Positions 1 to 64,000 of a stretch of DNA of 64,000 nucleotides are shown here, piece by piece. Both the position numbers and the translations under genes were made by a program. Below the pieces are notes generated by a model. It saw nothing but the letters and a program-made list of their open reading frames with translations, ran no database searches and was not told the origin of the DNA. The stretch's first letter is position 1; each line of letters starts with the position of its first letter. Source of the DNA: Zafaria cholistanensis (GTDB taxonomy: Bacteria > Actinomycetota > Actinomycetes > Actinomycetales > Micrococcaceae); NCBI RefSeq assembly GCF_008580665.1, contig NZ_BKDJ01000001.1:1-64000 (forward strand), in the 5' to 3' direction.

Positions 1-28
1 CGGGCGGCTTCCACACCGAAGCCGCCCG
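1..28. terminator. Inverted repeat, probable terminator of a gene left of the window
   Basis: Ten-base arms CGGGCGGCTT and AAGCCGCCCG pair perfectly around an 8-base loop. No T-run follows, so it could end transcription from either side. The gene it serves lies outside the window. Confidence 0.5.
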
Positions 29-30
29 CC

Positions 31-89
31 GCCGTCGTTGTATCCGCAACACTGTGCCCGCCGTCGTTGTCTCCGCCGTCGTTGTCTCC
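31..89. repeat. 15-bp repeats upstream of menD
   Basis: The unit GCCGTCGTTGTCTCC occurs at 60-74 and 75-89 in direct tandem, with a one-mismatch copy at 31-45. The repeats lie in the non-coding space before menD. No function can be assigned. Confidence 0.7.
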
Positions 90-138
90 GCCGGCGGGCG
101 AGGTGCCGGGCGGGTGGGAGGGGCGGGACCGCGCCGGA

Positions 139-144
139 TAGGCT
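139..144 (+). promoter_or_regulatory. -10 box of menD (leaderless)
   Basis: TAGGCT ends 7 bases before the menD ATG, so transcription should begin at or next to the start codon. No good -35 box is visible. Confidence 0.5.
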
Positions 145-151
145 GGAGGCC

Positions 152-1972
152 ATGACCGCCGTGCTTCCCGTCCCGACCTCGCTCCAGTCCGCCCGCCGGG
201 CCGTTGCCGCGTTGGTGGAGGGAGGTGTCCGCCACGTGGTCGTCTGCCCCGGATCCCGCAGCGCACCCCTGGCCTACGCCCTGGCCGAGGCCGAGCCCGG
301 CGGCACCGTCGCGCTGCACGTGCGCATTGACGAACGGGACGCGGGGTTTACCGCGCTTGGCCTGGCGCTGGCGACCGGCCGGCCGGCCGCCGTCGTGACA
401 ACCTCCGGCACCGCCGTCGGAGAGCTGCTGCCGGCGGTGATGGAGGCCAACCACGCCGGGGTGCCGCTGGTGGTGCTCTCCGCTGACCGGCCGGAGGAAC
501 TGCGCGGCACCGGAGCCAACCAGACCACCGACCAGGTGGCGCTCTTCGGCACCCATGTGCGGCACTGCGCCGACATACCGGCCGGAACCGACCCGGCTCC
601 GGAACTGCGCCGGGCCCTGCTGGCAGCGGAGGGCATTGTCGCCGCGGAGGCCCAGCCGGGTCCCGGGGCCGCCGGCATGGGTGCGGTATCGGTCCAGGTG
701 GGACCCTGCGGACCCGTCCACGTGAACCTGTCCTTCCGGGACCCCCTGGTGCCGGAACCGGGGGACCGGCTGCCGTCCGCCGGCGTGGAGCACCACGGCG
801 GCCCCCCTGCAGCCGCGGACACCCCTGCAGCCGCGGACACGCCCGGGACCGCGGACACCTCCGGGATCGGGGAACCCGGGGGGTTCCAGGCCCCGGACCT
901 GGCGAACCTGGCCGGGCGGCGCACTGTCGTCGTCGCGGGGCACGGGGCCGGGCCGGCCGCCGAGGCCTTCGCGCGCGCCCACCGGCTTCCGCTGCTGGCC
1001 GAGCCCAGCTCCAACGCGCGGTTCGGGCCCAACGCCGTGGGCCCCTACCGCCTGCTGATCGCACCCTTCGAGGACCTGATCGAACGCGTGGTGGTCTTTG
1101 GCCGCCCCACGCTCAGCCGCCCCGTGGCCCGGCTGCTGGACCGCGAAGACCTGCCCGCGGCACTGTATGTGCCCGAACCCGTCGGATGGTTCACGCCGGG
1201 GCGCCGCCGCGAGCGCGTCGTGGAGGACATCGAGGACCTCTCCCTCTTTGCCGGGACCGGCCCGGAGGGATGGCTCGAGGGGTGGACGCGGGCCGGACTG
1301 GCCGCCGCTTCCGCCGTGGACGCCGAAGTCCTGCATGCGGACCGGCTGAACGGTCCCGCCGTGGCCCGGGCGGTGTGGGAAGCCGCTGCCGGGAACCTGC
1401 TGCTGGGCTCCTCCAACGCCATCCGCGACGCCGACCTGGCAGGCCTTCCCGCCGCGGTCCCCGCCGCCCGCGTCTTCGCCAACCGCGGCCTGGCCGGCAT
1501 CGACGGAACCCTGGCAACGGCCACCGGGATCGCGCTGGGGGCCGGACCGGGGGTGCGCACCACCGCCCTGGTGGGGGATGTCACCTTCCTGCACGACGCC
1601 GGCGGCCTGCTCCTCGGCGACGGGGAGCCCGAGCCGGACCTGGACATCGTGGTGCTCAACGATGCCGGGGGAGCGATCTTTTCCACGCTGGAGCACGGCG
1701 GTGTCGCCGAATCCGGCCGCTACGGACGTGCCGTCGAGCGGCTGTTCGCCACCCCGCACCGGGTCCGCATGAACCGCCTTGCCGCCGCCTACGGGGTGGC
1801 CCACGTGCGGGTGGACACCCCCGCGGAACTGCGCGCGGCGCTGGAGTCCCCGGAACGGGGGCGGCGCATCGTTGAGGTCGCGATGGACCGCACCGGCGTG
1901 CGCGAGCTGCACCGCCGGATCGCTGCCGCCGTGCAGGAGGCCGTTCCCGGTTCCCGCGGACGGCCCGGATAG
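152..1972 (+). CDS. menD: SEPHCHC synthase MenD (menaquinone synthesis)
   Basis: Thiamine-diphosphate enzyme that joins isochorismate and 2-oxoglutarate to give SEPHCHC, the first step committed to menaquinone. The protein (606 aa) has the family N-terminus VCPGSRSAPL near residue 30, the cofactor-activating Glu in RIDERDAGF, and the C-terminal ThDP/Mg region GDVTFLHD followed by VVLNDAGGAIF. The frame is open from position 38, but the arginine-rich extension before the ATG at 152 is not family-like, and the ATG lies 7 bases after a -10 box. Oddity: a short Pro/Ala/Asp/Thr insert with an 18-bp tandem duplication near 804-839 interrupts the middle domain. menF and menG lie 3-4 kb downstream. 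Confidence 0.95.
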   Translation: MTAVLPVPTSLQSARRAVAALVEGGVRHVVVCPGSRSAPLAYALAEAEPGGTVALHVRIDERDAGFTALGLALATGRPAAVVTTSGTAVGELLPAVMEANHAGVPLVVLSADRPEELRGTGANQTTDQVALFGTHVRHCADIPAGTDPAPELRRALLAAEGIVAAEAQPGPGAAGMGAVSVQVGPCGPVHVNLSFRDPLVPEPGDRLPSAGVEHHGGPPAAADTPAAADTPGTADTSGIGEPGGFQAPDLANLAGRRTVVVAGHGAGPAAEAFARAHRLPLLAEPSSNARFGPNAVGPYRLLIAPFEDLIERVVVFGRPTLSRPVARLLDREDLPAALYVPEPVGWFTPGRRRERVVEDIEDLSLFAGTGPEGWLEGWTRAGLAAASAVDAEVLHADRLNGPAVARAVWEAAAGNLLLGSSNAIRDADLAGLPAAVPAARVFANRGLAGIDGTLATATGIALGAGPGVRTTALVGDVTFLHDAGGLLLGDGEPEPDLDIVVLNDAGGAIFSTLEHGGVAESGRYGRAVERLFATPHRVRMNRLAAAYGVAHVRVDTPAELRAALESPERGRRIVEVAMDRTGVRELHRRIAAAVQEAVPGSRGRPG

Positions 1973-2012
1973 GGGCCACAGCGGATCCGCAACGGGCCGG
2001 GGCCGGCAGCGG

Positions 2013-2783
2013 TCAGAGGACCTTCCCCAGGAAGGCCCGGGTGCGCTCCTGCTGCGGATTGGCGATGACCTCGCGCGGCGGGCCGGACTCGACCACCACG
2101 CCGCCGTCCATGAACGTGAGGGTGTCGCCTACCTCGCGGGCAAAGCCGATCTCGTGGGTCACCACCATCATGGTCATGCCGTCGCGGGCCAGGTCCTTCA
2201 TCACGTTGAGCACGTCCCCGACCAGTTCCGGGTCCAGCGCGGAGGTGGGCTCATCGAAGAGCATCAGTTCCGGGTCCATGGCCAGGGCGCGGGCGATCGC
2301 CACGCGCTGCTGCTGGCCGCCGGAGAGCTGGGCCGGGTAGTGGTTGGCCCGCTCGGACAGGCCCACGCGGTCCAGCAGCTCAAGCGCCCGGGCGCGGGCG
2401 ACGGCCCTGGGCTGGCCCTTGACCTGGATCGGGGCCTCCATCACGTTCTCCATGGCCGTCTTGTGGCCGAAGAGGTTGAAGCGCTGGAAGACCATGCCGA
2501 TGTTGCGGCGCTGGCGGGCGATTTCCCTGACCGGCAGGTGGTGCAGCCTGCCGTGCTTCTCCACGTAGCCCATGAGTTCGCCGTCCACGTAGATGCGCCC
2601 GGCGGTGGCGGTCTCCAGCATGTTCACGCAGCGCAGCAGCGTCGACTTGCCGGACCCGGAGGGGCCGATCACCACCGACACTTCGCCCTGGCCGATGGTC
2701 ATGTCAATGCCGCGCAGCACGTGCTGGTCGCCGAAGTACTTGTGGACGCCCTCGATGCGGACGACTTCCCTGGTTTCGGTCAT
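2013..2783 (-). CDS. Polar amino-acid ABC transporter, ATP-binding protein
   Basis: ATPase (256 aa) of an amino-acid importer of the HisP/GlnQ type. It has Walker [11 protein letters not shown]-loop VFQRFNLF, signature LSGGQQQR, Walker [15 protein letters not shown] and the switch His in VVTHE. It is the last gene of a three-gene minus-strand operon (binding protein, permease, ATPase). Its ATG overlaps the permease stop by four bases, which fixes the start; the frame extends upstream inside the permease gene but that is shadow. Substrate is probably a polar amino acid such as glutamine, glutamate or arginine; the sequence does not decide which. It converges on menD, 40 bases away, without a clear terminator. 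Confidence 0.93.
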
Positions 2784-3778
2784 CGTCCGCTCTCCTCGAG
2801 GTATTCGCCCTCCACGGCGGTGGCCCCGCCGGGGAGTTCGGGCGGGCTGTGCCCGCCGGCGGCAGCCTTGGCCGCGGCCGGGTTGATCACCGGGCCGCGG
2901 GCGCCGGAGACGTTGTCCACGCCCCTGCCGTAGTGCTTTTCGATGTAGTGCTGGCCCACCATGAGGATGCTGGTGATGACCAGGTACCAGATGGCCGCCA
3001 CGATCAGCAGCGGGATGGGCAGGTAGGTCCGGTTCGCCAGCGCGTTGGTCTGGAAGGTGAGGTCCAGGGTGAAGGGCACCGCCAGGACCAGCGAGGTGGT
3101 CTTGAGCATGCCGATGGTCTCGTTGCCGGTCGGCGGCACGATCACCCGCATGGCCTGCGGCAGCACAATGCGCCACATGATCTTGCGGCTGCGCATGCCC
3201 AGGGCCTCGGCGGCCTCGATCTGGCCCTTGTCCACCGACTTCAGGCCGGCGCGGAAGATCTCCGCAAGGTAGGCGGACTCGTTCAGGCCCAGGCCCAGCA
3301 CGGCCGCCCAAAAGGCGTTGACGACGTCTTGGGTGTTGAACGCAAACAGCTCGGGACCGAACGGGACGCCCAGGGAGATCTTTGGATACAGCACGGCCAG
3401 CAGGCCCCAGAAAACCAGCTGGGTATAGACCGGGGTGCCGCGGAAGAACCACACCCAGGTCCAGCTGGACCAGCGGAAGATCGGGTTGTCCGACTGGCGC
3501 ATGAACGCCAGCAGGATGGCCAGCGTAATCGCCAGGACCATCGACAGCGCGGTCAGCAGCAGCGTCCAGCCGACGCCCTCGATGACCCGGGCATCGCGCA
3601 GGTAGAGCCAGACGACGTCCCACCGGAAGTTGGGGTTGGTGGCCAGGCTCTGGATGAACAGGCCCAGGAAAAGCAGGATGACGGCGGCGCCCGCCCACCG
3701 GCCGGGGTGGCGCACCGGAACCGCGTCAATCGGTTCCGGTGCGCCCTGGCCCCGTGCGGGGAGTGTGCTTGAACGCAT
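2780..3778 (-). CDS. Polar amino-acid ABC transporter, permease
   Basis: Membrane permease (332 aa) with a cytoplasmic N-terminus of about 25 residues and about five to six membrane helices. The EAA-type loop contacting the ATPase is seen as [20 protein letters not shown], followed by QAMRVIVPP. The C-terminus carries a roughly 45-residue hydrophilic tail rich in Ala, Gly and Pro. Its start shares one base with the binding-protein stop (TGATG arrangement) and its stop overlaps the ATPase start, so the three genes are translationally coupled. A single permease gene implies a homodimeric channel. Confidence 0.9.
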
Positions 3779-4707
3779 CAGACGGCCGGATTGACCTGGG
3801 ATTCGGTCACGGCACCGTCGGCAACGCCCCAGGTCTCAAGGATCTGGGTGTAGCTGCCGTCCTCGATCAGCTTGGTCACGACCTGCTGGACCAGCTCTGC
3901 CATCTCCTTGTCCTCCTTGGCGACCGCGATGCCCTGCGGGGCCGCGTCGTAGGTGTCGCCGAAGCGCTCCAGCTGGCCGCCCGTCTGGGAAATGGCGTAG
4001 CCCACGATCGGGGAGTCGGCGGCCATCGCATCGATGCTGCCGTTGACCAGGCGGGTGGTGATGTCCGTCTGGGCCTTGAGCGTGACGATGTCGATCGCTT
4101 CCTTGCCGGCGGCCAGGCACTCGGCGTTGCGGTCGGCCAGGTCCGGGTCTTCCTGGACGGTGCCGGTCTGCACGCCGACGGAGCGGCCGCAGATGTCCTC
4201 GAAGGAGAAGTTGGACGGATTGCCGGCCTTGACCGCCCACGCGGTGCCGGCCTGGAAGTAGCTGACCAAGTTGACTGCCGAGAGGCGCTCTTCGTTGATG
4301 GTGAAGGAGGAGATGCCCAGGTCGTACTTGGTGCCGAGGGCCGGCAGGATGCCGGTGAACTCTGCGGTCTGTACGTCGACCTCCAGGCCCAGGACGGCGC
4401 CGATGGCCTTGGCCATGTCGACGTCGTAGCCCACCGGGGTCTGGTTGTCCGGGCCCAGGAACTCGGCCGGGGCGTAGGAAGTGTCCGAGCCGATGGTCAG
4501 CGTGCCGCGGGAGCGGATGTCTTCGGGGACGAGGGCCGCGAGGGCCTCGTCCTTGGCGATCGTGGCGGGGTCAAAGCTGGAGGCTGCGGCGCCGGAGGTG
4601 GCCGCGCCTGAACCTGAGGTCTCCGATGCGTTGGTGCACGCGGTGAGCGCCAGCAGGCCCGCTGCCGCCAGCGCGAACGTCTTGGTTAAGGTGGAAGTGA
4701 TCCGCAT
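3778..4707 (-). CDS. Polar amino-acid ABC transporter, substrate-binding lipoprotein
   Basis: Extracellular family 3 solute-binding lipoprotein (309 aa). The signal peptide ends in the lipobox LTAC with the lipidated Cys at residue 24, followed by a Ser/Ala/Gly linker. The mature protein shows family blocks GTLTIGSDTSYAPAEF, GYDVDMAKAIGAVLGLEVD, YDLGISSFTINEER and VGVQTGTVQED. It is the first gene of the operon with the permease and ATPase. A TAGAAT box about 58 bases upstream is the likely promoter. Substrate class is polar amino acids; the exact ligand is unknown. Confidence 0.92.
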   Translation of the reverse strand: MRITSTLTKTFALAAAGLLALTACTNASETSGSGAATSGAAASSFDPATIAKDEALAALVPEDIRSRGTLTIGSDTSYAPAEFLGPDNQTPVGYDVDMAKAIGAVLGLEVDVQTAEFTGILPALGTKYDLGISSFTINEERLSAVNLVSYFQAGTAWAVKAGNPSNFSFEDICGRSVGVQTGTVQEDPDLADRNAECLAAGKEAIDIVTLKAQTDITTRLVNGSIDAMAADSPIVGYAISQTGGQLERFGDTYDAAPQGIAVAKEDKEMAELVQQVVTKLIEDGSYTQILETWGVADGAVTESQVNPAV

Positions 4708-4764
4708 TGTGTGTCACTTTCGTCTCGGATTGGTAGGCCCGGGGGGAGGCTTTAAGGCTTCGCC

Positions 4765-4770
4765 ATTCTA
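4765..4770 (-). promoter_or_regulatory. -10 box of the amino-acid ABC operon
   Basis: TAGAAT on the minus strand, 57 bases before the binding-protein ATG. The -35 region at 17-base spacing is poor, so this is a tentative call. Confidence 0.4.
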
Positions 4771-4864
4771 GCCCGGTGACGTGCGCGCTTGGGGATATGC
4801 ACCACAGGCTACGTTCGATCACCAATTGTAAACAAGGGTCCGGGAAAAGGGCCGTCCTGCCGGG

Positions 4865-6247
4865 TCAGAGGTTCATGGCCTCGCGCATCGGGCGCATTTT
4901 TGCCCAGGTTTCCGCCAGTTCGGCCTCAGGGTCCGAGGCCGCCACGATCCCGCAGCCGGCATAAAGGCGCACCCGCAGGGGGGATTCCACGACGCCTCCG
5001 CGCAGCGCGATGCCGAACTCCCCATTGCCCCCGGCGTCCACCCAGCCCACGGGGCCTGCATACGGTCCGCGGTCCATTCCCTCCAGTTCGCGCAGCAGTG
5101 CCCCCGCGACGGCGGTGGGGGTGCCGCAGACGGCTGCGGTGGGATGCAGGGCCTCAGCGAGGTCCAGGGCGGAAGGGGAGGTGCCGTCCGCGCGCACGGG
5201 CAGGCGCGCCTCGACGTCGGAGGCCAGGTGCCACACGTTGGGCAGTTCGAGGACGAAGGGCTCCGCGGGAGCGTCCATCCGCTCCACCAGCGGCCCCAAC
5301 TGCTCGGTCAGCGAATCGATGGCGATCTGGTGCTCGTGGCGCTGCTTCTCATCCCCGGCCAGCATCCGGTGGGCGTAGCCGGGGTCTCCGGCCGGGGCGC
5401 CCGCACGGTCCAGGGTGCCGGCGAGCACGCGGGCCCGCGCGGTGCGGCCCACCACCTCCACCAGCATCTCCGGGGTGGAGCCGATCAGCCCGTCCACCGC
5501 GTAAGTCCAGCAGTCCCCGTAGCGCAGCGCCAGCTCGCGCAGCACCTGGGCCACCGCAACCGGGGAGCCCAGCTCCGCGACGGCGTCGCGGGCCAGCACC
5601 AGCTTGGTCAGCTTCCCGGCGGCGATCGCGGCCACCCCGGCCGCCACCGCGGCCCGGTAGCCGTCCTCGGACACCTGTCCGGGCACCAGCCGGTCCCCGC
5701 CCCGGGTGAGCTCGTGCTCGGCGGAGACCTCATCCAGCAGCACGGCGAGGCGCTCCTCGGCGGCCTGGACGCTCAGTTCCGCGCCCGGGTCCGCCGTCGT
5801 ATAGGTCAGCCAGCTGGTGTCACCGCGGCGGCCCACGACGAGCTCGGGCACCACCAGGCGCGACACGTGGGCACTGGCGTGGGAGAAGGCGAAGGAGGCG
5901 AAAGCCGGCAGGCCGGTGCCGGGCTCCGCCAGCGGGTTCTCCACCCGGGCCGCCCCCGCCACCGCTGCCCACCAGGCGCGCGCGGCCGCGAAGCGCTCCC
6001 GCCCGGCCGATTCGAAGCGCGCCGCCTCGCCAAAGCCGACCATGCCGTCGCTGCGGCGGCTCCAGACCAGCGCGTCGTCCCGGATGAAATAGTCGAACAG
6101 GCCGTTCTCGCCCATTGGGGGACGGCGCACGGTCAAGCTGCGCAGGACGGGCACTGGGGCCGCGGCGGCCGGCGGGACGGGCAGCGGCGCTGCGGCCCCC
6201 TGGCCTCCGGCCAACGGAACCGCGGCACCGAGGGAATCGATACTCAT
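4865..6247 (-). CDS. menF: Isochorismate synthase MenF
   Basis: Chorismate-using enzyme (460 aa) that converts chorismate to isochorismate, the entry step of menaquinone synthesis. The C-terminal catalytic domain has the family landmarks [24 protein letters not shown], the Mg-binding HEHQIAID stretch, PTAAVCGTP and the C-terminal GPVGWVD and [13 protein letters not shown]. The N-terminal 25 residues are low-complexity Ala/Pro. It is divergent from menG; menD, the next enzyme, is 2.9 kb away beyond the ABC transporter. A siderophore isochorismate synthase is the alternative, but the location among men genes favours MenF. Its promoter region contains a two-copy 56-bp repeat. Confidence 0.93.
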
Positions 6248-6257
6248 GGTGGTCCCA

Positions 6258-6263
6258 AGCCTA
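6258..6263 (-). promoter_or_regulatory. -10 box of menF at the repeat edge
   Basis: TAGGCT on the minus strand, 10 bases before the menF ATG, predicting a leader of only a few bases. Its TAG is the first triplet (CTA on plus) of the adjoining repeat unit, the same arrangement as at murB and at the GNAT-like gene. Confidence 0.5.
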
Positions 6264-6371
6264 CTCGCCGAGGGTCCCGCCTCGAGCGCCAGCGAGAGGT
6301 GGGAGGCGGGGAGGCGCTACTCGCCGGGGGTCCCGCCTCGAGCGCCAGCGAGAGGTGGGAGGCGGGGAGGC
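6261..6371. repeat. Two tandem 56-bp units of the dispersed repeat family (array A)
   Basis: Units start at 6261 and 6317 with one difference between them; the second breaks off after 6371. Read outward from menF each unit runs CTA-N2-CGCCGAGGG-N-CCCGC and ends GGGAGGCGGGGAGGCG. CCCGCCTC near the front pairs with GAGGCGGG near the end, so each unit can fold into a hairpin. The same family occurs at 44861-45035 and 59619-59731. The array lies between the divergent menF and menG starts. Confidence 0.85.
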
Positions 6372-6427
6372 TGTGCGCGGCGGCCCGGATTTTCGCCCGC
6401 GCGGGGAGCATGGGGGAGAATGGCCGG

Positions 6428-7132
6428 GTGAGCCGTGCATCGCTGGAGAAGCGTCCCGAAGAAGTCCAAGCCATGTTCGACGACGTCGCCCCGCGCTACG
6501 ACGTCGTCAACGACATCCTCTCCCTGGGCCAGACCCGGCGCTGGCGCAAGATCGTGGTCGAGGCCGTCGGCGCGGCCCCGGGCCAGCACGTGCTGGACCT
6601 GGCGGCCGGCACCGGCACCTCCTCCGAGCCGTACGCGGACGCCGGCGTGCACGTGGTTGCCTGCGACTTCTCGCTGGGCATGCTGCAGGTGGGCAAGAGC
6701 CGGCGCCCGGACATCGACTTCGTGGCCGGCGACGCCACGAACCTGCCGTTCGCCGATGACGCCTTCGACGCCGTGACCATCAGCTTCGGGCTGCGCAACG
6801 TCAACGAGCCCCAGAAGGCGCTCGCCGAAATGCTGCGCGTGGTCAAGCCCGGCGGCAAGCTGGTGGTGGCCGAGTTCTCCCACCCCACGTTCGCCCCGTG
6901 GCGCACCGTCTACTCCGAGTACCTGATGCGTGCGCTGCCGGCCATCGCCACCAAGGTGGCCTCCAACCCCACCGCCTACGTCTACCTTGCCGAATCCATC
7001 CGGGCCTGGCCGAACCAGGACGGCCTGGCTGCGTGGATCGACGGGGCCGGCTGGCGGGACTGCCGCTACCGCAACCTCACCGGAGGCATTGTCGCCGTCC
7101 ACCGGGCCGTCAAGCCCCTTGCTGCGGGGTAG
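6428..7132 (+). CDS. menG: Demethylmenaquinone methyltransferase MenG/UbiE
   Basis: SAM-dependent C-methyltransferase (234 aa) performing the last ring step of menaquinone synthesis. It shows the UbiE/MenG signatures [20 protein letters not shown] near residue 17, the SAM loop [12 protein letters not shown], and the family block [24 protein letters not shown] at 6428 is chosen because GGGGGAG lies about 10 bases upstream and the protein then starts [13 protein letters not shown], the usual family N-terminus; an in-frame ATG at 6410 is possible. It leads the run menG, reductase, prenyl synthase, with 6- and 3-base gaps. Confidence 0.94.
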
Positions 7133-7138
7133 CCCGGT

Positions 7139-8461
7139 TTGTCTGTCCTGATTGTCGGAGCCGGTCCGGCCGGTTCCACCGCTGCCCACTACCTGGCGCG
7201 CGCCGGCGTTGAGGTCACCGTCCTGGAAAAGACCGCGTTCCCGCGGGAGAAAGTCTGCGGCGACGGGCTCACCCCGCGCGCCGTGCGGGAGATGCGCCTC
7301 CTCGGCCTGCCCCACGACGAGGCCCAGGGCTGGCGCCGGAACAGGGGCCTGCGCCTGGTGGCCGGCGGCCGCACCATCGAGATGCCCTGGCCGGAACTTT
7401 CCGACTTCCCGGACTACGGGCTGATCCGCACCCGGCTCGGCTTCGACGAGGCGCTGGCCCTGCACGCCCGGGCCGCCGGGGCCACCATCCTCGAGCGCCA
7501 CTCCGTTTCCGACGCGCTGCGCGACGCCACCGGGCGCGTCGTGGGGGTCCGGGCGAACCTGCTCGACGAGCGCGGGCGCAAGACGGGGGAGTCAAAGGAC
7601 TTCCACGCCGACATCGTGCTTGCCGCCGACGGAAATTCCAGCCGCACCGCGCTGAGCCTGGGCTACGAGAAACGCGACGACCGCCCGCTGGGCGTGGCCT
7701 ACCGGACCTATTTCACCAGCCCCCGCCATGAGGACGACTGGATGGAGGGGTGGCTGGAACTGCCGGACAAGGCAGGCAACCCGCTGCCCGGGTACGGGTG
7801 GGTCTTCGGCGTCGGGGACGGCACGTCCAATGTCGGCCTGGGCATCCTGAATTCGTCCCGGCAGTTCGGCAGGCTCGACTACCGCCAGGTGCTGCGCGAC
7901 TGGACGGCCGGGATGCCCGCCGAATGGGGGTTCACCGCGGAAAACCAGGTGGGGGAGATCCGTGGCGCCGCGCTGCCGATGGGCTTCAACCGCACCCCGC
8001 ACTACTCGCCCGGGCTGCTGCTGCTCGGGGACGCCGCCGGGATGGTTTCCCCGTTCAACGGCGAGGGCATCAGCTACGCGATGGAATCGGGCCGCTACGC
8101 GGCCGGGCTGGCCATCGACGCGCACTCCGGGGCCCGGGGCGCGACGCCGGCGGCCCGGGATGCGGTATACGCCTCCTACGCGGACCTGGTGCGCGGGAAG
8201 TGGGGCAGCCACTTCACGCTGGGCCGCTCCTTTGCCACGCTCATCGGCAAGCCGGCGGTCATGAAGCTGGCGCTGCGCACCGGGATGGGCGTGCCGCCGC
8301 TGATGCGTTTCGTGGTGCGGATGCTGGCCAACCTCACCGACGAGGGCGGCAGCGCGTTTGAGGATAGAGTGATCCATGTATTGGAGAGGCTGGCTCCCCC
8401 CACCAGCAACCAACGTGCTTCCCGCGCGCTGGCCGCCCCTACGATGGATAGTAAGCGCTAG
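7139..8461 (+). CDS. menJ: Geranylgeranyl-reductase-type FAD protein, probable menaquinone tail reductase MenJ
   Basis: Flavoprotein (440 aa) of the geranylgeranyl reductase family. The N-terminus has the FAD motif LIVGAGPAGSTAAHYLARAG. Further on are EKVCGDGLTPRA, typical of the family, and the second FAD block LLLGDAAGMVSPFNGEGI. In mycobacteria the homologue MenJ saturates one isoprene unit of menaquinone. Its placement between menG and the polyprenyl diphosphate synthase supports that role here, giving a dihydro-menaquinone such as those typical of Micrococcaceae. The start is TTG, 6 bases after the menG stop; no better start exists because the FAD motif begins at once. Alternative: reductase of another prenyl lipid. 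Confidence 0.85.
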   Translation: MSVLIVGAGPAGSTAAHYLARAGVEVTVLEKTAFPREKVCGDGLTPRAVREMRLLGLPHDEAQGWRRNRGLRLVAGGRTIEMPWPELSDFPDYGLIRTRLGFDEALALHARAAGATILERHSVSDALRDATGRVVGVRANLLDERGRKTGESKDFHADIVLAADGNSSRTALSLGYEKRDDRPLGVAYRTYFTSPRHEDDWMEGWLELPDKAGNPLPGYGWVFGVGDGTSNVGLGILNSSRQFGRLDYRQVLRDWTAGMPAEWGFTAENQVGEIRGAALPMGFNRTPHYSPGLLLLGDAAGMVSPFNGEGISYAMESGRYAAGLAIDAHSGARGATPAARDAVYASYADLVRGKWGSHFTLGRSFATLIGKPAVMKLALRTGMGVPPLMRFVVRMLANLTDEGGSAFEDRVIHVLERLAPPTSNQRASRALAAPTMDSKR

Positions 8462-8464
8462 AAC

Positions 8465-9562
8465 GTGACTGATTCCCAGACTAACCGGACCGCAGCCGGC
8501 CAGGGCGTGCCGGCCTCCGTGGACCCGACCCCGGAAACAAGCGCTTTGGCTGCCCCGGTGAACCTGCCACCGGGCTTTGCGGCGGTGGCGGGGGACCCGG
8601 AGTTCGGGCCCGCCATCTCGCTGGGCATGGCCCGGGTCGAAAAGCTGCTGCGCGACGCGATCGCCAACTCCGACCCGCTGATCGACGCCACCAGCCGCCA
8701 TTTGGTGGAGGCCGGCGGCAAGCGCATCCGGCCGCTGCTGGTGGTGCTGTCCTCGCTGTTGGGGGACGGAGTGAACGAGGACGTCATCAAGGCCGCGGCC
8801 ATCGTGGAGCTGACCCACCTGGCCACGCTGTACCACGACGACGTCATGGACTCGGCCCCGTACCGCCGCGGCGCCCCCACCGCCCACGAGGTCTGGGGCA
8901 ACTCGGTGGCCATCCTCACCGGCGACCTGATCTTCGCCCGCGCCTCCATCCTGGGAGCGGAGCTGGGGCCGGAGGCCGTGACCCTCCAGGCCCACACCTT
9001 CGAGCGGCTGTGCCTGGGGCAGCTGCACGAGTCGGTGGGCCCCCGCGGGGGCGAGGACGCGGTGGAGCACTACCTCCAGGTCATCGCGGACAAGACCGCG
9101 TCCCTGCTGGCGACCTCCGGGGTCTTCGGCGTCCTGTTCGGCGGCGCCGGGCAGTACGCGGAGACGCTGCGCGAATACGGGGAGAAGGTCGGCGTCGCGT
9201 TCCAGCTCGCCGACGACGTCATCGACGTCACCGGCGCCAAGGTGCGCTCCGGCAAGACCCCCGGCACCGACCTGCGCGAGGGCGTCCCGACGCTGCCGGT
9301 GCTGCTGCTGCGCGCCGCATCCGCCGCAGGCGACGCCTCCGCCGCCGAGGTGCTGGAGCTGGTGGATGGGGACCTGAGCGGGGACGAGGCGCTGGCCGCG
9401 GCCGTGCGCGCAGTGGCCGCCCACCCGTGCACCCGGCAGGCCTGGGCGGTGGCCCGCGAGCGGGCCGACGAGGCTCGCGCCGTGCTGGCGCCGCTGCCGG
9501 ACGGGCCGGTCAAGGCCTCGCTGGCGGCCTTCGCCGACGCCGTCGTCACCCGCGAACTCTAG
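8465..9562 (+). CDS. Polyprenyl diphosphate synthase (menaquinone side chain)
   Basis: All-trans polyprenyl diphosphate synthase (365 aa) that extends allylic diphosphates with isopentenyl diphosphate. The first Asp-rich motif is in LYHDDVMDSA, the second in FQLADDVIDVTG; GGKRIRPLL binds substrate diphosphate. The residues before the first Asp motif are small (LTHLATLYHDD), consistent with a long-chain product, so the octa- to nonaprenyl tail of menaquinone is likely. The GTG start at 8465 follows the reductase stop by 3 bases; about 45 N-terminal residues are low-complexity. Exact chain length cannot be read from sequence. A strong hairpin follows 70 bases after the stop. Confidence 0.92.
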   Translation: MTDSQTNRTAAGQGVPASVDPTPETSALAAPVNLPPGFAAVAGDPEFGPAISLGMARVEKLLRDAIANSDPLIDATSRHLVEAGGKRIRPLLVVLSSLLGDGVNEDVIKAAAIVELTHLATLYHDDVMDSAPYRRGAPTAHEVWGNSVAILTGDLIFARASILGAELGPEAVTLQAHTFERLCLGQLHESVGPRGGEDAVEHYLQVIADKTASLLATSGVFGVLFGGAGQYAETLREYGEKVGVAFQLADDVIDVTGAKVRSGKTPGTDLREGVPTLPVLLLRAASAAGDASAAEVLELVDGDLSGDEALAAAVRAVAAHPCTRQAWAVARERADEARAVLAPLPDGPVKASLAAFADAVVTREL

Positions 9563-9589
9563 GTCCTCCCGGCCGGACAGGCCCCAGAT

Positions 9590-9625
9590 CCGGCAGGGAC
9601 CGCACTTCCGGCAGGGACCGCACTT
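9590..9625. repeat. Tandem 18-bp direct repeat
   Basis: CCGGCAGGGACCGCACTT is present twice, head to tail with no mismatch, in the short space between the convergent prenyl synthase and HIT genes, followed by a partial CCGTCAG copy. Likely a slippage product. Confidence 0.75.
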
Positions 9626-9631
9626 CCGTCA

Positions 9632-9669
9632 GCACCCGCTCCGGGGCAGCAAGCCCCCGGAGCGGGTGC
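9632..9669. terminator. Bidirectional terminator hairpin
   Basis: GCACCCGCTCCGGGG pairs with CCCCGGAGCGGGTGC across a short loop, between two convergent genes. No strong T-run is present on either side. Confidence 0.75.
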
Positions 9670-9673
9670 GGGG

Positions 9674-10180
9674 TCAGAGGAACTCGGGCAGGACCGCCCG
9701 CAGTTCCGCGGCCTTGCGGGCGCGGACTTCTACCGGGACCCGGTGGCGCAGCTGCTTGTAGAGTTCGTCGCCGTGGAAGCGCGGGAACACATGCAGGTGG
9801 TAGTGCCACACGTGCTGGTTGCCGGCGGGTTCGTTGTGCTGGCGCACGCTGGTGCCGTCGGGGGCCCAGGCGCGCTTCATGGCCAGGGCGATCTTCCGGG
9901 ACATCACCATGATCGCCCCCGCGGTGTCGTCCGGCAGGTCGTAGAGCGCCTCGTGGTGCTCGGTGGGAACCACCATCACGTGGCCGCCGTGGTTGCCGAA
10001 GCCGTCGCAGGCCATGAAGGCCATGACGGTGCCGTCCCGGTAGACCAGGTCGCTGAGGGCGCAGAGGTTTTCGGGGGAGCGGATGACGCCGTCGCGCAGT
10101 TCGCAGAACGGGCAGGCATAGTCCTCCGGGGCATGGCTGGACCAGAGCTGCTGCCCGGCCCGGGGGGCCCCCGCGTCCAT
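9674..10180 (-). CDS. HIT family protein (nucleotide hydrolase/transferase)
   Basis: Histidine-triad protein (168 aa). The catalytic triad is seen as WHYHLHVFPR (H-x-H-x-H) near residue 132, and the upstream part has CPFCELRDG, a zinc-binding-type Cys pair found in many HIT proteins. HIT enzymes hydrolyse nucleoside phosphoramidates or dinucleoside polyphosphates; the substrate here is not known. The gene follows the SMI1-like gene with a 4-base gap, so both are probably co-transcribed on the minus strand and end at the shared hairpin. Confidence 0.88.
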   Translation of the reverse strand: MDAGAPRAGQQLWSSHAPEDYACPFCELRDGVIRSPENLCALSDLVYRDGTVMAFMACDGFGNHGGHVMVVPTEHHEALYDLPDDTAGAIMVMSRKIALAMKRAWAPDGTSVRQHNEPAGNQHVWHYHLHVFPRFHGDELYKQLRHRVPVEVRARKAAELRAVLPEFL

Positions 10181-10184
10181 GCGG

Positions 10185-10619
10185 CTAGTCCCCGAGCTCC
10201 GGCTCGAGCTCCTCGAACACCCACTCGAACATGTCCAGCACGTATTCGCTGAAGGTGCCTTCCTCGCTCTTCCACGTTCCGCGTGCGTTCAGCCGGCGGT
10301 GCACGATCGGGTCGGGCACGTCCAGCTGGTCAGCCCGAACGCCCCAGACGTACTTCTCCTCCTCGTCCTCCATGAAGAGCAGGTAGCCGTCCTCGATCTC
10401 GAGTTCCTCCGGGTCCCAGATGTAGTAGTAGGCCTCCATGAGGTCCTCGCAGCCGCCGAGGGCGAGGTAAAACTCGCGCAGCGCCAGCGGGATGGAGACG
10501 CCGGACACCTCAAGGGCCTCATCCAGCTCCTGGGGGGTCAGCCCGTCCTCGGGCTGCCATGCGTCGTCCAGGTACTGCGGGACCAGGGAACGGAACTTCT
10601 CGAGGAACATCTCAGCCAT
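10185..10619 (-). CDS. SMI1/KNR4-like acidic protein
   Basis: Small acidic cytoplasmic protein (144 aa). The pattern LDEALEVSGVSIPLALREFY, then YYYIWDPEELEIEDGYLLF, resembles the SMI1/KNR4 (SUKH) fold, whose members often act in binding or immunity roles. There is no toxin or polymorphic-toxin gene nearby, so immunity is not supported here. The ATG at 10619 is 6 bases after a TAGGAT box, which indicates a leaderless mRNA and favours it over the TTG two codons upstream. The HIT gene follows directly. Confidence 0.65.
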   Translation of the reverse strand: MAEMFLEKFRSLVPQYLDDAWQPEDGLTPQELDEALEVSGVSIPLALREFYLALGGCEDLMEAYYYIWDPEELEIEDGYLLFMEDEEEKYVWGVRADQLDVPDPIVHRRLNARGTWKSEEGTFSEYVLDMFEWVFEELEPELGD

Positions 10620-10625
10620 GCCCAA

Positions 10626-10631
10626 ATCCTA
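10626..10631 (-). promoter_or_regulatory. -10 box of the SMI1-like/HIT operon (leaderless)
   Basis: TAGGAT on the minus strand, 6 bases before the ATG at 10619. Confidence 0.5.
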
Positions 10632-10643
10632 TCCTCCCGAACG

Positions 10644-12050
10644 TCACTGGATGTCCCGCGCGGCCAGCGCCAGCCACAGCTGGACCCGGTCGGCGGTGTT
10701 GGAGGGGTCGTAGCCGCTGAGGTCGCTGACCTGCTGCAAGCGGTAGCGCACCGTGTTGCGGTGCAGCCCCATCCGGTCCGCCACCGCTCCCACGCTGCCG
10801 TCCAGTTCCAGGTAGGTGCGCAGCGTGGCCATCAGGTCCGCCGAGTGGACGGAATCGAACTCCTCCAGGGGGTGCAGCGCCTCCTTGGCGAGCGCGCCCA
10901 GCGGCACGTCGTGGGCCGCCAGCAGCAGGGAGGTCAGCGACAGCCGGGAGGGCCGGTTCACCCGTTCGCCGTGGCGGAGCGCCTCCAGCGCCTCGAAGTA
11001 GCTCCAGCGCAGCCCCTTCGCCTGGACGTAGGAGCCGCCGAACGCGACACGGGAGGGTACCCCGGCCCCGTGGAGGAAGGCGTCGAGTTCGCGGGCCACC
11101 TCCTCGGCGTCCTCCGTGGCCAGCACCACCGCAAGCCGGTCCTCCACCAGGGCCCCCGCCGCGGAAGCCAGCGCCGGCGGCAGCGGCAGCGTGCGCAGCG
11201 CCCGGGGCTGGCCGACGGCCTCGACCAGCAGCACCGCCAGCGGCGCCGAGGTGCCGATGCCCACGCTGGTCAGCCGCAGCGCCGCGTCCTGGCCCTCCAG
11301 GCTGCCGCGGGCCAGGTCCTGCAGGACCTGGCCGGCCGCGATGCGCCGGGATTCGCGCAGCCGCGCCTGGTTGGCCAGCTCCACGCCAAGCAGGCCCTGG
11401 GCGTAGTCCACCAGGCCGTCGTGCGTGTAGGGCTCGGCGATGGAGAGCACGCAGCGGTCGGTGAAGCCCGTGGCGATCGCAACCTCGTGCCAGCGCTCCT
11501 GGCCCGCTTCCGGCCCGTAAATCCGCGCCCCGTACTGGTCCAGGGCCACCGCGGTGCCGAGCAGGCGGGAAAGTTCGTGCAGCAGGCCGTGCAGCCCGCC
11601 CCCGCCCAGCAGCGCCGCGGCCAGCTGCTGGTGGCCGTGCAGCAGTCGCTTCAGCCGCTCCAGGTGGTCCGCGGCGATCGCCTCCGCGATCATGCGCGTG
11701 ATGGCGACGAAGGGTGTCTCGTAGGGGACCTCGAAGACCGGCAGGCCCACCTCCCCGGCCCGGCGCACGACGGCGGCCGGAACCCGGGCGTGCGTCAGCC
11801 CGGTGCCGTAGCCCAGCGCCAGCGCGCCCGCGTGGCGCACGCGGTCCACGAACGCCGCCTGCGCGGCCGCGGTCTTTTGCCGCAGCCCGGTGGTGAGCAC
11901 CACCTCGCCCCCTCCCAGGAAAGGGGCCGGATTTTCCAGTTCGGTCACCGCGGCCCATTGGATGGGTTCCCCGGCGGCGGCGCCCATGGCCGTGAGCGGC
12001 TGCAGGTGCAGCGGGGCGGAGTGCATCAGTTCGGAAAGGGTTATGGCCAT
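10644..12050 (-). CDS. PucR-type transcriptional regulator
   Basis: Regulator (468 aa) of the PucR/CdaR family. The N-terminal PucR domain begins MAITLSELM; the middle is a GGDEF-like regulatory region; the C-terminus is the family helix-turn-helix, DGSVGAVADRMGLHRNTVRYRL, near residue 420. Divergent neighbours are an NSS transporter, its small subunit and gabT. In Corynebacterium glutamicum the PucR-type GabR activates GABA-use genes, so this protein may be the GABA-responsive activator of the neighbours; that is inference. A GTG two codons upstream is an alternative start. The 115-base space to the transporter contains ACAA-N11-TTGT at 12055-12073, a possible binding site. Confidence 0.88.
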   Translation of the reverse strand: MAITLSELMHSAPLHLQPLTAMGAAAGEPIQWAAVTELENPAPFLGGGEVVLTTGLRQKTAAAQAAFVDRVRHAGALALGYGTGLTHARVPAAVVRRAGEVGLPVFEVPYETPFVAITRMIAEAIAADHLERLKRLLHGHQQLAAALLGGGGLHGLLHELSRLLGTAVALDQYGARIYGPEAGQERWHEVAIATGFTDRCVLSIAEPYTHDGLVDYAQGLLGVELANQARLRESRRIAAGQVLQDLARGSLEGQDAALRLTSVGIGTSAPLAVLLVEAVGQPRALRTLPLPPALASAAGALVEDRLAVVLATEDAEEVARELDAFLHGAGVPSRVAFGGSYVQAKGLRWSYFEALEALRHGERVNRPSRLSLTSLLLAAHDVPLGALAKEALHPLEEFDSVHSADLMATLRTYLELDGSVGAVADRMGLHRNTVRYRLQQVSDLSGYDPSNTADRVQLWLALAARDIQ

Positions 12051-12136
12051 GCACACAAGTTTAGGGAATTTGTTGTGCGTTTCTCCAACGGAGGAGGGCA
12101 GGGCGCGGCCTGAGGCCAGGACGGATGTGCCAGCAA

Positions 12137-12165
12137 TTGTTACTGGCGGGTTCGGAGCCTAGCGT
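12137..12165 (+). promoter_or_regulatory. Promoter of the NSS transporter (leaderless)
   Basis: TTGTTA (12137-12142), a 17-base spacer and TAGCGT (12160-12165), then 7 bases to the ATG at 12173. This is one of the few leaderless-type promoters in the window with a recognisable -35. Confidence 0.6.
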
Positions 12166-12172
12166 AGGTGCC

Positions 12173-13750
12173 ATGACAACTTCACCCCACTCCGGCGCTG
12201 CGGCTGCGCCGGCAGGCCGGCGGGAGACGTTCTCCTCCCGCCGGCTGTTCATCCTCTCGGCCATCGGTTCCGCCGTCGGTCTGGGCAACATCTGGCGTTT
12301 CCCCTACATCGCCTACGAAAACGGCGGCGGCGCCTTCCTGATCCCCTACCTCGCGGCCCTCCTGACCGCGGGCATTCCGCTGCTGTTCCTCGACTACGCG
12401 ATCGGGCACAAGTTCCGCGGCTCGGCCCCGCTGGCATACCGGCGGCTGCACCGCGCGGCCGAGCCGCTGGGCTGGTGGCAGGTGCTGGTCTGCTTCGTCA
12501 TCGCCGTCTACTACGCGGTGATCATCGCCTGGGCCACCATGTACACGGGGTTCTCGGTGACCAACGCCTGGGGCGGGGACCCGGCCGCCTTCTTCACCGG
12601 GGAATTCCTCCAGGTTTCCGACACCGTCGGCATCGGGTTCGACTACGTGCCGGGCGTGCTCTGGCCGCTGCTGGCCATCTGGGTGGTGACGGTGGCAATC
12701 ATGGTCGCGGGCGTCAACAAGGGCATCGCCCGCGCCAACAGCATCTTCTTCCCCCTGCTGCTGGCCATGTTCGTCATCCTGGTGCTCCAGTCCCTCTTCC
12801 TGCCGGGTGCGATCGACGGCCTGGATGCCTTCTTCACCCCGAACTGGGCGGCGCTGGCCGACCCCGGAGTCTGGGCCGCGGCCTACGGCCACATCTTCTT
12901 CTCGCTGTCGGTGGCCTTCGGCATCATGGTCACCTACTCCTCCTACCTCAAGCGCCGCACCGACCTGACCGGTTCCGGCATGGTGGTGGCGTTCGCCAAC
13001 TCGGGGTTCGAGATCCTCGCCGGCATCGGCGTGTTCGCCGCCCTGGGCTTCATGGCCTTCACCGCCGGGACCTCGGTCTCCGAGGTGGCCGTTCCCGGCA
13101 TCGGACTGGCCTTCATCGCGTTCCCGACCATCGTGTCCTCGGCGCCGTTCGGGTCGCTGATCGGGGTCCTGTTCTTCGGATCGCTGGTCTTCGCGGGGCT
13201 GACATCGCTGATTTCGATCCTGGAGGTCATCATTGCCGCCGTCCAGGACAAGCTTGGCTGGAGCCGCCTGCCGGCGACCCTGGCGGTGAGCATCCCCACC
13301 GCGGTGCTGTCCCTGGCGCTCTTCCCCACGGCCACGGGGCTGTACCTGCTGGATGTCTCCGACGCCTTCGTCAACAGCTTCGGCATCCTCGCCGGCGCCC
13401 TGGTCATGGTGGTCCTGATTGCCTGGGTGCTGCGCAAGCTGCCGTCCCTGTCCGGGCACCTGAACCAGGTCTCCTCGGTGAAGATGGGCCGGACATGGAT
13501 GGTCCTGGTTTCGGTCCTGGCCCCGGTAGTGCTCGGGTACATCCTGGTCAACGAGGTCATCGCCAAAACGGCGTCCCCTTACGAGGATTACCCGCTGGAC
13601 TTCCTGGCCGTCTTCGGGTGGGGCATGGCGGGACTGCTCCTGGTTCTGGCCATCGTGCTGACCTTCATCCCGTGGAGCGCCGGATCCAAGCTCCATGATC
13701 CCGAATACGAAGCCCATGCGGCCGCGCTGGAAGAGGAGGCCGGACGATGA
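12173..13750 (+). CDS. Sodium:neurotransmitter symporter (NSS/SNF) family transporter
   Basis: Sodium-coupled amino-acid transporter (525 aa) of the LeuT fold with about twelve membrane helices. The helix 1 signature AIGSAVGLGNIWRFPYIAYE near residue 33 carries the sodium/substrate-binding unwound segment with the paired RFP. MetS-like gene follows with an ATGA overlap, as in the methionine/alanine importer MetPS of corynebacteria. Downstream gabT and the divergent PucR regulator suggest that GABA or a related amino acid is the substrate; methionine or alanine remain possible. The ATG at 12173 has a promoter placed for a leaderless mRNA. Confidence 0.92.
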   Translation: MTTSPHSGAAAAPAGRRETFSSRRLFILSAIGSAVGLGNIWRFPYIAYENGGGAFLIPYLAALLTAGIPLLFLDYAIGHKFRGSAPLAYRRLHRAAEPLGWWQVLVCFVIAVYYAVIIAWATMYTGFSVTNAWGGDPAAFFTGEFLQVSDTVGIGFDYVPGVLWPLLAIWVVTVAIMVAGVNKGIARANSIFFPLLLAMFVILVLQSLFLPGAIDGLDAFFTPNWAALADPGVWAAAYGHIFFSLSVAFGIMVTYSSYLKRRTDLTGSGMVVAFANSGFEILAGIGVFAALGFMAFTAGTSVSEVAVPGIGLAFIAFPTIVSSAPFGSLIGVLFFGSLVFAGLTSLISILEVIIAAVQDKLGWSRLPATLAVSIPTAVLSLALFPTATGLYLLDVSDAFVNSFGILAGALVMVVLIAWVLRKLPSLSGHLNQVSSVKMGRTWMVLVSVLAPVVLGYILVNEVIAKTASPYEDYPLDFLAVFGWGMAGLLLVLAIVLTFIPWSAGSKLHDPEYEAHAAALEEEAGR

Positions 13751-13884
13751 GCGGCATTGCCATTGCCCTGATGATCGTGGCCATGGTCACCGTCTGGGGC
13801 GGGCTGGTCCTGTCCATCGTGAACCTGGCCCGCCACCCCGAGGACGAGGGGCACCTGCCCGAGGAGCAGGCCCCCGAACTTTAG
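13747..13884 (+). CDS. metS: MetS-like small subunit of the NSS transporter
   Basis: Very short membrane protein (45 aa): one hydrophobic helix (IAIALMIVAMVTVWGGLVL) followed by an acidic tail ending EEQAPEL. Its ATG overlaps the transporter stop by four bases. In Corynebacterium glutamicum the 60-residue MetS is needed for transport by the NSS protein MetP; this gene has the same position, size and single-helix topology. The call rests on context and pattern, as so short a sequence gives little direct homology. Confidence 0.75.
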   Translation: MSGIAIALMIVAMVTVWGGLVLSIVNLARHPEDEGHLPEEQAPEL

Positions 13885-14012
13885 GCCGGCACTCCGGCGC
13901 CGCCGGAACGGTTTCCGCCCTGCAGCCGGGCGGCCGCTGGCGCTGTGCACTTGCACGGCGAAGCGGCCGTCCGGCTGTGCCGTTTTCACTGGTGGAGCGG
14001 GCGTGCTCGGCA

Positions 14013-14018
14013 TAGGCT
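14013..14018 (+). promoter_or_regulatory. Possible -10 box of gabT
   Basis: TAGGCT, 55 bases before the gabT ATG, in the 189-base space after metS. No convincing -35. If used, the leader carries AAAAGGAAC as ribosome site. Confidence 0.35.
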
Positions 14019-14073
14019 CGCCGCACGACCCCATCCATCCTCCGAGGCAACCCGCCGGAAAAGGAACGCGCCC

Positions 14074-15414
14074 ATGGACATTCAGTACCGCCTTGAGCAG
14101 AAGCGACGCATCGAGGGGGCCTTCCCCGGACCCAAGTCCGCGGCGCTGGCCGCGCGCCGCACCTCCGCCGTCGCCACCGGGGTGGCCTCCTCGGTGCCGG
14201 TGTACGTGGCAGACGCCGACGGCGGCGTGATTGTGGACGTGGACGGCAACTCCCTGGTGGACCTCGGCTCCGGCATCGCCGTGACCACCGTGGGCGCCTC
14301 CAACCCGAAGGTCGCCGCCTCAGTGGCCGAGCAGGCCGCGCGCTTCACCCACACCTGCTTCATGGTCACCCCCTACGAGGGGTACGTCGAACTGGCGGAG
14401 AAGCTGGCGGAACTGACCCCGGGCAGCCACGCCAAGAAGGCCGTCTTCTTCAACTCCGGCTCCGAGGCCGTGGAGAACGCCATCAAGGTCGCCCGCGTCG
14501 CCACGGGCCGCCAGGCCGTCGTCGCCTTCGACCACGCCTACCACGGCCGCACCAACCTCACCATGGGCCTGACCGCCAAGGCCGCCCCGTACAAGCGCGG
14601 CTTCGGTCCGCTGGCCCCGGAGATCTACCGGATGCCGATGAGCTACCCGTTCCGTGAGGAAAACCCCGGCATCTCCGGCACGGAGGCCGCCGAGCGCGCC
14701 ATCCTGAACATGGAGAAGCAGATCGGCGGGGACCAGATCGCCGCCATCATCATCGAACCGATCCAGGGCGAGGGCGGCTTCATTGTCCCGGCCGAGGGCT
14801 TCCTGCCGCGCCTGGCCGAATGGGCCAAGGAACAGGGCATCGTCTTCATCGCCGACGAGGTCCAGGCCGGCTTCTGCCGCACCGGGGCCTGGTTCGCCTC
14901 CGAGCACGAGGGCGTGGTTCCGGACATCCTCACCCTCGCCAAGGGCATCGCCGGCGGCATGCCGCTTTCCGGCATCGTGGGACGCGCCGACCTGCTCGAC
15001 GCCGTGCACCCGGGAGGCCTGGGCGGCACCTACGGCGGCAACCCGACCGCCGTCGCCGGCGCGCTGGCCGCGATCGGATACATGGAAGAGCAGGACCTCA
15101 ACGGCCGCGCCCGCGAGATCGAGTCCGCGTTCTACGCCTGGGCCCGCCCGCTGCAGGAGCAGGTCCCGGCCCTCGGCGACGTCCGCGGCCGCGGTGCCAT
15201 GCTGGCGCTTGAGTTCGTCAAGCCCGGCGGCAAGGAGCCGGACGCCGAGCTGACCAGGAAGATCGCCGCCGACTGCCTGGCCCAGGGCGTGGTCATCCTC
15301 ACCTGCGGCACCTACGGCAACGTGGTCCGCCTGCTGCCGCCGCTGGTCATCGGCGACGAGCTGCTCGCCGACGCGCTTGCCGTCCTCGAGGCAGCCATCC
15401 GCGCCAACGCCTAG
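14074..15414 (+). CDS. gabT: 4-aminobutyrate aminotransferase GabT
   Basis: PLP-dependent class III (omega) aminotransferase (446 aa) that moves the amino group of GABA to 2-oxoglutarate. Seen: FNSGSEAVENAIKVAR for phosphate binding, FDHAYHGRT, IIEPIQGEGGFIVP, the PLP-contacting Asp in IADEVQAGFCRTG and the Schiff-base Lys in LTLAKGIAGGMPLS. Sequence blocks match GabT better than ornithine or acetylornithine transaminases. AAAAGGAAC precedes the ATG; the frame is open upstream without family resemblance. No succinate-semialdehyde dehydrogenase gene is adjacent, so the pathway must be completed elsewhere. A perfect terminator hairpin follows. Confidence 0.93.
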   Translation: MDIQYRLEQKRRIEGAFPGPKSAALAARRTSAVATGVASSVPVYVADADGGVIVDVDGNSLVDLGSGIAVTTVGASNPKVAASVAEQAARFTHTCFMVTPYEGYVELAEKLAELTPGSHAKKAVFFNSGSEAVENAIKVARVATGRQAVVAFDHAYHGRTNLTMGLTAKAAPYKRGFGPLAPEIYRMPMSYPFREENPGISGTEAAERAILNMEKQIGGDQIAAIIIEPIQGEGGFIVPAEGFLPRLAEWAKEQGIVFIADEVQAGFCRTGAWFASEHEGVVPDILTLAKGIAGGMPLSGIVGRADLLDAVHPGGLGGTYGGNPTAVAGALAAIGYMEEQDLNGRAREIESAFYAWARPLQEQVPALGDVRGRGAMLALEFVKPGGKEPDAELTRKIAADCLAQGVVILTCGTYGNVVRLLPPLVIGDELLADALAVLEAAIRANA

Positions 15415-15436
15415 CGGCAACCGGCGCGACGCTACG

Positions 15437-15474
15437 GCGGCCGGCGTCCTCCCCGCGGGGAGGACGCCGGCCGC
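15437..15474 (+). terminator. Terminator of gabT
   Basis: Perfect 18-base stem, GCGGCCGGCGTCCTCCCC against its complement, with a 2-base loop, followed by TGTTGTGCTTTT. Confidence 0.85.
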
Positions 15475-15642
15475 TGTTGTGCTTTTGCGGGCCGGTCCGC
15501 CGGATGCCGGCCGGCAGATTCGGGCCGCCGCAGCGTTCCTGGGGCGCACCCTCCGAAGCCCTCTTAGGCACCCCGCAGCAGAAGCGGACCCGTGGCGCCA
15601 TATGGACCGCCACCGGCGAGGAATACGGCTCTCGGTACCATT

Positions 15643-15659
15643 GATGCGTAGAGTGCAAC
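15643..15659 (-). promoter_or_regulatory. Operator-like site upstream of the IclR gene
   Basis: On the minus strand this reads GTTGCACTCTACGCATC. It matches 15 of 17 bases of the site at 16608-16624 before the ABC transporter. On the plus strand it contains TAGAGT (15649-15654), a possible -10 for iclR. This suggests autoregulation. Confidence 0.6.
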
Positions 15660-15716
15660 TAACTGCCGGCCTCCGGGACCGGAAAGTCCGTGCAACCCCC
15701 GTTCAGGAGCGTGAGC

Positions 15717-16505
15717 ATGACCAGCAGTCTTGCCGGACCCCCTGCGGCGGAAAAGGCCGGCTCCAACCAGTCCGTGGATCGCGCACTGACCATCCTGCAC
15801 GTTTTGGCCAGGCACCCGGATGCCACCGTGGGTGCGGTTGCCCGGGAGCTGAACGTCCACAAATCGACCGCTTCCCGGCTGTTGGCAGCCTTGGAGCGCC
15901 ATGGGCTCGTGACCCAATCGGCCTGGCGTGGCACATACTCGCTGGGCTTCGGGCTGGTCCGGCTCGCCGGAGCCGTCACTGCCCAGAGCTCTTTTGCCCA
16001 AGCCGCCCAACAGGCCTGCGATGAGGTGTCCAGGAGCCTGGCGGAAACCCTCAACGTCGCCATCCTCGACGATCTCGCGGCGGTCAACATAGCCCAGGCT
16101 ACCGGCAGCGCCGCGCTCTATCAGGCCCGGGAGTACGTGGGGCACCGCACCCCGCTGAATGCGACCTCCAGCGGCAAGGTGCTTCTGGCCTTCGCAGATG
16201 AGCACGTGCGCAGGGAGTACCGGAGGATGAAGCTTGAACGCTTCACCGACCGCACCATCACCGACCATCAAGCGCTGGACGAAGAGCTGGAACAGGTCCG
16301 GCGGAGCGGATGGGGCTGCTCGCTCCAGGAATGGGAGGACCGGATCCACGCCCTCGCCGTCCCGGTGCGGGACTCGGCCGGCCAGGTGGTGGCGGCGATG
16401 AGTATCACCGGACCGGAGCACCGGCTGCCGCGCGCGGACTTCGAAGCCATCGCCGAGCGCCTCCAGGCTGCGGCCAGCAGGCTGGGACTCCAAGCCGGGG
16501 TGTGA
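15717..16505 (+). CDS. IclR family transcriptional regulator
   Basis: DNA-binding regulator (262 aa). An N-terminal winged helix-turn-helix (VDRALTILHVLARHPDATVG, then LNVHKSTASRLLAALERHGLV) is followed by the IclR effector domain with HRTPLNATSSGKVLLAF and GWGCSLQEWEDRIHALAVPV. ATG 15717 is chosen because AGGAG sits 7 bases upstream; an in-frame GTG at 15690 lacks one. The next genes form an amino-acid ABC transporter whose upstream region has nearly the same 17-base site as this gene, so it is the likely regulator of that transporter. Its ligand is unknown. Confidence 0.9.
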   Translation: MTSSLAGPPAAEKAGSNQSVDRALTILHVLARHPDATVGAVARELNVHKSTASRLLAALERHGLVTQSAWRGTYSLGFGLVRLAGAVTAQSSFAQAAQQACDEVSRSLAETLNVAILDDLAAVNIAQATGSAALYQAREYVGHRTPLNATSSGKVLLAFADEHVRREYRRMKLERFTDRTITDHQALDEELEQVRRSGWGCSLQEWEDRIHALAVPVRDSAGQVVAAMSITGPEHRLPRADFEAIAERLQAAASRLGLQAGV

Positions 16506-16607
16506 CCCCCTCCTGTTTCGGCTGGGTAAATTATCTAACCGCCCACGTTACTTCTTCCGGCAATGCACGTCCATCCCTTGACACCGCCTTCTGCGCGCCC
16601 TGAGAGT

Positions 16608-16624
16608 GTTGCACTATAAGCATC
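16608..16624 (+). promoter_or_regulatory. Operator-like site upstream of the ABC transporter
   Basis: GTTGCACTATAAGCATC, 15 of 17 bases shared with the reverse strand of 15643-15659. It covers TATAAG (16615-16620), a possible -10 box, so binding would block transcription. TTGCA here and TGCAA at 16627-16631 also form an inverted repeat. Confidence 0.6.
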
Positions 16625-16661
16625 AGTTGCAATATTTACATCAGGGGGAAGTGCTCATGGC

Positions 16662-16865
16662 GTGGTGGCCAAGCATGGATCGAAGCGCCGGAACCGCCAT
16701 CCCCGGTCCCGGCGTCGTGGACCCCCGAAGCAGGCGCCCCGGTTCGGAGGCGAGCCCCACACGCCCGTGGCCGGGACGGACGTCCCCTGTTTCGGCCGGC
16801 GCCACCCCAAGAGCGTGCACGACGACCCGTTCTTTGGCCCGGACCTGACCCACATTCGCCGTTGA
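16662..16865 (+). CDS. Possible small basic protein before the ABC transporter
   Basis: A 67-residue reading frame starting GTG: basic N-terminal half (VAKHGSKRRNRHPRSRRRG) and a more ordinary C-terminal half with DVPCFGRRHPKSVHDDPFF. Third positions are GC-rich in this frame, unlike in the overlapping frame starting ATG at 16657. AGGGGGAAG lies about 10 bases upstream, and the ATPase gene starts 25 bases after the stop. No family is recognised; it could be a leader rather than a functional protein. Confidence 0.4.
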   Translation: MVAKHGSKRRNRHPRSRRRGPPKQAPRFGGEPHTPVAGTDVPCFGRRHPKSVHDDPFFGPDLTHIRR

Positions 16866-16890
16866 GGCATCCCGAAAGGCAAGGCATCCC

Positions 16891-17733
16891 ATGTTTCATT
16901 CCACCCAGGGCGTCCAGGGGCCGGACCCGGTCGCATTCCCCTCGGGCGAGGCCGACGCAACCGCAGGAGGCACCCCGATCCTCGAACTGCGGGACATCCG
17001 CATCGAATACAAGGGCCACGAGGTCGTCCACGGCGTTTCGCTGGCGGTCCAGCGCGGCGAAGTGATTGCACTGATCGGACCCTCCGGCGCCGGAAAGTCC
17101 TCGCTGCTGCGCAGCATCAACTTTTTGGAGCAACCCTCAGCCGGCCAGATCCTGGTCAATGGCCAACTCGTCCAGGGCCAATCCGGCAGCCGGGGAGCCA
17201 TTGCCCGCAACAAAAGCCTCGCCGCCCATCGGCGCGACGTGGGCATGGTCTTCCAGCAGTTCAACCTTTTCCCGCATCTGACGGCGCTGGAAAACGTGGT
17301 CCTGGCCCAGGTCCATTCCCTGAACCGGAGCAAGGAAGAGGCGGTTGCCCGCGCCCGGCAGGAACTGGCGCACGTCGGCCTCACCGGACACGAGGACAAG
17401 TACCCGGCCAAGTGCTCCGGAGGGCAGCAGCAGCGCATCGCCATCGCCCGCGCGCTGGCCATGGACCCCCAGCTGATGCTGTTCGACGAGCCGACGAGCT
17501 CGCTGGACCCGGAGCTGGGCGTCGAGGTGCTCAACACCATGAAGCGGCTGGCATCCGAGGGCATGACCATGCTGGTGGTCACCCACGAGATGCATTTCGC
17601 CGAAGACGTGGCGGACCGGGTGGTCTTTATGGCCGACGGCGCGATCGTGGAGGAAGGCCCGGCCGAGCAGGTCATGCTGCGCCCGTCCAGTGAACGCGCC
17701 AAGACCTTCCTGTCAGCCGTCAGGGGGCGCTGA
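16891..17733 (+). CDS. Amino-acid ABC transporter, ATP-binding protein (IclR-linked system)
   Basis: ATPase (280 aa) of an amino-acid importer. It has Walker A GPSGAGKSS, Q-loop VFQQFNLFPH, signature CSGGQQQR, Walker [15 protein letters not shown] and VVTHEMHF. The first 30 residues are a variable extension before the conserved ILELRDIRIEY. It heads a run with two permeases and a binding protein, downstream of an IclR gene. Members of this amino-acid class import polar amino acids or related compounds. The presence of two different permeases implies a heterodimeric channel. Confidence 0.93.
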   Translation: MFHSTQGVQGPDPVAFPSGEADATAGGTPILELRDIRIEYKGHEVVHGVSLAVQRGEVIALIGPSGAGKSSLLRSINFLEQPSAGQILVNGQLVQGQSGSRGAIARNKSLAAHRRDVGMVFQQFNLFPHLTALENVVLAQVHSLNRSKEEAVARARQELAHVGLTGHEDKYPAKCSGGQQQRIAIARALAMDPQLMLFDEPTSSLDPELGVEVLNTMKRLASEGMTMLVVTHEMHFAEDVADRVVFMADGAIVEEGPAEQVMLRPSSERAKTFLSAVRGR

Positions 17734-17734
17734 G

Positions 17735-18373
17735 GTGGAACTTCTGGCGCTGCTTTCCTCCGGCATCGGACAGACCCTGGGCATCACCTTCGGCGCGCTG
17801 GCCCTGGGTGCAGTCCTGGCCGTGCCGCTGGCCGCGCTGAGGCGTTCGGAACTGCCCGTTGCGAGCACCGCGGCCAAAATCCTCATCGAGGGCATCCGTG
17901 GCATTCCACCGATCGTGTGGCTGCTGCTCATCTACTTCGCCCTGGGCGAGACGGACCTGAAGCTGACCACCTTCCAGGCCAGCGTCATCGGGCTGGGAAT
18001 CGTCAGCACCGCCTACATCGCCGAAATCTACCGCTCCGGACTCGAGGCTATTCCCAGCGGCCAATTCGAAGCCGCGGACGCGCTGGGCATGCCCTTCGGG
18101 GCGAAGTTCTTCAGGGTCATCACCCCGCAGGCCGCCACGGTGGTCATTCCGCCGCTGGCCACCTTCGCCATCGGCCTGCTCAAGGACAGCGCCCTGGCGT
18201 CGGTGATCGGCGCCCAGGACATTACTTTCCGCGCTTTCCAGGAGGCGCAGGCCAACCTCAACGGACTGACCGTGTTCATGTGGGCGGCGCTGCTGTACAT
18301 CCTGCTCAGCATCCCGATTGCGGCGTTGGCCCGCTACACCGGTTCCCGGCTGACCCGAAAGGTGGCGGCATGA
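17735..18373 (+). CDS. Amino-acid ABC transporter, permease 1
   Basis: Membrane permease (212 aa) with about five helices and the HisMQ-type sequence LIEGIRGIPPIVWLLLIYF and the EAA loop EAADALGMPFGAKFFRVITP. The GTG at 17735 is one base after the ATPase stop and has AGGGGGC upstream; the frame continues upstream only inside the ATPase gene. It overlaps permease 2 by four bases (ATGA). Confidence 0.9.
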   Translation: MELLALLSSGIGQTLGITFGALALGAVLAVPLAALRRSELPVASTAAKILIEGIRGIPPIVWLLLIYFALGETDLKLTTFQASVIGLGIVSTAYIAEIYRSGLEAIPSGQFEAADALGMPFGAKFFRVITPQAATVVIPPLATFAIGLLKDSALASVIGAQDITFRAFQEAQANLNGLTVFMWAALLYILLSIPIAALARYTGSRLTRKVAA

Positions 18374-19047
18374 TCGAGTCCATCCTGGCCATGGTGCCGG
18401 ATTTCCTTCCCGGCCTGGGCATTTCCCTGCTGGTGACCGTCGCCAGCCTGGCCCTGGGACTGCCGCTGGGCATCCTGCTGGCCCTGGGGTCGCTTTTCGC
18501 GGGCAAACCGCTGAAGTTCACCTGCATCGGCCTGGTCGAACTGGGCCGGGGCGTTCCGGGGCTGATCATGCTCTACCTGGTCTATTTCGGCCTGCCGCAG
18601 ATGGGCGTCGTGATGGACGCGCTCCCGGCCGCGATGATCGCCCTGGGGTTGATGACCGGCGCCTACACGGCGGAAATCTTCGTCGCAGGCTTCCGCGCCG
18701 TCCCCCAAGGCCAGTGGGAAGCCTGCGGCACCCTGGCGCTGAGCTACTGGAAGTCGCTGCGCCTGGTCATCCTGCCCCAAGCCATCAAGATTGTGGTGCC
18801 GCCGCTGATCGGGTGGACCATCATGCTGTTCCAAGCCACCTCGCTGGCTTATGCCATCAGTGTCCCGGAGCTGATGAGCCGCGCTTACAACTACGCTTCG
18901 GTCACCTTCGAGTACGCACTGGCCTTCACGCTGGCCGGCTTCATGTACCTGGCCGTGACGCTGCTGGGCCTGTGGCTGTTCCGCAGGGCCAGCGGCCGCC
19001 GCCGCAGTGCGGCCACCTCCCGGGCCGCCGTCCTGGCTGGCGCCTGA
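18370..19047 (+). CDS. Amino-acid ABC transporter, permease 2
   Basis: Second membrane permease (225 aa), related to permease 1, with LVELGRGVPGLIMLYLVYFGLP and the EAA-type loop EACGTLALSYWKSLRLVILP. Its ATG overlaps the permease 1 stop. The C-terminus is Arg/Ala-rich. Together the two permeases would form the heterodimeric channel. The binding-protein gene follows after 59 bases. Confidence 0.9.
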   Translation: MIESILAMVPDFLPGLGISLLVTVASLALGLPLGILLALGSLFAGKPLKFTCIGLVELGRGVPGLIMLYLVYFGLPQMGVVMDALPAAMIALGLMTGAYTAEIFVAGFRAVPQGQWEACGTLALSYWKSLRLVILPQAIKIVVPPLIGWTIMLFQATSLAYAISVPELMSRAYNYASVTFEYALAFTLAGFMYLAVTLLGLWLFRRASGRRRSAATSRAAVLAGA

Positions 19048-19106
19048 AGATGGGCCCGCACACCGTTCCCGCCCACCGCTCCTCCCACACAAAGGAAGTA
19101 CGCACC

Positions 19107-19955
19107 ATGCGCAAGATTGCTACCACCACCATCGCCGGCGCGGCCTGCCTGGCCCTCGGCCTGACCCTGACCGGCTGCGGTTCCTCCTCCGGAAGCTCCG
19201 CCGCTGCCGCTGACTGCACCCCGGCCCACGCCGGGCTGGAGCCCATCAACGCCGGCAAGCTGACCGTCGGCACCCCGGTAACCCCGCCGTACGTGCTCAA
19301 GAACGGGACCGAAATCAGCGGCGTTGACGCCGAAATCATCAAGGAGATCGCGGCCATGGAGTGCCTGGAGGTGGACTGGCAGGAAATGACCTTCGCCGCC
19401 GGCATGCAGAGCCTGCAGTCCGGTCGGGTGGACACCACCATGGGCGGCGTCTACCGGACCGCCGAGCGCGCCGAACTGCTGGACCTGGGCGCCACCGCAT
19501 ACCGCGACGGCGTGGCACTGCTGTCCAAGGAAGGCTACAAGTCCCTTGAGGACCTCTCCGGCAAGAAGGTCGGCGTCATCCAGGGTTACCTGTGGAACAA
19601 GGACCTGCAGGCGGCGCTGGGCAATGACAGCGTGAAGCAGTACCAGACCTCCGACGCGCTGTTCAGCGACCTGAAGGCCGGCCGGATCGACGTGGCAGTT
19701 TTCACCACGGCCGAGGCCGCCTACCGCCTCTCGCAGGCCCCGTCTGACGGCTTCGTCAGCGAAGCCTTCGAGCCGACGGAGAAGGTCCAGGCCACCCTGG
19801 AGGCGGGCCAGGTGGTTCTCCCCCACCCGAAGGGCGCCGACGCCATGACCGAGGCCTTCGAGGAAGACATCAAGACCCTGGTGGAGAACGGCCGGATCGG
19901 CGCGATCCTGAGCGAGCAGAAGATGGACCCCGCCCTGGCCGGCGACGCGAAGTAG
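19107..19955 (+). CDS. Amino-acid ABC transporter, substrate-binding lipoprotein (IclR-linked system)
   Basis: Family 3 solute-binding lipoprotein (282 aa). The signal peptide ends at lipobox LTGC (Cys24), followed by a Ser-rich linker. Mature features include GKLTVGTPVTPPYVL, GVDAEIIKEIAAMECLEVDW and GKKVGVIQGYLWNKDL. Two further Cys, in AADCTPAH and AAMECLEV, may form a disulfide near the N-terminus. AAAGGAAG precedes the ATG. The sequence differs strongly from the binding protein at 3778-4707, so the two transporters probably serve different substrates. An IclR partner is more common for aromatic acids or carboxylates than for common amino acids, so the ligand may be unusual. Confidence 0.9.
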   Translation: MRKIATTTIAGAACLALGLTLTGCGSSSGSSAAAADCTPAHAGLEPINAGKLTVGTPVTPPYVLKNGTEISGVDAEIIKEIAAMECLEVDWQEMTFAAGMQSLQSGRVDTTMGGVYRTAERAELLDLGATAYRDGVALLSKEGYKSLEDLSGKKVGVIQGYLWNKDLQAALGNDSVKQYQTSDALFSDLKAGRIDVAVFTTAEAAYRLSQAPSDGFVSEAFEPTEKVQATLEAGQVVLPHPKGADAMTEAFEEDIKTLVENGRIGAILSEQKMDPALAGDAK

Positions 19956-19967
19956 CATCCGGAGCAG

Positions 19968-20035
19968 GCCGGCGGACGGCGGCGGGGGGCGGCCAGGAAT
20001 GTGGAGGAGGCCCCGAGGCCCAGCCGTCCGCCGGC
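19968..20035. terminator. Inverted repeat between convergent genes
   Basis: GCCGGCGGACGGC at 19968-19980 pairs with 20023-20035 across a 42-base interval, just after the binding-protein gene. Possible bidirectional terminator; the long loop weakens the call. Confidence 0.45.
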
Positions 20036-20054
20036 GCGCACCTGCCGGGCAGCC

Positions 20055-21137
20055 CTAGCGGACGGCCTGCCGGGCCCGGTGCCGGCGGGCACGCGGATGT
20101 GCGCTGGCCCGGGCTCCGCGGACCATGTCCGCGGAGAGCAGCACCAGCGCTGCCCAGATCAGGCCGAAGCCGGCCCAGCGCTCCGGGGGCATTTCCTCGT
20201 GGAAGACCAGCAGCGCCAGCAGGAACTGCATCACCGGGGCCACGTACTGGAGCATGCCGACCACGCTCAGCGGCAGGCGGCGGGCGGCCGCGCTGAAAAG
20301 GATCAGCGGCAGCGCCGTGATGATGCCGCCGGCGGCGAGCAGCCAGAAGTGGGCTGCCCCGTGCGAGGCGGCCGTGGCCGCCCCGGTCATCCCCAGCCAT
20401 GCCATGGCGAGGGCGGCGGGGGGAGTCAGTGCGGCCGTCTCCACCGTCAGCCCCGCCAGTGCCCCGACGTTCGCTCCCACGTTCTTCTTGACCAGGCCAT
20501 AGAGTCCGAACGTGCCGGCCAGGGCCAGGGCGATCCATGGCGGGGACCCGGAGGCGAACGTCAGCAGCAGCACCGCGGCCAGGCCAATGCCCATCGCGCT
20601 CCACTGCAGCCGGTTCAGCCGCTCCTTCAGGAGCACCACCCCCAGCAGGACTGCCACCAGCGGATTGATGAAGTACCCCAGCGAGGCCTCCAGGGCACGC
20701 CCGGCCAGGACCGCGAAGGCGAAGACCAGCCAGTTGACGCCAATCAGCAGCGCCGCCAGCGAGAGCTTCAGCAGTGCCGCCCGGTTGCGCAGGACGGCAC
20801 CCAACTCGCGCCACTGGCGGCCCGCGGCGATGAGGAGGACGCAGAACGCCACCGACCACAGCACGCGCACGGCCACGATCTCCAGCGGCCCGGCCGGGGC
20901 CAGGAGTGCGAAGTACAGCGGCAGCAGGCCCCAGATCCCGTAGGCCCCCAACCCGAGGAGCAGCCCGGCCTTGCGTTCGGCCCCCGAGCGCGGGGAGCCA
21001 AGCCCTTCTGGACCGGGTCTCCGTGAACCCGGCCCCGCGGTGGCTGGAGCAGCGGCCCCGGTGGTGGGGGCGGAGGGGGAATCCGGTGCGGGGGAGAAGG
21101 CCATAACGGTGCCAACACCCCGGGCACCGTTCCCCAT
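20055..21137 (-). CDS. rarD: RarD-type EamA/DMT membrane transporter
   Basis: Drug/metabolite transporter superfamily membrane protein (360 aa from this start). About ten helices in two EamA halves follow a low-complexity N-terminus of some 55 residues; the conserved part begins KAGLLLGLGAYGIWGLLPLYF, then EIVAVRVLWS, typical of RarD. The natural substrate of RarD proteins is not established. Start is uncertain: ATG 21137 has GGGGG 7 bases upstream, ATG 21104 gives a shorter tail, and a TTG at 21197 is also in frame. It diverges from fprA with overlapping -10 boxes. Confidence 0.85.
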   Translation of the reverse strand: MGNGARGVGTVMAFSPAPDSPSAPTTGAAAPATAGPGSRRPGPEGLGSPRSGAERKAGLLLGLGAYGIWGLLPLYFALLAPAGPLEIVAVRVLWSVAFCVLLIAAGRQWRELGAVLRNRAALLKLSLAALLIGVNWLVFAFAVLAGRALEASLGYFINPLVAVLLGVVLLKERLNRLQWSAMGIGLAAVLLLTFASGSPPWIALALAGTFGLYGLVKKNVGANVGALAGLTVETAALTPPAALAMAWLGMTGAATAASHGAAHFWLLAAGGIITALPLILFSAAARRLPLSVVGMLQYVAPVMQFLLALLVFHEEMPPERWAGFGLIWAALVLLSADMVRGARASAHPRARRHRARQAVR

Positions 21138-21198
21138 TCCCGGACCCCCGCCCAGTGAGGCGGCCCACGCCGGTTGGTGCCGCCGTCGTGCTGGCAAT

Positions 21199-21205
21199 TA
21201 GACTA
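21199..21205. promoter_or_regulatory. Overlapping divergent -10 boxes (rarD / fprA)
   Basis: TAGACTA reads TAGACT on the plus strand (towards fprA) and TAGTCT on the minus strand (towards rarD). AATTAG at 21196-21201 and CTAATT at 21218-21223 form an inverted repeat around the same spot, a possible operator. Predicted leaders are about 50 bases on both sides. Confidence 0.5.
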
Positions 21206-21257
21206 GTGAGCTGTGCGCTAATTGTGCGTGCGCGATTCCCGTCCGGAAGGAAACCAC

Positions 21258-22658
21258 GTGTCCAACCCAGCCGCCGACCGTCCGCTCCGCGTCGCCATCA
21301 TCGGCGCCGGTCCCGCAGGCGTCTACGCCGCGGACATCCTGACCAAGGCGGAGCGCGAGTTCGCTGTCAGCATCGACCTCTTCGACGCCTACCCGGCCCC
21401 CTACGGGCTGATCCGCTACGGCGTGGCCCCGGACCACCCGCGCATCAAGGGCATCGTGAACGCCCTCCACAAGGTCCTCGACCGGGGAGACATCCGCTTC
21501 CTGGGCAACATCACCTACGGCCGGGACCTGACGCTGAGCGACATCCGCAGCATGTACGACGCGGTCATCTTCGCCACCGGCGCGATCCGGGACGCGGACC
21601 TGGACATCCCGGGCATCGGCCTGGAGGGCTCCTTCGGGGCCGCGGACTTCGTCTCCTGGTATGACGGGCATCCGGACGTGCCGCGCGAGTGGCCGCTGGA
21701 GGCCAGGGAGATCGCGGTGATCGGTAACGGCAACGTGGCCCTGGACGTGGCCCGGATGCTTTCCAAGCACGCCGACGACCTGCTGACCACCGAGATCCCG
21801 GAGAACGTCTACCGCGGGCTCAAGGCCTCGCCGGTCACCGACGTGCACGTCTTCGGCCGCCGCGGCCCGGCGCAGGTGAAGTTCACCCCGCTGGAGCTGC
21901 GTGAGCTGAGCCATTCCCGCGACGTGGACATCGTGCTCTACCCGGAGGACTTTGAATTCGACGAGGCCTCCGACGCGGCCATCAAGACCAACAACCAGAC
22001 CAAGACCATGGTCAACACCTTGACCAACTGGCTGGTCGAAGAGCAGGACACCGGCGCCTCCCGCCGCCTGCACCTGCACTTCCTGCACCAGCCGGTGGAG
22101 GTCCTCGGCGAGGACGGCAGGGTGGCCGGGATCCGGTTCGAGCGCCAGGAGCTGGACGGCACCGGCAACGCCAGGGGCACCGGCGAATATGTGGACTACG
22201 GGGTCCAGGCCGTCTACCGCGCCATCGGCTACTTCGGCTCCGAGCTTCCCGAGGTCGGCTTCGACGCCCGCCGCGGGGTGATCCCGAACGACGGCGGCCG
22301 CGTCCTGGACGAAGCCGGGCAGCCGGTGCCGGGCATCTACGCGACCGGCTGGATCAAACGCGGACCCGTGGGCCTGATCGGCCACACCAAGGGCGATGCG
22401 CTGGAGACCATCGGCAACCTGCTTGAGGACCGGCTGAACCTGCCCGCCGCGGAGCGCCCGGAGGAGGAAGCCATCATCGAACTGCTGGCCGAGCGCGGCA
22501 TCGAGTACACCACCTGGGAGGGCTGGCTGAAGCTGGATGAGCACGAGCGCGCGCTGGGCGCTGCCGCCAGCCCGGTCCAGACGGCCAACGGCCCGGTGGA
22601 GCGCGAACGCATCAAGGTCGTCCCCCGCGAGGAAATGGTCCAGATCTCCAACAAGTAA
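21258..22658 (+). CDS. fprA: Ferredoxin/adrenodoxin-NADP+ reductase FprA
   Basis: FAD flavoenzyme (466 aa) moving electrons between NADPH and ferredoxin, of the adrenodoxin-reductase type found in actinobacteria. N-terminal FAD motif AIIGAGPAGVYAADIL, family block YPAPYGLIRYGVAPDHP, NADP-binding AVIGNGNVALDVARML near residue 155, and the C-terminal YATGWIKRGPVGLIG. The GTG start at 21258 has GGAAGG 8 bases upstream; the frame upstream is short and not conserved. The partner ferredoxin is not in the window. Confidence 0.94.
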   Translation: MSNPAADRPLRVAIIGAGPAGVYAADILTKAEREFAVSIDLFDAYPAPYGLIRYGVAPDHPRIKGIVNALHKVLDRGDIRFLGNITYGRDLTLSDIRSMYDAVIFATGAIRDADLDIPGIGLEGSFGAADFVSWYDGHPDVPREWPLEAREIAVIGNGNVALDVARMLSKHADDLLTTEIPENVYRGLKASPVTDVHVFGRRGPAQVKFTPLELRELSHSRDVDIVLYPEDFEFDEASDAAIKTNNQTKTMVNTLTNWLVEEQDTGASRRLHLHFLHQPVEVLGEDGRVAGIRFERQELDGTGNARGTGEYVDYGVQAVYRAIGYFGSELPEVGFDARRGVIPNDGGRVLDEAGQPVPGIYATGWIKRGPVGLIGHTKGDALETIGNLLEDRLNLPAAERPEEEAIIELLAERGIEYTTWEGWLKLDEHERALGAAASPVQTANGPVERERIKVVPREEMVQISNK

Positions 22659-22710
22659 CCGTCCCGCCCCGGCGCCAACCCGCCCCGGGCGGACCAGCGC
22701 CGTTACGCGC

Positions 22711-22747
22711 CGAAGGCCGGCCCCCGCGATGCGGGGGCCGGCCTTCG
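22711..22747. terminator. Bidirectional terminator of fprA and katA
   Basis: CGAAGGCCGGCCCCCGC pairs with its complement GCGGGGGCCGGCCTTCG across a 3-base loop, between convergent genes. Confidence 0.85.
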
Positions 22748-22783
22748 GTATGTCCGTACGGAACGGCTGTGTCCGTGTGACGG

Positions 22784-24280
22784 CTAGGCGGGCATCCCGG
22801 CCATCTCCGAGGCGGCGTCCGTCTGGCCCAGGTCGCCGGCCGCGTAGCGGGCACGCAGCAGCGAGCCCAGGTTGGCGTCAACGTTGGTCCAGTACTGGAA
22901 GAAGCGCTCGCGGATGTCCGCGCGGGTGATGCCGTTGGCCTGGCCCAGGAGGTTTTCCTGCAGGTAGGCACGCTGTGCGTCGGAGAACACCTCACGGTAG
23001 AGGGTGCCCGGCTGGCCGAAGTCGTTGTCCTCGGCGTGCAGGGTCGCGGCGGCGCGGACCAGCTCGCCGTCGGACTCCCAGCTGCCCTCGGCCGCGCGGG
23101 CCGGCTGGGCCACGGGGCCGCCGAAGGAGTTCGGCGCGTACACCGGGGCGGAGGCCGGCTTGAAGGTGTGGCGCAGCGAGCCGTCCTGGGAGTAGTTGTT
23201 CACCGGGGCTTCCGGGCGGTTGACCGGCAGCTCGTTGTAGTTGGTGCCGACGCGGTAGCGCTGCGCATCCGGGTAGGAGAACACGCGGGCCATCAGCATC
23301 TTGTCCGGGGAGATCGCGTGGCCGGGGACGACGTTCGCCGGGGACAGGGCGATCTGCTCGATCTCGGCGAAGTGGTTCTCCGGGTTGCGGTTCAGCTCGA
23401 AGCGGCCCACCGGGATCAGCGGGTAGTCCTTGTGCGACCAGGTCTTCGTGAGGTCGAACGGGTTGAAGCGGTAGGTCTTGGCCTCTTCGTACGGCATGAC
23501 CTGGACGTGCAGGTCCCAGCTCGGGAAGTCCCCGTGCTCGATCGCCTGGTACAGGTCGCGGCGGTAGTAGTCGGCGTCGGCGCCGGCGATGAGCTCGGCC
23601 TCCTCCATGGAGAGGTCCGCCAGCTCCTGGTTGGAGCGGAAGTGGTACTTGACCCAGAAGCGGCCACCCTCGGCGTTGGTCCACAGGTAGGTGTGGGAGC
23701 CGTAGCCCTGCATCTGGCGCCAGGACTTCGGCAGGCCGCGGTTGCCCATCAGGTAGGTCACCTGGTGCGCGGACTCCGGGGAGAGGGTCCAGAAGTCCCA
23801 CTGCATGTCGGCGTCGCGCAGGCCGGAGCCCGGAAGGCGCTTCTGGGAGTGGATGAAGTCCGGGAACTTGATGGCGTCGCGGATGAAGAACACCGGGGTG
23901 TTGTTGCCCACGATGTCCAGGTTGCCCTCGGTGGTGTAGAAGCGGGTCGCGAAGCCGCGCACGTCGCGCCAGGTGTCCGGGGAGCCCATCTCGCCGGCGA
24001 CGGAGGAGAAGCGCAGCGCGGTCTTGACGACCGAGCCCGGCTGGAAGGCCGCGACGCGGGTGTACTTGGAGACGTCGTTGGTCACCGTGAAGGTGCCGAA
24101 GGCGCCGCCGCCCTTGGCGTGGACGATGCGCTCGGGAAGGCGCTCGCGGTTGAACTGGGCCAGCTTCTCGACCAGGTAGACGTCGTGCAGGACGGTGGCG
24201 CCGTTGACGCCGGCCGTCAGCGAGTGCTCGTCGCTGGCGACGGGGGCGCCGGTCTGGGTGGTGGTGAAGTTCTCGGTCAC
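22784..24280 (-). CDS. katA: Monofunctional heme catalase KatA
   Basis: Cytoplasmic heme catalase (498 aa) converting hydrogen peroxide to water and oxygen. The distal His is in [12 protein letters not shown], the distal Asn in [13 protein letters not shown], and the proximal heme Tyr lies in [14 protein letters not shown]. The length fits small-subunit catalases. It lies 48 bases downstream of a Fur-type regulator gene on the same strand, and AGAAGGAGAAAG precedes the ATG, giving strong translation. Regulation is probably by that Fur protein acting at the palindrome at 24774-24800. Confidence 0.97.
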
Positions 24281-24328
24281 GAGAGGCTTTCTCCTTCTTT
24301 CGGAATGGGTATTCTGCGGCCGGGGCGC

Positions 24329-24757
24329 TCAGCCGGCGGGGCCGGGCGAGCGCTCCGCGCAGTCTTTACAGATGCCCTGGTAAAGGACATCGGCAATCTG
24401 AATGGTCATGCCGTGGGAGTCGGAGGGGGTCAGGCAGGGGGCATGTCCCACCGCGCAGTCCACGTCCTCGACCCGCCCGCACCGGGTGCAGACGGCATGA
24501 TGATGGTTGTCCCCAACCCGGGTCTCGTAGAGCGCGGGGGAGTGGGGCGGGCTGAATCGCCGCAGCAGGTCGAACGCCGTGAGGTCGTTCAGCACGTTGT
24601 AGACGGACTGGAGCGACAGTTCCGGCAGGTCGCGGCGCACTTTTTCGGCCACGGCATCCGCCGACGAGTGGGGGTGGCTGTCGACGACGCCCAGCACGGC
24701 CAGGCGCTGGCGGGTTACGCGCAGTCCGTGGTCGCGGAGCCGGGTCGAAAAGTCCAT
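24329..24757 (-). CDS. furA: Fur family metalloregulator (FurA/CatR-type)
   Basis: Fur-family repressor (142 aa). The N-terminal winged helix has LRVTRQRLAVLGVV and LSLQSVYNVLNDLT; the C-terminal dimer domain has the regulatory metal ligands DNHHHAVCTRCGRVEDVDC and a second zinc pair CKDC. It is directly upstream of katA, as furA-katG and catR-catA are in other actinobacteria, so a peroxide- or iron-responsive repressor of catalase is likely. ATG 24757 gives the usual family start; ATG 24766 is also possible. A 27-bp palindrome lies at its promoter, pointing to autoregulation. Confidence 0.9.
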   Translation of the reverse strand: MDFSTRLRDHGLRVTRQRLAVLGVVDSHPHSSADAVAEKVRRDLPELSLQSVYNVLNDLTAFDLLRRFSPPHSPALYETRVGDNHHHAVCTRCGRVEDVDCAVGHAPCLTPSDSHGMTIQIADVLYQGICKDCAERSPGPAG

Positions 24758-24773
24758 GTGACCCATTCCACCC

Positions 24774-24800
24774 GCTTATTTTGAGTAAGTCAAGATAAGC
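24774..24800. promoter_or_regulatory. 27-bp palindrome, probable Fur-type operator
   Basis: GCTTATTTTGA-GTAAG-TCAAGATAAGC is near-symmetric: 6-base outer arms GCTTAT/ATAAGC and inner arms TTGA/TCAA match. It starts 16 bases before the furA ATG and its minus strand includes TTGACT. It is AT-rich against a GC-rich background. Confidence 0.75.
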
Positions 24801-24874
24801 AAGCCTTACCTCCCGGGAAGCGGCCGGGCCGGCGCCCTGCACGGGGGAACAGTGGCGGGCAGGTGCGCGTTCAC

Positions 24875-24880
24875 TAGAGT
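24875..24880 (+). promoter_or_regulatory. -10 box of htpX
   Basis: TAGAGT, predicting a leader of about 43 bases that carries AAGGGGTG just before the htpX ATG. Confidence 0.4.
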
Positions 24881-24929
24881 GGATACAGGTGTTGCCGCAC
24901 GGTGCGGCGCCTCCGCGACCAAGGGGTGA

Positions 24930-25811
24930 ATGGCAGCAGTGCACAACCACAACAACGGGCTCAAGACCGCCGCCCTGCTGGGCGGCATGTTCGCCCTGCT
25001 TCTGGCGATTGGGGCGCTGCTCGCCTCGGGCACGCGCAACTCCTCCTTCATTTGGGTGTTTACCCTGATCGGCCTGGGCACCACCGCCTATGGCTACTGG
25101 AACAGCGACAAGATTGCCATCCGTTCCATGCATGCCTATCCGGTCACCGAGGCCGATGAGCCGGCGATGTACCGGGTCGTCCGTGAGCTCTCCGCGACCG
25201 CCCGGCAGCCCATGCCCCGGCTCTACGTCTCGCCGACCATGGCGCCCAACGCCTTCGCGACCGGCCGGAACCCGCAGAACGCCGCGGTCTGCTGCACCGA
25301 GGGCATCCTGCGGCTGCTCGACGAGCGTGAGCTGCGCGGCGTGCTCGGACACGAGCTGATGCACGTCTACAACCGCGACATCCTCACCTCCTCGGTGGCG
25401 GCCGCCGTCGCCGGGGTGATCACCTCGGCCGCGCAGTTCCTCCTCTTCTTCGGGGGCGGCGACCGTCGCAATGCCAACCCGATCGCACTGATCGCGATGT
25501 CCTTGCTGGCCCCGCTGGCCGCCTCGCTGATCCAGATGTCCATCAGCCGCACCCGGGAATACGACGCCGACGAGGACGGCGCCCGGCTCACCGGCGACCC
25601 GCTCGCGCTGGCGTCGGCGCTGCGCAAGCTGGAGGCCGGCGTGGCCCGGGCTCCGCTGCCGGAGAACGACCAGCGCCTGGTTAACACCTCCCACCTGATG
25701 ATCGCCAACCCGTTCAGGGGCGGCGCGCGGAAGCTGTTCGCCACGCACCCGCCGATGGCCGACCGCATCTCCCGCCTCGAACGCATGGCCGGCCGCCCCC
25801 TTGGCTACTGA
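24930..25811 (+). CDS. htpX: HtpX-type M48 membrane metalloprotease
   Basis: Membrane zinc protease (293 aa) of the M48 family, involved in quality control of membrane proteins. Two N-terminal helices (residues 12-55) precede the catalytic domain with the zinc motif [11 protein letters not shown] near residue 140 and the third ligand in [12 protein letters not shown] further helix pair follows the HELMH motif. Length matches HtpX. AAGGGGTGA is close to the ATG. It is divergent from furA-katA; a terminator hairpin lies right after the stop. Confidence 0.94.
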
Positions 25812-25824
25812 CCGCAGGCGCATG

Positions 25825-25871
25825 AAAGCACAGGACCTCCGCTCCCAAGGGGAGCGGAGGTCCTGTGCTTT
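25825..25871. terminator. Bidirectional terminator between htpX and yajQ
   Basis: AAAGCACAGGACCTCCGCTC pairs with the complementary strand ending TCCTGTGCTTT, a 22-base stem with a 3-base loop, flanked by A and T runs. Confidence 0.9.
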
Positions 25872-25889
25872 GGCGGGACTTCGCGGCAG

Positions 25890-26378
25890 CTAGCGGAAGT
25901 TCACGAACTGCAGGTCGGCTTCCTCGAAGTCCCGCAGCAGGGCCATGGTGGCCTGCAGGTCATCGCGGGACTTGGAGGAGACGCGGAGCTCGTCACCTTG
26001 GATTTGGGACTTGACCGACTTGGGAGCTTCGTCGCGGATCAGCTTGTTGATCTTCTTGGCGATGTCCTGCGCGATGCCTTCCTTGATGGAGGCCTCGATG
26101 CGGTACTCCTTGCCGGAGGCGAACGGCTCGCCCGCGTCCAGGGACTTGAGGCTGATGTTGCGCTTGACCAGCTTGGACTGGAAGACGTCGAGGACGGCCT
26201 TGACGCGCTCCTCGGAGTTGGCCTTCATCAGGATCTTCTCGCCGCTGAAGTCGACCTCGGCGCCGACGCCCTTGAAGTCGTAGCGCTGGGCGATCTCCTT
26301 CTGGGCCTGGTTCAGCGCGTTGGCCACTTCCTGCTTGTCCACCTTGCTGACGACGTCGAACGTGGAATCGCTCGCCAT
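25890..26378 (-). CDS. yajQ: YajQ family nucleotide-binding protein
   Basis: Small cytoplasmic protein (162 aa) of the YajQ (DUF520) family, with the start ASDSTFDVVSKVDKQEV, then QRYDFKGVG and the end QFVNFR typical of the family. Members bind nucleotides; a Xanthomonas member is a cyclic-di-GMP effector, which cannot be assumed here. GGGAGGACC precedes the ATG. It stands alone on the minus strand, ending at the hairpin shared with htpX. Confidence 0.92.
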   Translation of the reverse strand: MASDSTFDVVSKVDKQEVANALNQAQKEIAQRYDFKGVGAEVDFSGEKILMKANSEERVKAVLDVFQSKLVKRNISLKSLDAGEPFASGKEYRIEASIKEGIAQDIAKKINKLIRDEAPKSVKSQIQGDELRVSSKSRDDLQATMALLRDFEEADLQFVNFR

Positions 26379-26522
26379 GAGGGTCCTCCCTGGGTAGGTT
26401 TTTGCTTTTCCTCCAGCCTACCGGAGCCGCGGTTTTCCGCGGGAAATTGGGGGTGGCGGCCCTCGATTCGAAATTGTGCGGAATCTTAGGTAGAGTATCT
26501 ACTCGTTCCACAAGGAACGTTC

Positions 26523-26604
26523 GGCAGATTACCCGAGCGGCCAAAGGGGGCTGACTGTAAATCAGCTGGCAATGCCTACGGGGGTTCGAATCCCTCATCT
26601 GCCA
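26523..26604 (+). tRNA. tRNA-Tyr (GTA)
   Basis: Class II tRNA of 82 bases. The 7-bp acceptor GGCAGAT/ATCTGCC, anticodon loop CTGTAAA with anticodon GTA at 26557-26559, a long variable arm and T-arm GGGGGTTCGAATCCCTC are all visible. The discriminator is A and CCA is not encoded. Confidence 0.95.
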
Positions 26605-26612
26605 CCGAACGT

Positions 26613-26656
26613 CGAAGGGCCTGTTTCCCGGCATCAGCCGGGAAACAGGCCCTTCG
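26613..26656 (+). terminator. Terminator after tRNA-Tyr
   Basis: CGAAGGGCCTGTTTCCCGGC pairs perfectly with its complement across ATCA, followed by GCTTTT. It separates the tRNA from rtcB. Confidence 0.88.
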
Positions 26657-26692
26657 GCTTTTCCGGGCCCCGCCGTGCTGTTAGCTTGAGGC

Positions 26693-27859
26693 GTGGAAAC
26701 CATCACGCCTCGGCTTCTGAATTGGGCGTCGATCCTCAGCGAAGAGACGCGGGGGCAGGCCCTGCGCACGTCCTCGCTGCCTTTCATCTACCCGCACGTG
26801 GCCCTGATGCCGGACGCCCACTTGGGGCTGGGGGCCACCGTCGGGTCGGTGATCCCCACGCTGGGAGCCATCATTCCGGCAGCCATCGGCGTGGACATTG
26901 GCTGCGGCATGATCGCGGTGCTCACACAGTACCGGGCCGCCGACCTCCCTCCCGACCGCCGGCCCCTGCGCGAAGCCATCGAACGCGCCATCCCGCTCTC
27001 CGCCGGCGGGTACAACCGCAAGGTGGTTGCCACGGCGGAGCCGCGCGTGCTGGAGATGCTGGAAATGGCCCTGGCCGCCGGTTTCGAGCCGGGCCGCTAC
27101 TCCGCGACCTGGGAGCGGCAACTGGGCACGCTCGGCTCGGGAAACCACTTCATCGAGGTCTGCCTGGATGAGGAGGACAGGGTGTGGCTCTTCCTGCACT
27201 CGGGCTCCCGGGGCATCGGCAACCGGATCGCCCAGCACCACATCACCGAGGCCCGGCTGCTCGCGAGGCAGCAACGCATCGAGCTGCCCGACCCGGACCT
27301 GGCGTACCTCACCGAGGGCACGGCGGAGTTCGACGCGTACATCCGCGAACTGCGCTGGGCCCAACACTTCGCGCTGCTCAACCGCGAGGAGATGATGGAC
27401 CGCGTGGTGCGCCAGTTCGAGGAATGGGTGGGCGGGCCCGTACGGGAGGCCCGGCGGATCAACTGCCACCACAACTTCACCCAACAGGAGACGCATTTCG
27501 GGAAAACGGTGTGGGTTTCCCGCAAGGGTGCCATCCGCACCGAGGCCGGCGAGGCCGGGCTGATCCCCGGCTCAATGGGCACGGCCTCATACGTGGTGGA
27601 GGGGCTGGGCAACCCGTGGGCGCTCAACTCCGCCCCGCACGGGGCCGGACGCGAATACTCGCGCAACGCGGCCCGGAAGATGTTTACGCACGAGCAGCTC
27701 CGCGCGGCCATGCAAGGCATCGAGTTCCGGGACACGGACGCGTTTGTCGACGAGATTCCGGCCGCCTACAAACCGATCGACCGGGTCATGGAGGATTCAC
27801 GCGACCTGGTGCGGATCCGGCACCGGCTGCGCCAGTTGATCAACGTCAAGGGCGACTGA
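26693..27859 (+). CDS. rtcB: RtcB-type RNA ligase
   Basis: GTP- and Mn-dependent RNA ligase (388 aa) joining 2',3'-cyclic phosphate or 3'-phosphate ends to 5'-OH ends, used in RNA repair. Metal-binding residues are in GVDIGCGM, GSGNHFIEV and INCHHNF; the His that takes GMP is in APHGAGREYSR. Length fits the short bacterial RtcB class. The GTG start is 5-6 bases after TTAGCTT, fitting a leaderless mRNA. No RtcA, archease, PrfH or nuclease gene is adjacent; the only RNA neighbour is tRNA-Tyr, 88 bases upstream. Confidence 0.94.
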   Translation: METITPRLLNWASILSEETRGQALRTSSLPFIYPHVALMPDAHLGLGATVGSVIPTLGAIIPAAIGVDIGCGMIAVLTQYRAADLPPDRRPLREAIERAIPLSAGGYNRKVVATAEPRVLEMLEMALAAGFEPGRYSATWERQLGTLGSGNHFIEVCLDEEDRVWLFLHSGSRGIGNRIAQHHITEARLLARQQRIELPDPDLAYLTEGTAEFDAYIRELRWAQHFALLNREEMMDRVVRQFEEWVGGPVREARRINCHHNFTQQETHFGKTVWVSRKGAIRTEAGEAGLIPGSMGTASYVVEGLGNPWALNSAPHGAGREYSRNAARKMFTHEQLRAAMQGIEFRDTDAFVDEIPAAYKPIDRVMEDSRDLVRIRHRLRQLINVKGD

Positions 27860-27889
27860 ACCCGGCCGCCGGACCGCACCGCCCGGGCC

Positions 27890-28303
27890 CTATGCGGCCA
27901 TCCGGCCCTCCTGGGTCCGCAGGTAGAGGTCCCACAGGATGAATTGGTCCTTGGGGGCGGCGCCCATGACCGCGTTATAGTGCGCCCACTGCCAGCCGGT
28001 GGCCCCGTTCGAATCGGGGGGAGCGGGCGGGCAGGTGCCCGGGGTGGTCCACAGCCCGCCGGCCCAGATGGCGTCGATCGGCCCGGCGCTGGTGGCGCTC
28101 GAGCCCGGGTCTGCCAGCGCGCGGGGCAGCTTGGTCCGCTGCTGGATCCGGGCGGCCTCCCCAAAGGCGAACGGCTCCGATTTCAGGGTCTCCACCGACC
28201 CCAGGTAGAGGCCCTCGTATTCCTCCGCCAGTTCGACGCTCCTGCGGAGGGCATCGCGGAGCGGTCGACCTTCGATGATCAGGAGCAGGGTGCTGCGCGG
28301 CAT
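27890..28303 (-). CDS. Protein of unknown function (137 aa)
   Basis: No family is recognised. The first 60 residues look like an ordered helix-rich domain (SVELAEEYEGLYLGSVETLK); the middle is Gly/Pro-rich (GGLWTTPGTCPPAPPDSNG); the C-terminus is aromatic (WQWAHYNAVMG, QFILWDLYLRTQEGRM). No signal peptide or membrane helix. AAGGACA lies before the ATG. It is convergent with rtcB, 30 bases apart, and divergent from the thioredoxin gene. GC-rich third positions support it as a real gene. Confidence 0.6.
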   Translation of the reverse strand: MPRSTLLLIIEGRPLRDALRRSVELAEEYEGLYLGSVETLKSEPFAFGEAARIQQRTKLPRALADPGSSATSAGPIDAIWAGGLWTTPGTCPPAPPDSNGATGWQWAHYNAVMGAAPKDQFILWDLYLRTQEGRMAA

Positions 28304-28450
28304 GGTCTTGTCCTTTCGTCGCGGCCCATCGGGTTTTAGACGCTAGGGTGCCGCCGGGGAGGGGGGACAGGGGCGCGTGCCCGGATGTGGATAACCCCTC
28401 AAGCCCTCCACAGCGGGACCGCAGGGGAGACACCCGGCCCGTGCAGCCGC

Positions 28451-28456
28451 TACCGT
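28451..28456 (+). promoter_or_regulatory. -10 box of the thioredoxin gene (leaderless)
   Basis: TACCGT, 6 bases before the ATG at 28463. Confidence 0.4.
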
Positions 28457-28462
28457 GGAGCA

Positions 28463-28837
28463 ATGGCAACCATTGACATCACTGAAGCCCAGTTCGCGCA
28501 GACCATCGAGGAGAACGAGATCGTCTTCGTCGATTTCTGGGCGGCCTGGTGCGGCCCGTGCCGCCAGTTCGCCCCGGTGTACCAGCAGGTTTCGGAGAAG
28601 TTCCCGGAGATCACCTTCGCCAAGGTGGACACCGAGGCCGAGCAGGGGCTCGCCAGGGCCGCCGGCATCACGTCGATCCCGACCCTCATGGCCTTCCGCG
28701 ACAAGGTGCTGGTCTTCTCCCAGCCGGGAGCGCTGGCCGCGTCCCAGTTGGAAGACCTGGTCGAGGCCGTGAAGGGCATTGACATGGAAGAAGTCCACGC
28801 GCAGATCGCCGAGCAGCAGGGCTCCTCCGCCCAGTAG
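28463..28837 (+). CDS. Thioredoxin
   Basis: Cytoplasmic thioredoxin-fold protein (124 aa), about 15 residues longer than E. coli thioredoxin at the C-terminus. The active site is FWAAWCGPCRQFAPVY with CGPC near residue 30, and the cis-Pro is in ITSIPTLMAF. It reduces protein disulfides. No thioredoxin reductase gene is adjacent. The start matches a leaderless-type -10 box and the frame upstream has no thioredoxin features. Confidence 0.93.
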   Translation: MATIDITEAQFAQTIEENEIVFVDFWAAWCGPCRQFAPVYQQVSEKFPEITFAKVDTEAEQGLARAAGITSIPTLMAFRDKVLVFSQPGALAASQLEDLVEAVKGIDMEEVHAQIAEQQGSSAQ

Positions 28838-28916
28838 TCCCCGCGGCCGGGCTGCGGCGGGGCGGCCAGCCCCGTTCCGGCTGACCCCATTCCGGCCGGA
28901 ACGGAGTCGGCGGGAA

Positions 28917-29969
28917 TTACAGCTGGCCCTGGGCCAGCAGGTGGTTCGGCAACCGGTTTCCTGGGGCCTTGGCGCGGATCCCGATGAGTTCACGGGCATG
29001 GGCATGCAGTGCACGGTCCTCGTCCGAAACCGGCACCCAGGGCCGGACCGGGACGGCCGTTCCCGTCTCGTCCCGGGTGACCATCACCGTCATGCAATTG
29101 GTGGTCAGCTCCATCTCCCGCGATTTCGGGTCCCCGGAACGTACGTTCACCGCCACGTGCATGCCCTTGTTGCCCGTGTAGACCAGCCGGGCCTCGACCT
29201 CCACCAGATGCCCGATCAGCAGTGGCCGGTAGAAACGAACGCCGCCGGAGAATACCGCCACGGTGTCCCGCCCGCAGTAGCGCGTGGAGCAGACGTAGGC
29301 CGCCTCGTCGATCCAGTCCATCACGATGCCGCCGTGGACCTTGCCGCCCCAGTTCACGTCGGAGGGCGCGGCCATGAACCGCAGCACCACCGACTCCGAG
29401 GTTCCGGCACTGGTGTACGCCACCCGCTTCATGGATGCGGAGATCTCCTCCCGGACCTTGATCCGGGCCACCGCGTAGTCGCGCTGCTGGATCTCCTGCG
29501 GCGTGGAGGGCACGAACTCCGGCACCGGCACCGGCTTCCCGTCGTCGCCCACGGCCACGAAGATCACCAGGCACTGGCTCCGGGCCACCGCCGGGACAGT
29601 GCCAAAGGTGCGGGGATCACCCGAGGTAACGGTGGTCAGGATGTGCATGGAGGTGCGCCCCGTGTGCACGATCCGGGCCTCCACCTCCACCATGTCCCCA
29701 ACCTCCACTGGGGCGGCGAAGTGGATGTTGCCCACGTATGCGGTCACGCAGTACGCCTTCGCCCATCCGACCGCCACCGCGTAGGCCGCCTTGTCCACCC
29801 ACTCCAAAATGGTGCCCGCGTCGACGGACCCGCTGTGCCCCAGGTCCATCGGCGCGGCCAGGAAGCGCAACGTCACCACGTTGGAGGCAGGTCCGGGGAT
29901 TCCGGCCCCGGCCCCGGCGGGCAGGACCCCGGCGGGCAGGACCCTGGCGGACTCGTTCTCATGGGCCAT
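28917..29969 (-). CDS. Acyl-CoA thioesterase with two hotdog domains
   Basis: Cytoplasmic acyl-CoA hydrolase (350 aa) built of two 4HBT hotdog domains, about residues 20-150 and 190-320. The domains repeat the same motifs: VVTLRFLAAPMDLGHSG and VVLRFMAAPSDVNWGGK, then ILEWVDKAAY and VMDWIDEAAY, as in the ACOT7/YciA class. The product is free fatty acid and CoA; chain preference is unknown. The ATG at 29969 has GAGGGGAAG 8 bases upstream, which excludes the longer frame. It is convergent with the thioredoxin gene. Confidence 0.9.
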   Translation of the reverse strand: MAHENESARVLPAGVLPAGAGAGIPGPASNVVTLRFLAAPMDLGHSGSVDAGTILEWVDKAAYAVAVGWAKAYCVTAYVGNIHFAAPVEVGDMVEVEARIVHTGRTSMHILTTVTSGDPRTFGTVPAVARSQCLVIFVAVGDDGKPVPVPEFVPSTPQEIQQRDYAVARIKVREEISASMKRVAYTSAGTSESVVLRFMAAPSDVNWGGKVHGGIVMDWIDEAAYVCSTRYCGRDTVAVFSGGVRFYRPLLIGHLVEVEARLVYTGNKGMHVAVNVRSGDPKSREMELTTNCMTVMVTRDETGTAVPVRPWVPVSDEDRALHAHARELIGIRAKAPGNRLPNHLLAQGQL

Positions 29970-30080
29970 GGCGTGCTTCCCCTCGGTGCGGGCCGGGCGG
30001 TGGCGCCGGCGGTCGGAACCCGTATGAAGTGGGTCCCAACGTAGCACCGCGGGCGGGCGCGCGGTGGTGGAACAGAGCGG

Positions 30081-31196
30081 CTACCGGCGGCGGTGGTCTT
30101 CCGGGGACAGCCGGGGACCGTACGACGGCTTGCGGAAGCCGGTGAGCCCCAGCATCCGCACGAAGCGCTGCCGGTGCCCGGCCCACGGCTCAAGCAGGCG
30201 CAGCATGCCGGCATCGTCAGTCTTGCGTCCGGTCAGGGCGTAACCCACCCACGCGGCGAGATGGAAGTCGCCCACGGAAACCGAGTCCGGGTCGCCGTGC
30301 GTGCGCTGGAGCACCTCCGCGGCAGTCCACGGACCAATGCCCGGCACCGTCTGCAGCGTGGCGGAGACCCCGTCCGTAAGTTCCCGGGACCCCAAGCGGT
30401 CCAGCCCGGCCGCGGCCTCGGCGGCCCGCAGGATCGTCATGGAGCGTTTGGCATCGACCCGCGCGGCGTGCCATTCCCAGCTGGGAACCCGGCGCAGCGC
30501 GTGCGCGTCGGGTGCGACCGCCATGCCTTCGGGCACCGGTCCGGGGGCGGGGGACCCAAAGCGGCGCACCAGGTAGCGCCACGCGTAGCGGGCCTCGATA
30601 ACGGTGACCTTCTGCTCCAGGATGGCCGGGACCAGGGCGTCGAAGACCCGTCCGGTGGCGGGCAGGCGCAGCCCCGGGTTGCGCCGCCGGGCCTCGTTCA
30701 CGGCACGGGGGAGCGAGGCCCGGAACCCGGACTCGTCGAAGCCGGACCAGTCGTCCCCGGCGCCGAGCAGACGCGGCACCCCGGCCAGGGCTGCCCGAGC
30801 CCCCGGCCCCCAGGCGCGGATCCGCACCGGAGAGGAAGGCCCCCCGAAGGAGTGGCCTGCTGGGGAGGAATGGGGTGGCGGTTCCGCAACGGCTGGTTTT
30901 GCGGCGCCTGGTTCCGCGGCCACCGGGCCCGCCGCGGGCTGGGTCAGCCGCAGGGACGCGGGCCCTTCCGGGGTGGAAAAGCACAACCAGGCCTCGCCGC
31001 GGCCCACCCGCGTGCAGGGATCGTGGGTTCCGCGCTGCAGGACGGAGAGCGTCGACTCCAGCGAGTACGGGCCCTGGGGCACCCACACCGAGGTGGCCGC
31101 AGGGGCCGTTCCGGGATGGCCGCCGGCGTGGAGGGGGGAAGCGGGAAGGCTGCTGGGCACCCTCCCATGCTCCCACGGCTGCCCCACCTGCCCCAT
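30081..31196 (-). CDS. AlkA-like DNA-3-methyladenine glycosylase
   Basis: Base-excision DNA repair glycosylase of the HhH-GPD superfamily (371 aa from this start). The C-terminal two thirds hold the fold: LVPAILEQKVTVIEARYAWR, the helix-hairpin-helix LQTVPGIGPWTAAEVLQR, and the catalytic-Asp region SVSVGDFHLAAWVGYAL. The N-terminal part, with VWVPQGPYSLESTLSVLQRG, matches the AlkA-type N-terminal domain of actinobacteria, interrupted by a Pro/Ala-rich linker. The start is uncertain; ATG 31196 has GGGGGC upstream and the longer open frame is an antisense shadow of cbs. Confidence 0.85.
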   Translation of the reverse strand: MGQVGQPWEHGRVPSSLPASPLHAGGHPGTAPAATSVWVPQGPYSLESTLSVLQRGTHDPCTRVGRGEAWLCFSTPEGPASLRLTQPAAGPVAAEPGAAKPAVAEPPPHSSPAGHSFGGPSSPVRIRAWGPGARAALAGVPRLLGAGDDWSGFDESGFRASLPRAVNEARRRNPGLRLPATGRVFDALVPAILEQKVTVIEARYAWRYLVRRFGSPAPGPVPEGMAVAPDAHALRRVPSWEWHAARVDAKRSMTILRAAEAAAGLDRLGSRELTDGVSATLQTVPGIGPWTAAEVLQRTHGDPDSVSVGDFHLAAWVGYALTGRKTDDAGMLRLLEPWAGHRQRFVRMLGLTGFRKPSYGPRLSPEDHRRR

Positions 31197-31369
31197 ACCG
31201 CTGCCCCCGCCGTCGCCTTTCGCCCCGCAGCCGCCCCACGGCGCGGTGGCGTCCCCCGGGCAGTGGCTTCCCCCTGCGCGGTGCCGTCCCCTGCGCGGTG
31301 CCGTCCCGGAAGGCCCAAACCGTGCTTCCCGCAGCGTCATTTCCGCTGCGCCGCGGGACCGGGCGCCGG

Positions 31370-31375
31370 TAGAGT
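31370..31375 (+). promoter_or_regulatory. -10 box of cbs (leaderless)
   Basis: TAGAGT, 7 bases before the cbs ATG. Confidence 0.5.
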
Positions 31376-31382
31376 CTGGCGT

Positions 31383-32759
31383 ATGAAATACGCCAATTCC
31401 GTTCTGGACCTGATCGGCCACACGCCCCTGGTGAAACTCAACAGGGTCACTGAGGGGGTGCGCGCCACCGTCCTGGTGAAGCTCGAGTACCTGAATCCGG
31501 GCGGGTCCATCAAGGACCGCATCGCGCTGAAGATGGTGGAAAACGCCGAGGCCTCCGGCGAGCTGAAGCCCGGCGGAACGATCGTCGAGCCGACCTCCGG
31601 CAACACCGGCGTCGGCCTGGCCCTGGTCGGCCAGATCAAGGGCTACAAGACGATCTTCGTCACCCCCGACAAGGTGGGCGAGGAAAAGCGTGACGTGCTG
31701 CGCGCCTACGGCGCCGACGTGGTGGTCACCCCGACCGCCGTCGCCCCGGACAGCCCCGAGTCCTACTACGGCGTCTCCGACCGCCTGGTCACCGAGATTC
31801 CCGGCGCCTACAAGCCGGACCAGTTCTCCAACCCGGCCGCCCCGGAGAGCCACTACGAGTCCACCGGCCCGGAGATCTGGGAGGACACCGACGGTACGGT
31901 GACCCACGTGGTCATCGGTGCCGGCACCGGCGGCACCATCACCGGCACCGGACGCTACCTCAAGACCGTGTCCAGGGACCGGGCCTCCGGTCCCGTGCGC
32001 ATCATCGGCGCGGACCCCGACGGCTCCGTCTACTCCGGCGGCACCGGCCGCCCGTACTTCGTTGAGGGCGTCGGGGAAGACATGTGGCCGGGCAACTACG
32101 ACCCGTCCGTGCCGGACGAGGTCCTGGCGGTCACCGACGCCGAGGCGTTCGCGATGACCCGGCGGCTGGCCCGCGAGGAGGGCCTGCTCGTTGGCGGATC
32201 CTCCGGCATGGCCGTGGTCGCCGCGCTGCGCGTGGCACGGGACCTCCCGGAGGATGCGGTCGTGGTGGTGATCCTGCCCGACGGCGGACGCGGCTACCTG
32301 GCGAAGATCTTCAACGATACCTGGATGAGGAACTACGGGTTCCTCTCCGGCGGCGAGGAGGCAACGGTCGAACAGGCGCTGTCCGCCAAGTCCTCCGCCG
32401 TCCCGGCGCTGGTGCACACCCGTGCGAACGCATCGATCCGGGACGCGGTCGCACTGATGCGGGAGTACGGCGTGGATGCGCTCCCGGTGCTCTCCCAGGA
32501 GCCTCCGGTCCGGATGGGCGAGGTCCTCGGCACCCTTGACGGACGCACCCTCACCTCCGCCCTGCTTTCGGGAGAGGCCACGCTGGACGACCCGGTGAGC
32601 GCCCACGCCGGCCCCGTCCTGCCGCTGGTCGGCGCCCTGGAGGACCTTTCCGTCGCCCGGCGCAAGCTGGAGGAGGCCGATGCCCTGCTGGTCACCCGCG
32701 GCGGCGAACCCGTCGGCGTCCTGACCCGCCACGACCTGCTGACCTACCTCACTAACTAA
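31383..32759 (+). CDS. cbs: Cystathionine beta-synthase
   Basis: PLP enzyme (458 aa) condensing serine and homocysteine to cystathionine, first step of reverse transsulfuration. The PLP Lys is in NPGGSIKDR (about residue 44), phosphate loop GAGTGGTITGTG, and PTSGNTGVGLALVG typical of the family. The C-terminal 120 residues hold two CBS domains, giving the full-length form rather than the short cysteine synthase. metB follows 8 bases later, so both form an operon for cysteine/methionine interconversion. The frame upstream of the ATG is antisense to the glycosylase gene and not used. Confidence 0.95.
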   Translation: MKYANSVLDLIGHTPLVKLNRVTEGVRATVLVKLEYLNPGGSIKDRIALKMVENAEASGELKPGGTIVEPTSGNTGVGLALVGQIKGYKTIFVTPDKVGEEKRDVLRAYGADVVVTPTAVAPDSPESYYGVSDRLVTEIPGAYKPDQFSNPAAPESHYESTGPEIWEDTDGTVTHVVIGAGTGGTITGTGRYLKTVSRDRASGPVRIIGADPDGSVYSGGTGRPYFVEGVGEDMWPGNYDPSVPDEVLAVTDAEAFAMTRRLAREEGLLVGGSSGMAVVAALRVARDLPEDAVVVVILPDGGRGYLAKIFNDTWMRNYGFLSGGEEATVEQALSAKSSAVPALVHTRANASIRDAVALMREYGVDALPVLSQEPPVRMGEVLGTLDGRTLTSALLSGEATLDDPVSAHAGPVLPLVGALEDLSVARRKLEEADALLVTRGGEPVGVLTRHDLLTYLTN

Positions 32760-32767
32760 GGAACGTG

Positions 32768-33925
32768 ATGAGCACCGAAAACCCCGGGTTCAACACCCGC
32801 GCCATCCACGCCGGACAGGCCTTCGAGCCGCGCACCGGGGCCGTCGTCCCGCCGCTGCACTTCAGCACCACCTATGCCCAGGACGGCATTGGCGGGCTGC
32901 GCGGCGGCTACGAGTACGGCCGCGGCGGCAACCCCACCCGCGACTCGCTGCAGGAGCAGCTGGCCGCGGTCGAGGGCGGCGCCCACGCCTACTCGTTTGG
33001 CTCCGGCCTGGCCGCCGAGGACTCCCTGATCCGGGCGGTGGCCCGTCCGGGCGACCACATCGTCCTGGGCAACGACGCCTATGGCGGCACCTACCGCCTG
33101 ATCAGCCGGGTGCTGGGCCCGTGGGGCATCGGCAATACCCCGGTGGACATGTCCGACCTCGACGCGGTCCGCGCGGCCGTCGCGGCGAACCGGACGCGGC
33201 TGCTGTGGGTGGAGACCCCCTCCAACCCGCTGATGAAGATTTCCGACATCGCGGCCCTGGCCGGGATCGCCCACGAGGCCGGCGCGCTGCTGGTCGTGGA
33301 CAACACCTTCGCCTCCCCGGCACTGCAGCAGCCGCTGTCCCTGGGCGCGGACGTCGTGGTCCATTCCACGACCAAGTACATCGGCGGCCACTCGGACGTC
33401 GTCGGCGGCGCCGTCGTGGTGAACGATGCGGAACTGGCGGAAAAGATCGGGTTCGTCCAGTTCGCCGTTGGCGCCGTGTCCGGCCCCATGGACGCCTTCC
33501 TGACCACCCGCGGACTGAAGACTTTGGGCGTGCGCATGGCGAAGCACTCCGCCAACGCGCAGGCCGTGGCCGAATGGCTCTCCGGCCGCCCGGAGGTGGA
33601 GGCAGTCCTTTACCCCGGCCTGCCCGGCCACCCCGGCCACGAGCTGGCCAAGAGCCAAATGAGCGGCTTCGGCGGCATGGTGTCCGTGCAGTTCGCCGGC
33701 GGCGAGGCCGCCGCCCGCAAGGTTGCCGAGTCCACCACCGTCTTCACCCTGGCCGAGTCGCTGGGCGGCATCGAATCCCTGGTGAACTACCCATCGGAGA
33801 TGACCCACGCGTCCGTGAAGGGCACCGAGTTGGCCGTCCCGGTCAACCTGCTGCGCTTCTCGGTGGGCATTGAGGACGTGGAGGACCTCATCGCGGACCT
33901 TGAGCAGGCGTTCGCGGCGCTGTAG
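32768..33925 (+). CDS. metB: Cystathionine gamma-synthase/lyase
   Basis: PLP enzyme (385 aa) of the Cys/Met metabolism family. Conserved blocks are FNTRAIHAGQ, YGRGGNPTRDSL, the PLP Lys in VVHSTTKYIGGHSD, and GGIESLVNYPSEMTHAS. In actinobacteria such proteins adjoining cbs may act as cystathionine gamma-synthase or gamma-lyase; the sequence does not settle which. AAGGA at the cbs stop lies 5 bases before the ATG at 32768, which favours it over the GTG one codon earlier. A strong terminator follows. Confidence 0.93.
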   Translation: MSTENPGFNTRAIHAGQAFEPRTGAVVPPLHFSTTYAQDGIGGLRGGYEYGRGGNPTRDSLQEQLAAVEGGAHAYSFGSGLAAEDSLIRAVARPGDHIVLGNDAYGGTYRLISRVLGPWGIGNTPVDMSDLDAVRAAVAANRTRLLWVETPSNPLMKISDIAALAGIAHEAGALLVVDNTFASPALQQPLSLGADVVVHSTTKYIGGHSDVVGGAVVVNDAELAEKIGFVQFAVGAVSGPMDAFLTTRGLKTLGVRMAKHSANAQAVAEWLSGRPEVEAVLYPGLPGHPGHELAKSQMSGFGGMVSVQFAGGEAAARKVAESTTVFTLAESLGGIESLVNYPSEMTHASVKGTELAVPVNLLRFSVGIEDVEDLIADLEQAFAAL

Positions 33926-33941
33926 GCCAACCGGCCCCGAA

Positions 33942-33987
33942 CACAACGGAGGGTCCCCGGCTTCCCTGCCGGGGACCCTCCGTTGTG
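33942..33987. terminator. Terminator of cbs-metB
   Basis: CACAACGGAGGGTCCCCGGC pairs perfectly with its complement around TTCCCT. The arms are symmetric and may also stop the opposing small gene. Confidence 0.88.
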
Positions 33988-34049
33988 CCCGGGACGGCCG
34001 CGGTTGGCCCGGCCCGGGCCCGCATGCCTCCACAGCCCGGGCAGCGCAG

Positions 34050-34469
34050 CTAGCGGGCTGTGCCGGCGGCCTTGCGGGCGGCCTTGCGCTGGGCGCGGGC
34101 GGCCGCGGCTTGGGCCTTGAAGTGGCGCAGGCTCGGAGGCAGCCACAGCAGGACGACGCCCGCCAGCAGCGCCACGGCCATGGAACTCAGGCGCGGCCCG
34201 CGGAAAAGCAGCGGAAGCCCCGCAATGAGCCCAAAAGTGGTCAACAGCCCGCGCCCGGCGAGCCTGCCGCGGAACAGGTGCCACGCGCCGTAGCCGACCA
34301 CCAGTCCCAGGAACAAAAGAAATACGGAGAGCGCGAAGAGCCCGGCCGGGCCGGTGGCGTTTTCCGCCTGCGCGTTGCCGAACGTGGCGGCGGCGAGCAC
34401 CAGCAGGGCGGCGGCGGACACCGACCACCACCACACGGCGGTCCGCAGGGTCCAGGGGAAATCCTTCAT
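34050..34469 (-). CDS. Membrane protein of unknown function (139 aa)
   Basis: No family is recognised. Four hydrophobic segments are visible (residues about 12-30, 42-65, 73-88, 92-108), then a basic Ala/Arg/Lys-rich tail (FKAQAAAARAQRKAARKAAG). The N-terminus MKDFPWTLRTAVWWWSV is aromatic. The ATG is 6 bases after TAGGCT, suggesting a leaderless mRNA. Divergent from the MOSC gene. Confidence 0.7.
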   Translation of the reverse strand: MKDFPWTLRTAVWWWSVSAAALLVLAAATFGNAQAENATGPAGLFALSVFLLFLGLVVGYGAWHLFRGRLAGRGLLTTFGLIAGLPLLFRGPRLSSMAVALLAGVVLLWLPPSLRHFKAQAAAARAQRKAARKAAGTAR

Positions 34470-34475
34470 GCCCCG

Positions 34476-34481
34476 AGCCTA
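34476..34481 (-). promoter_or_regulatory. -10 box of the 139-aa membrane protein (leaderless)
   Basis: TAGGCT on the minus strand, 6 bases before the ATG at 34469. Confidence 0.5.
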
Positions 34482-34512
34482 ACGGAGCGGGCGGGGCCGG
34501 CCGCTCCCGCGC

Positions 34513-34518
34513 TACGCT
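34513..34518 (+). promoter_or_regulatory. -10 box of the MOSC gene (leaderless)
   Basis: TACGCT, 6 bases before the ATG at 34525. It lies 31 bases from the divergent TAGGCT, so the two promoters share one short region. Confidence 0.45.
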
Positions 34519-34524
34519 GGTGGC

Positions 34525-35187
34525 ATGGTCCCTGCGATACCCCGCGATCCCGTGCCGGGCACCGGCGGTGGGGAACTGGTTGCCGTATGCCGCGTCCATG
34601 CCCTGCGCCCGGACCCCGGGCCCGTTGGGGTGACCGCGATCGACAAGCGCCCGGCCGGGGGCACAGTGAAAGTCGGCCCGCAGGGCGTCTACGCCGACAT
34701 CCAGGCGGACAGGGCCCACCACGGCGGCGGGGAGCAGGCCGTCTACGCCTATGCGGAGGAGGACGCCGCACGCTGGGCCGCGGAACTGGGCCGGGACATT
34801 CCGCCGGGTTTGTTCGGCGAAAACCTGCGCCTGCGCGGGGTCGACGTCTCCGGCGCGATCATGGGCGAACGGTGGCGGATCGGCCGGGACGTCGTCCTTG
34901 AGGCAACGCTTCCACGCGTGCCCTGCTCCACATTCGCCCGGACCATGGGGGAGGACGGTTGGGTGGCCCGCTTCACCGAACGCGGGGACACCGGCTGCTA
35001 CCTGAAGGTGGTGCGCACGGGGGCCGTACGTGCCGGGGACCCCGTCGCCGTCGTGCACCGGCCGGCGCACGGGGTGAGTGTCCGCGACGTGTTCCGCGGC
35101 CTGGACCGGGCGCAGGCGGACCGGCTGCGCGCAGGCCTGGAAGCCGGCGAATGGGAACTCCCCGGCAAGGTGCTGCGCGCCCTTTAG
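34525..35187 (+). CDS. MOSC domain protein (YiiM-like)
   Basis: Cytoplasmic MOSC-domain protein (220 aa), the fold also found at the C-terminus of molybdenum cofactor sulfurases. The conserved Cys lies in LPRVPCSTFARTMG; other family blocks are DRAHHGGGEQAVYAYAEEDA and PPGLFGENLRLRGVD. YiiM-type proteins reduce N-hydroxylated compounds in some bacteria. A C-terminal helical 3-alpha extension (HGVSVRDVFRGLDRAQADRL) is present. No molybdopterin genes are nearby. Confidence 0.88.
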   Translation: MVPAIPRDPVPGTGGGELVAVCRVHALRPDPGPVGVTAIDKRPAGGTVKVGPQGVYADIQADRAHHGGGEQAVYAYAEEDAARWAAELGRDIPPGLFGENLRLRGVDVSGAIMGERWRIGRDVVLEATLPRVPCSTFARTMGEDGWVARFTERGDTGCYLKVVRTGAVRAGDPVAVVHRPAHGVSVRDVFRGLDRAQADRLRAGLEAGEWELPGKVLRAL

Positions 35188-35291
35188 CGCGCTCTTCAGC
35201 GCCACGGGCACGCCCTGTGCGTGCTTTCTCGGTCGCCTCCGCGTGTGCCGGATCCCACAGCTCCCGCGTCGCACGGCGGCCGCAGGTCCTG

Positions 35292-35493
35292 TAGAATTAA
35301 GTGTTCACTGCATCCGGCTTCCCTCGCATTCCGCCCAATTTTTGAGGCGGGAGCTCAACGTGTGTTCCACCGCGCAACCAGCGGTCAGTAGTCATAGGGG
35401 AGCGCCGGACCAATCAGTGATTGAGTCCGTATGTGCCGCGGTTGCCGCTCCCAGCGAGCGGCTGGACCGCCCCTATGAATGAGGTAAAACCCA
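35292..35493 (+). promoter_or_regulatory. Promoter and long structured leader of deaD
   Basis: TAGAAT at 35292-35297 predicts transcription from about 35304 and a leader near 190 bases, far longer than others in this window. It holds small hairpins (CCGCC/GGCGG at 35332-35351) and an 8-base long-range stem, CATAGGGG at 35393-35400 with CCCCTATG at 35470-35477, closing just before the ribosome site GAGGT (35481-35485). Leaders of this kind often give cold or growth control of RNA helicases. Confidence 0.55.
35360..35482 (+). CDS. Possible upstream ORF in the deaD leader (40 codons)
   Basis: GTG start with GGCGGGAG about 8 bases before; the frame runs 40 codons (VCSTAQPAVSSHRGAPDQS at the start) and stops with the TGA that overlaps the deaD ribosome site. 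Translation could couple to deaD or open the leader stem. There is no homology evidence. Confidence 0.3.
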   Translation: MCSTAQPAVSSHRGAPDQSVIESVCAAVAAPSERLDRPYE

Positions 35494-37446
35494 GTGTCTA
35501 CTGACATGCCCGAAAACCAGGCCACCGAAACCCCGAACACCACCGGGCAGGCAAGCAACGAGGTCCTGTTTGCGGACCTCGGCATCGACGGCCGCATCCT
35601 GGCCGCCCTGACCGACATCGGCTACGAGAAGCCGTCCCCGATCCAGGCCGCAACCATCCCGCTGCTGCTTGAGGGCCGCGACGTCGTGGGCGTCGCCCAG
35701 ACCGGAACCGGCAAGACCGCCGCGTTCGCGATCCCGGCGCTGTCCCGCCTGGCCGAGCTCGCCGACCTGAACGGTCCCGCCAACACTCCGCAGGTCCTGG
35801 TCCTCGCACCGACCCGCGAGCTGGCGCTGCAGGTCGCCGAGGCCTTCAACTCCTACGCCAAGTACCTGGACAACTTCAGCGTCCTGCCGGTGTACGGTGG
35901 CTCCGCCTACGGCCCGCAGCTGGCCGGCCTGCGCCGCGGCGCCCAGGTGGTCGTCGGTACCCCGGGCCGCGTGATCGACCACATCAACAAGGGCTCGATG
36001 GATCTCTCCGACCTCCAGTACGTTGTGCTGGACGAGGCCGACGAGATGCTGCGCATGGGCTTCGCCGAAGAAGTGGACAAGATCCTCGAGGCCACCCCCG
36101 AGGACAAGCAGGTTGTCCTGTTCTCTGCAACCATGCCGTCCTCGATCCGGCGCATCTCCAAGCAGTACCTGCGCAACCCGCAGGAAGTGACCGTCAAGTC
36201 CCAGACGACCACCGGCACCAACATCCGCCAGCGCTACGTGCAGGTCATGGGCCCGCACAAGCTCGATGCGATGACCCGCATCCTTGAGGCGGAGGAGTTC
36301 GACGGCGTCATCGCCTTCGTGCGCACCAAGATGGCTACCGAGGACCTCGCCGACAAGCTGAAGGCCCGCGGCTACACCGCGGCCGCCATCAACGGCGACA
36401 TCCCGCAGCAGCAGCGCGAGCGTACGGTGGAGAACCTGCGCGAGGGCAAGATCGACATCCTGGTCGCCACCGACGTCGCGGCCCGCGGGTTGGACGTGGA
36501 GCGCATCAGCCACGTCATCAACTACGACATCCCGAACGACACCGAGTCCTACGTGCACCGCATCGGCCGCACCGGCCGTGCCGGCCGCAAGGGCGACGCG
36601 ATCCTCTTCATGACCCCCCGCGAGAAGTACCTTCTCCGGGCCATCGAGAAGACCACGCGCCAGGAGGTGGAGCTGATGCACCTGCCGAGCGTTGAGATCG
36701 TCAACGACAAGCGCCTGGCCAAGTTCGCCGAGCGGATCACCGAAACCATCTCCTCGCAGGACCTCACGGTCTTCCGCGGGCTGGTGGAGAAGTATGCGGC
36801 GGACCACGAGGACCTTAGCGAAGTGGAGATCGCCGCGGCCCTGGCGCACATGGCCCAGGGCGGCCGCCCGCTGCTCATGGAGGATCTCCCGGTCCCGCCG
36901 GCCAAGCAGGCCCGCATGGCCAAGGGCGCCCGCGACGGCTTCGGGTCGCGCGGCCCGTCCCGCCCGCTGACCGAGGGCAACGCCACCTACCGCCTGGCCG
37001 TGGGGCGCCGCCAGCGCGTCATGCCGGGTTCGATCGTCGGCGCCTTGGCGAACGAGGGCGGTTTGTCCTCGGCCCAAATCGGCGGCATCGACATCCGCAG
37101 CGACCACACCCTGGTCGAACTGCCGGCGGACCTGTCGCAGGACCAGCTGCGGGCGCTCTCCCGCACCCGCATCGGCGGCGAGCTGATCAACCTTGAGTTG
37201 GACTCCGGGCGCAAGCCGCGCCGCGAGGGTGGCTACGAAGGCGGCGGCTACCGTGGCGGAGACCGTGGCGGAGACCGCGGCGGTTTCCGCAAGCCGCGCC
37301 GTGAGGGCGAAGGCGGCGGGTACGACCGCGAGGACCGCGGCGGATACCGTGGCGGCGAGGACCGCGGCGGCTACCGCCAGGAGCAGGGTGGGGAGCGCTT
37401 TGGCGGACCCCGAAAGCCCCGCACCGGCGGCCGCAACCGCTACTGA
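35494..37446 (+). CDS. deaD: DEAD-box RNA helicase (DeaD/CsdA type)
   Basis: ATP-dependent RNA helicase (650 aa) acting in ribosome assembly and mRNA turnover. Motifs in order: Q motif SPIQAATIP, Walker A AQTGTGKTAAF, PTRELALQ, GTPGRVIDH, DEAD in VLDEADEML, FSAT, and HRIGRTGRAGR. A DbpA-type RNA-binding domain occupies about residues 490-565, followed by a Gly/Arg/Tyr-rich tail with GGYRGG-type repeats to the C-terminus. The GTG start has GAGGT 8 bases upstream. It has a long leader and a strong terminator, so it is a single-gene unit. Confidence 0.96.
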   Translation: MSTDMPENQATETPNTTGQASNEVLFADLGIDGRILAALTDIGYEKPSPIQAATIPLLLEGRDVVGVAQTGTGKTAAFAIPALSRLAELADLNGPANTPQVLVLAPTRELALQVAEAFNSYAKYLDNFSVLPVYGGSAYGPQLAGLRRGAQVVVGTPGRVIDHINKGSMDLSDLQYVVLDEADEMLRMGFAEEVDKILEATPEDKQVVLFSATMPSSIRRISKQYLRNPQEVTVKSQTTTGTNIRQRYVQVMGPHKLDAMTRILEAEEFDGVIAFVRTKMATEDLADKLKARGYTAAAINGDIPQQQRERTVENLREGKIDILVATDVAARGLDVERISHVINYDIPNDTESYVHRIGRTGRAGRKGDAILFMTPREKYLLRAIEKTTRQEVELMHLPSVEIVNDKRLAKFAERITETISSQDLTVFRGLVEKYAADHEDLSEVEIAAALAHMAQGGRPLLMEDLPVPPAKQARMAKGARDGFGSRGPSRPLTEGNATYRLAVGRRQRVMPGSIVGALANEGGLSSAQIGGIDIRSDHTLVELPADLSQDQLRALSRTRIGGELINLELDSGRKPRREGGYEGGGYRGGDRGGDRGGFRKPRREGEGGGYDREDRGGYRGGEDRGGYRQEQGGERFGGPRKPRTGGRNRY

Positions 37447-37501
37447 TACAGGGTTCCCCGCGGGGGTGGAACCCGGCGGGGGATCTCCCTGAAGCATGGC
37501 G

Positions 37502-37534
37502 GGGCGGCCCGGGCACGACGTGCCCGGGCCGCCC
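37502..37534 (+). terminator. Terminator of deaD
   Basis: GGGCGGCCCGGGCAC pairs perfectly with its complement across GAC, followed by TTTT. Confidence 0.9.
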
Positions 37535-37608
37535 TTTTGCCTGCCGCCGGAGGCCTGGGGGCACCATCGTGTGTGTTCGGTCATAAAGGCCCCGCTCGAT
37601 TGGACAGT

Positions 37609-37632
37609 GCCCCCGGCCTCGGGTAATGTATT
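37609..37632 (+). promoter_or_regulatory. Possible promoter of the first tRNA module
   Basis: TTGGAC and TAATGT lie about 18 bases apart, ending roughly 12 bases before tRNA-Thr copy 1. Copy 2 keeps the following TATTTCCTCGTTG but has TAGAGT at the -10 position and no matching -35. Confidence 0.4.
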
Positions 37633-37640
37633 TCCTCGTT

Positions 37641-37712
37641 GCCCCCCTAGCTCAGTGGTAGAGCGCAGTCTTGGTAAGACTGAGGTCACGGGATCGATTC
37701 CCGTGGGGGGCT
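37641..37712 (+). tRNA. tRNA-Thr (GGT), copy 1
   Basis: 72 bases; acceptor GCCCCCC/GGGGGGC, anticodon loop TTGGTAA with anticodon GGT, T-loop ATCGATT. CCA is not encoded. Identical to copy 2 at 37976-38047. Confidence 0.95.
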
Positions 37713-37771
37713 CTGAATGGCGGAGCCCGCGTCTGTGTCCAGGAGACGCAGGCGCGGGCCTTCCCATTCGT

Positions 37772-37845
37772 GGCGGTGTAGCTCAGCTGGTTAGAGCGCA
37801 CGACTCATAATCGTGAGGTCCCGGGATCGAGTCCCGGCACCGCTA
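37772..37845 (+). tRNA. tRNA-Met (CAT, elongator), copy 1
   Basis: 74 bases; acceptor GGCGGTG/CACCGCT with a terminal G-U pair, anticodon loop CTCATAA with CAT, discriminator A then CC. The paired-up first position and resemblance to actinobacterial elongator tRNA-Met argue against the initiator. Identical to copy 2. Confidence 0.9.
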
Positions 37846-37851
37846 CCGACG

Positions 37852-37882
37852 GATCCCCGGCTCCCCCCAGGAAGCGGGGATC
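37852..37882 (+). terminator. Terminator after the first tRNA module
   Basis: GATCCCC pairs with GGGGATC across a 17-base interval, followed by TTTT. Confidence 0.7.
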
Positions 37883-37975
37883 TTTTCGTTTCCGGCGGGT
37901 GGCGCGCCGGTACCGGTTTGGCAGGCGGTCCCGTTTCGCTTTCGGGGCCGGGCGCTGGTAGAGTATTTCCTCGTT

Positions 37976-38047
37976 GCCCCCCTAGCTCAGTGGTAGAGCG
38001 CAGTCTTGGTAAGACTGAGGTCACGGGATCGATTCCCGTGGGGGGCT
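37976..38047 (+). tRNA. tRNA-Thr (GGT), copy 2
   Basis: Identical in sequence to copy 1, displaced by exactly 335 bases. Anticodon GGT. Confidence 0.95.
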
Positions 38048-38106
38048 CTGAATGGTGGAGCCCGCGCCTGTGTCCAGGAGACGCGGCCGCGGGCCTTCCC
38101 ATTCGT

Positions 38107-38180
38107 GGCGGTGTAGCTCAGCTGGTTAGAGCGCACGACTCATAATCGTGAGGTCCCGGGATCGAGTCCCGGCACCGCTA
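38107..38180 (+). tRNA. tRNA-Met (CAT, elongator), copy 2
   Basis: Identical in sequence to copy 1, displaced by exactly 335 bases. Anticodon CAT. The spacer from tRNA-Thr is also kept, with few changes. Confidence 0.9.
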
Positions 38181-38186
38181 CCCCTC

Positions 38187-38225
38187 GAAGTCCCGGCCCC
38201 AATCCAGGGCCGGGACTTCTTTTTT
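38187..38225 (+). terminator. Terminator after the second tRNA module
   Basis: GAAGTCCCGGCCC pairs perfectly with GGGCCGGGACTTC across 7 bases, followed by six T. Confidence 0.92.
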
Positions 38226-38473
38226 GTCCGGGGCCTGCTGGCCCTGCCCGTGCGTGCCTTTCCGGGCCTGACGTTGCGTTTTGCCCCTTTTGCCGGGGTG
38301 CGGGATGGAATCGGTCCGACGCGCCGCGACTCCCGGGGCGGCGCCCGTTGCCGGGCCCGGGTGAGAGAATGGGACCAAATTCGATGCAGGGGCAGCGCTC
38401 CAGGGCGTGTCCGCGCCCTGGCCGATCCGGGAGGCCGCGCGCGGTGTCCACAACGGGTGAGAGGAATCAGGGA

Positions 38474-40108
38474 ATGGCAGCCGGGGAACCGACTCAGGAA
38501 TTTCCGACCAGGGCCGCTTTGCGCCGGGCACGGCTCGCCGCGGAGCAGGCCCGCGGCGAGGGGACCCTTCCGGAGGGCCAGCCCCGCAGCCAGGGCGCCA
38601 TCCCGCCCGTTAGTGAGGGCGCTGCCCAGCCGGTGAGCGAGGGTGCCACCCAGCCGGGCAGCCAAGGTGCCACCCAGCCGGGCAGCCAAGGTGCCGAGCC
38701 GCGCAGCCAAGGTGCCGCGCAGCCCCACGGGCAAGGGATCCAGGCGCGCGGCCAGGCGGCCCAGGCGACGCTGCAGGCGGAGCCGGCGCGCCCCGGCGCG
38801 ATGCTCCCCGAACGCGACGAGTTCGACGACGTGGCCGAGCTGGCGCCTCTTTTCCCGGTAGTCGGGCCCCTCGACCTGCCGGCGGATCCGTTGCCCGGCG
38901 CTCCGGTGGTGGAGCCCGATGCAGCCCTGGCCTCCGCGGAGAACGAGGGCCTCGCGGTCCCTGTAGACCAGGAAACCCCCCAAGGCGCGCCTGCCCCGGG
39001 CGTGCCTGCCCAGGGCCCCTCGGGCGAGCGCGCCGCGGGCGGGCAGGCCAGGGGCCCGGAAACCGCCGGCGATGATGTCACCTCCACGGACGCCCCCTCC
39101 ACGGGCACCCCCACCGCAAACATCCCCACGGAGCCCGCCCCTGACCAGGAACCGGGGACGACGGGCGCGGAAACCGCCGACGCGGCAGCCGGACGCGGGA
39201 CGTTCCTGCGTCCGGAGGACGAGGCCCTGCCCCCGACGCGGGGCATGCGCGGCTTCCTCTCCCGCATCGGCTTCTCCGTGGAGCCTTCCGCCGAGGAGAA
39301 GGAGGAGCGCCAGTGGCGCCGTGCCATTGGCCAGCGCCTCTCCGCCCCGCGTACCGTCTCGGTGGTCAACGGCAAGGGCGGGGCCAACAAGACCCCCACC
39401 GCTGTCCTGCTGGCCGCCGTGTTCGGCCGCAACAGCGGGGATCCGGTTCTGGCGTGGGACAACAACGGCACCCGTGGCACGCTTGGCTGGCGCACGGTTC
39501 AGGCTTCCCACAACGCACACGTCATGGACCTGCTGCACGCCGCCCCCGACCTCATGGGAACCACCGCCGGGGACCCGGCCATCAACGCCTACGTGCACTA
39601 CCAGCCGGAGGACCGCTACAGCGTCCTGCGCACCGACCCCACCCTGCTGGCCTCCGAGCAAAACCTGACGGCCGCGGACTTCGACATCGTGCACGCGGCG
39701 GCGAGCAAGTTCTTCCAGCTGTCCATCGTGGACTCCGGCAATGATGAATCCGCCGAGCGCTGGCTGCGCATGATCGACCACACCGACCAGCTGGTGGTCG
39801 CCAGCACCACGGTGGAGGAGCACGCCGAGGCGGCGGCCCTGTTGCTGGAGGCGCTCGCCAACCGCGGGGGGCGCTACGCCGAACTGGCGCGCAACGCCGT
39901 CGTGATCGTCAGCCAGCACCAGCAGAACGGCAACAAGGACCAGCTGGCCCGCATTGCCTCAGGCTTCCGCCGGCTGGCCCGCGCGGTGGTGACCGTTCCG
40001 TTCGACCCCGCACTGGTGAAGGGCCGCATCCGCTACCAGGCATTGCGCCCGGCCACCCGGCGCGCCTGGCTGGAAGCGGCCGCTGCGGTCGCTGACGGTA
40101 TCTCCTAG
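38474..40108 (+). CDS. ParA/MinD-like ATPase with a long disordered N-terminus
   Basis: Protein of 544 aa. Residues 1-250 are low-complexity, rich in Gln, Gly, Pro and Ala, with repeats of the type TQPGSQGA (24-bp DNA repeats at 38645-38692). From about residue 275 a ParA/MinD-type ATPase begins: deviant Walker A SVVNGKGGANKTPTAVLLA, DNNGTRGTLGWRT, LSIVDSGNDESAERWLRM and the end ALRPATRRAWLEAAAAVA. The signature Lys of ParA proteins appears as KGG. Such actinobacterial proteins may act in partitioning or secretion (EspI-like); no ParB or ESX gene is nearby, so the role is open. ATG 38474 has GAGAGG upstream; a GTG at 38441 is possible. Confidence 0.75.
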   Translation: MAAGEPTQEFPTRAALRRARLAAEQARGEGTLPEGQPRSQGAIPPVSEGAAQPVSEGATQPGSQGATQPGSQGAEPRSQGAAQPHGQGIQARGQAAQATLQAEPARPGAMLPERDEFDDVAELAPLFPVVGPLDLPADPLPGAPVVEPDAALASAENEGLAVPVDQETPQGAPAPGVPAQGPSGERAAGGQARGPETAGDDVTSTDAPSTGTPTANIPTEPAPDQEPGTTGAETADAAAGRGTFLRPEDEALPPTRGMRGFLSRIGFSVEPSAEEKEERQWRRAIGQRLSAPRTVSVVNGKGGANKTPTAVLLAAVFGRNSGDPVLAWDNNGTRGTLGWRTVQASHNAHVMDLLHAAPDLMGTTAGDPAINAYVHYQPEDRYSVLRTDPTLLASEQNLTAADFDIVHAAASKFFQLSIVDSGNDESAERWLRMIDHTDQLVVASTTVEEHAEAAALLLEALANRGGRYAELARNAVVIVSQHQQNGNKDQLARIASGFRRLARAVVTVPFDPALVKGRIRYQALRPATRRAWLEAAAAVADGIS

Positions 40109-40121
40109 GCCGGGCAAAGTC

Positions 40122-41096
40122 GTGCCCGCGGAAGGCCCGGTGCCGGAGGGTGCTCAGGTGCTCTGCCACGGGGTGTCCTGGCCGGACTCCGAGGGCATCC
40201 CGCGCCTGGCCCTGCGCACCCCGGACGGCACGCCGGCAGATGTTCCGCTCGCCCCCGGCACCCGGCTGGGTTTCGCGGTGCTTCCCGGGAACTGGTGCCT
40301 GGGGCACACCACCGTCGCCAGCCGGACGGAACGCGCCAGCATGCCCTGCCCCGACCGTGCCCCGGCCGCCCGAGGGCACCAGTGCGGCCCGTGCTTCGCC
40401 CGCGACGACACCCGCCACATGCACGACTTCCACCGCTCGGGCATTGCCCCGCCCGGACTGCGGGACTACCTGGCCCAGGAGCACTGGCTCTACGTCGCCA
40501 CCTTCGCCCACGGGGCCTCCAAGGTGGGCACCGCGGCGGCCCCCGGCAAATGGCGGCGGCTGGCCGAACAGGGCGCGGTCGCGGCCCGCTACGTGGCGCT
40601 GGCCGCCGACGGCAGGACGGTGCGCCTGCTCGAGGACGCGGTCACCGCACGGCTGGGAATCGGACAGGCCGTGCGCTCGGCCGCGAAGGCTGCCGGCCTC
40701 GCCGCGCCCGTCGGGAACGGGGAGGGCGATGGCGGTCCGGCGGCCCTGAACGCACGGCTGGCGCACAGGGTGCGCGGCTTCCTGCGCGGCACCGCGGGTG
40801 AGGGTCCGTTCGCCGTGGTCGAGGAGGAATGGGCGCCGCCGGCGGTCTCCGCGCCGCTGCTGCGGGCCTGGCGGGAGCGGCGGACCCAGCCCTACCCGGG
40901 GCATCCCCAAGCCGGACGGCTGGGGGAGGGCGGGCACGGGTTCACCGTCGAAGCGGTGCTTGGGCAGGTCCTGCTGGTGCGCCTGGCGGACAGCCCGGTC
41001 CGGTTTGTTGCGGACGCGGCGCCGCTGAAGGGAAAACTGCTCCGGCCCGGCCACCAGGCAACCGCGGCCCCCGCCGTCCAGGAGCTGCTGTTTTAG
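40122..41096 (+). CDS. DUF2797-type protein
   Basis: Cytoplasmic protein (324 aa) resembling the DUF2797 family. Landmarks: WCLGHTT, Cys pairs CPDRAP and CGPCFARDDTRHMHDFH, and EHWLYVATFAHGASKVGTAA, the most conserved block. The Cys/His cluster (CxxC with nearby His) suggests zinc binding. No activity is known for the family. It starts 13 bases after the ATPase gene, so the two are probably co-transcribed. The N-terminal start is GTG. Confidence 0.7.
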   Translation: MPAEGPVPEGAQVLCHGVSWPDSEGIPRLALRTPDGTPADVPLAPGTRLGFAVLPGNWCLGHTTVASRTERASMPCPDRAPAARGHQCGPCFARDDTRHMHDFHRSGIAPPGLRDYLAQEHWLYVATFAHGASKVGTAAAPGKWRRLAEQGAVAARYVALAADGRTVRLLEDAVTARLGIGQAVRSAAKAAGLAAPVGNGEGDGGPAALNARLAHRVRGFLRGTAGEGPFAVVEEEWAPPAVSAPLLRAWRERRTQPYPGHPQAGRLGEGGHGFTVEAVLGQVLLVRLADSPVRFVADAAPLKGKLLRPGHQATAAPAVQELLF

Positions 41097-41187
41097 GTTG
41101 AGGGTTCCATTGCGGCCTTGCCCGGCCTTTCCGGGGGCGTCATTTTGGGGATGCGACGGCGGTGCGGGCGGGCACTGCCGGCCCCGA

Positions 41188-41193
41188 TAGAAT
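41188..41193 (+). promoter_or_regulatory. -10 box of the DUF3188-like/had operon (leaderless)
   Basis: TAGAAT, 7 bases before the ATG at 41201. Confidence 0.5.
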
Positions 41194-41200
41194 CGAAGCC

Positions 41201-41458
41201 ATGATCAACACGCCCTGGGACGCCGGTTCGCCGCTGTACAAGAAGGTCGTCATCGCCTCGATGGCGCTTTCCGGAGTGGGCATCGTGCTGGCCTTGGTGG
41301 GCGCCAACATTGGCAACCGGGGGCTGATGTACACGGCCGTGGGGATCATCTTCGCGGGCCTGCTCACCCACATGGTGGGATTGGTGGTCCGCACCCGGGA
41401 CATGAAGGCCTACCGCAAGCAGAACCCACCGCAGGGCCGCCAGCCCGGCCCCAAGTAA
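41201..41458 (+). CDS. Small two-helix membrane protein (DUF3188-like)
   Basis: Membrane protein of 85 aa with two helices (about residues 17-37 and 45-65) and a basic tail (RKQNPPQGRQPGPK). The pattern and the place before MaoC-type dehydratases and murB resemble the DUF3188 proteins of Micrococcaceae. Function unknown. The first gene of a tight run with the dehydratase genes (8-base gap), from a leaderless-type promoter. Confidence 0.75.
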   Translation: MINTPWDAGSPLYKKVVIASMALSGVGIVLALVGANIGNRGLMYTAVGIIFAGLLTHMVGLVVRTRDMKAYRKQNPPQGRQPGPK

Positions 41459-41466
41459 AGGACCCC

Positions 41467-41916
41467 ATGAGCATCAACCCCGCCCTGCAGGGGCGCACGT
41501 ACCCGGCCGGCGAGCCCTACGCCGTCGGCCGCGAAAAGATCCGCGAGTTCGCCGCCGCCGTCAAGGCAGGCCACCGGGCGCACTACGATCCCGCCGCCGC
41601 CGCGGAACTCGGCCACGCCGACGTCGTCGCGCCGCCGACCTTCGCGATTATCGTGGCCCAGCGGGCCGACGCCCAGCTGATCCAGGACCCCGAGTCCGGC
41701 ATCGACTTCTCCCGCGTCGTCCACGCGGACCAGCGCTTCACCCACCACCGCCCGATCGTTGCCGGCGACGAGCTGGTCGCCGAGCTGCACGTGGACCAGG
41801 TCCGCGCCATGGGTGGCGGCGCCATGATCACCACCCGCGCCGAAATCGCCACCACCGCCGGAGACCGGGTCGCCACCGCCGTCTCGTCCCTGCTCGTGCG
41901 CGGAGAGGACCAGTAA
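41467..41916 (+). CDS. HadA-like (3R)-hydroxyacyl dehydratase subunit
   Basis: Hotdog protein (149 aa) of the MaoC/FAS1-type dehydratase N-terminal class: GRTYPAGEPYAVGREKIREFAAAV, then VVAPPTFAIIVAQ and VVHADQRFTHHRPIVAGDEL. It lacks the catalytic Asp-His pair, as HadA-type subunits do, and would pair with the next gene product to dehydrate (3R)-hydroxyacyl-ACP or -CoA in fatty acid synthesis. Its stop overlaps the next start by one base (TAATG). Confidence 0.88.
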   Translation: MSINPALQGRTYPAGEPYAVGREKIREFAAAVKAGHRAHYDPAAAAELGHADVVAPPTFAIIVAQRADAQLIQDPESGIDFSRVVHADQRFTHHRPIVAGDELVAELHVDQVRAMGGGAMITTRAEIATTAGDRVATAVSSLLVRGEDQ

Positions 41917-42362
41917 TGCCCGCCTTCCCCTTTGAATCCCTCGAAAAGGGACAGTCCATCGGCGCCACCACCGTGCGCGTCAACCGGGCCGATCTGGTCC
42001 GTTACGCCGGGGCCTCGGGGGACTTCAACCCGATCCACTGGAACCAGCGCTTCGCCGGGGAGGTCGGTCTGCCCGGCGTCATCGCCCACGGCATGTTCAC
42101 CATGGGTGCGGCCGTGCAGCTGGTCAGCGACTGGGCCGGTGACCCGGCGGCGGTCATCGACTACCAGACCCGCTTCACCAAGCCGGTCGTGGTGGAGGAT
42201 CCGGCCGGCAGCAACCCCTCCGAATACGCGGGCACCGAAATCGGCGTCGAAGGCACTATCGGCGCGCTCGACGCCGAGGCCCGCACCGCCCGCGTGGACC
42301 TGACCGTCACCGTCGAGGGACAGAAGGTCCTGGTCAAGGCACAGGCGCTCGTCCAGTTCTAG
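41916..42362 (+). CDS. HadB-like MaoC dehydratase subunit (catalytic)
   Basis: MaoC-like hotdog protein (148 aa). The hydratase motif with catalytic Asp and His is in YAGASGDFNPIHWNQRFA, followed by GLPGVIAHGMFTMG. It is expected to form the active site of a heterodimer with the preceding HadA-like protein. In related genomes such genes commonly adjoin murB; here a UvrA paralogue lies between them. Confidence 0.9.
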   Translation: MPAFPFESLEKGQSIGATTVRVNRADLVRYAGASGDFNPIHWNQRFAGEVGLPGVIAHGMFTMGAAVQLVSDWAGDPAAVIDYQTRFTKPVVVEDPAGSNPSEYAGTEIGVEGTIGALDAEARTARVDLTVTVEGQKVLVKAQALVQF

Positions 42363-42479
42363 GTGCCGGACCCGTGCCCATGCCATGCACGCGCCGTCCC
42401 TTTCGTGTCACCTGAAGCTGGTTGGATAGAGGCTGACGACGGCGGCCGGGACAGCGGCTGCGCAACGAATGGAGGCACG

Positions 42480-44860
<2,381 letters not shown>

Positions 44861-44870
<10 letters not shown>

Positions 44871-45035
44871 CGCCTCACCGCCTCCCGCACCTCGCTGCGC
44901 TCGGCGCGGGTCCCTCGGCGGTTAGCGCCTCACCGCCTCCCGCACCTCGCTGCGCTCGGCGCGGGTCCCTCGGCGGTTAGCGCCTCACCGCCTCCCGCAC
45001 CTCGCTGCGCTCGGCGCGGGTCCCTCGGCGGTTAG
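44861..45035. repeat. Three identical tandem 55-bp units plus a partial unit (array B)
   Basis: Units at 44861-44915, 44916-44970 and 44971-45025 are identical; CGGCGGTTAG of a fourth follows. The first unit contains the uvrA-like stop TAG (44868-44870); the partial unit supplies the TAG of the murB -10 box (45033-45035), exactly 165 bases (three units) further. Within a unit CCGCC pairs with GGCGG and CCCGC with GCGGG. Same family as the arrays at 6261 and 59619. Confidence 0.92.
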
Positions 45036-45038
45036 GCT
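45033..45038 (+). promoter_or_regulatory. -10 box of murB formed at the repeat edge (leaderless)
   Basis: TAGGCT, 7 bases before the GTG at 45046; its first three bases are the last of the repeat array. Confidence 0.55.
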
Positions 45039-45045
45039 TATGCCC

Positions 45046-46113
45046 GTGAGTTTGCAGCTGCTTTCGTCCTTGACCACCACCGCTGTCGGCGGCCCCGCGG
45101 GCCGGTACCTCGAAGCCGGCACGGAGGCGGAGATCGTTGCCGCCGTGCGCGCCGCCGACGCCGCGGGGGAGGACCTGCTGATCCTGGCCGGAGGATCCAA
45201 CCTGGTCGTGGCCGACGCCGGGTATCCGGGCACGGTGCTGCGCATCGCCAGCACCGGCCTCCAGGAACACGCCGGCGACGGGCACGTGCTGCTCACCGTC
45301 CAGGCCGGGCACCCGTGGGACCAGGTCGTCGCCCATGCTGTCGAACGCGGGCTCTCCGGCCTCGAAGCCCTGTCCGGCATCCCCGGATCCACCGGCGCCA
45401 CCCCCGTACAGAACGTCGGAGCCTACGGCGCGGACGTCTCCCAAACCCTGGAGGGCGTGCGCGCGTGGGACCGGGTGGCGGGGGCCGTGAGGACCTTCAC
45501 CAATGCCGACCTGGGCTTCGGCTACCGGGACTCACTCCTCAAGCGGACCACCACCAACGGGTCCCCGCGCTACGTGGTCCTCACCGTGACGTTCCGGCTG
45601 GAGGCGGGCGGGCTCAGCGCGCCGGTCGCCTACGCCGAACTGGCCCGGGCCCTCGGCCTCGCCCCCGGCGAGCGGGCCGCCGCCGCCGATGTGCGCCGCG
45701 AGGTCCTCCGGCTCCGTGCCGGCAAGGGCATGGTGTTGGACCCGGCCGACCGGGACACCTTCAGCACCGGCTCGTTCTTCACCAACCCGGTGGTGCCCGC
45801 CGCGGTGGCCGCCTCCCTGCCTGACGACGCCCCGAACTACCCGGCCGGGGAGGGCCTGGTCAAGCTTTCCGCCGCCTGGCTGATCGACCGCTCCGGCTTC
45901 GGCAAGGGCTACGGGCTTCCCGGAAGCGCGGGGGAGCACCTGGCCGGGGGCCGTGCGTCGCTGTCCACCAAGCACACGCTGGCCATCACCAACCGGGGCG
46001 GAGCGACCGCCGCGGACATCCTTGCCGTCGCCCGGGCCGTGCGCTCGGGCGTCGCCGAACGCTTCGGAATCGAACTGCACAACGAGCCGCTGCTCATCGG
46101 CTGCGCCCTCTGA
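45046..46113 (+). CDS. murB: UDP-N-acetylenolpyruvoylglucosamine reductase MurB
   Basis: FAD- and NADPH-dependent reductase (355 aa) completing UDP-MurNAc synthesis for peptidoglycan. FAD-binding ILAGGSNLVVADAG and SGIPGSTGATPVQNVGAYG; the catalytic Ser in FSTGSFFTNPVV; the C-terminal Glu in ELHNEPLLIG. GTG 45046 is preferred because a -10 box ends exactly 7 bases before it; the ATG at 45040 is in frame two codons earlier. Array B lies directly upstream and could affect its expression. Confidence 0.94.
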   Translation: MSLQLLSSLTTTAVGGPAGRYLEAGTEAEIVAAVRAADAAGEDLLILAGGSNLVVADAGYPGTVLRIASTGLQEHAGDGHVLLTVQAGHPWDQVVAHAVERGLSGLEALSGIPGSTGATPVQNVGAYGADVSQTLEGVRAWDRVAGAVRTFTNADLGFGYRDSLLKRTTTNGSPRYVVLTVTFRLEAGGLSAPVAYAELARALGLAPGERAAAADVRREVLRLRAGKGMVLDPADRDTFSTGSFFTNPVVPAAVAASLPDDAPNYPAGEGLVKLSAAWLIDRSGFGKGYGLPGSAGEHLAGGRASLSTKHTLAITNRGGATAADILAVARAVRSGVAERFGIELHNEPLLIGCAL

Positions 46114-46238
46114 CCCGGGCCCCGGCAGGACCCGGCCCGGGGCCCGGGAATACGCAGCGGCGCGGTGCGGGGGAGGGGGCCGCGGGAAGGGGTTTGGGAG
46201 TGTGGACAGTGCGGGCGGGGCGGGTCCATCATGGGCCC

Positions 46239-46430
46239 ATGGAACACCTGACCAGCCGCGAACACGCCCTCGACCTGGCGGAGGGCAACCTCAAGGAAGC
46301 GCAGCGCCTTCTGGAGCGCGGAAAGGTGGCGCATGCGGCGGGGGACATCGATGACGCCCGGCTTGCCTCGCTTCAGCGCCTCTACGAGACCGCCCTGGAA
46401 GACCTCCAGCGGGTCCGCAAGGAGAACTAG
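46239..46430 (+). CDS. Small helical protein of unknown function (63 aa)
   Basis: Charged, fully helical-looking protein (SREHALDLAEGNLKEAQRLL, RLYETALEDLQRVRKEN), no membrane helix. No family recognised. It ends before a strong terminator shared with asd. ATG 46239 lies in a short palindrome (ATGGGCCCAT); an upstream start at 46194 in the same frame is less likely. Confidence 0.6.
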   Translation: MEHLTSREHALDLAEGNLKEAQRLLERGKVAHAAGDIDDARLASLQRLYETALEDLQRVRKEN

Positions 46431-46508
46431 CTCCCGCCCCCGGGCTTCGATGCCCCCGGGAACTGCGGAGGTGCCGCAGGGAACTCCGGACGGGGCTCCG
46501 AACGCGAA

Positions 46509-46551
46509 CGGTCCCGCGTCCCCGGGTGTGTTGCCGGGGGACGCGGGACCG
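46509..46551. terminator. Bidirectional terminator before asd
   Basis: CGGTCCCGCGTCCCC pairs with GGGGACGCGGGACCG across a 13-base interval between convergent genes. Confidence 0.8.
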
Positions 46552-46580
46552 TGGGCGGGTCGCTTGCGGGAGCGGTCCGG

Positions 46581-47699
46581 CTAGAGCCGGCCCAGGGCGA
46601 TCAGCAGCATGCGGCGCAGCGGCTCGGCCGCGCCCCACAGCAGCTGGTCCCCGACGGTGAAGGCGGAGATGTACTCCGGGCCCATCTCCAGCTTGCGGAT
46701 GCGGCCAACCGGAATGTCCAGGGTGCCGGAGGCGGCGACCGGGGTCAGCCCCTTCATGGAGGCTTCCTTGGTGTTGGGCACCACGGTGGCCCACTCGTTG
46801 TCGGCGTCGATCAGGCGCTCGATCTCCGTGACCGTGAGGTCTTCCTTCAGCTTCAGGGTCAGGGCCTGGGAGTGGGAGCGCATGGCGCCGATGCGCACGC
46901 ACAGCCCGTCCATGGCGACGCGGTCCGCGGCGGAGGTGCCCAGGATCTTGTTGGTCTCGACCCCGGCCTTCCATTCCTCCTTGGACTGGCCGTTGCCCAG
47001 GTCCGCGTCGATCCACGGGATCAGCGAACCGGCCAGCGGCACCCCGAACTGGGTGGCGTCCAGGCCGCCGCGCTGCGTGGCGAGCACCTTGCGGTCGATC
47101 TCCAGGATCGCGGAGGCCGGGTTGTCCAGCTCGGCGGCCACGGCCGTGTTGATGTCGCCGAATTGCGTCAGCAGCTCCCGCATGTGGCGGGCGCCGCCGC
47201 CGGAGGCGGCCTGGTAGGTCATCGAGGTGCCCCACTCGACCAGGCCGTTGCGGAACAGGCCGCCCAGACCCATGAGCATGCAGGAAACGGTGCAGTTGCC
47301 GCCGACGAAGTCGCGGGTGCCATTGGCCAGGCCGGCGTCGATCACGTTGCGGTTGACCGGGTCCAGGACGATGATCGAGTCGTCGTTCATGCGCAGGGTC
47401 GATGCTGCGTCGATCCACAGGCCGTTCCAGCCGCGCCCGCGCAGGTCCGCGTGCACCGCCTTGGTGTAGTCGCCGCCCTGGGCGGTGACAATGATCGGCA
47501 GCTTGGCAAGCTCGTCGAGGTCGTAGGCGTCCTTCAGCGCGCCTGCGCCCTCGGCGAACGCCGGGGCGTTGCCGCCGGCATTGGAGGTGGAGAAGAACAC
47601 GGGGTCCAGGTGGGCAAAGTCGCCCTCATCCTGCATGCGCTGCATGAGGACGGAGCCGACCATGCCGCGGTAACCGACGAAGCCAACGGAAGAAGTCAT
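46581..47699 (-). CDS. asd: Aspartate-semialdehyde dehydrogenase
   Basis: NADPH-dependent enzyme (372 aa) reducing aspartyl phosphate, feeding lysine, diaminopimelate, methionine and threonine synthesis. NADP site [18 protein letters not shown]; catalytic Cys in [14 protein letters not shown]; substrate block [13 protein letters not shown]. It is the longer, E. coli-like type, not the form next to lysC in many actinobacteria. The ATG is 7 bases after TACGAT on the minus strand, so it has its own leaderless-type promoter although it follows thyA and dfrA on the same strand. Confidence 0.95.
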
Positions 47700-47706
47700 G
47701 CAATCT

Positions 47707-47712
47707 ATCGTA
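47707..47712 (-). promoter_or_regulatory. -10 box of asd (leaderless)
   Basis: TACGAT on the minus strand, 7 bases before the ATG at 47699. Confidence 0.5.
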
Positions 47713-47741
47713 ATGGGGCCCCGGGCGTGCGGGCACCTCGG

Positions 47742-47987
47742 TTACGCGTGGGGCCCGCCACCATGGGACTCGAGCAGCCGGCGGCGGCGCCCGATCGCCC
47801 ACAGGGAGGTAAACGTGAATGCCTGGGTGACCACCAGCAGCACCACCAGGCCGCCAGCCTTTTGGCCGGTCAGGATCATCCACAGGCCCAGCGCGGCGCA
47901 GATCAGCGCCAGCAGCGGACAGAGCATGTAGCCGATCACGAACAGTGGCTCGGGGCGGTTGGCAAGGGCCTTGAAGGCTTCCTTCAC
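47742..47987 (-). CDS. Small two-helix membrane protein after dfrA
   Basis: Membrane protein of 81 aa with two hydrophobic segments (LFVIGYMLCPLLALICAALG and LVVLLVVTQAFTFTSLWAIG) and a basic tail. No family recognised. The GTG start overlaps the dfrA stop by four bases (GTGA) and GGGAGAAG lies before it, so it is the third gene of thyA-dfrA-this. Confidence 0.72.
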   Translation of the reverse strand: MKEAFKALANRPEPLFVIGYMLCPLLALICAALGLWMILTGQKAGGLVVLLVVTQAFTFTSLWAIGRRRRLLESHGGGPHA

Positions 47988-48601
47988 GCCGTCTTCTCCC
48001 ACAGCTCGTAGCGGTACTCGAGGCCGGAGGCCGAGGCCAGCCAGCCGGCGTCGGGCTCGGCCAGCGTGCGCTTCCAGCCTTCGCCCAGCTCCGGGGCGCG
48101 GGTGTCCCCGGCCGGCGTGGCGTTGACCACGGTGACGACCGCGGTGTCGGCCAGCCCGGCAAAGGCTGCGTAGACCTGGCCGCCGCCGACCACCCAGATT
48201 TCCTCCGAGCCCTCAGCCGCGCGCGCGGCCTCCAGGGCGGCCTCCGGGGAGGCCGCGACGATGGCGCCGGCTGCCTTAATTGCGGCAGCCGCCGACTTGT
48301 CCGAGGTCAGCACGACGTTGGTGCGTCCGGGCAGGGGACGGAACGCTTCCGGAAGGGATTCCCACGTGCGCCGGCCCATGATGATCGGCCGACCCAGCGT
48401 GGTGCGCTTGAAGTGGGCCAGGTCCTCGGGCAGGTGCCAGGGCATGCGGCCCTCGTGGCCGATGACGCCGTCGACGGAGCGGGCCCAGATCATGCCCAGG
48501 CGCGACTGGGTCGCGGCCTCCGCACGGTGTGCCGCCGCTGCCGGCGCGGTGTCCGGGCCCGGGTTTTCGGAGAGGGTGGGGTTTTCGGATGTGGTGCTCA
48601 T
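47984..48601 (-). CDS. dfrA: Dihydrofolate reductase
   Basis: NADPH-dependent reductase (205 aa) regenerating tetrahydrofolate used by thymidylate synthase. Core motifs: [54 protein letters not shown]. An unusual N-terminal extension of about 33 Ala/Thr/Glu/Pro-rich residues precedes the domain; a GTG or internal start might be used instead, but the ATG overlaps the thyA stop by four bases. Translationally coupled to thyA. Confidence 0.93.
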
Positions 48602-49401
48602 ATCGCGATGGGTGCCTTGATGGTCGGGTGATGTTGGTATCCGGCGATCTCGAAGTCCTCGAGCGCGTAGTCGAGGATCGACTCCGGCTTCCGGTGGATC
48701 GCCAGTTGCGGGTACGGGTACGGCTCACGGGCGAGCTGTTCCTTCACCTGCTCGACGTGGTTGTCGTAAATGTGGCAGTCGCCGCCGGTCCACACGAATT
48801 CGCCGACCTCCAGGCCCGCCTGCTGGGCGACCATGTGGGTGAGCAGGGCGTAGGAGGCGATGTTGAAGGGCACCCCGAGGAACATGTCGGCGGAGCGCTG
48901 GTAGAGCTGGCAGGAGAGTTTCCCGCCGGCCACGTAGAACTGGAAGAAGGCGTGGCAGGGCGGCAGCGCCATGTTTTCGATCTCGGCCACGTTCCAGGCG
49001 GAGACGATGTGGCGGCGGGAGTCGGGGTTGGCGCGCAGGGAGTCCACGACCCGGGAGATCTGGTCGATGTGGCCGCCGTCAGGGGTCGGCCAGGAGCGCC
49101 ACTGGACGCCGTACACCGGTCCCAGTTCGCCGTCGGCATCGGCCCACTCGTCCCAGATGGTGACGCCCTGTTCCTGCAGCCAGCGCACGTTCGAATCCCC
49201 GCGCAGGAACCACAGCAGCTCCAGCGCCACCGACTTGAAATGCACCCGCTTGGTGGTGATCAACGGAAACGATCCGGCCAGATCGAAGCGGATCTGGCGT
49301 CCGAAAACACTCCGGGTGCCGGTGCCGGTGCGGTCGCCTTTGGGGGTGCCGTTGGCCAGCACATCGCGCAGCAGGTCCTCGTACGGGGTGGGGATAGTCA
49401 C
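48598..49401 (-). CDS. thyA: Thymidylate synthase ThyA
   Basis: Folate-dependent enzyme (267 aa) making dTMP from dUMP. Catalytic Cys in [13 protein letters not shown]; other blocks [28 protein letters not shown] and [17 protein letters not shown]. The length is the standard E. coli-type. The GTG start lies 6 bases after TAGACT, fitting a leaderless mRNA. First gene of thyA-dfrA-membrane protein. Confidence 0.97.
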
Positions 49402-49407
49402 CGGTCA

Positions 49408-49413
49408 AGTCTA
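49408..49413 (-). promoter_or_regulatory. -10 box of thyA (leaderless)
   Basis: TAGACT on the minus strand, 6 bases before the GTG at 49401. Confidence 0.5.
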
Positions 49414-49602
49414 GCCATAGCCGGTCGCGGTCCCCTTAAGGCCGCTTCCGCCGGAGTGTTCCGGCACCGGGGCAGCCGCCGGTGCCGGCCCCGGCGCCGC
49501 CGAAGGCCGGGGTGGGAGATGGACGCCGCGCAGCGCACCGCGAAGAATGGGCCCACGGGCACCCGTGGCCGGCCGCACCGCCTCCGTCCGAAAGGCAAAC
49601 CG

Positions 49603-50997
49603 ATGAAACCCTCCCTGGTCTGGTTCCGCGACGACCTGCGGGTGCAGGACCATCCGGCGCTGCTGGCCGCTGTGGCCGACGGCGCCGCCGTCGGACTGTT
49701 CGTCCTGGACGAGGCTTCGCCCGGGGTGCGTCCGCTGGGCGCGGCCTCGCGGTGGTGGCTGCACCACGGGCTGGAAGACCTGGGCCGGTCACTGGCCGAG
49801 CTGGGGATTCCGCTGCTGCTGCGCCGCGGCCCTGCGGCCACCGTCCTGCCGGAGGTGCTGGACGCGCTCGGCGCCGGGGCCGTGTACTGGAACCGCCGCT
49901 ACGGCGGCCCCGAACGGGAGGTGGACGCGGCGGTGGAACGCCGCGCCACGGCGGACGGGATCCACGCCGAGACCTTCGCCGCGTCCCTGCTCCACGAACC
50001 CTGGACCGTGCGCACCGGACAGGGCGGGCCCTACCGCGTGTTTACCCCGTTCTGGAAGGCGGCCTCCGCCCGGCCGGTGCGGTCCGCTTGGGGCCTGCCC
50101 GACGCCGGCCGCGGCGCCGTGCTGTCCCTGCCCGAATGTCCCGACGGGGAAGGTTTGGAGGCGTGGGGGCTGCTGCCGCCCCGGCCCGACTGGGCCGGGG
50201 GGCTGGGCGAGGCATGGGAACCGGGCGTGGCCGCGGGGGAGCAGCTGCTGGAGGACTTCGCCTCCGGCCCGCTGCACCACTACGACGAGGACCGCGACCG
50301 CCCGGACCTGGACGGTACCAGCCGGCTGTCCCCCTACCTGCGCTGGGGGCACCTGTCCCCGTTCCAGGTCCGTGACCGGCTGCTGGCGGCCGGCGGCGGG
50401 GCGGGCGCCTCGGTCTTCGCCACGCAAGTGGGGTGGCGCGAGTTCTGCTGGCACCAGCTCCACGAACACCCGCACCTGGCCACCACCAACCTGCGCCGGG
50501 AGTTCGATGCGTTCCCATGGAGCTGGCCGCAGGACGGCGCCGAGGAGGCGGCACTGACCGAGGCCTGGAGGCGCGGACGCACCGGCATCGAGCTGGTCGA
50601 TGCGGGCCAGCGGGAACTGTGGGCCACCGGGTGGATGCACAACCGCGTGCGCATGGTCTCGGCCAGCTTCCTGGTGAAGAACCTGGGCATCCACTGGAGG
50701 GTGGGGGAAGAGTGGTTCTGGGACACCCTGGTGGATGCCGACGCGGCGCTGAACGCGGCCAACTGGCAGTGGGTGGCCGGCTGCGGAGCCGACGCCGCTC
50801 CCTTCTTCCGCATCTTCAACCCCAACACGCAGGCAAAGAAGTTCGACCCCGAGCGCCGGTACATCAGCCGCTGGGTCCCCGAGGCGGGCACCCCCGCCTA
50901 CCCGGAACCGGTCGTGGACCTCGGCGCCTCCCGCCGCCGGGCGCTGGAGGACCTGGCGTCGCTGCGCGCGGAGCAGCGCCCCCCTGCCGTGTCCTGA
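49603..50997 (+). CDS. phr: Deoxyribodipyrimidine photolyase
   Basis: Light-dependent DNA repair enzyme (464 aa) that splits pyrimidine dimers. N-terminal antenna domain starting SLVWFRDDLRVQDHPAL, and C-terminal FAD domain with TSRLSPYLRWGHLSPFQV, GWREFCWHQL, WMHNRVRMVSASFLVKNL and the Trp chain region ANWQWVAGCGADAAPFFRIFNP. The class I CPD photolyase type. AAAGGCAAA precedes the ATG; the frame upstream is not conserved. Stands alone on the plus strand. Confidence 0.95.
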   Translation: MKPSLVWFRDDLRVQDHPALLAAVADGAAVGLFVLDEASPGVRPLGAASRWWLHHGLEDLGRSLAELGIPLLLRRGPAATVLPEVLDALGAGAVYWNRRYGGPEREVDAAVERRATADGIHAETFAASLLHEPWTVRTGQGGPYRVFTPFWKAASARPVRSAWGLPDAGRGAVLSLPECPDGEGLEAWGLLPPRPDWAGGLGEAWEPGVAAGEQLLEDFASGPLHHYDEDRDRPDLDGTSRLSPYLRWGHLSPFQVRDRLLAAGGGAGASVFATQVGWREFCWHQLHEHPHLATTNLRREFDAFPWSWPQDGAEEAALTEAWRRGRTGIELVDAGQRELWATGWMHNRVRMVSASFLVKNLGIHWRVGEEWFWDTLVDADAALNAANWQWVAGCGADAAPFFRIFNPNTQAKKFDPERRYISRWVPEAGTPAYPEPVVDLGASRRRALEDLASLRAEQRPPAVS

Positions 50998-51021
50998 CGC
51001 GACACGTGCCCCTGCCGGGCC

Positions 51022-51990
51022 CTAGTCCTCAAACGGCTCGTACAGTTCCACGGAGACGAGTTTGCCCGGGGTGGCCACGGGCTGCTGCACCACGAGGACA
51101 GCGCCCGGCCGCAGGTACGGGTCCTCCGCGGGCAGGAACGCGGCCAGCCGCGAGGGCAGCTGCTCCCGCAGGACGGCCAGCACGGAGGGCATCACGGGAC
51201 GGTGCGTGCACACCGCCTGCGAGCGCCGCTTGGCCAGCAGCGCGGCGATGGCCCTGCGCGCCTTGCCGGGGTTGCGCCGGGCCGCGTGTTCGGTGAGCTC
51301 CCCCACCGTCTTGACCCCGACGGCGTTGCGGTTGGCGTAGGGGGCCACCGTCTGCATGCACCGGGTCCACGGGCTGCTGGCGATCTTCTTGGGAGCCCAG
51401 GCGGCGAGCAGGTCCGCCACGGCCAGGGCCTGCCGCTGGCCGGTGGCGGCCAGCGGCCGCTTGCCCTCGGCCAGGGTCCAGCTGGAGCGCGGCTTGGCCT
51501 TGGCATGGCGCACGACCACGAACGCGCGCGTCTCAAGCACGCCCGACTCGTGCGCCTGGACCAGGGCATCGAGCGGGGCGGCGTCCGAGGCGTTGGTGAG
51601 CATCAGGCGGGCCTCTTCCGGGGACACCCAGCGGACCTCGTCGGTTTCGACGCCGTCCGGCACAGGGGTGCCGTCCTGGACCTGGGCGGCCCAGTAGTAA
51701 ACCACCTTCGGCCCGGAGCCCACGGGGTAGGTGATCGCCGGCAGCGGGATGCCCAGGCGGATGCGCAGGCCGATCTCCTCGTAGGCCTCGCGCACTGCGC
51801 ACTCGGGGACGGTTTCGCCGGCATCGAGCTTGCCTTTGGGCCAGGACCAGTCGTCATAGCGCCCGCGGTGGATCAGCAGCACCTGCAGCTGCTTGCCTTT
51901 CACCCGCCAGGGCAGGACCCCGGCCGCGACCACGGAAAAACTGCCTCCGGCGACGTCCGGGCCATCGGAGGAACGCACCAGCAAAGCCAT
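51022..51990 (-). CDS. MutT1-type Nudix hydrolase with histidine phosphatase domain
   Basis: Two-domain protein (322 aa). Residues 15-145 form a Nudix domain with the box GKLDAGETVPECAVREAYEE followed by IGL. From about residue 170 a histidine phosphatase domain starts with VVVRHAKAKPRSSW (RHA motif) and ends near residue 310. The mycobacterial MutT1 with the same layout cleans 8-oxo-dGTP/GTP and diadenosine polyphosphates. Its ATG shares a base with the ppk1 stop; mycobacterial mutT1 and ppk1 are also neighbours, which suggests linked nucleotide and polyphosphate metabolism. Confidence 0.92.
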   Translation of the reverse strand: MALLVRSSDGPDVAGGSFSVVAAGVLPWRVKGKQLQVLLIHRGRYDDWSWPKGKLDAGETVPECAVREAYEEIGLRIRLGIPLPAITYPVGSGPKVVYYWAAQVQDGTPVPDGVETDEVRWVSPEEARLMLTNASDAAPLDALVQAHESGVLETRAFVVVRHAKAKPRSSWTLAEGKRPLAATGQRQALAVADLLAAWAPKKIASSPWTRCMQTVAPYANRNAVGVKTVGELTEHAARRNPGKARRAIAALLAKRRSQAVCTHRPVMPSVLAVLREQLPSRLAAFLPAEDPYLRPGAVLVVQQPVATPGKLVSVELYEPFED

Positions 51991-54200
51991 CAGCGCCGGG
52001 CCGCCCCGCGCTGGCGGCTGCGCGAATCCAGCAGCCAGCTCTGGATATCGGTCAGCGGCCGGCCGTCCGCGTCCTTGTGGTGGCGGGTCCAGACGCCGGC
52101 GTTGTCCAGGTGCCAGCTGGCGGTGCCCGGATCGAGGTAGCGGTCCAGCAGCGAGACCAGTTCGGCAATGTCCTCGCGGTTGGAGAGCCGCACCAGCGCC
52201 TCGACGCGGCGGTCGAGGTTGCGGTGCATCATGTCCGCGGAGCCGATGTAGACGATGGGCTGTCCGGCATTGCCGAAGGCGAACACGCGGGAGTGCTCCA
52301 GGAACCTGCCCAGGACCGAGCGCACGCGGATGTTCTCGCTGAGACCCGGCACGCCCGGGCGCAGCGCGCAGATGCCGCGCACGATCACGTCCACCTGCAC
52401 GCCGGCCTGCGAGGCGCGGTAGAGGGCGTCAATGACGGCCTCGTCCACCATGGAGTTGACCTTGATGACCACGCGCGCGGCGAGCCCGGCCTTGCGGTGG
52501 GCGATCTCCTGCTCGATGTGGTCGATCAGGCCCGACCGCAGCGAGCGCGGCGCCACGAGCAGCCGCTTGAACGCGGAGCGGGGGGCGTAGCCGGAGAGCT
52601 GGTTGAAGAGCCGCGACAGGTCCTCGCCGACCTGGTCGTCGCAGGTCAGCAGGCCCAGGTCCTCGTAATAGCGGGCCGTGCGCGGGTGGTAGTTGCCGGT
52701 GCCGATGTGGCAGTAGCGGCGCAGCCGGTCACCTTCGCGGCGGACCACCAGGGAGAGCTTGCTGTGCGTTTTCAGCCCGACGATGCCGTAGACCACGTGC
52801 ACGCCCGCCTGTTCCAGCTTGCGGGCCCAGGTGATGTTGGCCTGCTCGTCGAAGCGGGCCTTGATCTCCACCAGGGCCAGCACCTGCTTGCCGGACTCCG
52901 CCGCGTCGATGAGCGCGTCCACGATCGGGGAGTCTCCCGAGGTGCGGTACAGCGTCTGCTTGATGGCCTGCACCTTGGGGTCCGCGGCGGCCTGCTCAAG
53001 GAACGCCTGGACTGAGGTGGAGAAGGAGTCGTAGGGGTGGTGCAGCAGGATGTCGCGCCGGCGCATGGCGGCAAAGACGTTGGCCGCCTTGGAGGTTTCC
53101 GACTCGTTCAGGAAGCGGCTGGTGTGGGCCAGGTGCCGGGGGTAGTGCAGGTCGGCGCGCTCGATGCCGGAGATGACGTTGAGCCCGCGCAGGTCCAGCG
53201 GCGCCGGCAGGGTGAACACCTCCTCCTCCTCGACGCCGAGCTCGCGTACCAGCAGCCTGCGCACGGCCGGGTTGATGTCGCTGGCCACTTCGAGCCGCAC
53301 GGGCGGGCCGAAGCGGCGGCGCAGCAGTTCCTTCTCCAGTGCCTGCAGGAGGTTCTCCGCGTCATCCTCCTCCACCTCCAGGTCCTCGTTGCGGGTGACG
53401 CGGAACGAGTGGTGCTCCACGACCTCCATGCCCGGGAAGAGGTGCTCCAGGTGCACCGCGATGACTTCCTCGAGGGGGATGAACCGGGCGGGCCGGCCGG
53501 GGGTGTGCCCGGCGCGGGGCCCGTCCACCGAGATCAGGCGCGGCAGCTGGTCCGGAACCTTCAGGCGGGCGAACAGCTCCTTGCCGCTGACGGGGTTGCG
53601 CACCACCACGGCCAGGTTCAGGGACAATCCGGAGATATAGGGGAACGGGTGGGCGGGATCCACCGCCAGCGGGGTGAGGATCGGGAACACCTGGTCGGTG
53701 AACCAGCGGCTGAGGCCCTGCCGGGCGTCCTCGTCGAGTTCGCCCCACCGGGTGACCGCGATCCCCTCGGCCGCCAGGGCGGGGCGCACCTGTTCGGAGA
53801 AGACCTTAGCGTGCCGGCGCTGGAGCTGGTGGGCGGCCTCAAGGATGTGGTCCAGCTGGTCCCGCGGGCTGACCCCGGCGGCGGAGGGAACGGCCAGGCC
53901 GGTGGCGATGCGCCGCTTCAGTCCGGCCACGCGCACCATGAAGAACTCGTCCAGGTTGGAGGCGAAGATGGACAGGAACTGCACCCGCTCCAGCAGGAAC
54001 AGGTCCGGGTCCTCCGCCAGTTCCAGCACGCGCGCGTTGAAGTCCAGCCAGCTGATCTCGCGGTCCAGGAACCGGTCCAGGGCGAAGTCGCCTTCGGGAC
54101 CGAGCGTCGGCTCGAAGTCTGGGAGTTCGATGCGGTCCTGTGTGGCGCGGGATGCGGGGACATCGCTGTCACCGAAGGTTTGCGCGGCCAGGGAGTCCAT
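51990..54200 (-). CDS. ppk1: Polyphosphate kinase Ppk1
   Basis: Enzyme (736 aa) reversibly polymerising the gamma-phosphate of ATP into polyphosphate. N-terminal [20 protein letters not shown], then [12 protein letters not shown], the catalytic PLD-like core [14 protein letters not shown] with the phosphorylated His, and [20 protein letters not shown], then second His block with [17 protein letters not shown]. The ATG at 54200 has GGAAGGAATT before it; the longer frame to 54281 has no family resemblance. Co-transcribed with the MutT1-type gene. Confidence 0.95.
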
Positions 54201-54277
54201 GGCTGAATTCCTTCCAATGGATCCAATGGAGTGGTGCGGCGGGCCTGCGCGGCGGGCCGCGGCAGGACGCTCGGGAT

Positions 54278-55249
54278 TCACTCTACCTGCGCGCCGGTGG
54301 CGCCGCCGGTGCGGCCGCGGTGCGCGTACATGGTGTCAACGTCCCACCGGGTGAAGCCCAGGCTCCTGTAGAGGCGTACCGCGGGCTCGTTGTCCGCGTC
54401 CACATAGAGCATCACCGTGCGGATGCCCCGGCCGACCAGGTGCCGGATCCCGGCCACGGTCAGGGCGCGCCCCAGCCCGCCGCCCTGCGCGCCCGGAACG
54501 ACGCCCACCACGTACACCTCGCCGAGCTCCGGCTGGTGGATTTTGGTCCAGTGGAAGCCGGCAATCCGGTCTTGGGCATCCACGGCCAGCAGGAACCCGT
54601 CCGGGTCGAACCAGTCCTCGGCCATCCGGGCCTCCAGGTCGGCCCGGCCCAACGCCCCCTGTTCCGGGTGGTGGGCGAACGCGGCCCGGTTGGCCTCGAG
54701 CCAGGCATCCTCGTCGCGGCCCGGCACGAAGGCGCGCAGCGTAAGACCCTCCGGCAGCGCGGGCTCGGGCAGGTCGACCGGGTGTACCAGGCGCATCCTC
54801 CACAGCTCCCGCACCGGCGCGAACCCGTAGCGCTGCGCCAGCCGGGCGGCGCCGTCGTGCCCGCCATGGGCCCAGGCCTGCAGCCTGTCCACATCGGTGG
54901 AGGCGCGCGACGCCTCCACCAGGGCCGTGCCGATCCCGCTGTGGCGCGCCTCGGGGTGCACCACCAGTTCGAGCACGCCGGGTTCATCCGCGAGCGGCAG
55001 CGCGGCCACGGCAACGCCGACCAGCGCCCCCCGGCCGTCCCCCTCCTCCACCAGGTGCGCATAGGCGCCCAGCAGCGAGCCGGCGCCGCGGGGGGCGCCC
55101 AGCCGCACCAGGGTCTGCTCGCTCAGCGGCGGGTTGCCGTCGGATTCCTCCGCGGCCGCAGCCAGGGCGCGGACCTGGCGCAGGAGTTCCGTGTCCGGGG
55201 CGCCCGGAAGCAGGGTGATGGTCCAGTCGGTGCTCGTGGCTGCGCTCAT
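54278..55249 (-). CDS. mshD: Mycothiol synthase MshD
   Basis: Acetyltransferase (323 aa) performing the last step of mycothiol synthesis, acetyl-CoA to Cys-GlcN-Ins. Two GNAT domains in tandem: the first around [19 protein letters not shown], the active second with [19 protein letters not shown] and [18 protein letters not shown]. Mycothiol is the main thiol of actinobacteria. The ATG is 7 bases after TATCTT on the minus strand (leaderless type). The neighbour glnR matches the arrangement in mycobacteria, where glnR and mshD are adjacent. Confidence 0.95.
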
Positions 55250-55256
55250 GGGACCA

Positions 55257-55262
55257 AAGATA
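55257..55262 (-). promoter_or_regulatory. -10 box of mshD (leaderless)
   Basis: TATCTT on the minus strand, 7 bases before the ATG at 55249. Confidence 0.45.
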
Positions 55263-55302
55263 GCCGGTGGGGACCGGCCCCGTGGCTGTGGTGCGCGTGT
55301 TT

Positions 55303-56013
55303 CTAGGTGCCGACGTTCTGTGCGGTGTCCTGGTCCTCATGGGCGCGGGCCAGCGTGAAGCGGTAGCCGACGTTGCGCACGGTGCCGATGAGCTGCTCGT
55401 GGTCGGCGCCGAGCTTGGCGCGCAGGCGCCGCACGTGGACGTCCACGGTGCGGGTGCCGCCGTAGTAGTCGTAGCCCCAGACCTCGTGCAGCAGCTGGTC
55501 GCGGGTGAACACGCGGCCCGGGTGCTGGGCCAGGTACTTGAGGAGCTCGAACTCCTTGTACGTCAGGTTCAGCGGTTCCCCGTGGACCTTCGCGGTGTAG
55601 CTGGCTTCGTCGATGACGACGCCGGCGGCCCGGATCTCGGAGGTGTCGGCCTCGGTCTCGGCCCGGGAGCGCGCGGTGGCCAGGCGCAGCCGCGCCTCGA
55701 CCTCTGCCGGACCGGCGGTGTCCAGCAGGACGTCGTCCGCCTGCCAGAGCGCCGAAACGGCCGCCATGCCGCCCTCGGTGAGCACCAGCAGGATCGGCGC
55801 ATCCAGGCCCGTCGTGCGCAGCAGCTGGCACAGTGAGCGGGATCCGGAGAGGTCCCGGCGCGCGTCGACCATCACGACGTCCGTCTCCCCGGCGTCCAGG
55901 AGGGCCGAGGCCTCGGCCGGAAGGATATGGACGGTGTGGGCCAGGAGCTCAAGGGCAGGCAGAATCTCCACGGATGACCCTGACGCGTTGGTCAGAAGCA
56001 GGATGCTGGCCAT
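55303..56013 (-). CDS. glnR: GlnR-type orphan OmpR-family regulator
   Basis: Response-regulator-like protein (236 aa) with a degenerate receiver domain ([32 protein letters not shown]) and a C-terminal winged helix ([20 protein letters not shown], then [18 protein letters not shown]). In actinobacteria GlnR is an orphan regulator of nitrogen genes that works without phosphorylation in the usual way; the Asp pocket looks incomplete here. No histidine kinase gene is adjacent, and mshD is next to it, as in mycobacteria. GAGGAGG lies 9 bases before the ATG. Nitrogen targets in the window might include the amino-acid transporters; not shown. Confidence 0.88.
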
Positions 56014-56182
56014 TATCGAGACCTCCTCAATAGCCGGGTGGACCAAACGCGCCATTGGGTTCGGGAATCAGCCCCAGTATAGGTTGGCGGGCCCCGGGCC
56101 GGTTGTCCTGCGCGTCATGTACCGGAAACACGGGCTTTGCCTGCGGCGCCGCCACCGCGCGCCCATGAGGCAGGATGGGGGG

Positions 56183-56941
56183 GTGAGGACCAAAACCGTT
56201 GCAGGCTCCGCCCTGGCCGCAGTCGCCCTGATCGTCGCGGCCAGCCAGGTGGGACCGGCCGCCGCTGCACCCGTCGCGGTCTGGGCGCTCGTCTCCGCCC
56301 TGTCGCTGCTCTTCGCGGCCGGCTGGCCCAGGCTTTTCGGCCTGCCCGCCGCAACGCAGATCGCGGCCGTGCTGGGGGCCGCCGGCCTGGCCGCCGCCGC
56401 CGGTGCCGCCCTGGCACCCATGCCGCAGCCCCTTTTCTGGATGGCGCCCGCGGCCGCCGTCGGCCTGATCCTCGCCTTCCTTGTCCAGTTGCTGCGCGGC
56501 ACGGGGGAGAAACTGCGCCTCGAATCCATGCTGTCCTCGGCCACGGGGGCCCTCGTGGTGGCTTCCGGATCCGGGTGGATCGCCCTCGACCGGATCGCCG
56601 GCACCGCGGCGGAGTCCTCCCTCATGGTCGCCGCCGGGGCCTCGATGGCTGCCGCAATCCTGGTGTGCACCATCCGCTGGCCGGACCGCATCGTCGGCCC
56701 CCTCGCGGTCGTTGTCGCGGTCCTCGTGGGGGGCCTGGCCACGCTGGCCTTCGGCACCGCCCCGCTGCTGCCCGCGCTCGCCGTGGGGGCCGTGAGCGGC
56801 GCCGTCATTGCCGGGGTGCGTTCGCTGGTCGTCTCCTCCGGCGGGCCCCGCGGCACCCTGGCGGCCATCGCCACCGGGCTGTGCGCGGTCCTCGGCTCCG
56901 GGACCCTGGCCTATTTCCTCGAACGCCTGCTTCTGGGCTAG
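56183..56941 (+). CDS. Multi-helix membrane protein of unknown function (252 aa)
   Basis: Integral membrane protein with about seven hydrophobic helices separated by short loops, rich in Ala, Gly, Leu and Val. The cytoplasmic loop near residue 105 reads RGTGEKLRLESMLS; the segment LVVSSGGPRGTLAAIA is near the C-terminus. No family recognised; it looks like small permease-like membrane proteins of Micrococcaceae. The GTG start at 56183 follows GGATGGGGGG; an in-frame ATG at 56165 adds six residues. Divergent from glnR. Confidence 0.8.
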   Translation: MRTKTVAGSALAAVALIVAASQVGPAAAAPVAVWALVSALSLLFAAGWPRLFGLPAATQIAAVLGAAGLAAAAGAALAPMPQPLFWMAPAAAVGLILAFLVQLLRGTGEKLRLESMLSSATGALVVASGSGWIALDRIAGTAAESSLMVAAGASMAAAILVCTIRWPDRIVGPLAVVVAVLVGGLATLAFGTAPLLPALAVGAVSGAVIAGVRSLVVSSGGPRGTLAAIATGLCAVLGSGTLAYFLERLLLG

Positions 56942-57013
56942 CGGCTGGGCCGGCGCCGCGCCGGTGTTACGCGCCCACCCGCACGGTGCGCGTCGGCGCC
57001 GTCGGCGTCCGGC

Positions 57014-57019
57014 TAATAT
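57014..57019 (+). promoter_or_regulatory. -10 box of the 39-aa membrane protein gene (leaderless)
   Basis: TAATAT, 7 bases before the ATG at 57027. Confidence 0.5.
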
Positions 57020-57026
57020 GGGAGCC

Positions 57027-57146
57027 ATGGACCACAATTACGTTGCGCTCGAAATCTTCTTCATCAGCCTCCTTGCGGTTGCCAGCCTCGGCATGGCCGG
57101 GTTCGCCGCGCTCGTCGTCGCCCGTCTTTTCAAGGGCCAGAAGTAG
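57027..57146 (+). CDS. Tiny single-helix membrane protein (39 aa)
   Basis: Thirty-nine residues: acidic N-terminus MDHNYVALE, one helix (IFFISLLAVASLGMAGFAALV) and a basic end ARLFKGQK. Positively charged end inside predicts an N-out or anchored form. It has a good -10 box at leaderless distance and the nitrobindin-like gene starts 23 bases after its stop. No family known to me; too short for firm homology. Context and promoter support it as a real gene. Confidence 0.6.
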   Translation: MDHNYVALEIFFISLLAVASLGMAGFAALVVARLFKGQK

Positions 57147-57169
57147 CCGGCTAGCGGCAGGACACCACC

Positions 57170-57769
57170 ATGGCCATTGAGATCCCGACCGACCTGACGC
57201 CGGAACTCGTTCCGCTGTCCTGGTTGCTGGGCACGTGGGAGGGCACCGGACGGCTTGGTGCCGGCGAAGGCGACGACGCCCACTTCTCCCAACGCGTCGT
57301 GTTCTCGCAAAACGGCCTGCCCTACCTCGAGTACCGTGCCGAAAGCTGGCTCGTGGACGAGGACGGGACCCGGCTGCGTCCGCTCACCGTCGAGACCGGC
57401 TTCTGGGCCCTGGACCGGCCCCGCGTAGAGGCGGACGGGGGCCCGGGCATGGTTCCGGCCGACATCGTCCCGGCACTGCGCTCGGCGGACGAGGTCGAGG
57501 AACTCAGGAACGACTCCGGCGGATTCGACATCCAGGTGAACATCGTCCACCCCGGCGGGATCAGCGAACTCTACTACGGGCGGATCAAGGGCCCGCAGAT
57601 CGAGCTCGCCACGGACCTGGTCATGCGCGGCACCAACTCCAAGGACTACGCGTCGGCCACCCGTATCTACGGGCTGGTCAACGGCGACCTCTACTGGCGC
57701 TGGGACGTTGCCGCCGGCGGCAGCGGGCTGGCCGCCCACGCGTCGGCCGCCTTGAAAAAGATCAACTGA
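57170..57769 (+). CDS. Nitrobindin-like heme-binding beta-barrel protein
   Basis: Small beta-barrel protein (199 aa) of the FABP/lipocalin-like nitrobindin family, matching the mycobacterial Rv0813c type. The family start is LVPLSWLLGTWEGTGRLG, followed by FSQRVVFSQNGLPYLEYRAESW and HPGGISELYYGRIKGPQ; the C-terminus ends ASAALKKIN. Nitrobindins bind heme and can isomerise peroxynitrite; the heme His near the C-terminus is present as AAHASAALKK. It lies in the same area as glnR-mshD, as in mycobacteria. ygfZ follows 16 bases later. Confidence 0.88.
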   Translation: MAIEIPTDLTPELVPLSWLLGTWEGTGRLGAGEGDDAHFSQRVVFSQNGLPYLEYRAESWLVDEDGTRLRPLTVETGFWALDRPRVEADGGPGMVPADIVPALRSADEVEELRNDSGGFDIQVNIVHPGGISELYYGRIKGPQIELATDLVMRGTNSKDYASATRIYGLVNGDLYWRWDVAAGGSGLAAHASAALKKIN

Positions 57770-57785
57770 ATCCGAGGGAACCTCC

Positions 57786-58856
57786 ATGCCCCTTCCTTCC
57801 CCGCTCCTTGGGCGCCCCGGCGCCGTCGAGGGCTCCGGAGCCGATGCCGGCGTGGCCGCCCATTACGGTGACCCGCTGCCCGAACAGCGCAGGCTGGAAT
57901 CGGGGCAGGCCGTGGCGGACCTCTCCCACCGCGGAGTCGTCACGGTCACCGGGCCGGATCGCCTTTCCTGGCTGAACTCGCTCTCCACCCAACTCCTGCT
58001 GGGGCTGGCCCCGGGGGAGTCCACGGAAGCACTTTTCCTGAACGTGCAGGGGCGCATCGAGCACGACTGCCGGGTGGTCGACGACGGAGCGGCAACATGG
58101 CTGCTCGTGGAGGGTGCCGAGGCCGCGCCGCTGGCCGCGTGGCTGGATTCGATGCGGTTCATGCTCAGGGTCGAAGTGGCCGACGCCAGCGCCGAATGGG
58201 CCGTCGTGGGGGCCGCCGCCGAGGTTCCACAACTGGCGGGGCGCACCGTGTGGCGGGACCCGTGGCCGGGCGTGGCCCCGGGCGGGTACTCCTACTCCGG
58301 GCCGGAGCATCCGGCGGCCGGACGCGTCTGGCTCGAATACCTGGTTCCCGCCGCGGAACTGGAGGCCGCCGTGGAGGGCCTGCCGCTGGCCGGGACCATG
58401 GCCGTGGAGGCCCTGCGCATTGCCGCCTGGCGCCCCCGGTTGGGCTTTGAGACCGACGATAAGGCCATTCCGCACGAACTGGACCTGCTGCGCACCGCCG
58501 TGCACCTGACCAAGGGCTGCTACAAGGGCCAGGAAACCGTGGCCCGCGTGCACAACCTCGGCCACCCCCCGCGCCGCCTGGTCTTCCTGCACCTGGACGG
58601 CAGCCTGCACACCCTGCCGGGCGTGGGCAGCGACGTCATGCTCGGGGAGAAAGCCGTCGGACGGATCACCTCCGCGGCCCTGCACCACGAGGCCGGACCA
58701 ATCGCGCTGGCGCTCATCAAGCGCAACGTCGATCCCGCCGCGGACCTGGTGGTGGTAGACGGGACGGAGCGCTACGCGGCCGCCCAGCAGGCGATCGTCG
58801 CGCCGGACTCCGGCCAGGTCGTCGGCCGCCAGCAGGGCTTCCTGCGCAAACGCTAG
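57786..58856 (+). CDS. ygfZ: YgfZ folate-binding protein (Fe-S cluster assembly)
   Basis: Protein (356 aa) of the GcvT-like YgfZ family that needs tetrahydrofolate to help maintain certain Fe-S enzymes. The diagnostic motif is KGCYKGQETVARVHNLGHPP near residue 240, with the conserved Cys; the N-terminal domain begins RRLESGQAVADLSHRGVVTV and SWLNSLSTQLL. Length fits the actinobacterial form. GAGGGAACC precedes the ATG; it overlaps no other gene and is co-transcribed with the nitrobindin-like gene. Confidence 0.92.
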   Translation: MPLPSPLLGRPGAVEGSGADAGVAAHYGDPLPEQRRLESGQAVADLSHRGVVTVTGPDRLSWLNSLSTQLLLGLAPGESTEALFLNVQGRIEHDCRVVDDGAATWLLVEGAEAAPLAAWLDSMRFMLRVEVADASAEWAVVGAAAEVPQLAGRTVWRDPWPGVAPGGYSYSGPEHPAAGRVWLEYLVPAAELEAAVEGLPLAGTMAVEALRIAAWRPRLGFETDDKAIPHELDLLRTAVHLTKGCYKGQETVARVHNLGHPPRRLVFLHLDGSLHTLPGVGSDVMLGEKAVGRITSAALHHEAGPIALALIKRNVDPAADLVVVDGTERYAAAQQAIVAPDSGQVVGRQQGFLRKR

Positions 58857-58866
58857 CCCGGGGCGC

Positions 58867-59607
58867 TCAGAAGCGGCGGTCTCCGATGCTGGCAGCGGTC
58901 AGCGAACCGGCCAGCACGAACCCCAGCGTTTGCGCGGTCAGGTGCCCCGCCCGGTTGCTGACTCCGGCACGCCACTGGGGGATGAGGCCCTGCGTGAGCG
59001 CATCGTCGATCGCCACCGCGGTGATGTAGGAGGCCAGTCCGTGCCTGCGCAGCGCGGGCACGGTGAGTGCCGAAAGGTCAGCCACCATTCCCTCCCAGAT
59101 GTCGTATCCGGCGCCGGCCAGCGGCTTATGCCCCTCCTCGGCGAGCAGGGTGAAGGGGTGCTCGCGCGAGGAGAGCCGCACCTCCGCCACGTCGTCGCGC
59201 GGGCACGCCGCTTCCAGTTCGCGCGCGTGGGCGAGGTCGAAGGAGACCACCGTGGATTCGGACTCGGCCACATCCAGCGGCTCGTCCAGGTAGTACAGTG
59301 CGGTTTCGCCCAGGCCACGCGCATGGCTGCCCCCGCCGTGCTCGCGCACCAGCCGCACCAGCGTCGACTCCAGGCCCAGTTCGTCGTCGTCGTACCGTTC
59401 GGCCGCGTCCAGCGCCCATCCCGGCCCGTGCAGCGCGGAGCCGCGCAGCAGGCGCAGGAACCGCACGCTGTCCGCGGTGTCGTCCCGGGCCAGGACACGC
59501 GGGGCCGTTTCGCCCATGGCTGCATAGTGCAGTTCCGCGTCGGGCAGGCCGAACCGCCGTGCCCAGGCGAGCGCGATGATGGCGCGGGTTCCCGTCTCCA
59601 AGTCCAT
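58867..59607 (-). CDS. GNAT-like protein of unknown substrate
   Basis: Protein of 246 aa. The C-terminal third follows a GNAT pattern (VPALRRHGLASYITAVAIDD, then WRAGVSNRAGHLTAQTLGFV), with the Gly-rich acetyl-CoA loop weakened (RRHGLA), so activity is uncertain. The N-terminal part (LETGTRAIIALAWARRFG, DDTADSVRFLRLL) is typical of small actinobacterial GNAT-like proteins. The start is 8 bases after TAGTCT formed at the edge of repeat array C. Convergent with ygfZ. Confidence 0.65.
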   Translation of the reverse strand: MDLETGTRAIIALAWARRFGLPDAELHYAAMGETAPRVLARDDTADSVRFLRLLRGSALHGPGWALDAAERYDDDELGLESTLVRLVREHGGGSHARGLGETALYYLDEPLDVAESESTVVSFDLAHARELEAACPRDDVAEVRLSSREHPFTLLAEEGHKPLAGAGYDIWEGMVADLSALTVPALRRHGLASYITAVAIDDALTQGLIPQWRAGVSNRAGHLTAQTLGFVLAGSLTAASIGDRRF

Positions 59608-59615
59608 AAGATCTA

Positions 59616-59621
59616 AGACTA
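59616..59621 (-). promoter_or_regulatory. -10 box of the GNAT-like gene at the repeat edge
   Basis: TAGTCT on the minus strand, 8 bases before the ATG at 59607; its TAG is the CTA that opens repeat array C. Confidence 0.45.
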
Positions 59622-59731
59622 GCGGCCGAGGGCCCCGCCCCGAACGAAGTGAGGGGTGGGAGGTGGCTAGTCGCTAGCGGCCGAGGGCCCCGCCCCGAAC
59701 GAAGTGAGGGGTGGGAGGTGGCCAGCCGCTA
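59619..59731. repeat. Two tandem 55-bp units (array C)
   Basis: Units start at 59619 and 59674, with few differences; the CTA that would start a third is the pfkA stop codon at 59729-59731 (minus strand). The stop and the -10 TAG of the GNAT-like gene are thus exactly 110 bases (two units) apart. Core blocks are CCGAGGG-CCCCGCCCC, GAGGGGTGGGAGG and CTAG. Same family and same orientation to the downstream gene as arrays A and B. Confidence 0.88.
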
Positions 59732-60757
59732 GCCGAAGAGGACGGCGGCCTCGTCATAGCGGTGCTGCGGCACGCGCTTGAGGTTGTCCAGCGCGTCCAC
59801 GAACGGAACGCGGCAGATGTCGGTGCCCCGCAGGGCCACCATGGTTCCCCATGCCTTGTCGGTGGCCGAATCCACCGCTGCCATCCCCAGCCGGGTGGCC
59901 AGCACGCGGTCGTACGCGGTGGGCACCCCGCCGCGCTGGATATACCCGAGCACGGTTGCACGGGTTTCAAGGCCGGTGGCCTCCTCGATCAGCGGGGCCA
60001 GCCGCTCGCCCACGCCACCGAGCCGGGGCCGGCCGGAGGCGTCGCGGCCGCGGTCCGCATAGGGTTCGAACGAACCCTCCGGGACGAACCCCTCGGCGAC
60101 CACGACCAGCGGGGCGCGGCCGCGTTCGTGCGCCTCGCGGACCCACTGGGTGATCTGCTCCATGCTCAGGGGGTGTTCCGGAATGAGGATGGCATGGGCG
60201 CCTGCCGCCATGCCCGCGTGCAGCGCGATCCAGCCGACGTGGCGGCCCATGACCTCGGCCACCATGCAGCGGTGGTGGGACTCTCCGGTGGTGCGCAGCC
60301 GGTCGATCGCCTCCGTGGCGATCTGGACAGCGGTGTCGAAACCGAAGGTGTAGTCGGTGGCGTCCAGGTCGTTGTCGATGGTCTTGGGGACCCCGACGAT
60401 CGGCAGCCCCGCGTCGGTCAGCTCCTTGGCCCCGGCGAGGGTGCCTTCGCCGCCGATCGCGATCACGGCGTCGACCCCCAGCCGGTCCAGCGTGGCCTGG
60501 ATGTTTTCCGGACCCCCCTGCTCGCCGTCGTAGGGGTTGGTTCGGGACGTGCCCAGGATGGTGCCGCCCTGCTTGGAGATGCCGCGCACCGTGGCGCGCG
60601 GCAGGTCGATGTAATCGCCTTCGACCACTCCGCGCCATCCATCGAGGAACCCCACGAATTCATGCCCGTACCGCTTGATGCCGTTGAGCACCGCTCCGCG
60701 GATCACCGCGTTCAGGCCGGGGCAGTCCCCGCCGCTGGTCATGATTCCAATACGCAT
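59729..60757 (-). CDS. pfkA: 6-phosphofructokinase
   Basis: Glycolytic enzyme (342 aa) phosphorylating fructose 6-phosphate. It has the PFK A-type motifs MTSGGDCPGLNAVIRG, AIGGEGTLAGA, GVPKTIDNDLDATDYTFGFDTA and EVMGRHVGWIALHAG. Gly in GGEGT favours ATP use, while the Lys in PKTIDND is shared with PPi enzymes; the mixed type is common in actinobacteria. The ATG is preceded by weak ribosome sequence. Its stop codon is the end of repeat array C. Confidence 0.94.
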   Translation of the reverse strand: MRIGIMTSGGDCPGLNAVIRGAVLNGIKRYGHEFVGFLDGWRGVVEGDYIDLPRATVRGISKQGGTILGTSRTNPYDGEQGGPENIQATLDRLGVDAVIAIGGEGTLAGAKELTDAGLPIVGVPKTIDNDLDATDYTFGFDTAVQIATEAIDRLRTTGESHHRCMVAEVMGRHVGWIALHAGMAAGAHAILIPEHPLSMEQITQWVREAHERGRAPLVVVAEGFVPEGSFEPYADRGRDASGRPRLGGVGERLAPLIEEATGLETRATVLGYIQRGGVPTAYDRVLATRLGMAAVDSATDKAWGTMVALRGTDICRVPFVDALDNLKRVPQHRYDEAAVLFG

Positions 60758-60868
60758 CGCAGACTCAGCTTTCGTGAGTGGTCGTCGCCCGCACGGGCCG
60801 GTGCCGGGGCACGCCGGTGGGCCCGCCGGTCATGAGTCTAGCCAGCGGGCCCAGCGGCGACCAGCAGG

Positions 60869-61111
60869 TCAGCGCTGGCCGATCAGCCGTTCCAGCACGA
60901 TCGTGCCGTTCTGGTCCGGAATGAGCAGCCACAGCACCAAATACAGCGGGATGCTGACCACCGGCAGCAGGAAGGCCAGCAGCAGGCCGATGCGCACCAG
61001 GGTGACGTCCCAGCCGAACCTGTCGGCGATGCCCCCGGCAATGCCGGCCACCATGCGCTTGGGGCCCCGGCGGAGGGGGAAGGCGCGGAGGGAATTGAAG
61101 AACTTATCCAT
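60869..61111 (-). CDS. Small PspC-domain membrane protein
   Basis: Protein of 80 aa consisting of one PspC domain: RMVAGIAGGIADRFGWDVTLVRIGLL, then a long hydrophobic segment FLLPVVSIPLYLVLWLLIP. PspC domains occur in envelope-stress regulators. It is the most downstream of three minus-strand genes in this PspC cluster and is 38 bases from the next gene. The related domain appears in the neighbour at 61374-62609 and in the kinase at 62734. Confidence 0.85.
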   Translation of the reverse strand: MDKFFNSLRAFPLRRGPKRMVAGIAGGIADRFGWDVTLVRIGLLLAFLLPVVSIPLYLVLWLLIPDQNGTIVLERLIGQR

Positions 61112-61149
61112 GCGTAAAGCCTTTCACGGGGGAGCGGGTGGGGGAACCG

Positions 61150-61377
61150 TTACCGCCGGCTGCGCCGGCCGGCGGCGATGCCACCGATGATCATCGATGC
61201 CCCTGCGAGCACCAGGAGCCCGACGGCGACATACGCCGGGTCGAGCACCAGTTCGAACAGGAGCCCGCCCAGCAGCAGCAGGCCGAGGACCACCGCAACG
61301 GAGCCGAAGACCAGCGTGCCGACCGGCACCCGCGGGGACGCGGGACCGCGCGTTTCGGGAGTGGGGTGTTCGCTCAT
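61150..61377 (-). CDS. Small two-helix membrane protein in the PspC cluster
   Basis: Protein of 75 aa: a Pro/Arg-rich start (SEHPTPETRGPASPRVP), then two hydrophobic segments (VFGSVAVVLGLLLLGGLLF and VGLLVLAGASMIIGGIAAG) and a basic end. No family recognised. Its ATG overlaps the stop of the upstream PspC/LiaF-like gene by four bases, so it is coupled to it. Confidence 0.7.
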   Translation of the reverse strand: MSEHPTPETRGPASPRVPVGTLVFGSVAVVLGLLLLGGLLFELVLDPAYVAVGLLVLAGASMIIGGIAAGRRSRR

Positions 61378-62609
61378 GGAATGACCTGCGCTTCCGCGGT
61401 TTCGACGCTGATGTTGTTGAAGGCACCGTCGATCTCGACGGTGAGGGTCGGTCCGGCCGCGTCCTGGTTCAGGAGGACGTCGCCGCTGCGGCCGATGCCG
61501 GATTGGGTCTGCCGCCCGGTGTCGGTGGCGACCTCCATCGAGTAGAAGGCGCCGTCGCTCGTGACGACCACCGGGATGTTGTCCGGGACCAGCACCTCCA
61601 GCGAGCTGAAGGCTCCGTCCATCCGGACGGTGGTGTCCGTGGAGACCGTGGAGTAGCCCGTGAGGTCCACCGTGCTGCTGGCGAAGACGTTGGTGTAGGA
61701 GTTGCCGTTCCGTTCGCTGATCGGGCTGCCCCACCGCCACTGCGAGGTGTTCAGCGCAGCGCCGGAGGCCAGCACCGTACAGACCAGCAGGGCGATGGTC
61801 AGCCCGGTCAGCGCGCCGCCGGTAGTGTGCCGCAGGGCCGCGGCCACCAGGCCCAGGCCCAGGACCACCAGGGCGGCGGCCAGGGCGACCGGGACGACGA
61901 TCCCGTCCAGTGAGACCATGTTCAGCAGGTTCAGGAGCGCGAGGGTCCCGGCCACCAGCACGGCCACCCCGACGACGACGGCCACGGTGTGGCCGGGCAG
62001 CGAAGGCTGGGGGCGGGGGTGCTTCGCCGGGGTGCGGCCTTCCGGAGTGGTGCCCGTGGTGAACCCGGTGCTCCGTGGAGGCGCGGTGCCTTCCCAGGCC
62101 GGAGCGGGAGCCGGAGCGGGAGCCGGGTTCGGGGACCCGGGGGCGGGCGCCCCGCCACGGGGCCGCTGGCGGGAAGCGACGAACCAGATGATGCCGCCGA
62201 CCACCAGAAGCGTCCACAGGGTGCCGGGCCACCAGCCGCCGTTCCAGTGCCCGAACGGGGTGGGGAAGTCGGCCAGGCCCAGGAGGAAGGCAGCCAGTGC
62301 ACCGGTCATGCCTGCGGTCCAGCGCCCGCGCCCTGCCTCCTGGAGGTGGATGCGGCCGTCCGGCTCCGGCAGCAGGGCCCAGGCAAGCCCGTACAGCAGC
62401 AGCCCGGAGCCGGTGAAGACGGCCAGGACAACGACGAGGCCGCGGGCCAGCAGCGGGTCGATCCCGAAGCGCTGGCCCAGCCCTGCGGCCACGCCGCCGA
62501 TCCAGCGTTCCTGGCTGCGCTGCACGCCCAGGCCGCGGATCCAGCGGAAGAAGCCATGTTCAACAGGTGGGGGTTCAACAGGTGGGGGTTCCACAGGTGC
62601 GGTGTTCAT
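61374..62609 (-). CDS. PspC-domain protein with LiaF-like C-terminus
   Basis: Membrane protein (411 aa). An N-terminal PspC domain (QRSQERWIGGVAAGLGQRFG, LLYGLAWALLPEPDG) is followed by two to four helices, a Pro/Ala-rich linker, and a C-terminal beta-rich region (SSTVDLTGYSTVSTDTTV, GAFSSLEVLVPDNIPVVV, GAFNNISVETAE) resembling the LiaF/DUF2154 type that binds envelope-stress sensors. The ATG at 62609 is preceded by GGGA; ATG 62618 adds three residues. It diverges from the PspC-domain kinase. Confidence 0.8.
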   Translation of the reverse strand: MNTAPVEPPPVEPPPVEHGFFRWIRGLGVQRSQERWIGGVAAGLGQRFGIDPLLARGLVVVLAVFTGSGLLLYGLAWALLPEPDGRIHLQEAGRGRWTAGMTGALAAFLLGLADFPTPFGHWNGGWWPGTLWTLLVVGGIIWFVASRQRPRGGAPAPGSPNPAPAPAPAPAWEGTAPPRSTGFTTGTTPEGRTPAKHPRPQPSLPGHTVAVVVGVAVLVAGTLALLNLLNMVSLDGIVVPVALAAALVVLGLGLVAAALRHTTGGALTGLTIALLVCTVLASGAALNTSQWRWGSPISERNGNSYTNVFASSTVDLTGYSTVSTDTTVRMDGAFSSLEVLVPDNIPVVVTSDGAFYSMEVATDTGRQTQSGIGRSGDVLLNQDAAGPTLTVEIDGAFNNISVETAEAQVIP

Positions 62610-62733
62610 ATGTCCCATCGTTCCCGGCGGCGGGTCCCCCCACCATCGGGGGATCCCCTGAGGCGTCCCTGATCCTTCACCCGGCAACCCGGAAATAGGG
62701 CCCCTGCCTGCCCGGACGTGCTTGGATGGAACC

Positions 62734-64000
62734 ATGACCGAACCCGCCGCCGGTCCCCGGCCGCCCCTGCTGCGCGGGACCCCGCGCGTGCTGGCCGGGG
62801 TCTGCGCGGGCCTGGCCGTGCACCTGGGCCTGCCCGTGAAGGTGGTGCGCGGGGCGATGGTGGTTTCGGCGCTGCTGGGCGGGGCTGGAGTCCTGCTGTA
62901 CCTGTGGCTGTGGCTGCTGGTTCCCAGCGTCGAGGACGCCGCCCGCGAGGCCGACCGCGAGGCGGCGGGCCGGGCCGGACTGCGGCTCGGGCCGCAGGCG
63001 CGTATAGAGGCAAACGGGCCGCAGGCGCGTTTAGGGGCTAGCATGCCGCCGGCGCGTTTCGGGGCAGGCACCTTGGGGAGCAAGGAGATCCTCGTCGGGG
63101 CCGCACTGCTGCTGCTGGCCGGGCTGCTCGCGGCGCAGGCGGCCGGAGTGGACGTGGCCTGGCATATCCTCTGGCCCGTGCTGGCCGTGCTGGCCGGAGC
63201 CGTGATCGCCTGGCTCCAGCTGGACGCCGTCAGCCGCGAAGGGCTCAGGCGCCGCGCGGGGGCCACGGGCGCCGCCGGCGTGGTTCGGCTGGCCGCGGGG
63301 CTGGGCCTCGTGGTGGCCGGGCTGGTGGTTCTGGTCTCCGGGGCCGTTCCCTGGGAGGACCTGTGGGCCGGGCTGGCCGTGGCGCTCGCCGTGCTGGCCG
63401 GGGTGTCCCTGGTGGCGCTGCCTTTTGCCGTGCGCACCTGGCGCGGCTTCGTGTCCGAACGCTCCGCCCGGATCCGCGCCGCCGAGCGCGCGGAGATCGC
63501 CGCCCACCTGCACGACTCGGTACTGCAGACACTGGCCCTGATCCAGAAGCGCGCCGGAGACGAGGTCCAGGTGGTGCGGCTGGCCCGTGCCCAGGAACGG
63601 GAACTGCGCCAGTGGCTCTACACGGACGGGGCCGCCCCGGAGGGGGAAATCTGCGAGGCCATCCGGGCCGCGGCGGCGGAGCTGGAGGACAGCCGGGGAG
63701 CCGTCATCGACGTCGTGGCGGTCGGGTCCCTGACCGGGCTGCCCGGTTACGACGCGTTGCTGCAGGCTGCCCGGGAAGCAATGCTCAACGCCGTCAAGCA
63801 CGCCGGCGGCACGGTCTCGGTGTACGTCGAGGCGGGCCCTGCGGGCGTGGACGTCTTCATCCGCGACCGCGGCCCCGGATTCGACCCGGACACCGTTGCC
63901 GAGGACCGGCTGGGGGTGCGGGAATCCATTGTCGGGCGCATGCGCCGCCACGGGGGCACCGCCACCATCCGCAGCGGCGACGGCACCGAAATCAGGCTGC
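62734..64000 (+). CDS. PspC-domain sensor histidine kinase (cut by window end)
   Basis: Membrane histidine kinase of the NarL-partner type; 422 codons are seen before the window ends. An N-terminal PspC domain (RGTPRVLAGVCAGLAVHLG, LLYLWLWLLVPS) is followed by a linker with three 27-bp repeats, about four helices, then HisKA_3 with the phosphorylated His in AEIAAHLHDSVLQTLALIQK and an ATPase domain with FIRDRGPGFDPD. The response regulator should follow outside the window. The divergent LiaF-like PspC gene suggests an envelope-stress system. The C-terminal residues are missing. Confidence 0.9.
   Translation, partial: MTEPAAGPRPPLLRGTPRVLAGVCAGLAVHLGLPVKVVRGAMVVSALLGGAGVLLYLWLWLLVPSVEDAAREADREAAGRAGLRLGPQARIEANGPQARLGASMPPARFGAGTLGSKEILVGAALLLLAGLLAAQAAGVDVAWHILWPVLAVLAGAVIAWLQLDAVSREGLRRRAGATGAAGVVRLAAGLGLVVAGLVVLVSGAVPWEDLWAGLAVALAVLAGVSLVALPFAVRTWRGFVSERSARIRAAERAEIAAHLHDSVLQTLALIQKRAGDEVQVVRLARAQERELRQWLYTDGAAPEGEICEAIRAAAAELEDSRGAVIDVVAVGSLTGLPGYDALLQAAREAMLNAVKHAGGTVSVYVEAGPAGVDVFIRDRGPGFDPDTVAEDRLGVRESIVGRMRRHGGTATIRSGDGTEIRL
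62989..63069 (+). repeat. Three 27-bp repeats in the kinase linker
   Basis: Units at 62989, 63016 and 63043 start GGGCCGCAGGCGCGT, GGGCCGCAGGCGCGT and ATGCCGCCGGCGCGT. They encode GPQARIEAN, GPQARLGAS and MPPARFGAG between the PspC domain and the next helix. The period is a whole number of codons, so the frame is kept. Confidence 0.85.

Follow-up and report, generated by a model that had tools for sequence, protein, structure and literature searches.

Between pfkA and the downstream GNAT-like acetyltransferase gene lie two tandem copies of a palindrome of about 55 bp (array C), which we read, at a probability of about one in two, as a non-autonomous REP-like element that recognizes its target by base pairing. 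The sequence examined, here called the window, is the 64,000-nucleotide stretch G000:C1:1-64000 of a high-GC genome of 3.29 Mb in 49 contigs (features in Table 1). The trinucleotide CTA, which is TAG on the minus strand, recurs at 59619-59621, 59674-59676 and 59729-59731, with spacings of 55 and 110 bp. The preliminary description had placed the pfkA stop codon and the TAG of the GNAT-like -10 box 110 bp apart, as two 55-bp units, and its coordinates are exact. TRF reports the segment 59619-59733 with a period of 55, 2.1 copies and 96% matches, and the two units are identical at 53/55 positions (2/55 differ). The promoter-proximal unit reads CGACTAGCC...CCGCTAG, its final TAG being the start of the -10 box, and the pfkA-proximal unit reads CGGCTGGCC...CCGCTAG. 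The pfkA product matches PF00365 (E=1.9e-103), its frame ending at 59729. The match of the GNAT-like protein to PF12746 is marginal, at 27.2 bits where the cut-off is 26, and a search of named genomes with this protein gave no match. The hexamer TAGTCT (59621-59616) stands 8 nt upstream of the GNAT-like ATG at 59607; its TAG is the repeat end and its TCT lies outside the repeat. Since TAGNNT is conserved 6-7 nt upstream of the start in most relatives in which pfkA adjoins the GNAT-like gene, the comparison supports TAGTCT as the probable real promoter of this gene.

Table 1. Coordinates of the repeat arrays and the neighboring features in the window
Feature	Position	Strand	Basis
Array A, 2 units of 56 bp, same family as array C	6261..6375	-	TRF; covariance model
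Array B, 3 units of 55 bp, same family as array C	44868..45035	+	TRF; covariance model
GNAT-like acetyltransferase gene, downstream of array C	58867..59607	-	ORF; PF12746; adjoins pfkA in relatives
-10 hexamer TAGTCT of GNAT-like gene (predicted)	59616..59621	-	TAGNNT conserved in most relatives; genome-wide pattern
Array C, promoter-proximal repeat unit, 55 bp	59619..59673	-	TRF; covariance-model match, 71.1 bits
Array C, pfkA-proximal repeat unit, 55 bp	59674..59728	-	TRF; covariance-model match, 67.8 bits
TAG, pfkA stop codon and left junction of array C	59729..59731	-	ORF list; PF00365; 366 open codons
pfkA, ATP-dependent 6-phosphofructokinase family	59729..60757	-	PF00365

A single family of palindromic repeats comprises arrays A, B and C. 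Its conserved core (CTCCC...CTCG-loop-CTCG...GGGNCCCTCG) is set within a two-part hairpin whose covarying stems are specific to each locus. The units of arrays B and C had been taken as different; they have 42/55 positions in common and are members of the same covarying hairpin family. Among 15 units of the own genome, 91% of the paired cells are standard pairs, and changes on both sides of a pair number 36, against 12.3 in shuffles. With 36 units from several genomes the both-side changes rise to 100, against 25.8 expected from shuffles; none of 500 shuffles was as high, and slid controls were far lower. A covariance model found 54 matches in the own genome at E <= 0.012; the units number about 50 and are grouped into roughly 30 arrays, each holding 1-4 of them. 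Units inside one array are nearly identical, and a near-identical unit occurs at two loci, C8:149708 and C9:34361. By single-strand DNA folding energy the units are no more stable than their shuffles. A search of the 64-kb window with Rfam 15 gave only tRNAs above the gathering score, the repeat matching no known structured RNA. The tRNAs of region 37641-38180 form a duplicated pair (37641-37712/37772-37845 and 37976-38047/38107-38180), with identical scores and about 335 bp apart.

The same-family relatives compared include records named Arthrobacter and Paenarthrobacter. The covariance model matched 15 of 61 family genomes, very unevenly: within a single genus, G059 and G087 have 69 units each, two congeners have 1-2 and six (G083, G085, G086, G088, G089 and G007) have none. 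A. mobilis and A. hankyongi are among the carrier species. Exact-pattern matches in named genomes are nearly all from Arthrobacter, the others being one Paenarthrobacter, one record titled Sporosarcina and a few unclassified actinomycete bins. A second subfamily is seen in other Arthrobacter species (L106, L110, L115, L118, L127, L130, L133, L135, L154 and L169), where TAG or TAA is followed by TCCCCACCGGC...GCCGGCGTGGGCCCA; it seemingly begins at a stop codon, and its tandem copies have a common GTGGGCCCA joint. An inverted hairpin, GTCCCCGTGCGCGAAGCGTGTGGGGGAGGCAGCGAACGC, often precedes the unit in G087, and also at L196 in G059 (left flanks of L175, L177, L182, L189 and L196); at L175 hairpin and unit make a composite of about 106 bp.

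The placement of the arrays is regular at one end. Read in promoter orientation, 27/29 arrays of the own genome terminate at the TA of a TANNNT, and in 19/29 an ATG or GTG follows 6-8 nt past it. Among random TA dinucleotides of the window, only 1.7% have the same TANNNT and start, and against this background the 19/29 have a binomial P of about 5e-27. In Actinobacteria, a TANNNT some 10-12 bp upstream of the start has been published as a mark of leaderless genes (PMC3160421), and the same 19/29 arrays adjoin a predicted leaderless TA-led promoter. The TAG of array A is the start of the -10 TAGGCT of a minus-strand gene beginning at about 6246, and the last TAG of array B is the start of the murB -10 TAGGCT. 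The opposite end is less constrained, most own-genome arrays beginning 10-60 nt after the stop of the upstream gene. A stop codon forms the left end of three arrays: in B, in C and in the array at C1:401460 (whose other end is degenerate), the left TAG terminates a long ORF lying upstream. A few more cases possibly exist but are ambiguous, since GC-rich DNA often contains long open frames on both strands. The earlier rule that an array leads from a stop codon to a promoter is therefore not general, as the -10 end generalizes and the stop codon at the far end is occasional; "stop-to-promoter" should give way to "TAN of a -10 box". Around array B (44860-45046) no UvrA-like gene was found upstream of murB in 29 relatives, and the array marks a private gene junction, murB standing behind the UvrA-like gene only in the own genome.

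The proposal that TAG is the joining point fared well in the wider form TAN: such a trinucleotide, often TAG, bounds most units, and it flanks both sides at two clean empty sites (below). Tandem units with TAN at every boundary have a length that is automatically a multiple of 55. The non-trivial facts are the coincidences of array ends with a -10 box and with a stop codon. The expectation that array length is a whole multiple of the unit holds for array C and fails for several arrays with a truncated unit at the far end (C4:60273, C9:34361, the L119/L124 orthologues). At L002/L221 and L005/L208 the truncated extra unit is a 3' part of about 19-23 nt at the promoter-distal end. The truncation of promoter-distal units suggests decay from one side.

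Within one genus, we searched ten congeners for the flanks of 16 repeat loci taken from three genomes, and compared 60 upstream regions of orthologous genes. At hisI, galE, L173, L177, L171 and L175 the -10 box is present in relatives without the repeat. Two comparisons gave clean empty sites. In the first (L175 in G087, L273 in G059), G059 reads GAACACATCGC-TAA-GCTGG and G087 reads GAACACATCGC-TAA-(units)-TAA-GCTGG; in the second (L171 in G084, L244 in G083), G083 reads CCGCCTACTAC-ACTGG and G084 reads CGCCTACTAC-(units)-TAC-ACTGG. From these two sites the insertion point is placed between TAN and XCT, the insert being flanked on either side by TAN (or TA). Of 74 units that end at a -10 box, 60 also have a left TA boundary, the TA being duplicated at both junctions; because the third base of the left and right TAN differs in 5 of these 60, the target duplication may be of TA only. 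A mobile promoter bringing its own -10 box was rejected, as at least six loci have an identical -10 in repeat-free relatives, and so was copying of the stems from the sequence upstream of the target, where the empty sites hold different bases. The preliminary description had also proposed that empty sites keep one TAG common to the pfkA stop and the -10 box. Among the relatives in which the two genes adjoin, such a site is found only in G026 (GGC TAG ACT CTTCTG GTG); stop and -10 are separate in the closest relative and in nearly all others.

The terminal unit starts with the tag CG-X'-N', where X denotes the fourth base of the -10 box, outside the unit. X and X' are complementary in 65/67 arrays (97%; shuffle mean 31.7, maximum 47), in 23/24 arrays of the own genome, and in 48/51 arrays of G059 and G087, a set that partly overlaps the 67. 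N' is complementary to N in 57/67. The two positions inside these pairs match less often (A2-Y, 57%; T1-A, 61%), and the next base outward from X-X' never pairs (T6-C1, 0/67). Since pairing is 97% at X-X', 57-61% just inside and 0/67 outside, the profile favors a putative readout of the base over general repair or stability of the stem. By analogy, it resembles the guide readout of IS200/IS605 and of a REP system (PMC8266576). Two orthologous loci with a different third -10 base carry a correspondingly different N', which could be due to independent insertions or to coevolution. A sister class tagged CGCGTC ends between TAG and CTG in 17/18 cases, and its tag is not complementary to its own target base by base; complementarity of tag and target is thus not universal. 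The TAG of this class (L323, L366, L322, L324, L335, L360, L374 and others in G059 and G087) usually closes a long open frame on the opposite strand, ...AGC TAG.

With moderate confidence we hold guide-directed insertion as the leading reading and coevolution of a promoter hairpin as its main rival. The guide-directed element would insert at TAN, mostly at the start of a -10 box (TANXCT). Its own end being TAN, the -10 hexamer would be intact after insertion, with only upstream DNA displaced. The 5' tag CG-X'-N' would pair with N-X-C of the target and so pick the landing site, as the guides of IS200/IS605 and REP elements do, and tandem copies may come from further copying in the same TAN-bounded frame. 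For array C the target would have been a single TAG, serving at once as the stop codon of pfkA and as the first three bases of the -10 box. Mobility, presumably by strand transfer, we infer from the empty sites, the patchy spread and the dispersed copies. Several observations count against the leading reading. Y1_Tnp (PF01797) was not found in the own genome or in any high-copy genome tested, and occurs in 1/23 genomes, G090, which carries 1 repeat; on this evidence the repeat is not part of a RAYT/REP pair. The CGCGTC tag fails to match its target base by base. The loci L206 and L208 (G000:C4:12910 and C4:60273) have an identical 36-bp core and different -10 boxes, with outer stems that are completely different between the two and self-complementary in each. 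Orthologous arrays keep their stems and change their cores. From these two facts the stems clearly evolve in place as well. The joint N/N' change fits coevolution after insertion equally, and the stop and -10 are separate in the closest relative.

A functional hairpin or cruciform that abuts and partly includes the -10 box, insulating or regulating the gene, could acquire the match through selection that makes the tag follow the -10 after insertion. The covarying stems agree with this, as do the joint changes of N and N' and the orthologous copies that persist with compensatory changes (upp, serS and the L119/L122/L124 locus). Yet the pairs nearest the invariant -10 T and A are the ones often broken, the outermost X-X' pair being kept; the CGCGTC class sits at gene ends, not promoters; folds of the units are no stabler than shuffles; and congeners lack repeats at the same promoters. 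We consider such selection unlikely, if still a serious competitor. The match might also arise with neither guide nor selection, if replication errors by template switching copied one hairpin arm from the other and reached into the flank. The arms do match locus by locus, and the near identity of units in one array fits, but such correction should be contiguous, and the steep fall of pairing on both sides of X-X' makes this quite improbable. We give similarly little credence to a MITE that duplicates a TA target and is mobilized by a DDE transposase (IS630/Tc1-like), with the -10 box as the commonest TA in a GC-rich genome. TA flanks most insertions on both sides, and stops and -10 boxes would be natural targets where TA is scarce; the ends, however, are not fixed terminal inverted repeats, since they differ from copy to copy and follow the target. 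An ordinary slipped-strand tandem repeat would explain the near-identical units and copy numbers of 1 to 4, but its chance spacing to stop and -10 is refuted by the genome-wide -10 placement (P as above), the same family being so placed at about 30 own-genome loci and many more in relatives; it has almost no credibility left.

Several known repeats share features with the present one. MIRU of mycobacteria are reported at overlapping stop and start codons; like them, these are tandem intergenic units of 50-100 bp in actinobacteria with junctions coinciding with gene-end signals, and we know of no evidence that MIRU track -10 boxes. MITEs of the Correia/RUP type make a TA duplication and have a known IS630-type helper. 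They resemble the present repeat in TA at both junctions and in effects on promoters, and differ in being longer and having fixed terminal inverted repeats. The broad description of an extragenic palindromic repeat applies here: the units are repeated and intergenic, forming an imperfect palindrome conserved as structure. REPs likewise are short imperfect palindromes with a tag at one end, extragenic and grouped, at dozens to hundreds per genome, and those of the CGTC type also lack a dedicated transposase (PMC3733652). The GTAG and CGTC super-families lie mainly downstream of genes and as head-to-head dimers (PMC3733652), unlike the present 55-bp head-to-tail units, which are anchored at -10 boxes and carry a tag that varies with the target. 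There is no GTAG here, the tag being CG-X'-N', variable by locus and preceded by TAN. A CGTC REP has an unpaired CGTC tag, a stem of 8-9 bp, a loop of 4-5 nt and a CCA tail, mainly in head-to-head dimers (PMC3733652); the present tags are CGTC in some units and CGCC, CGAC or CGTG in others, paired with the target, and the structure is a long two-part stem in head-to-tail arrays. In TnpA-REP/RAYT and IS200/IS605 (IS608) systems a 5' guide next to the hairpin selects the cleavage site by complementarity, and changing the guide predictably shifts that site; for IS608 and for one REP system this logic is established (PMC8266576). The present repeat differs from these in that no Y1 transposase was found in its high-copy carriers; compared with IS200/IS605, its natural guide and target variants covary across loci. 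Arthrobacter and Micrococcaceae are absent from the main text of the REP survey (PMC3733652), our literature search for an Arthrobacter or Micrococcaceae repeat of such a type returned nothing relevant, and we could not find an earlier description of a REP-like palindromic family with promoter-edge placement and a tag/target match.

We tentatively propose, as a possibility that we rate below even odds, that these are actinobacterial mini-elements with a natural guide-to-target code, in which the tag would pair with the -10 hexamer (the sister class recognizing a stop-codon site), landing would restore the promoter, and the mover would not be a recognizable Y1 transposase. If the tag selects the target, the family would offer a naturally varied base-pairing code for DNA insertion that can be read from genome sequence, with insertion aimed at promoters without destroying them. 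Retargeting by a change of guide would be testable from many natural guide/target pairs, and the family would point to a mobilizing enzyme to seek. Even if the match coevolved, the association of one palindrome with the -10 boxes of dozens of genes, in Arthrobacter and its relatives, is a feature of regulation or of genome evolution for which we found no earlier description.
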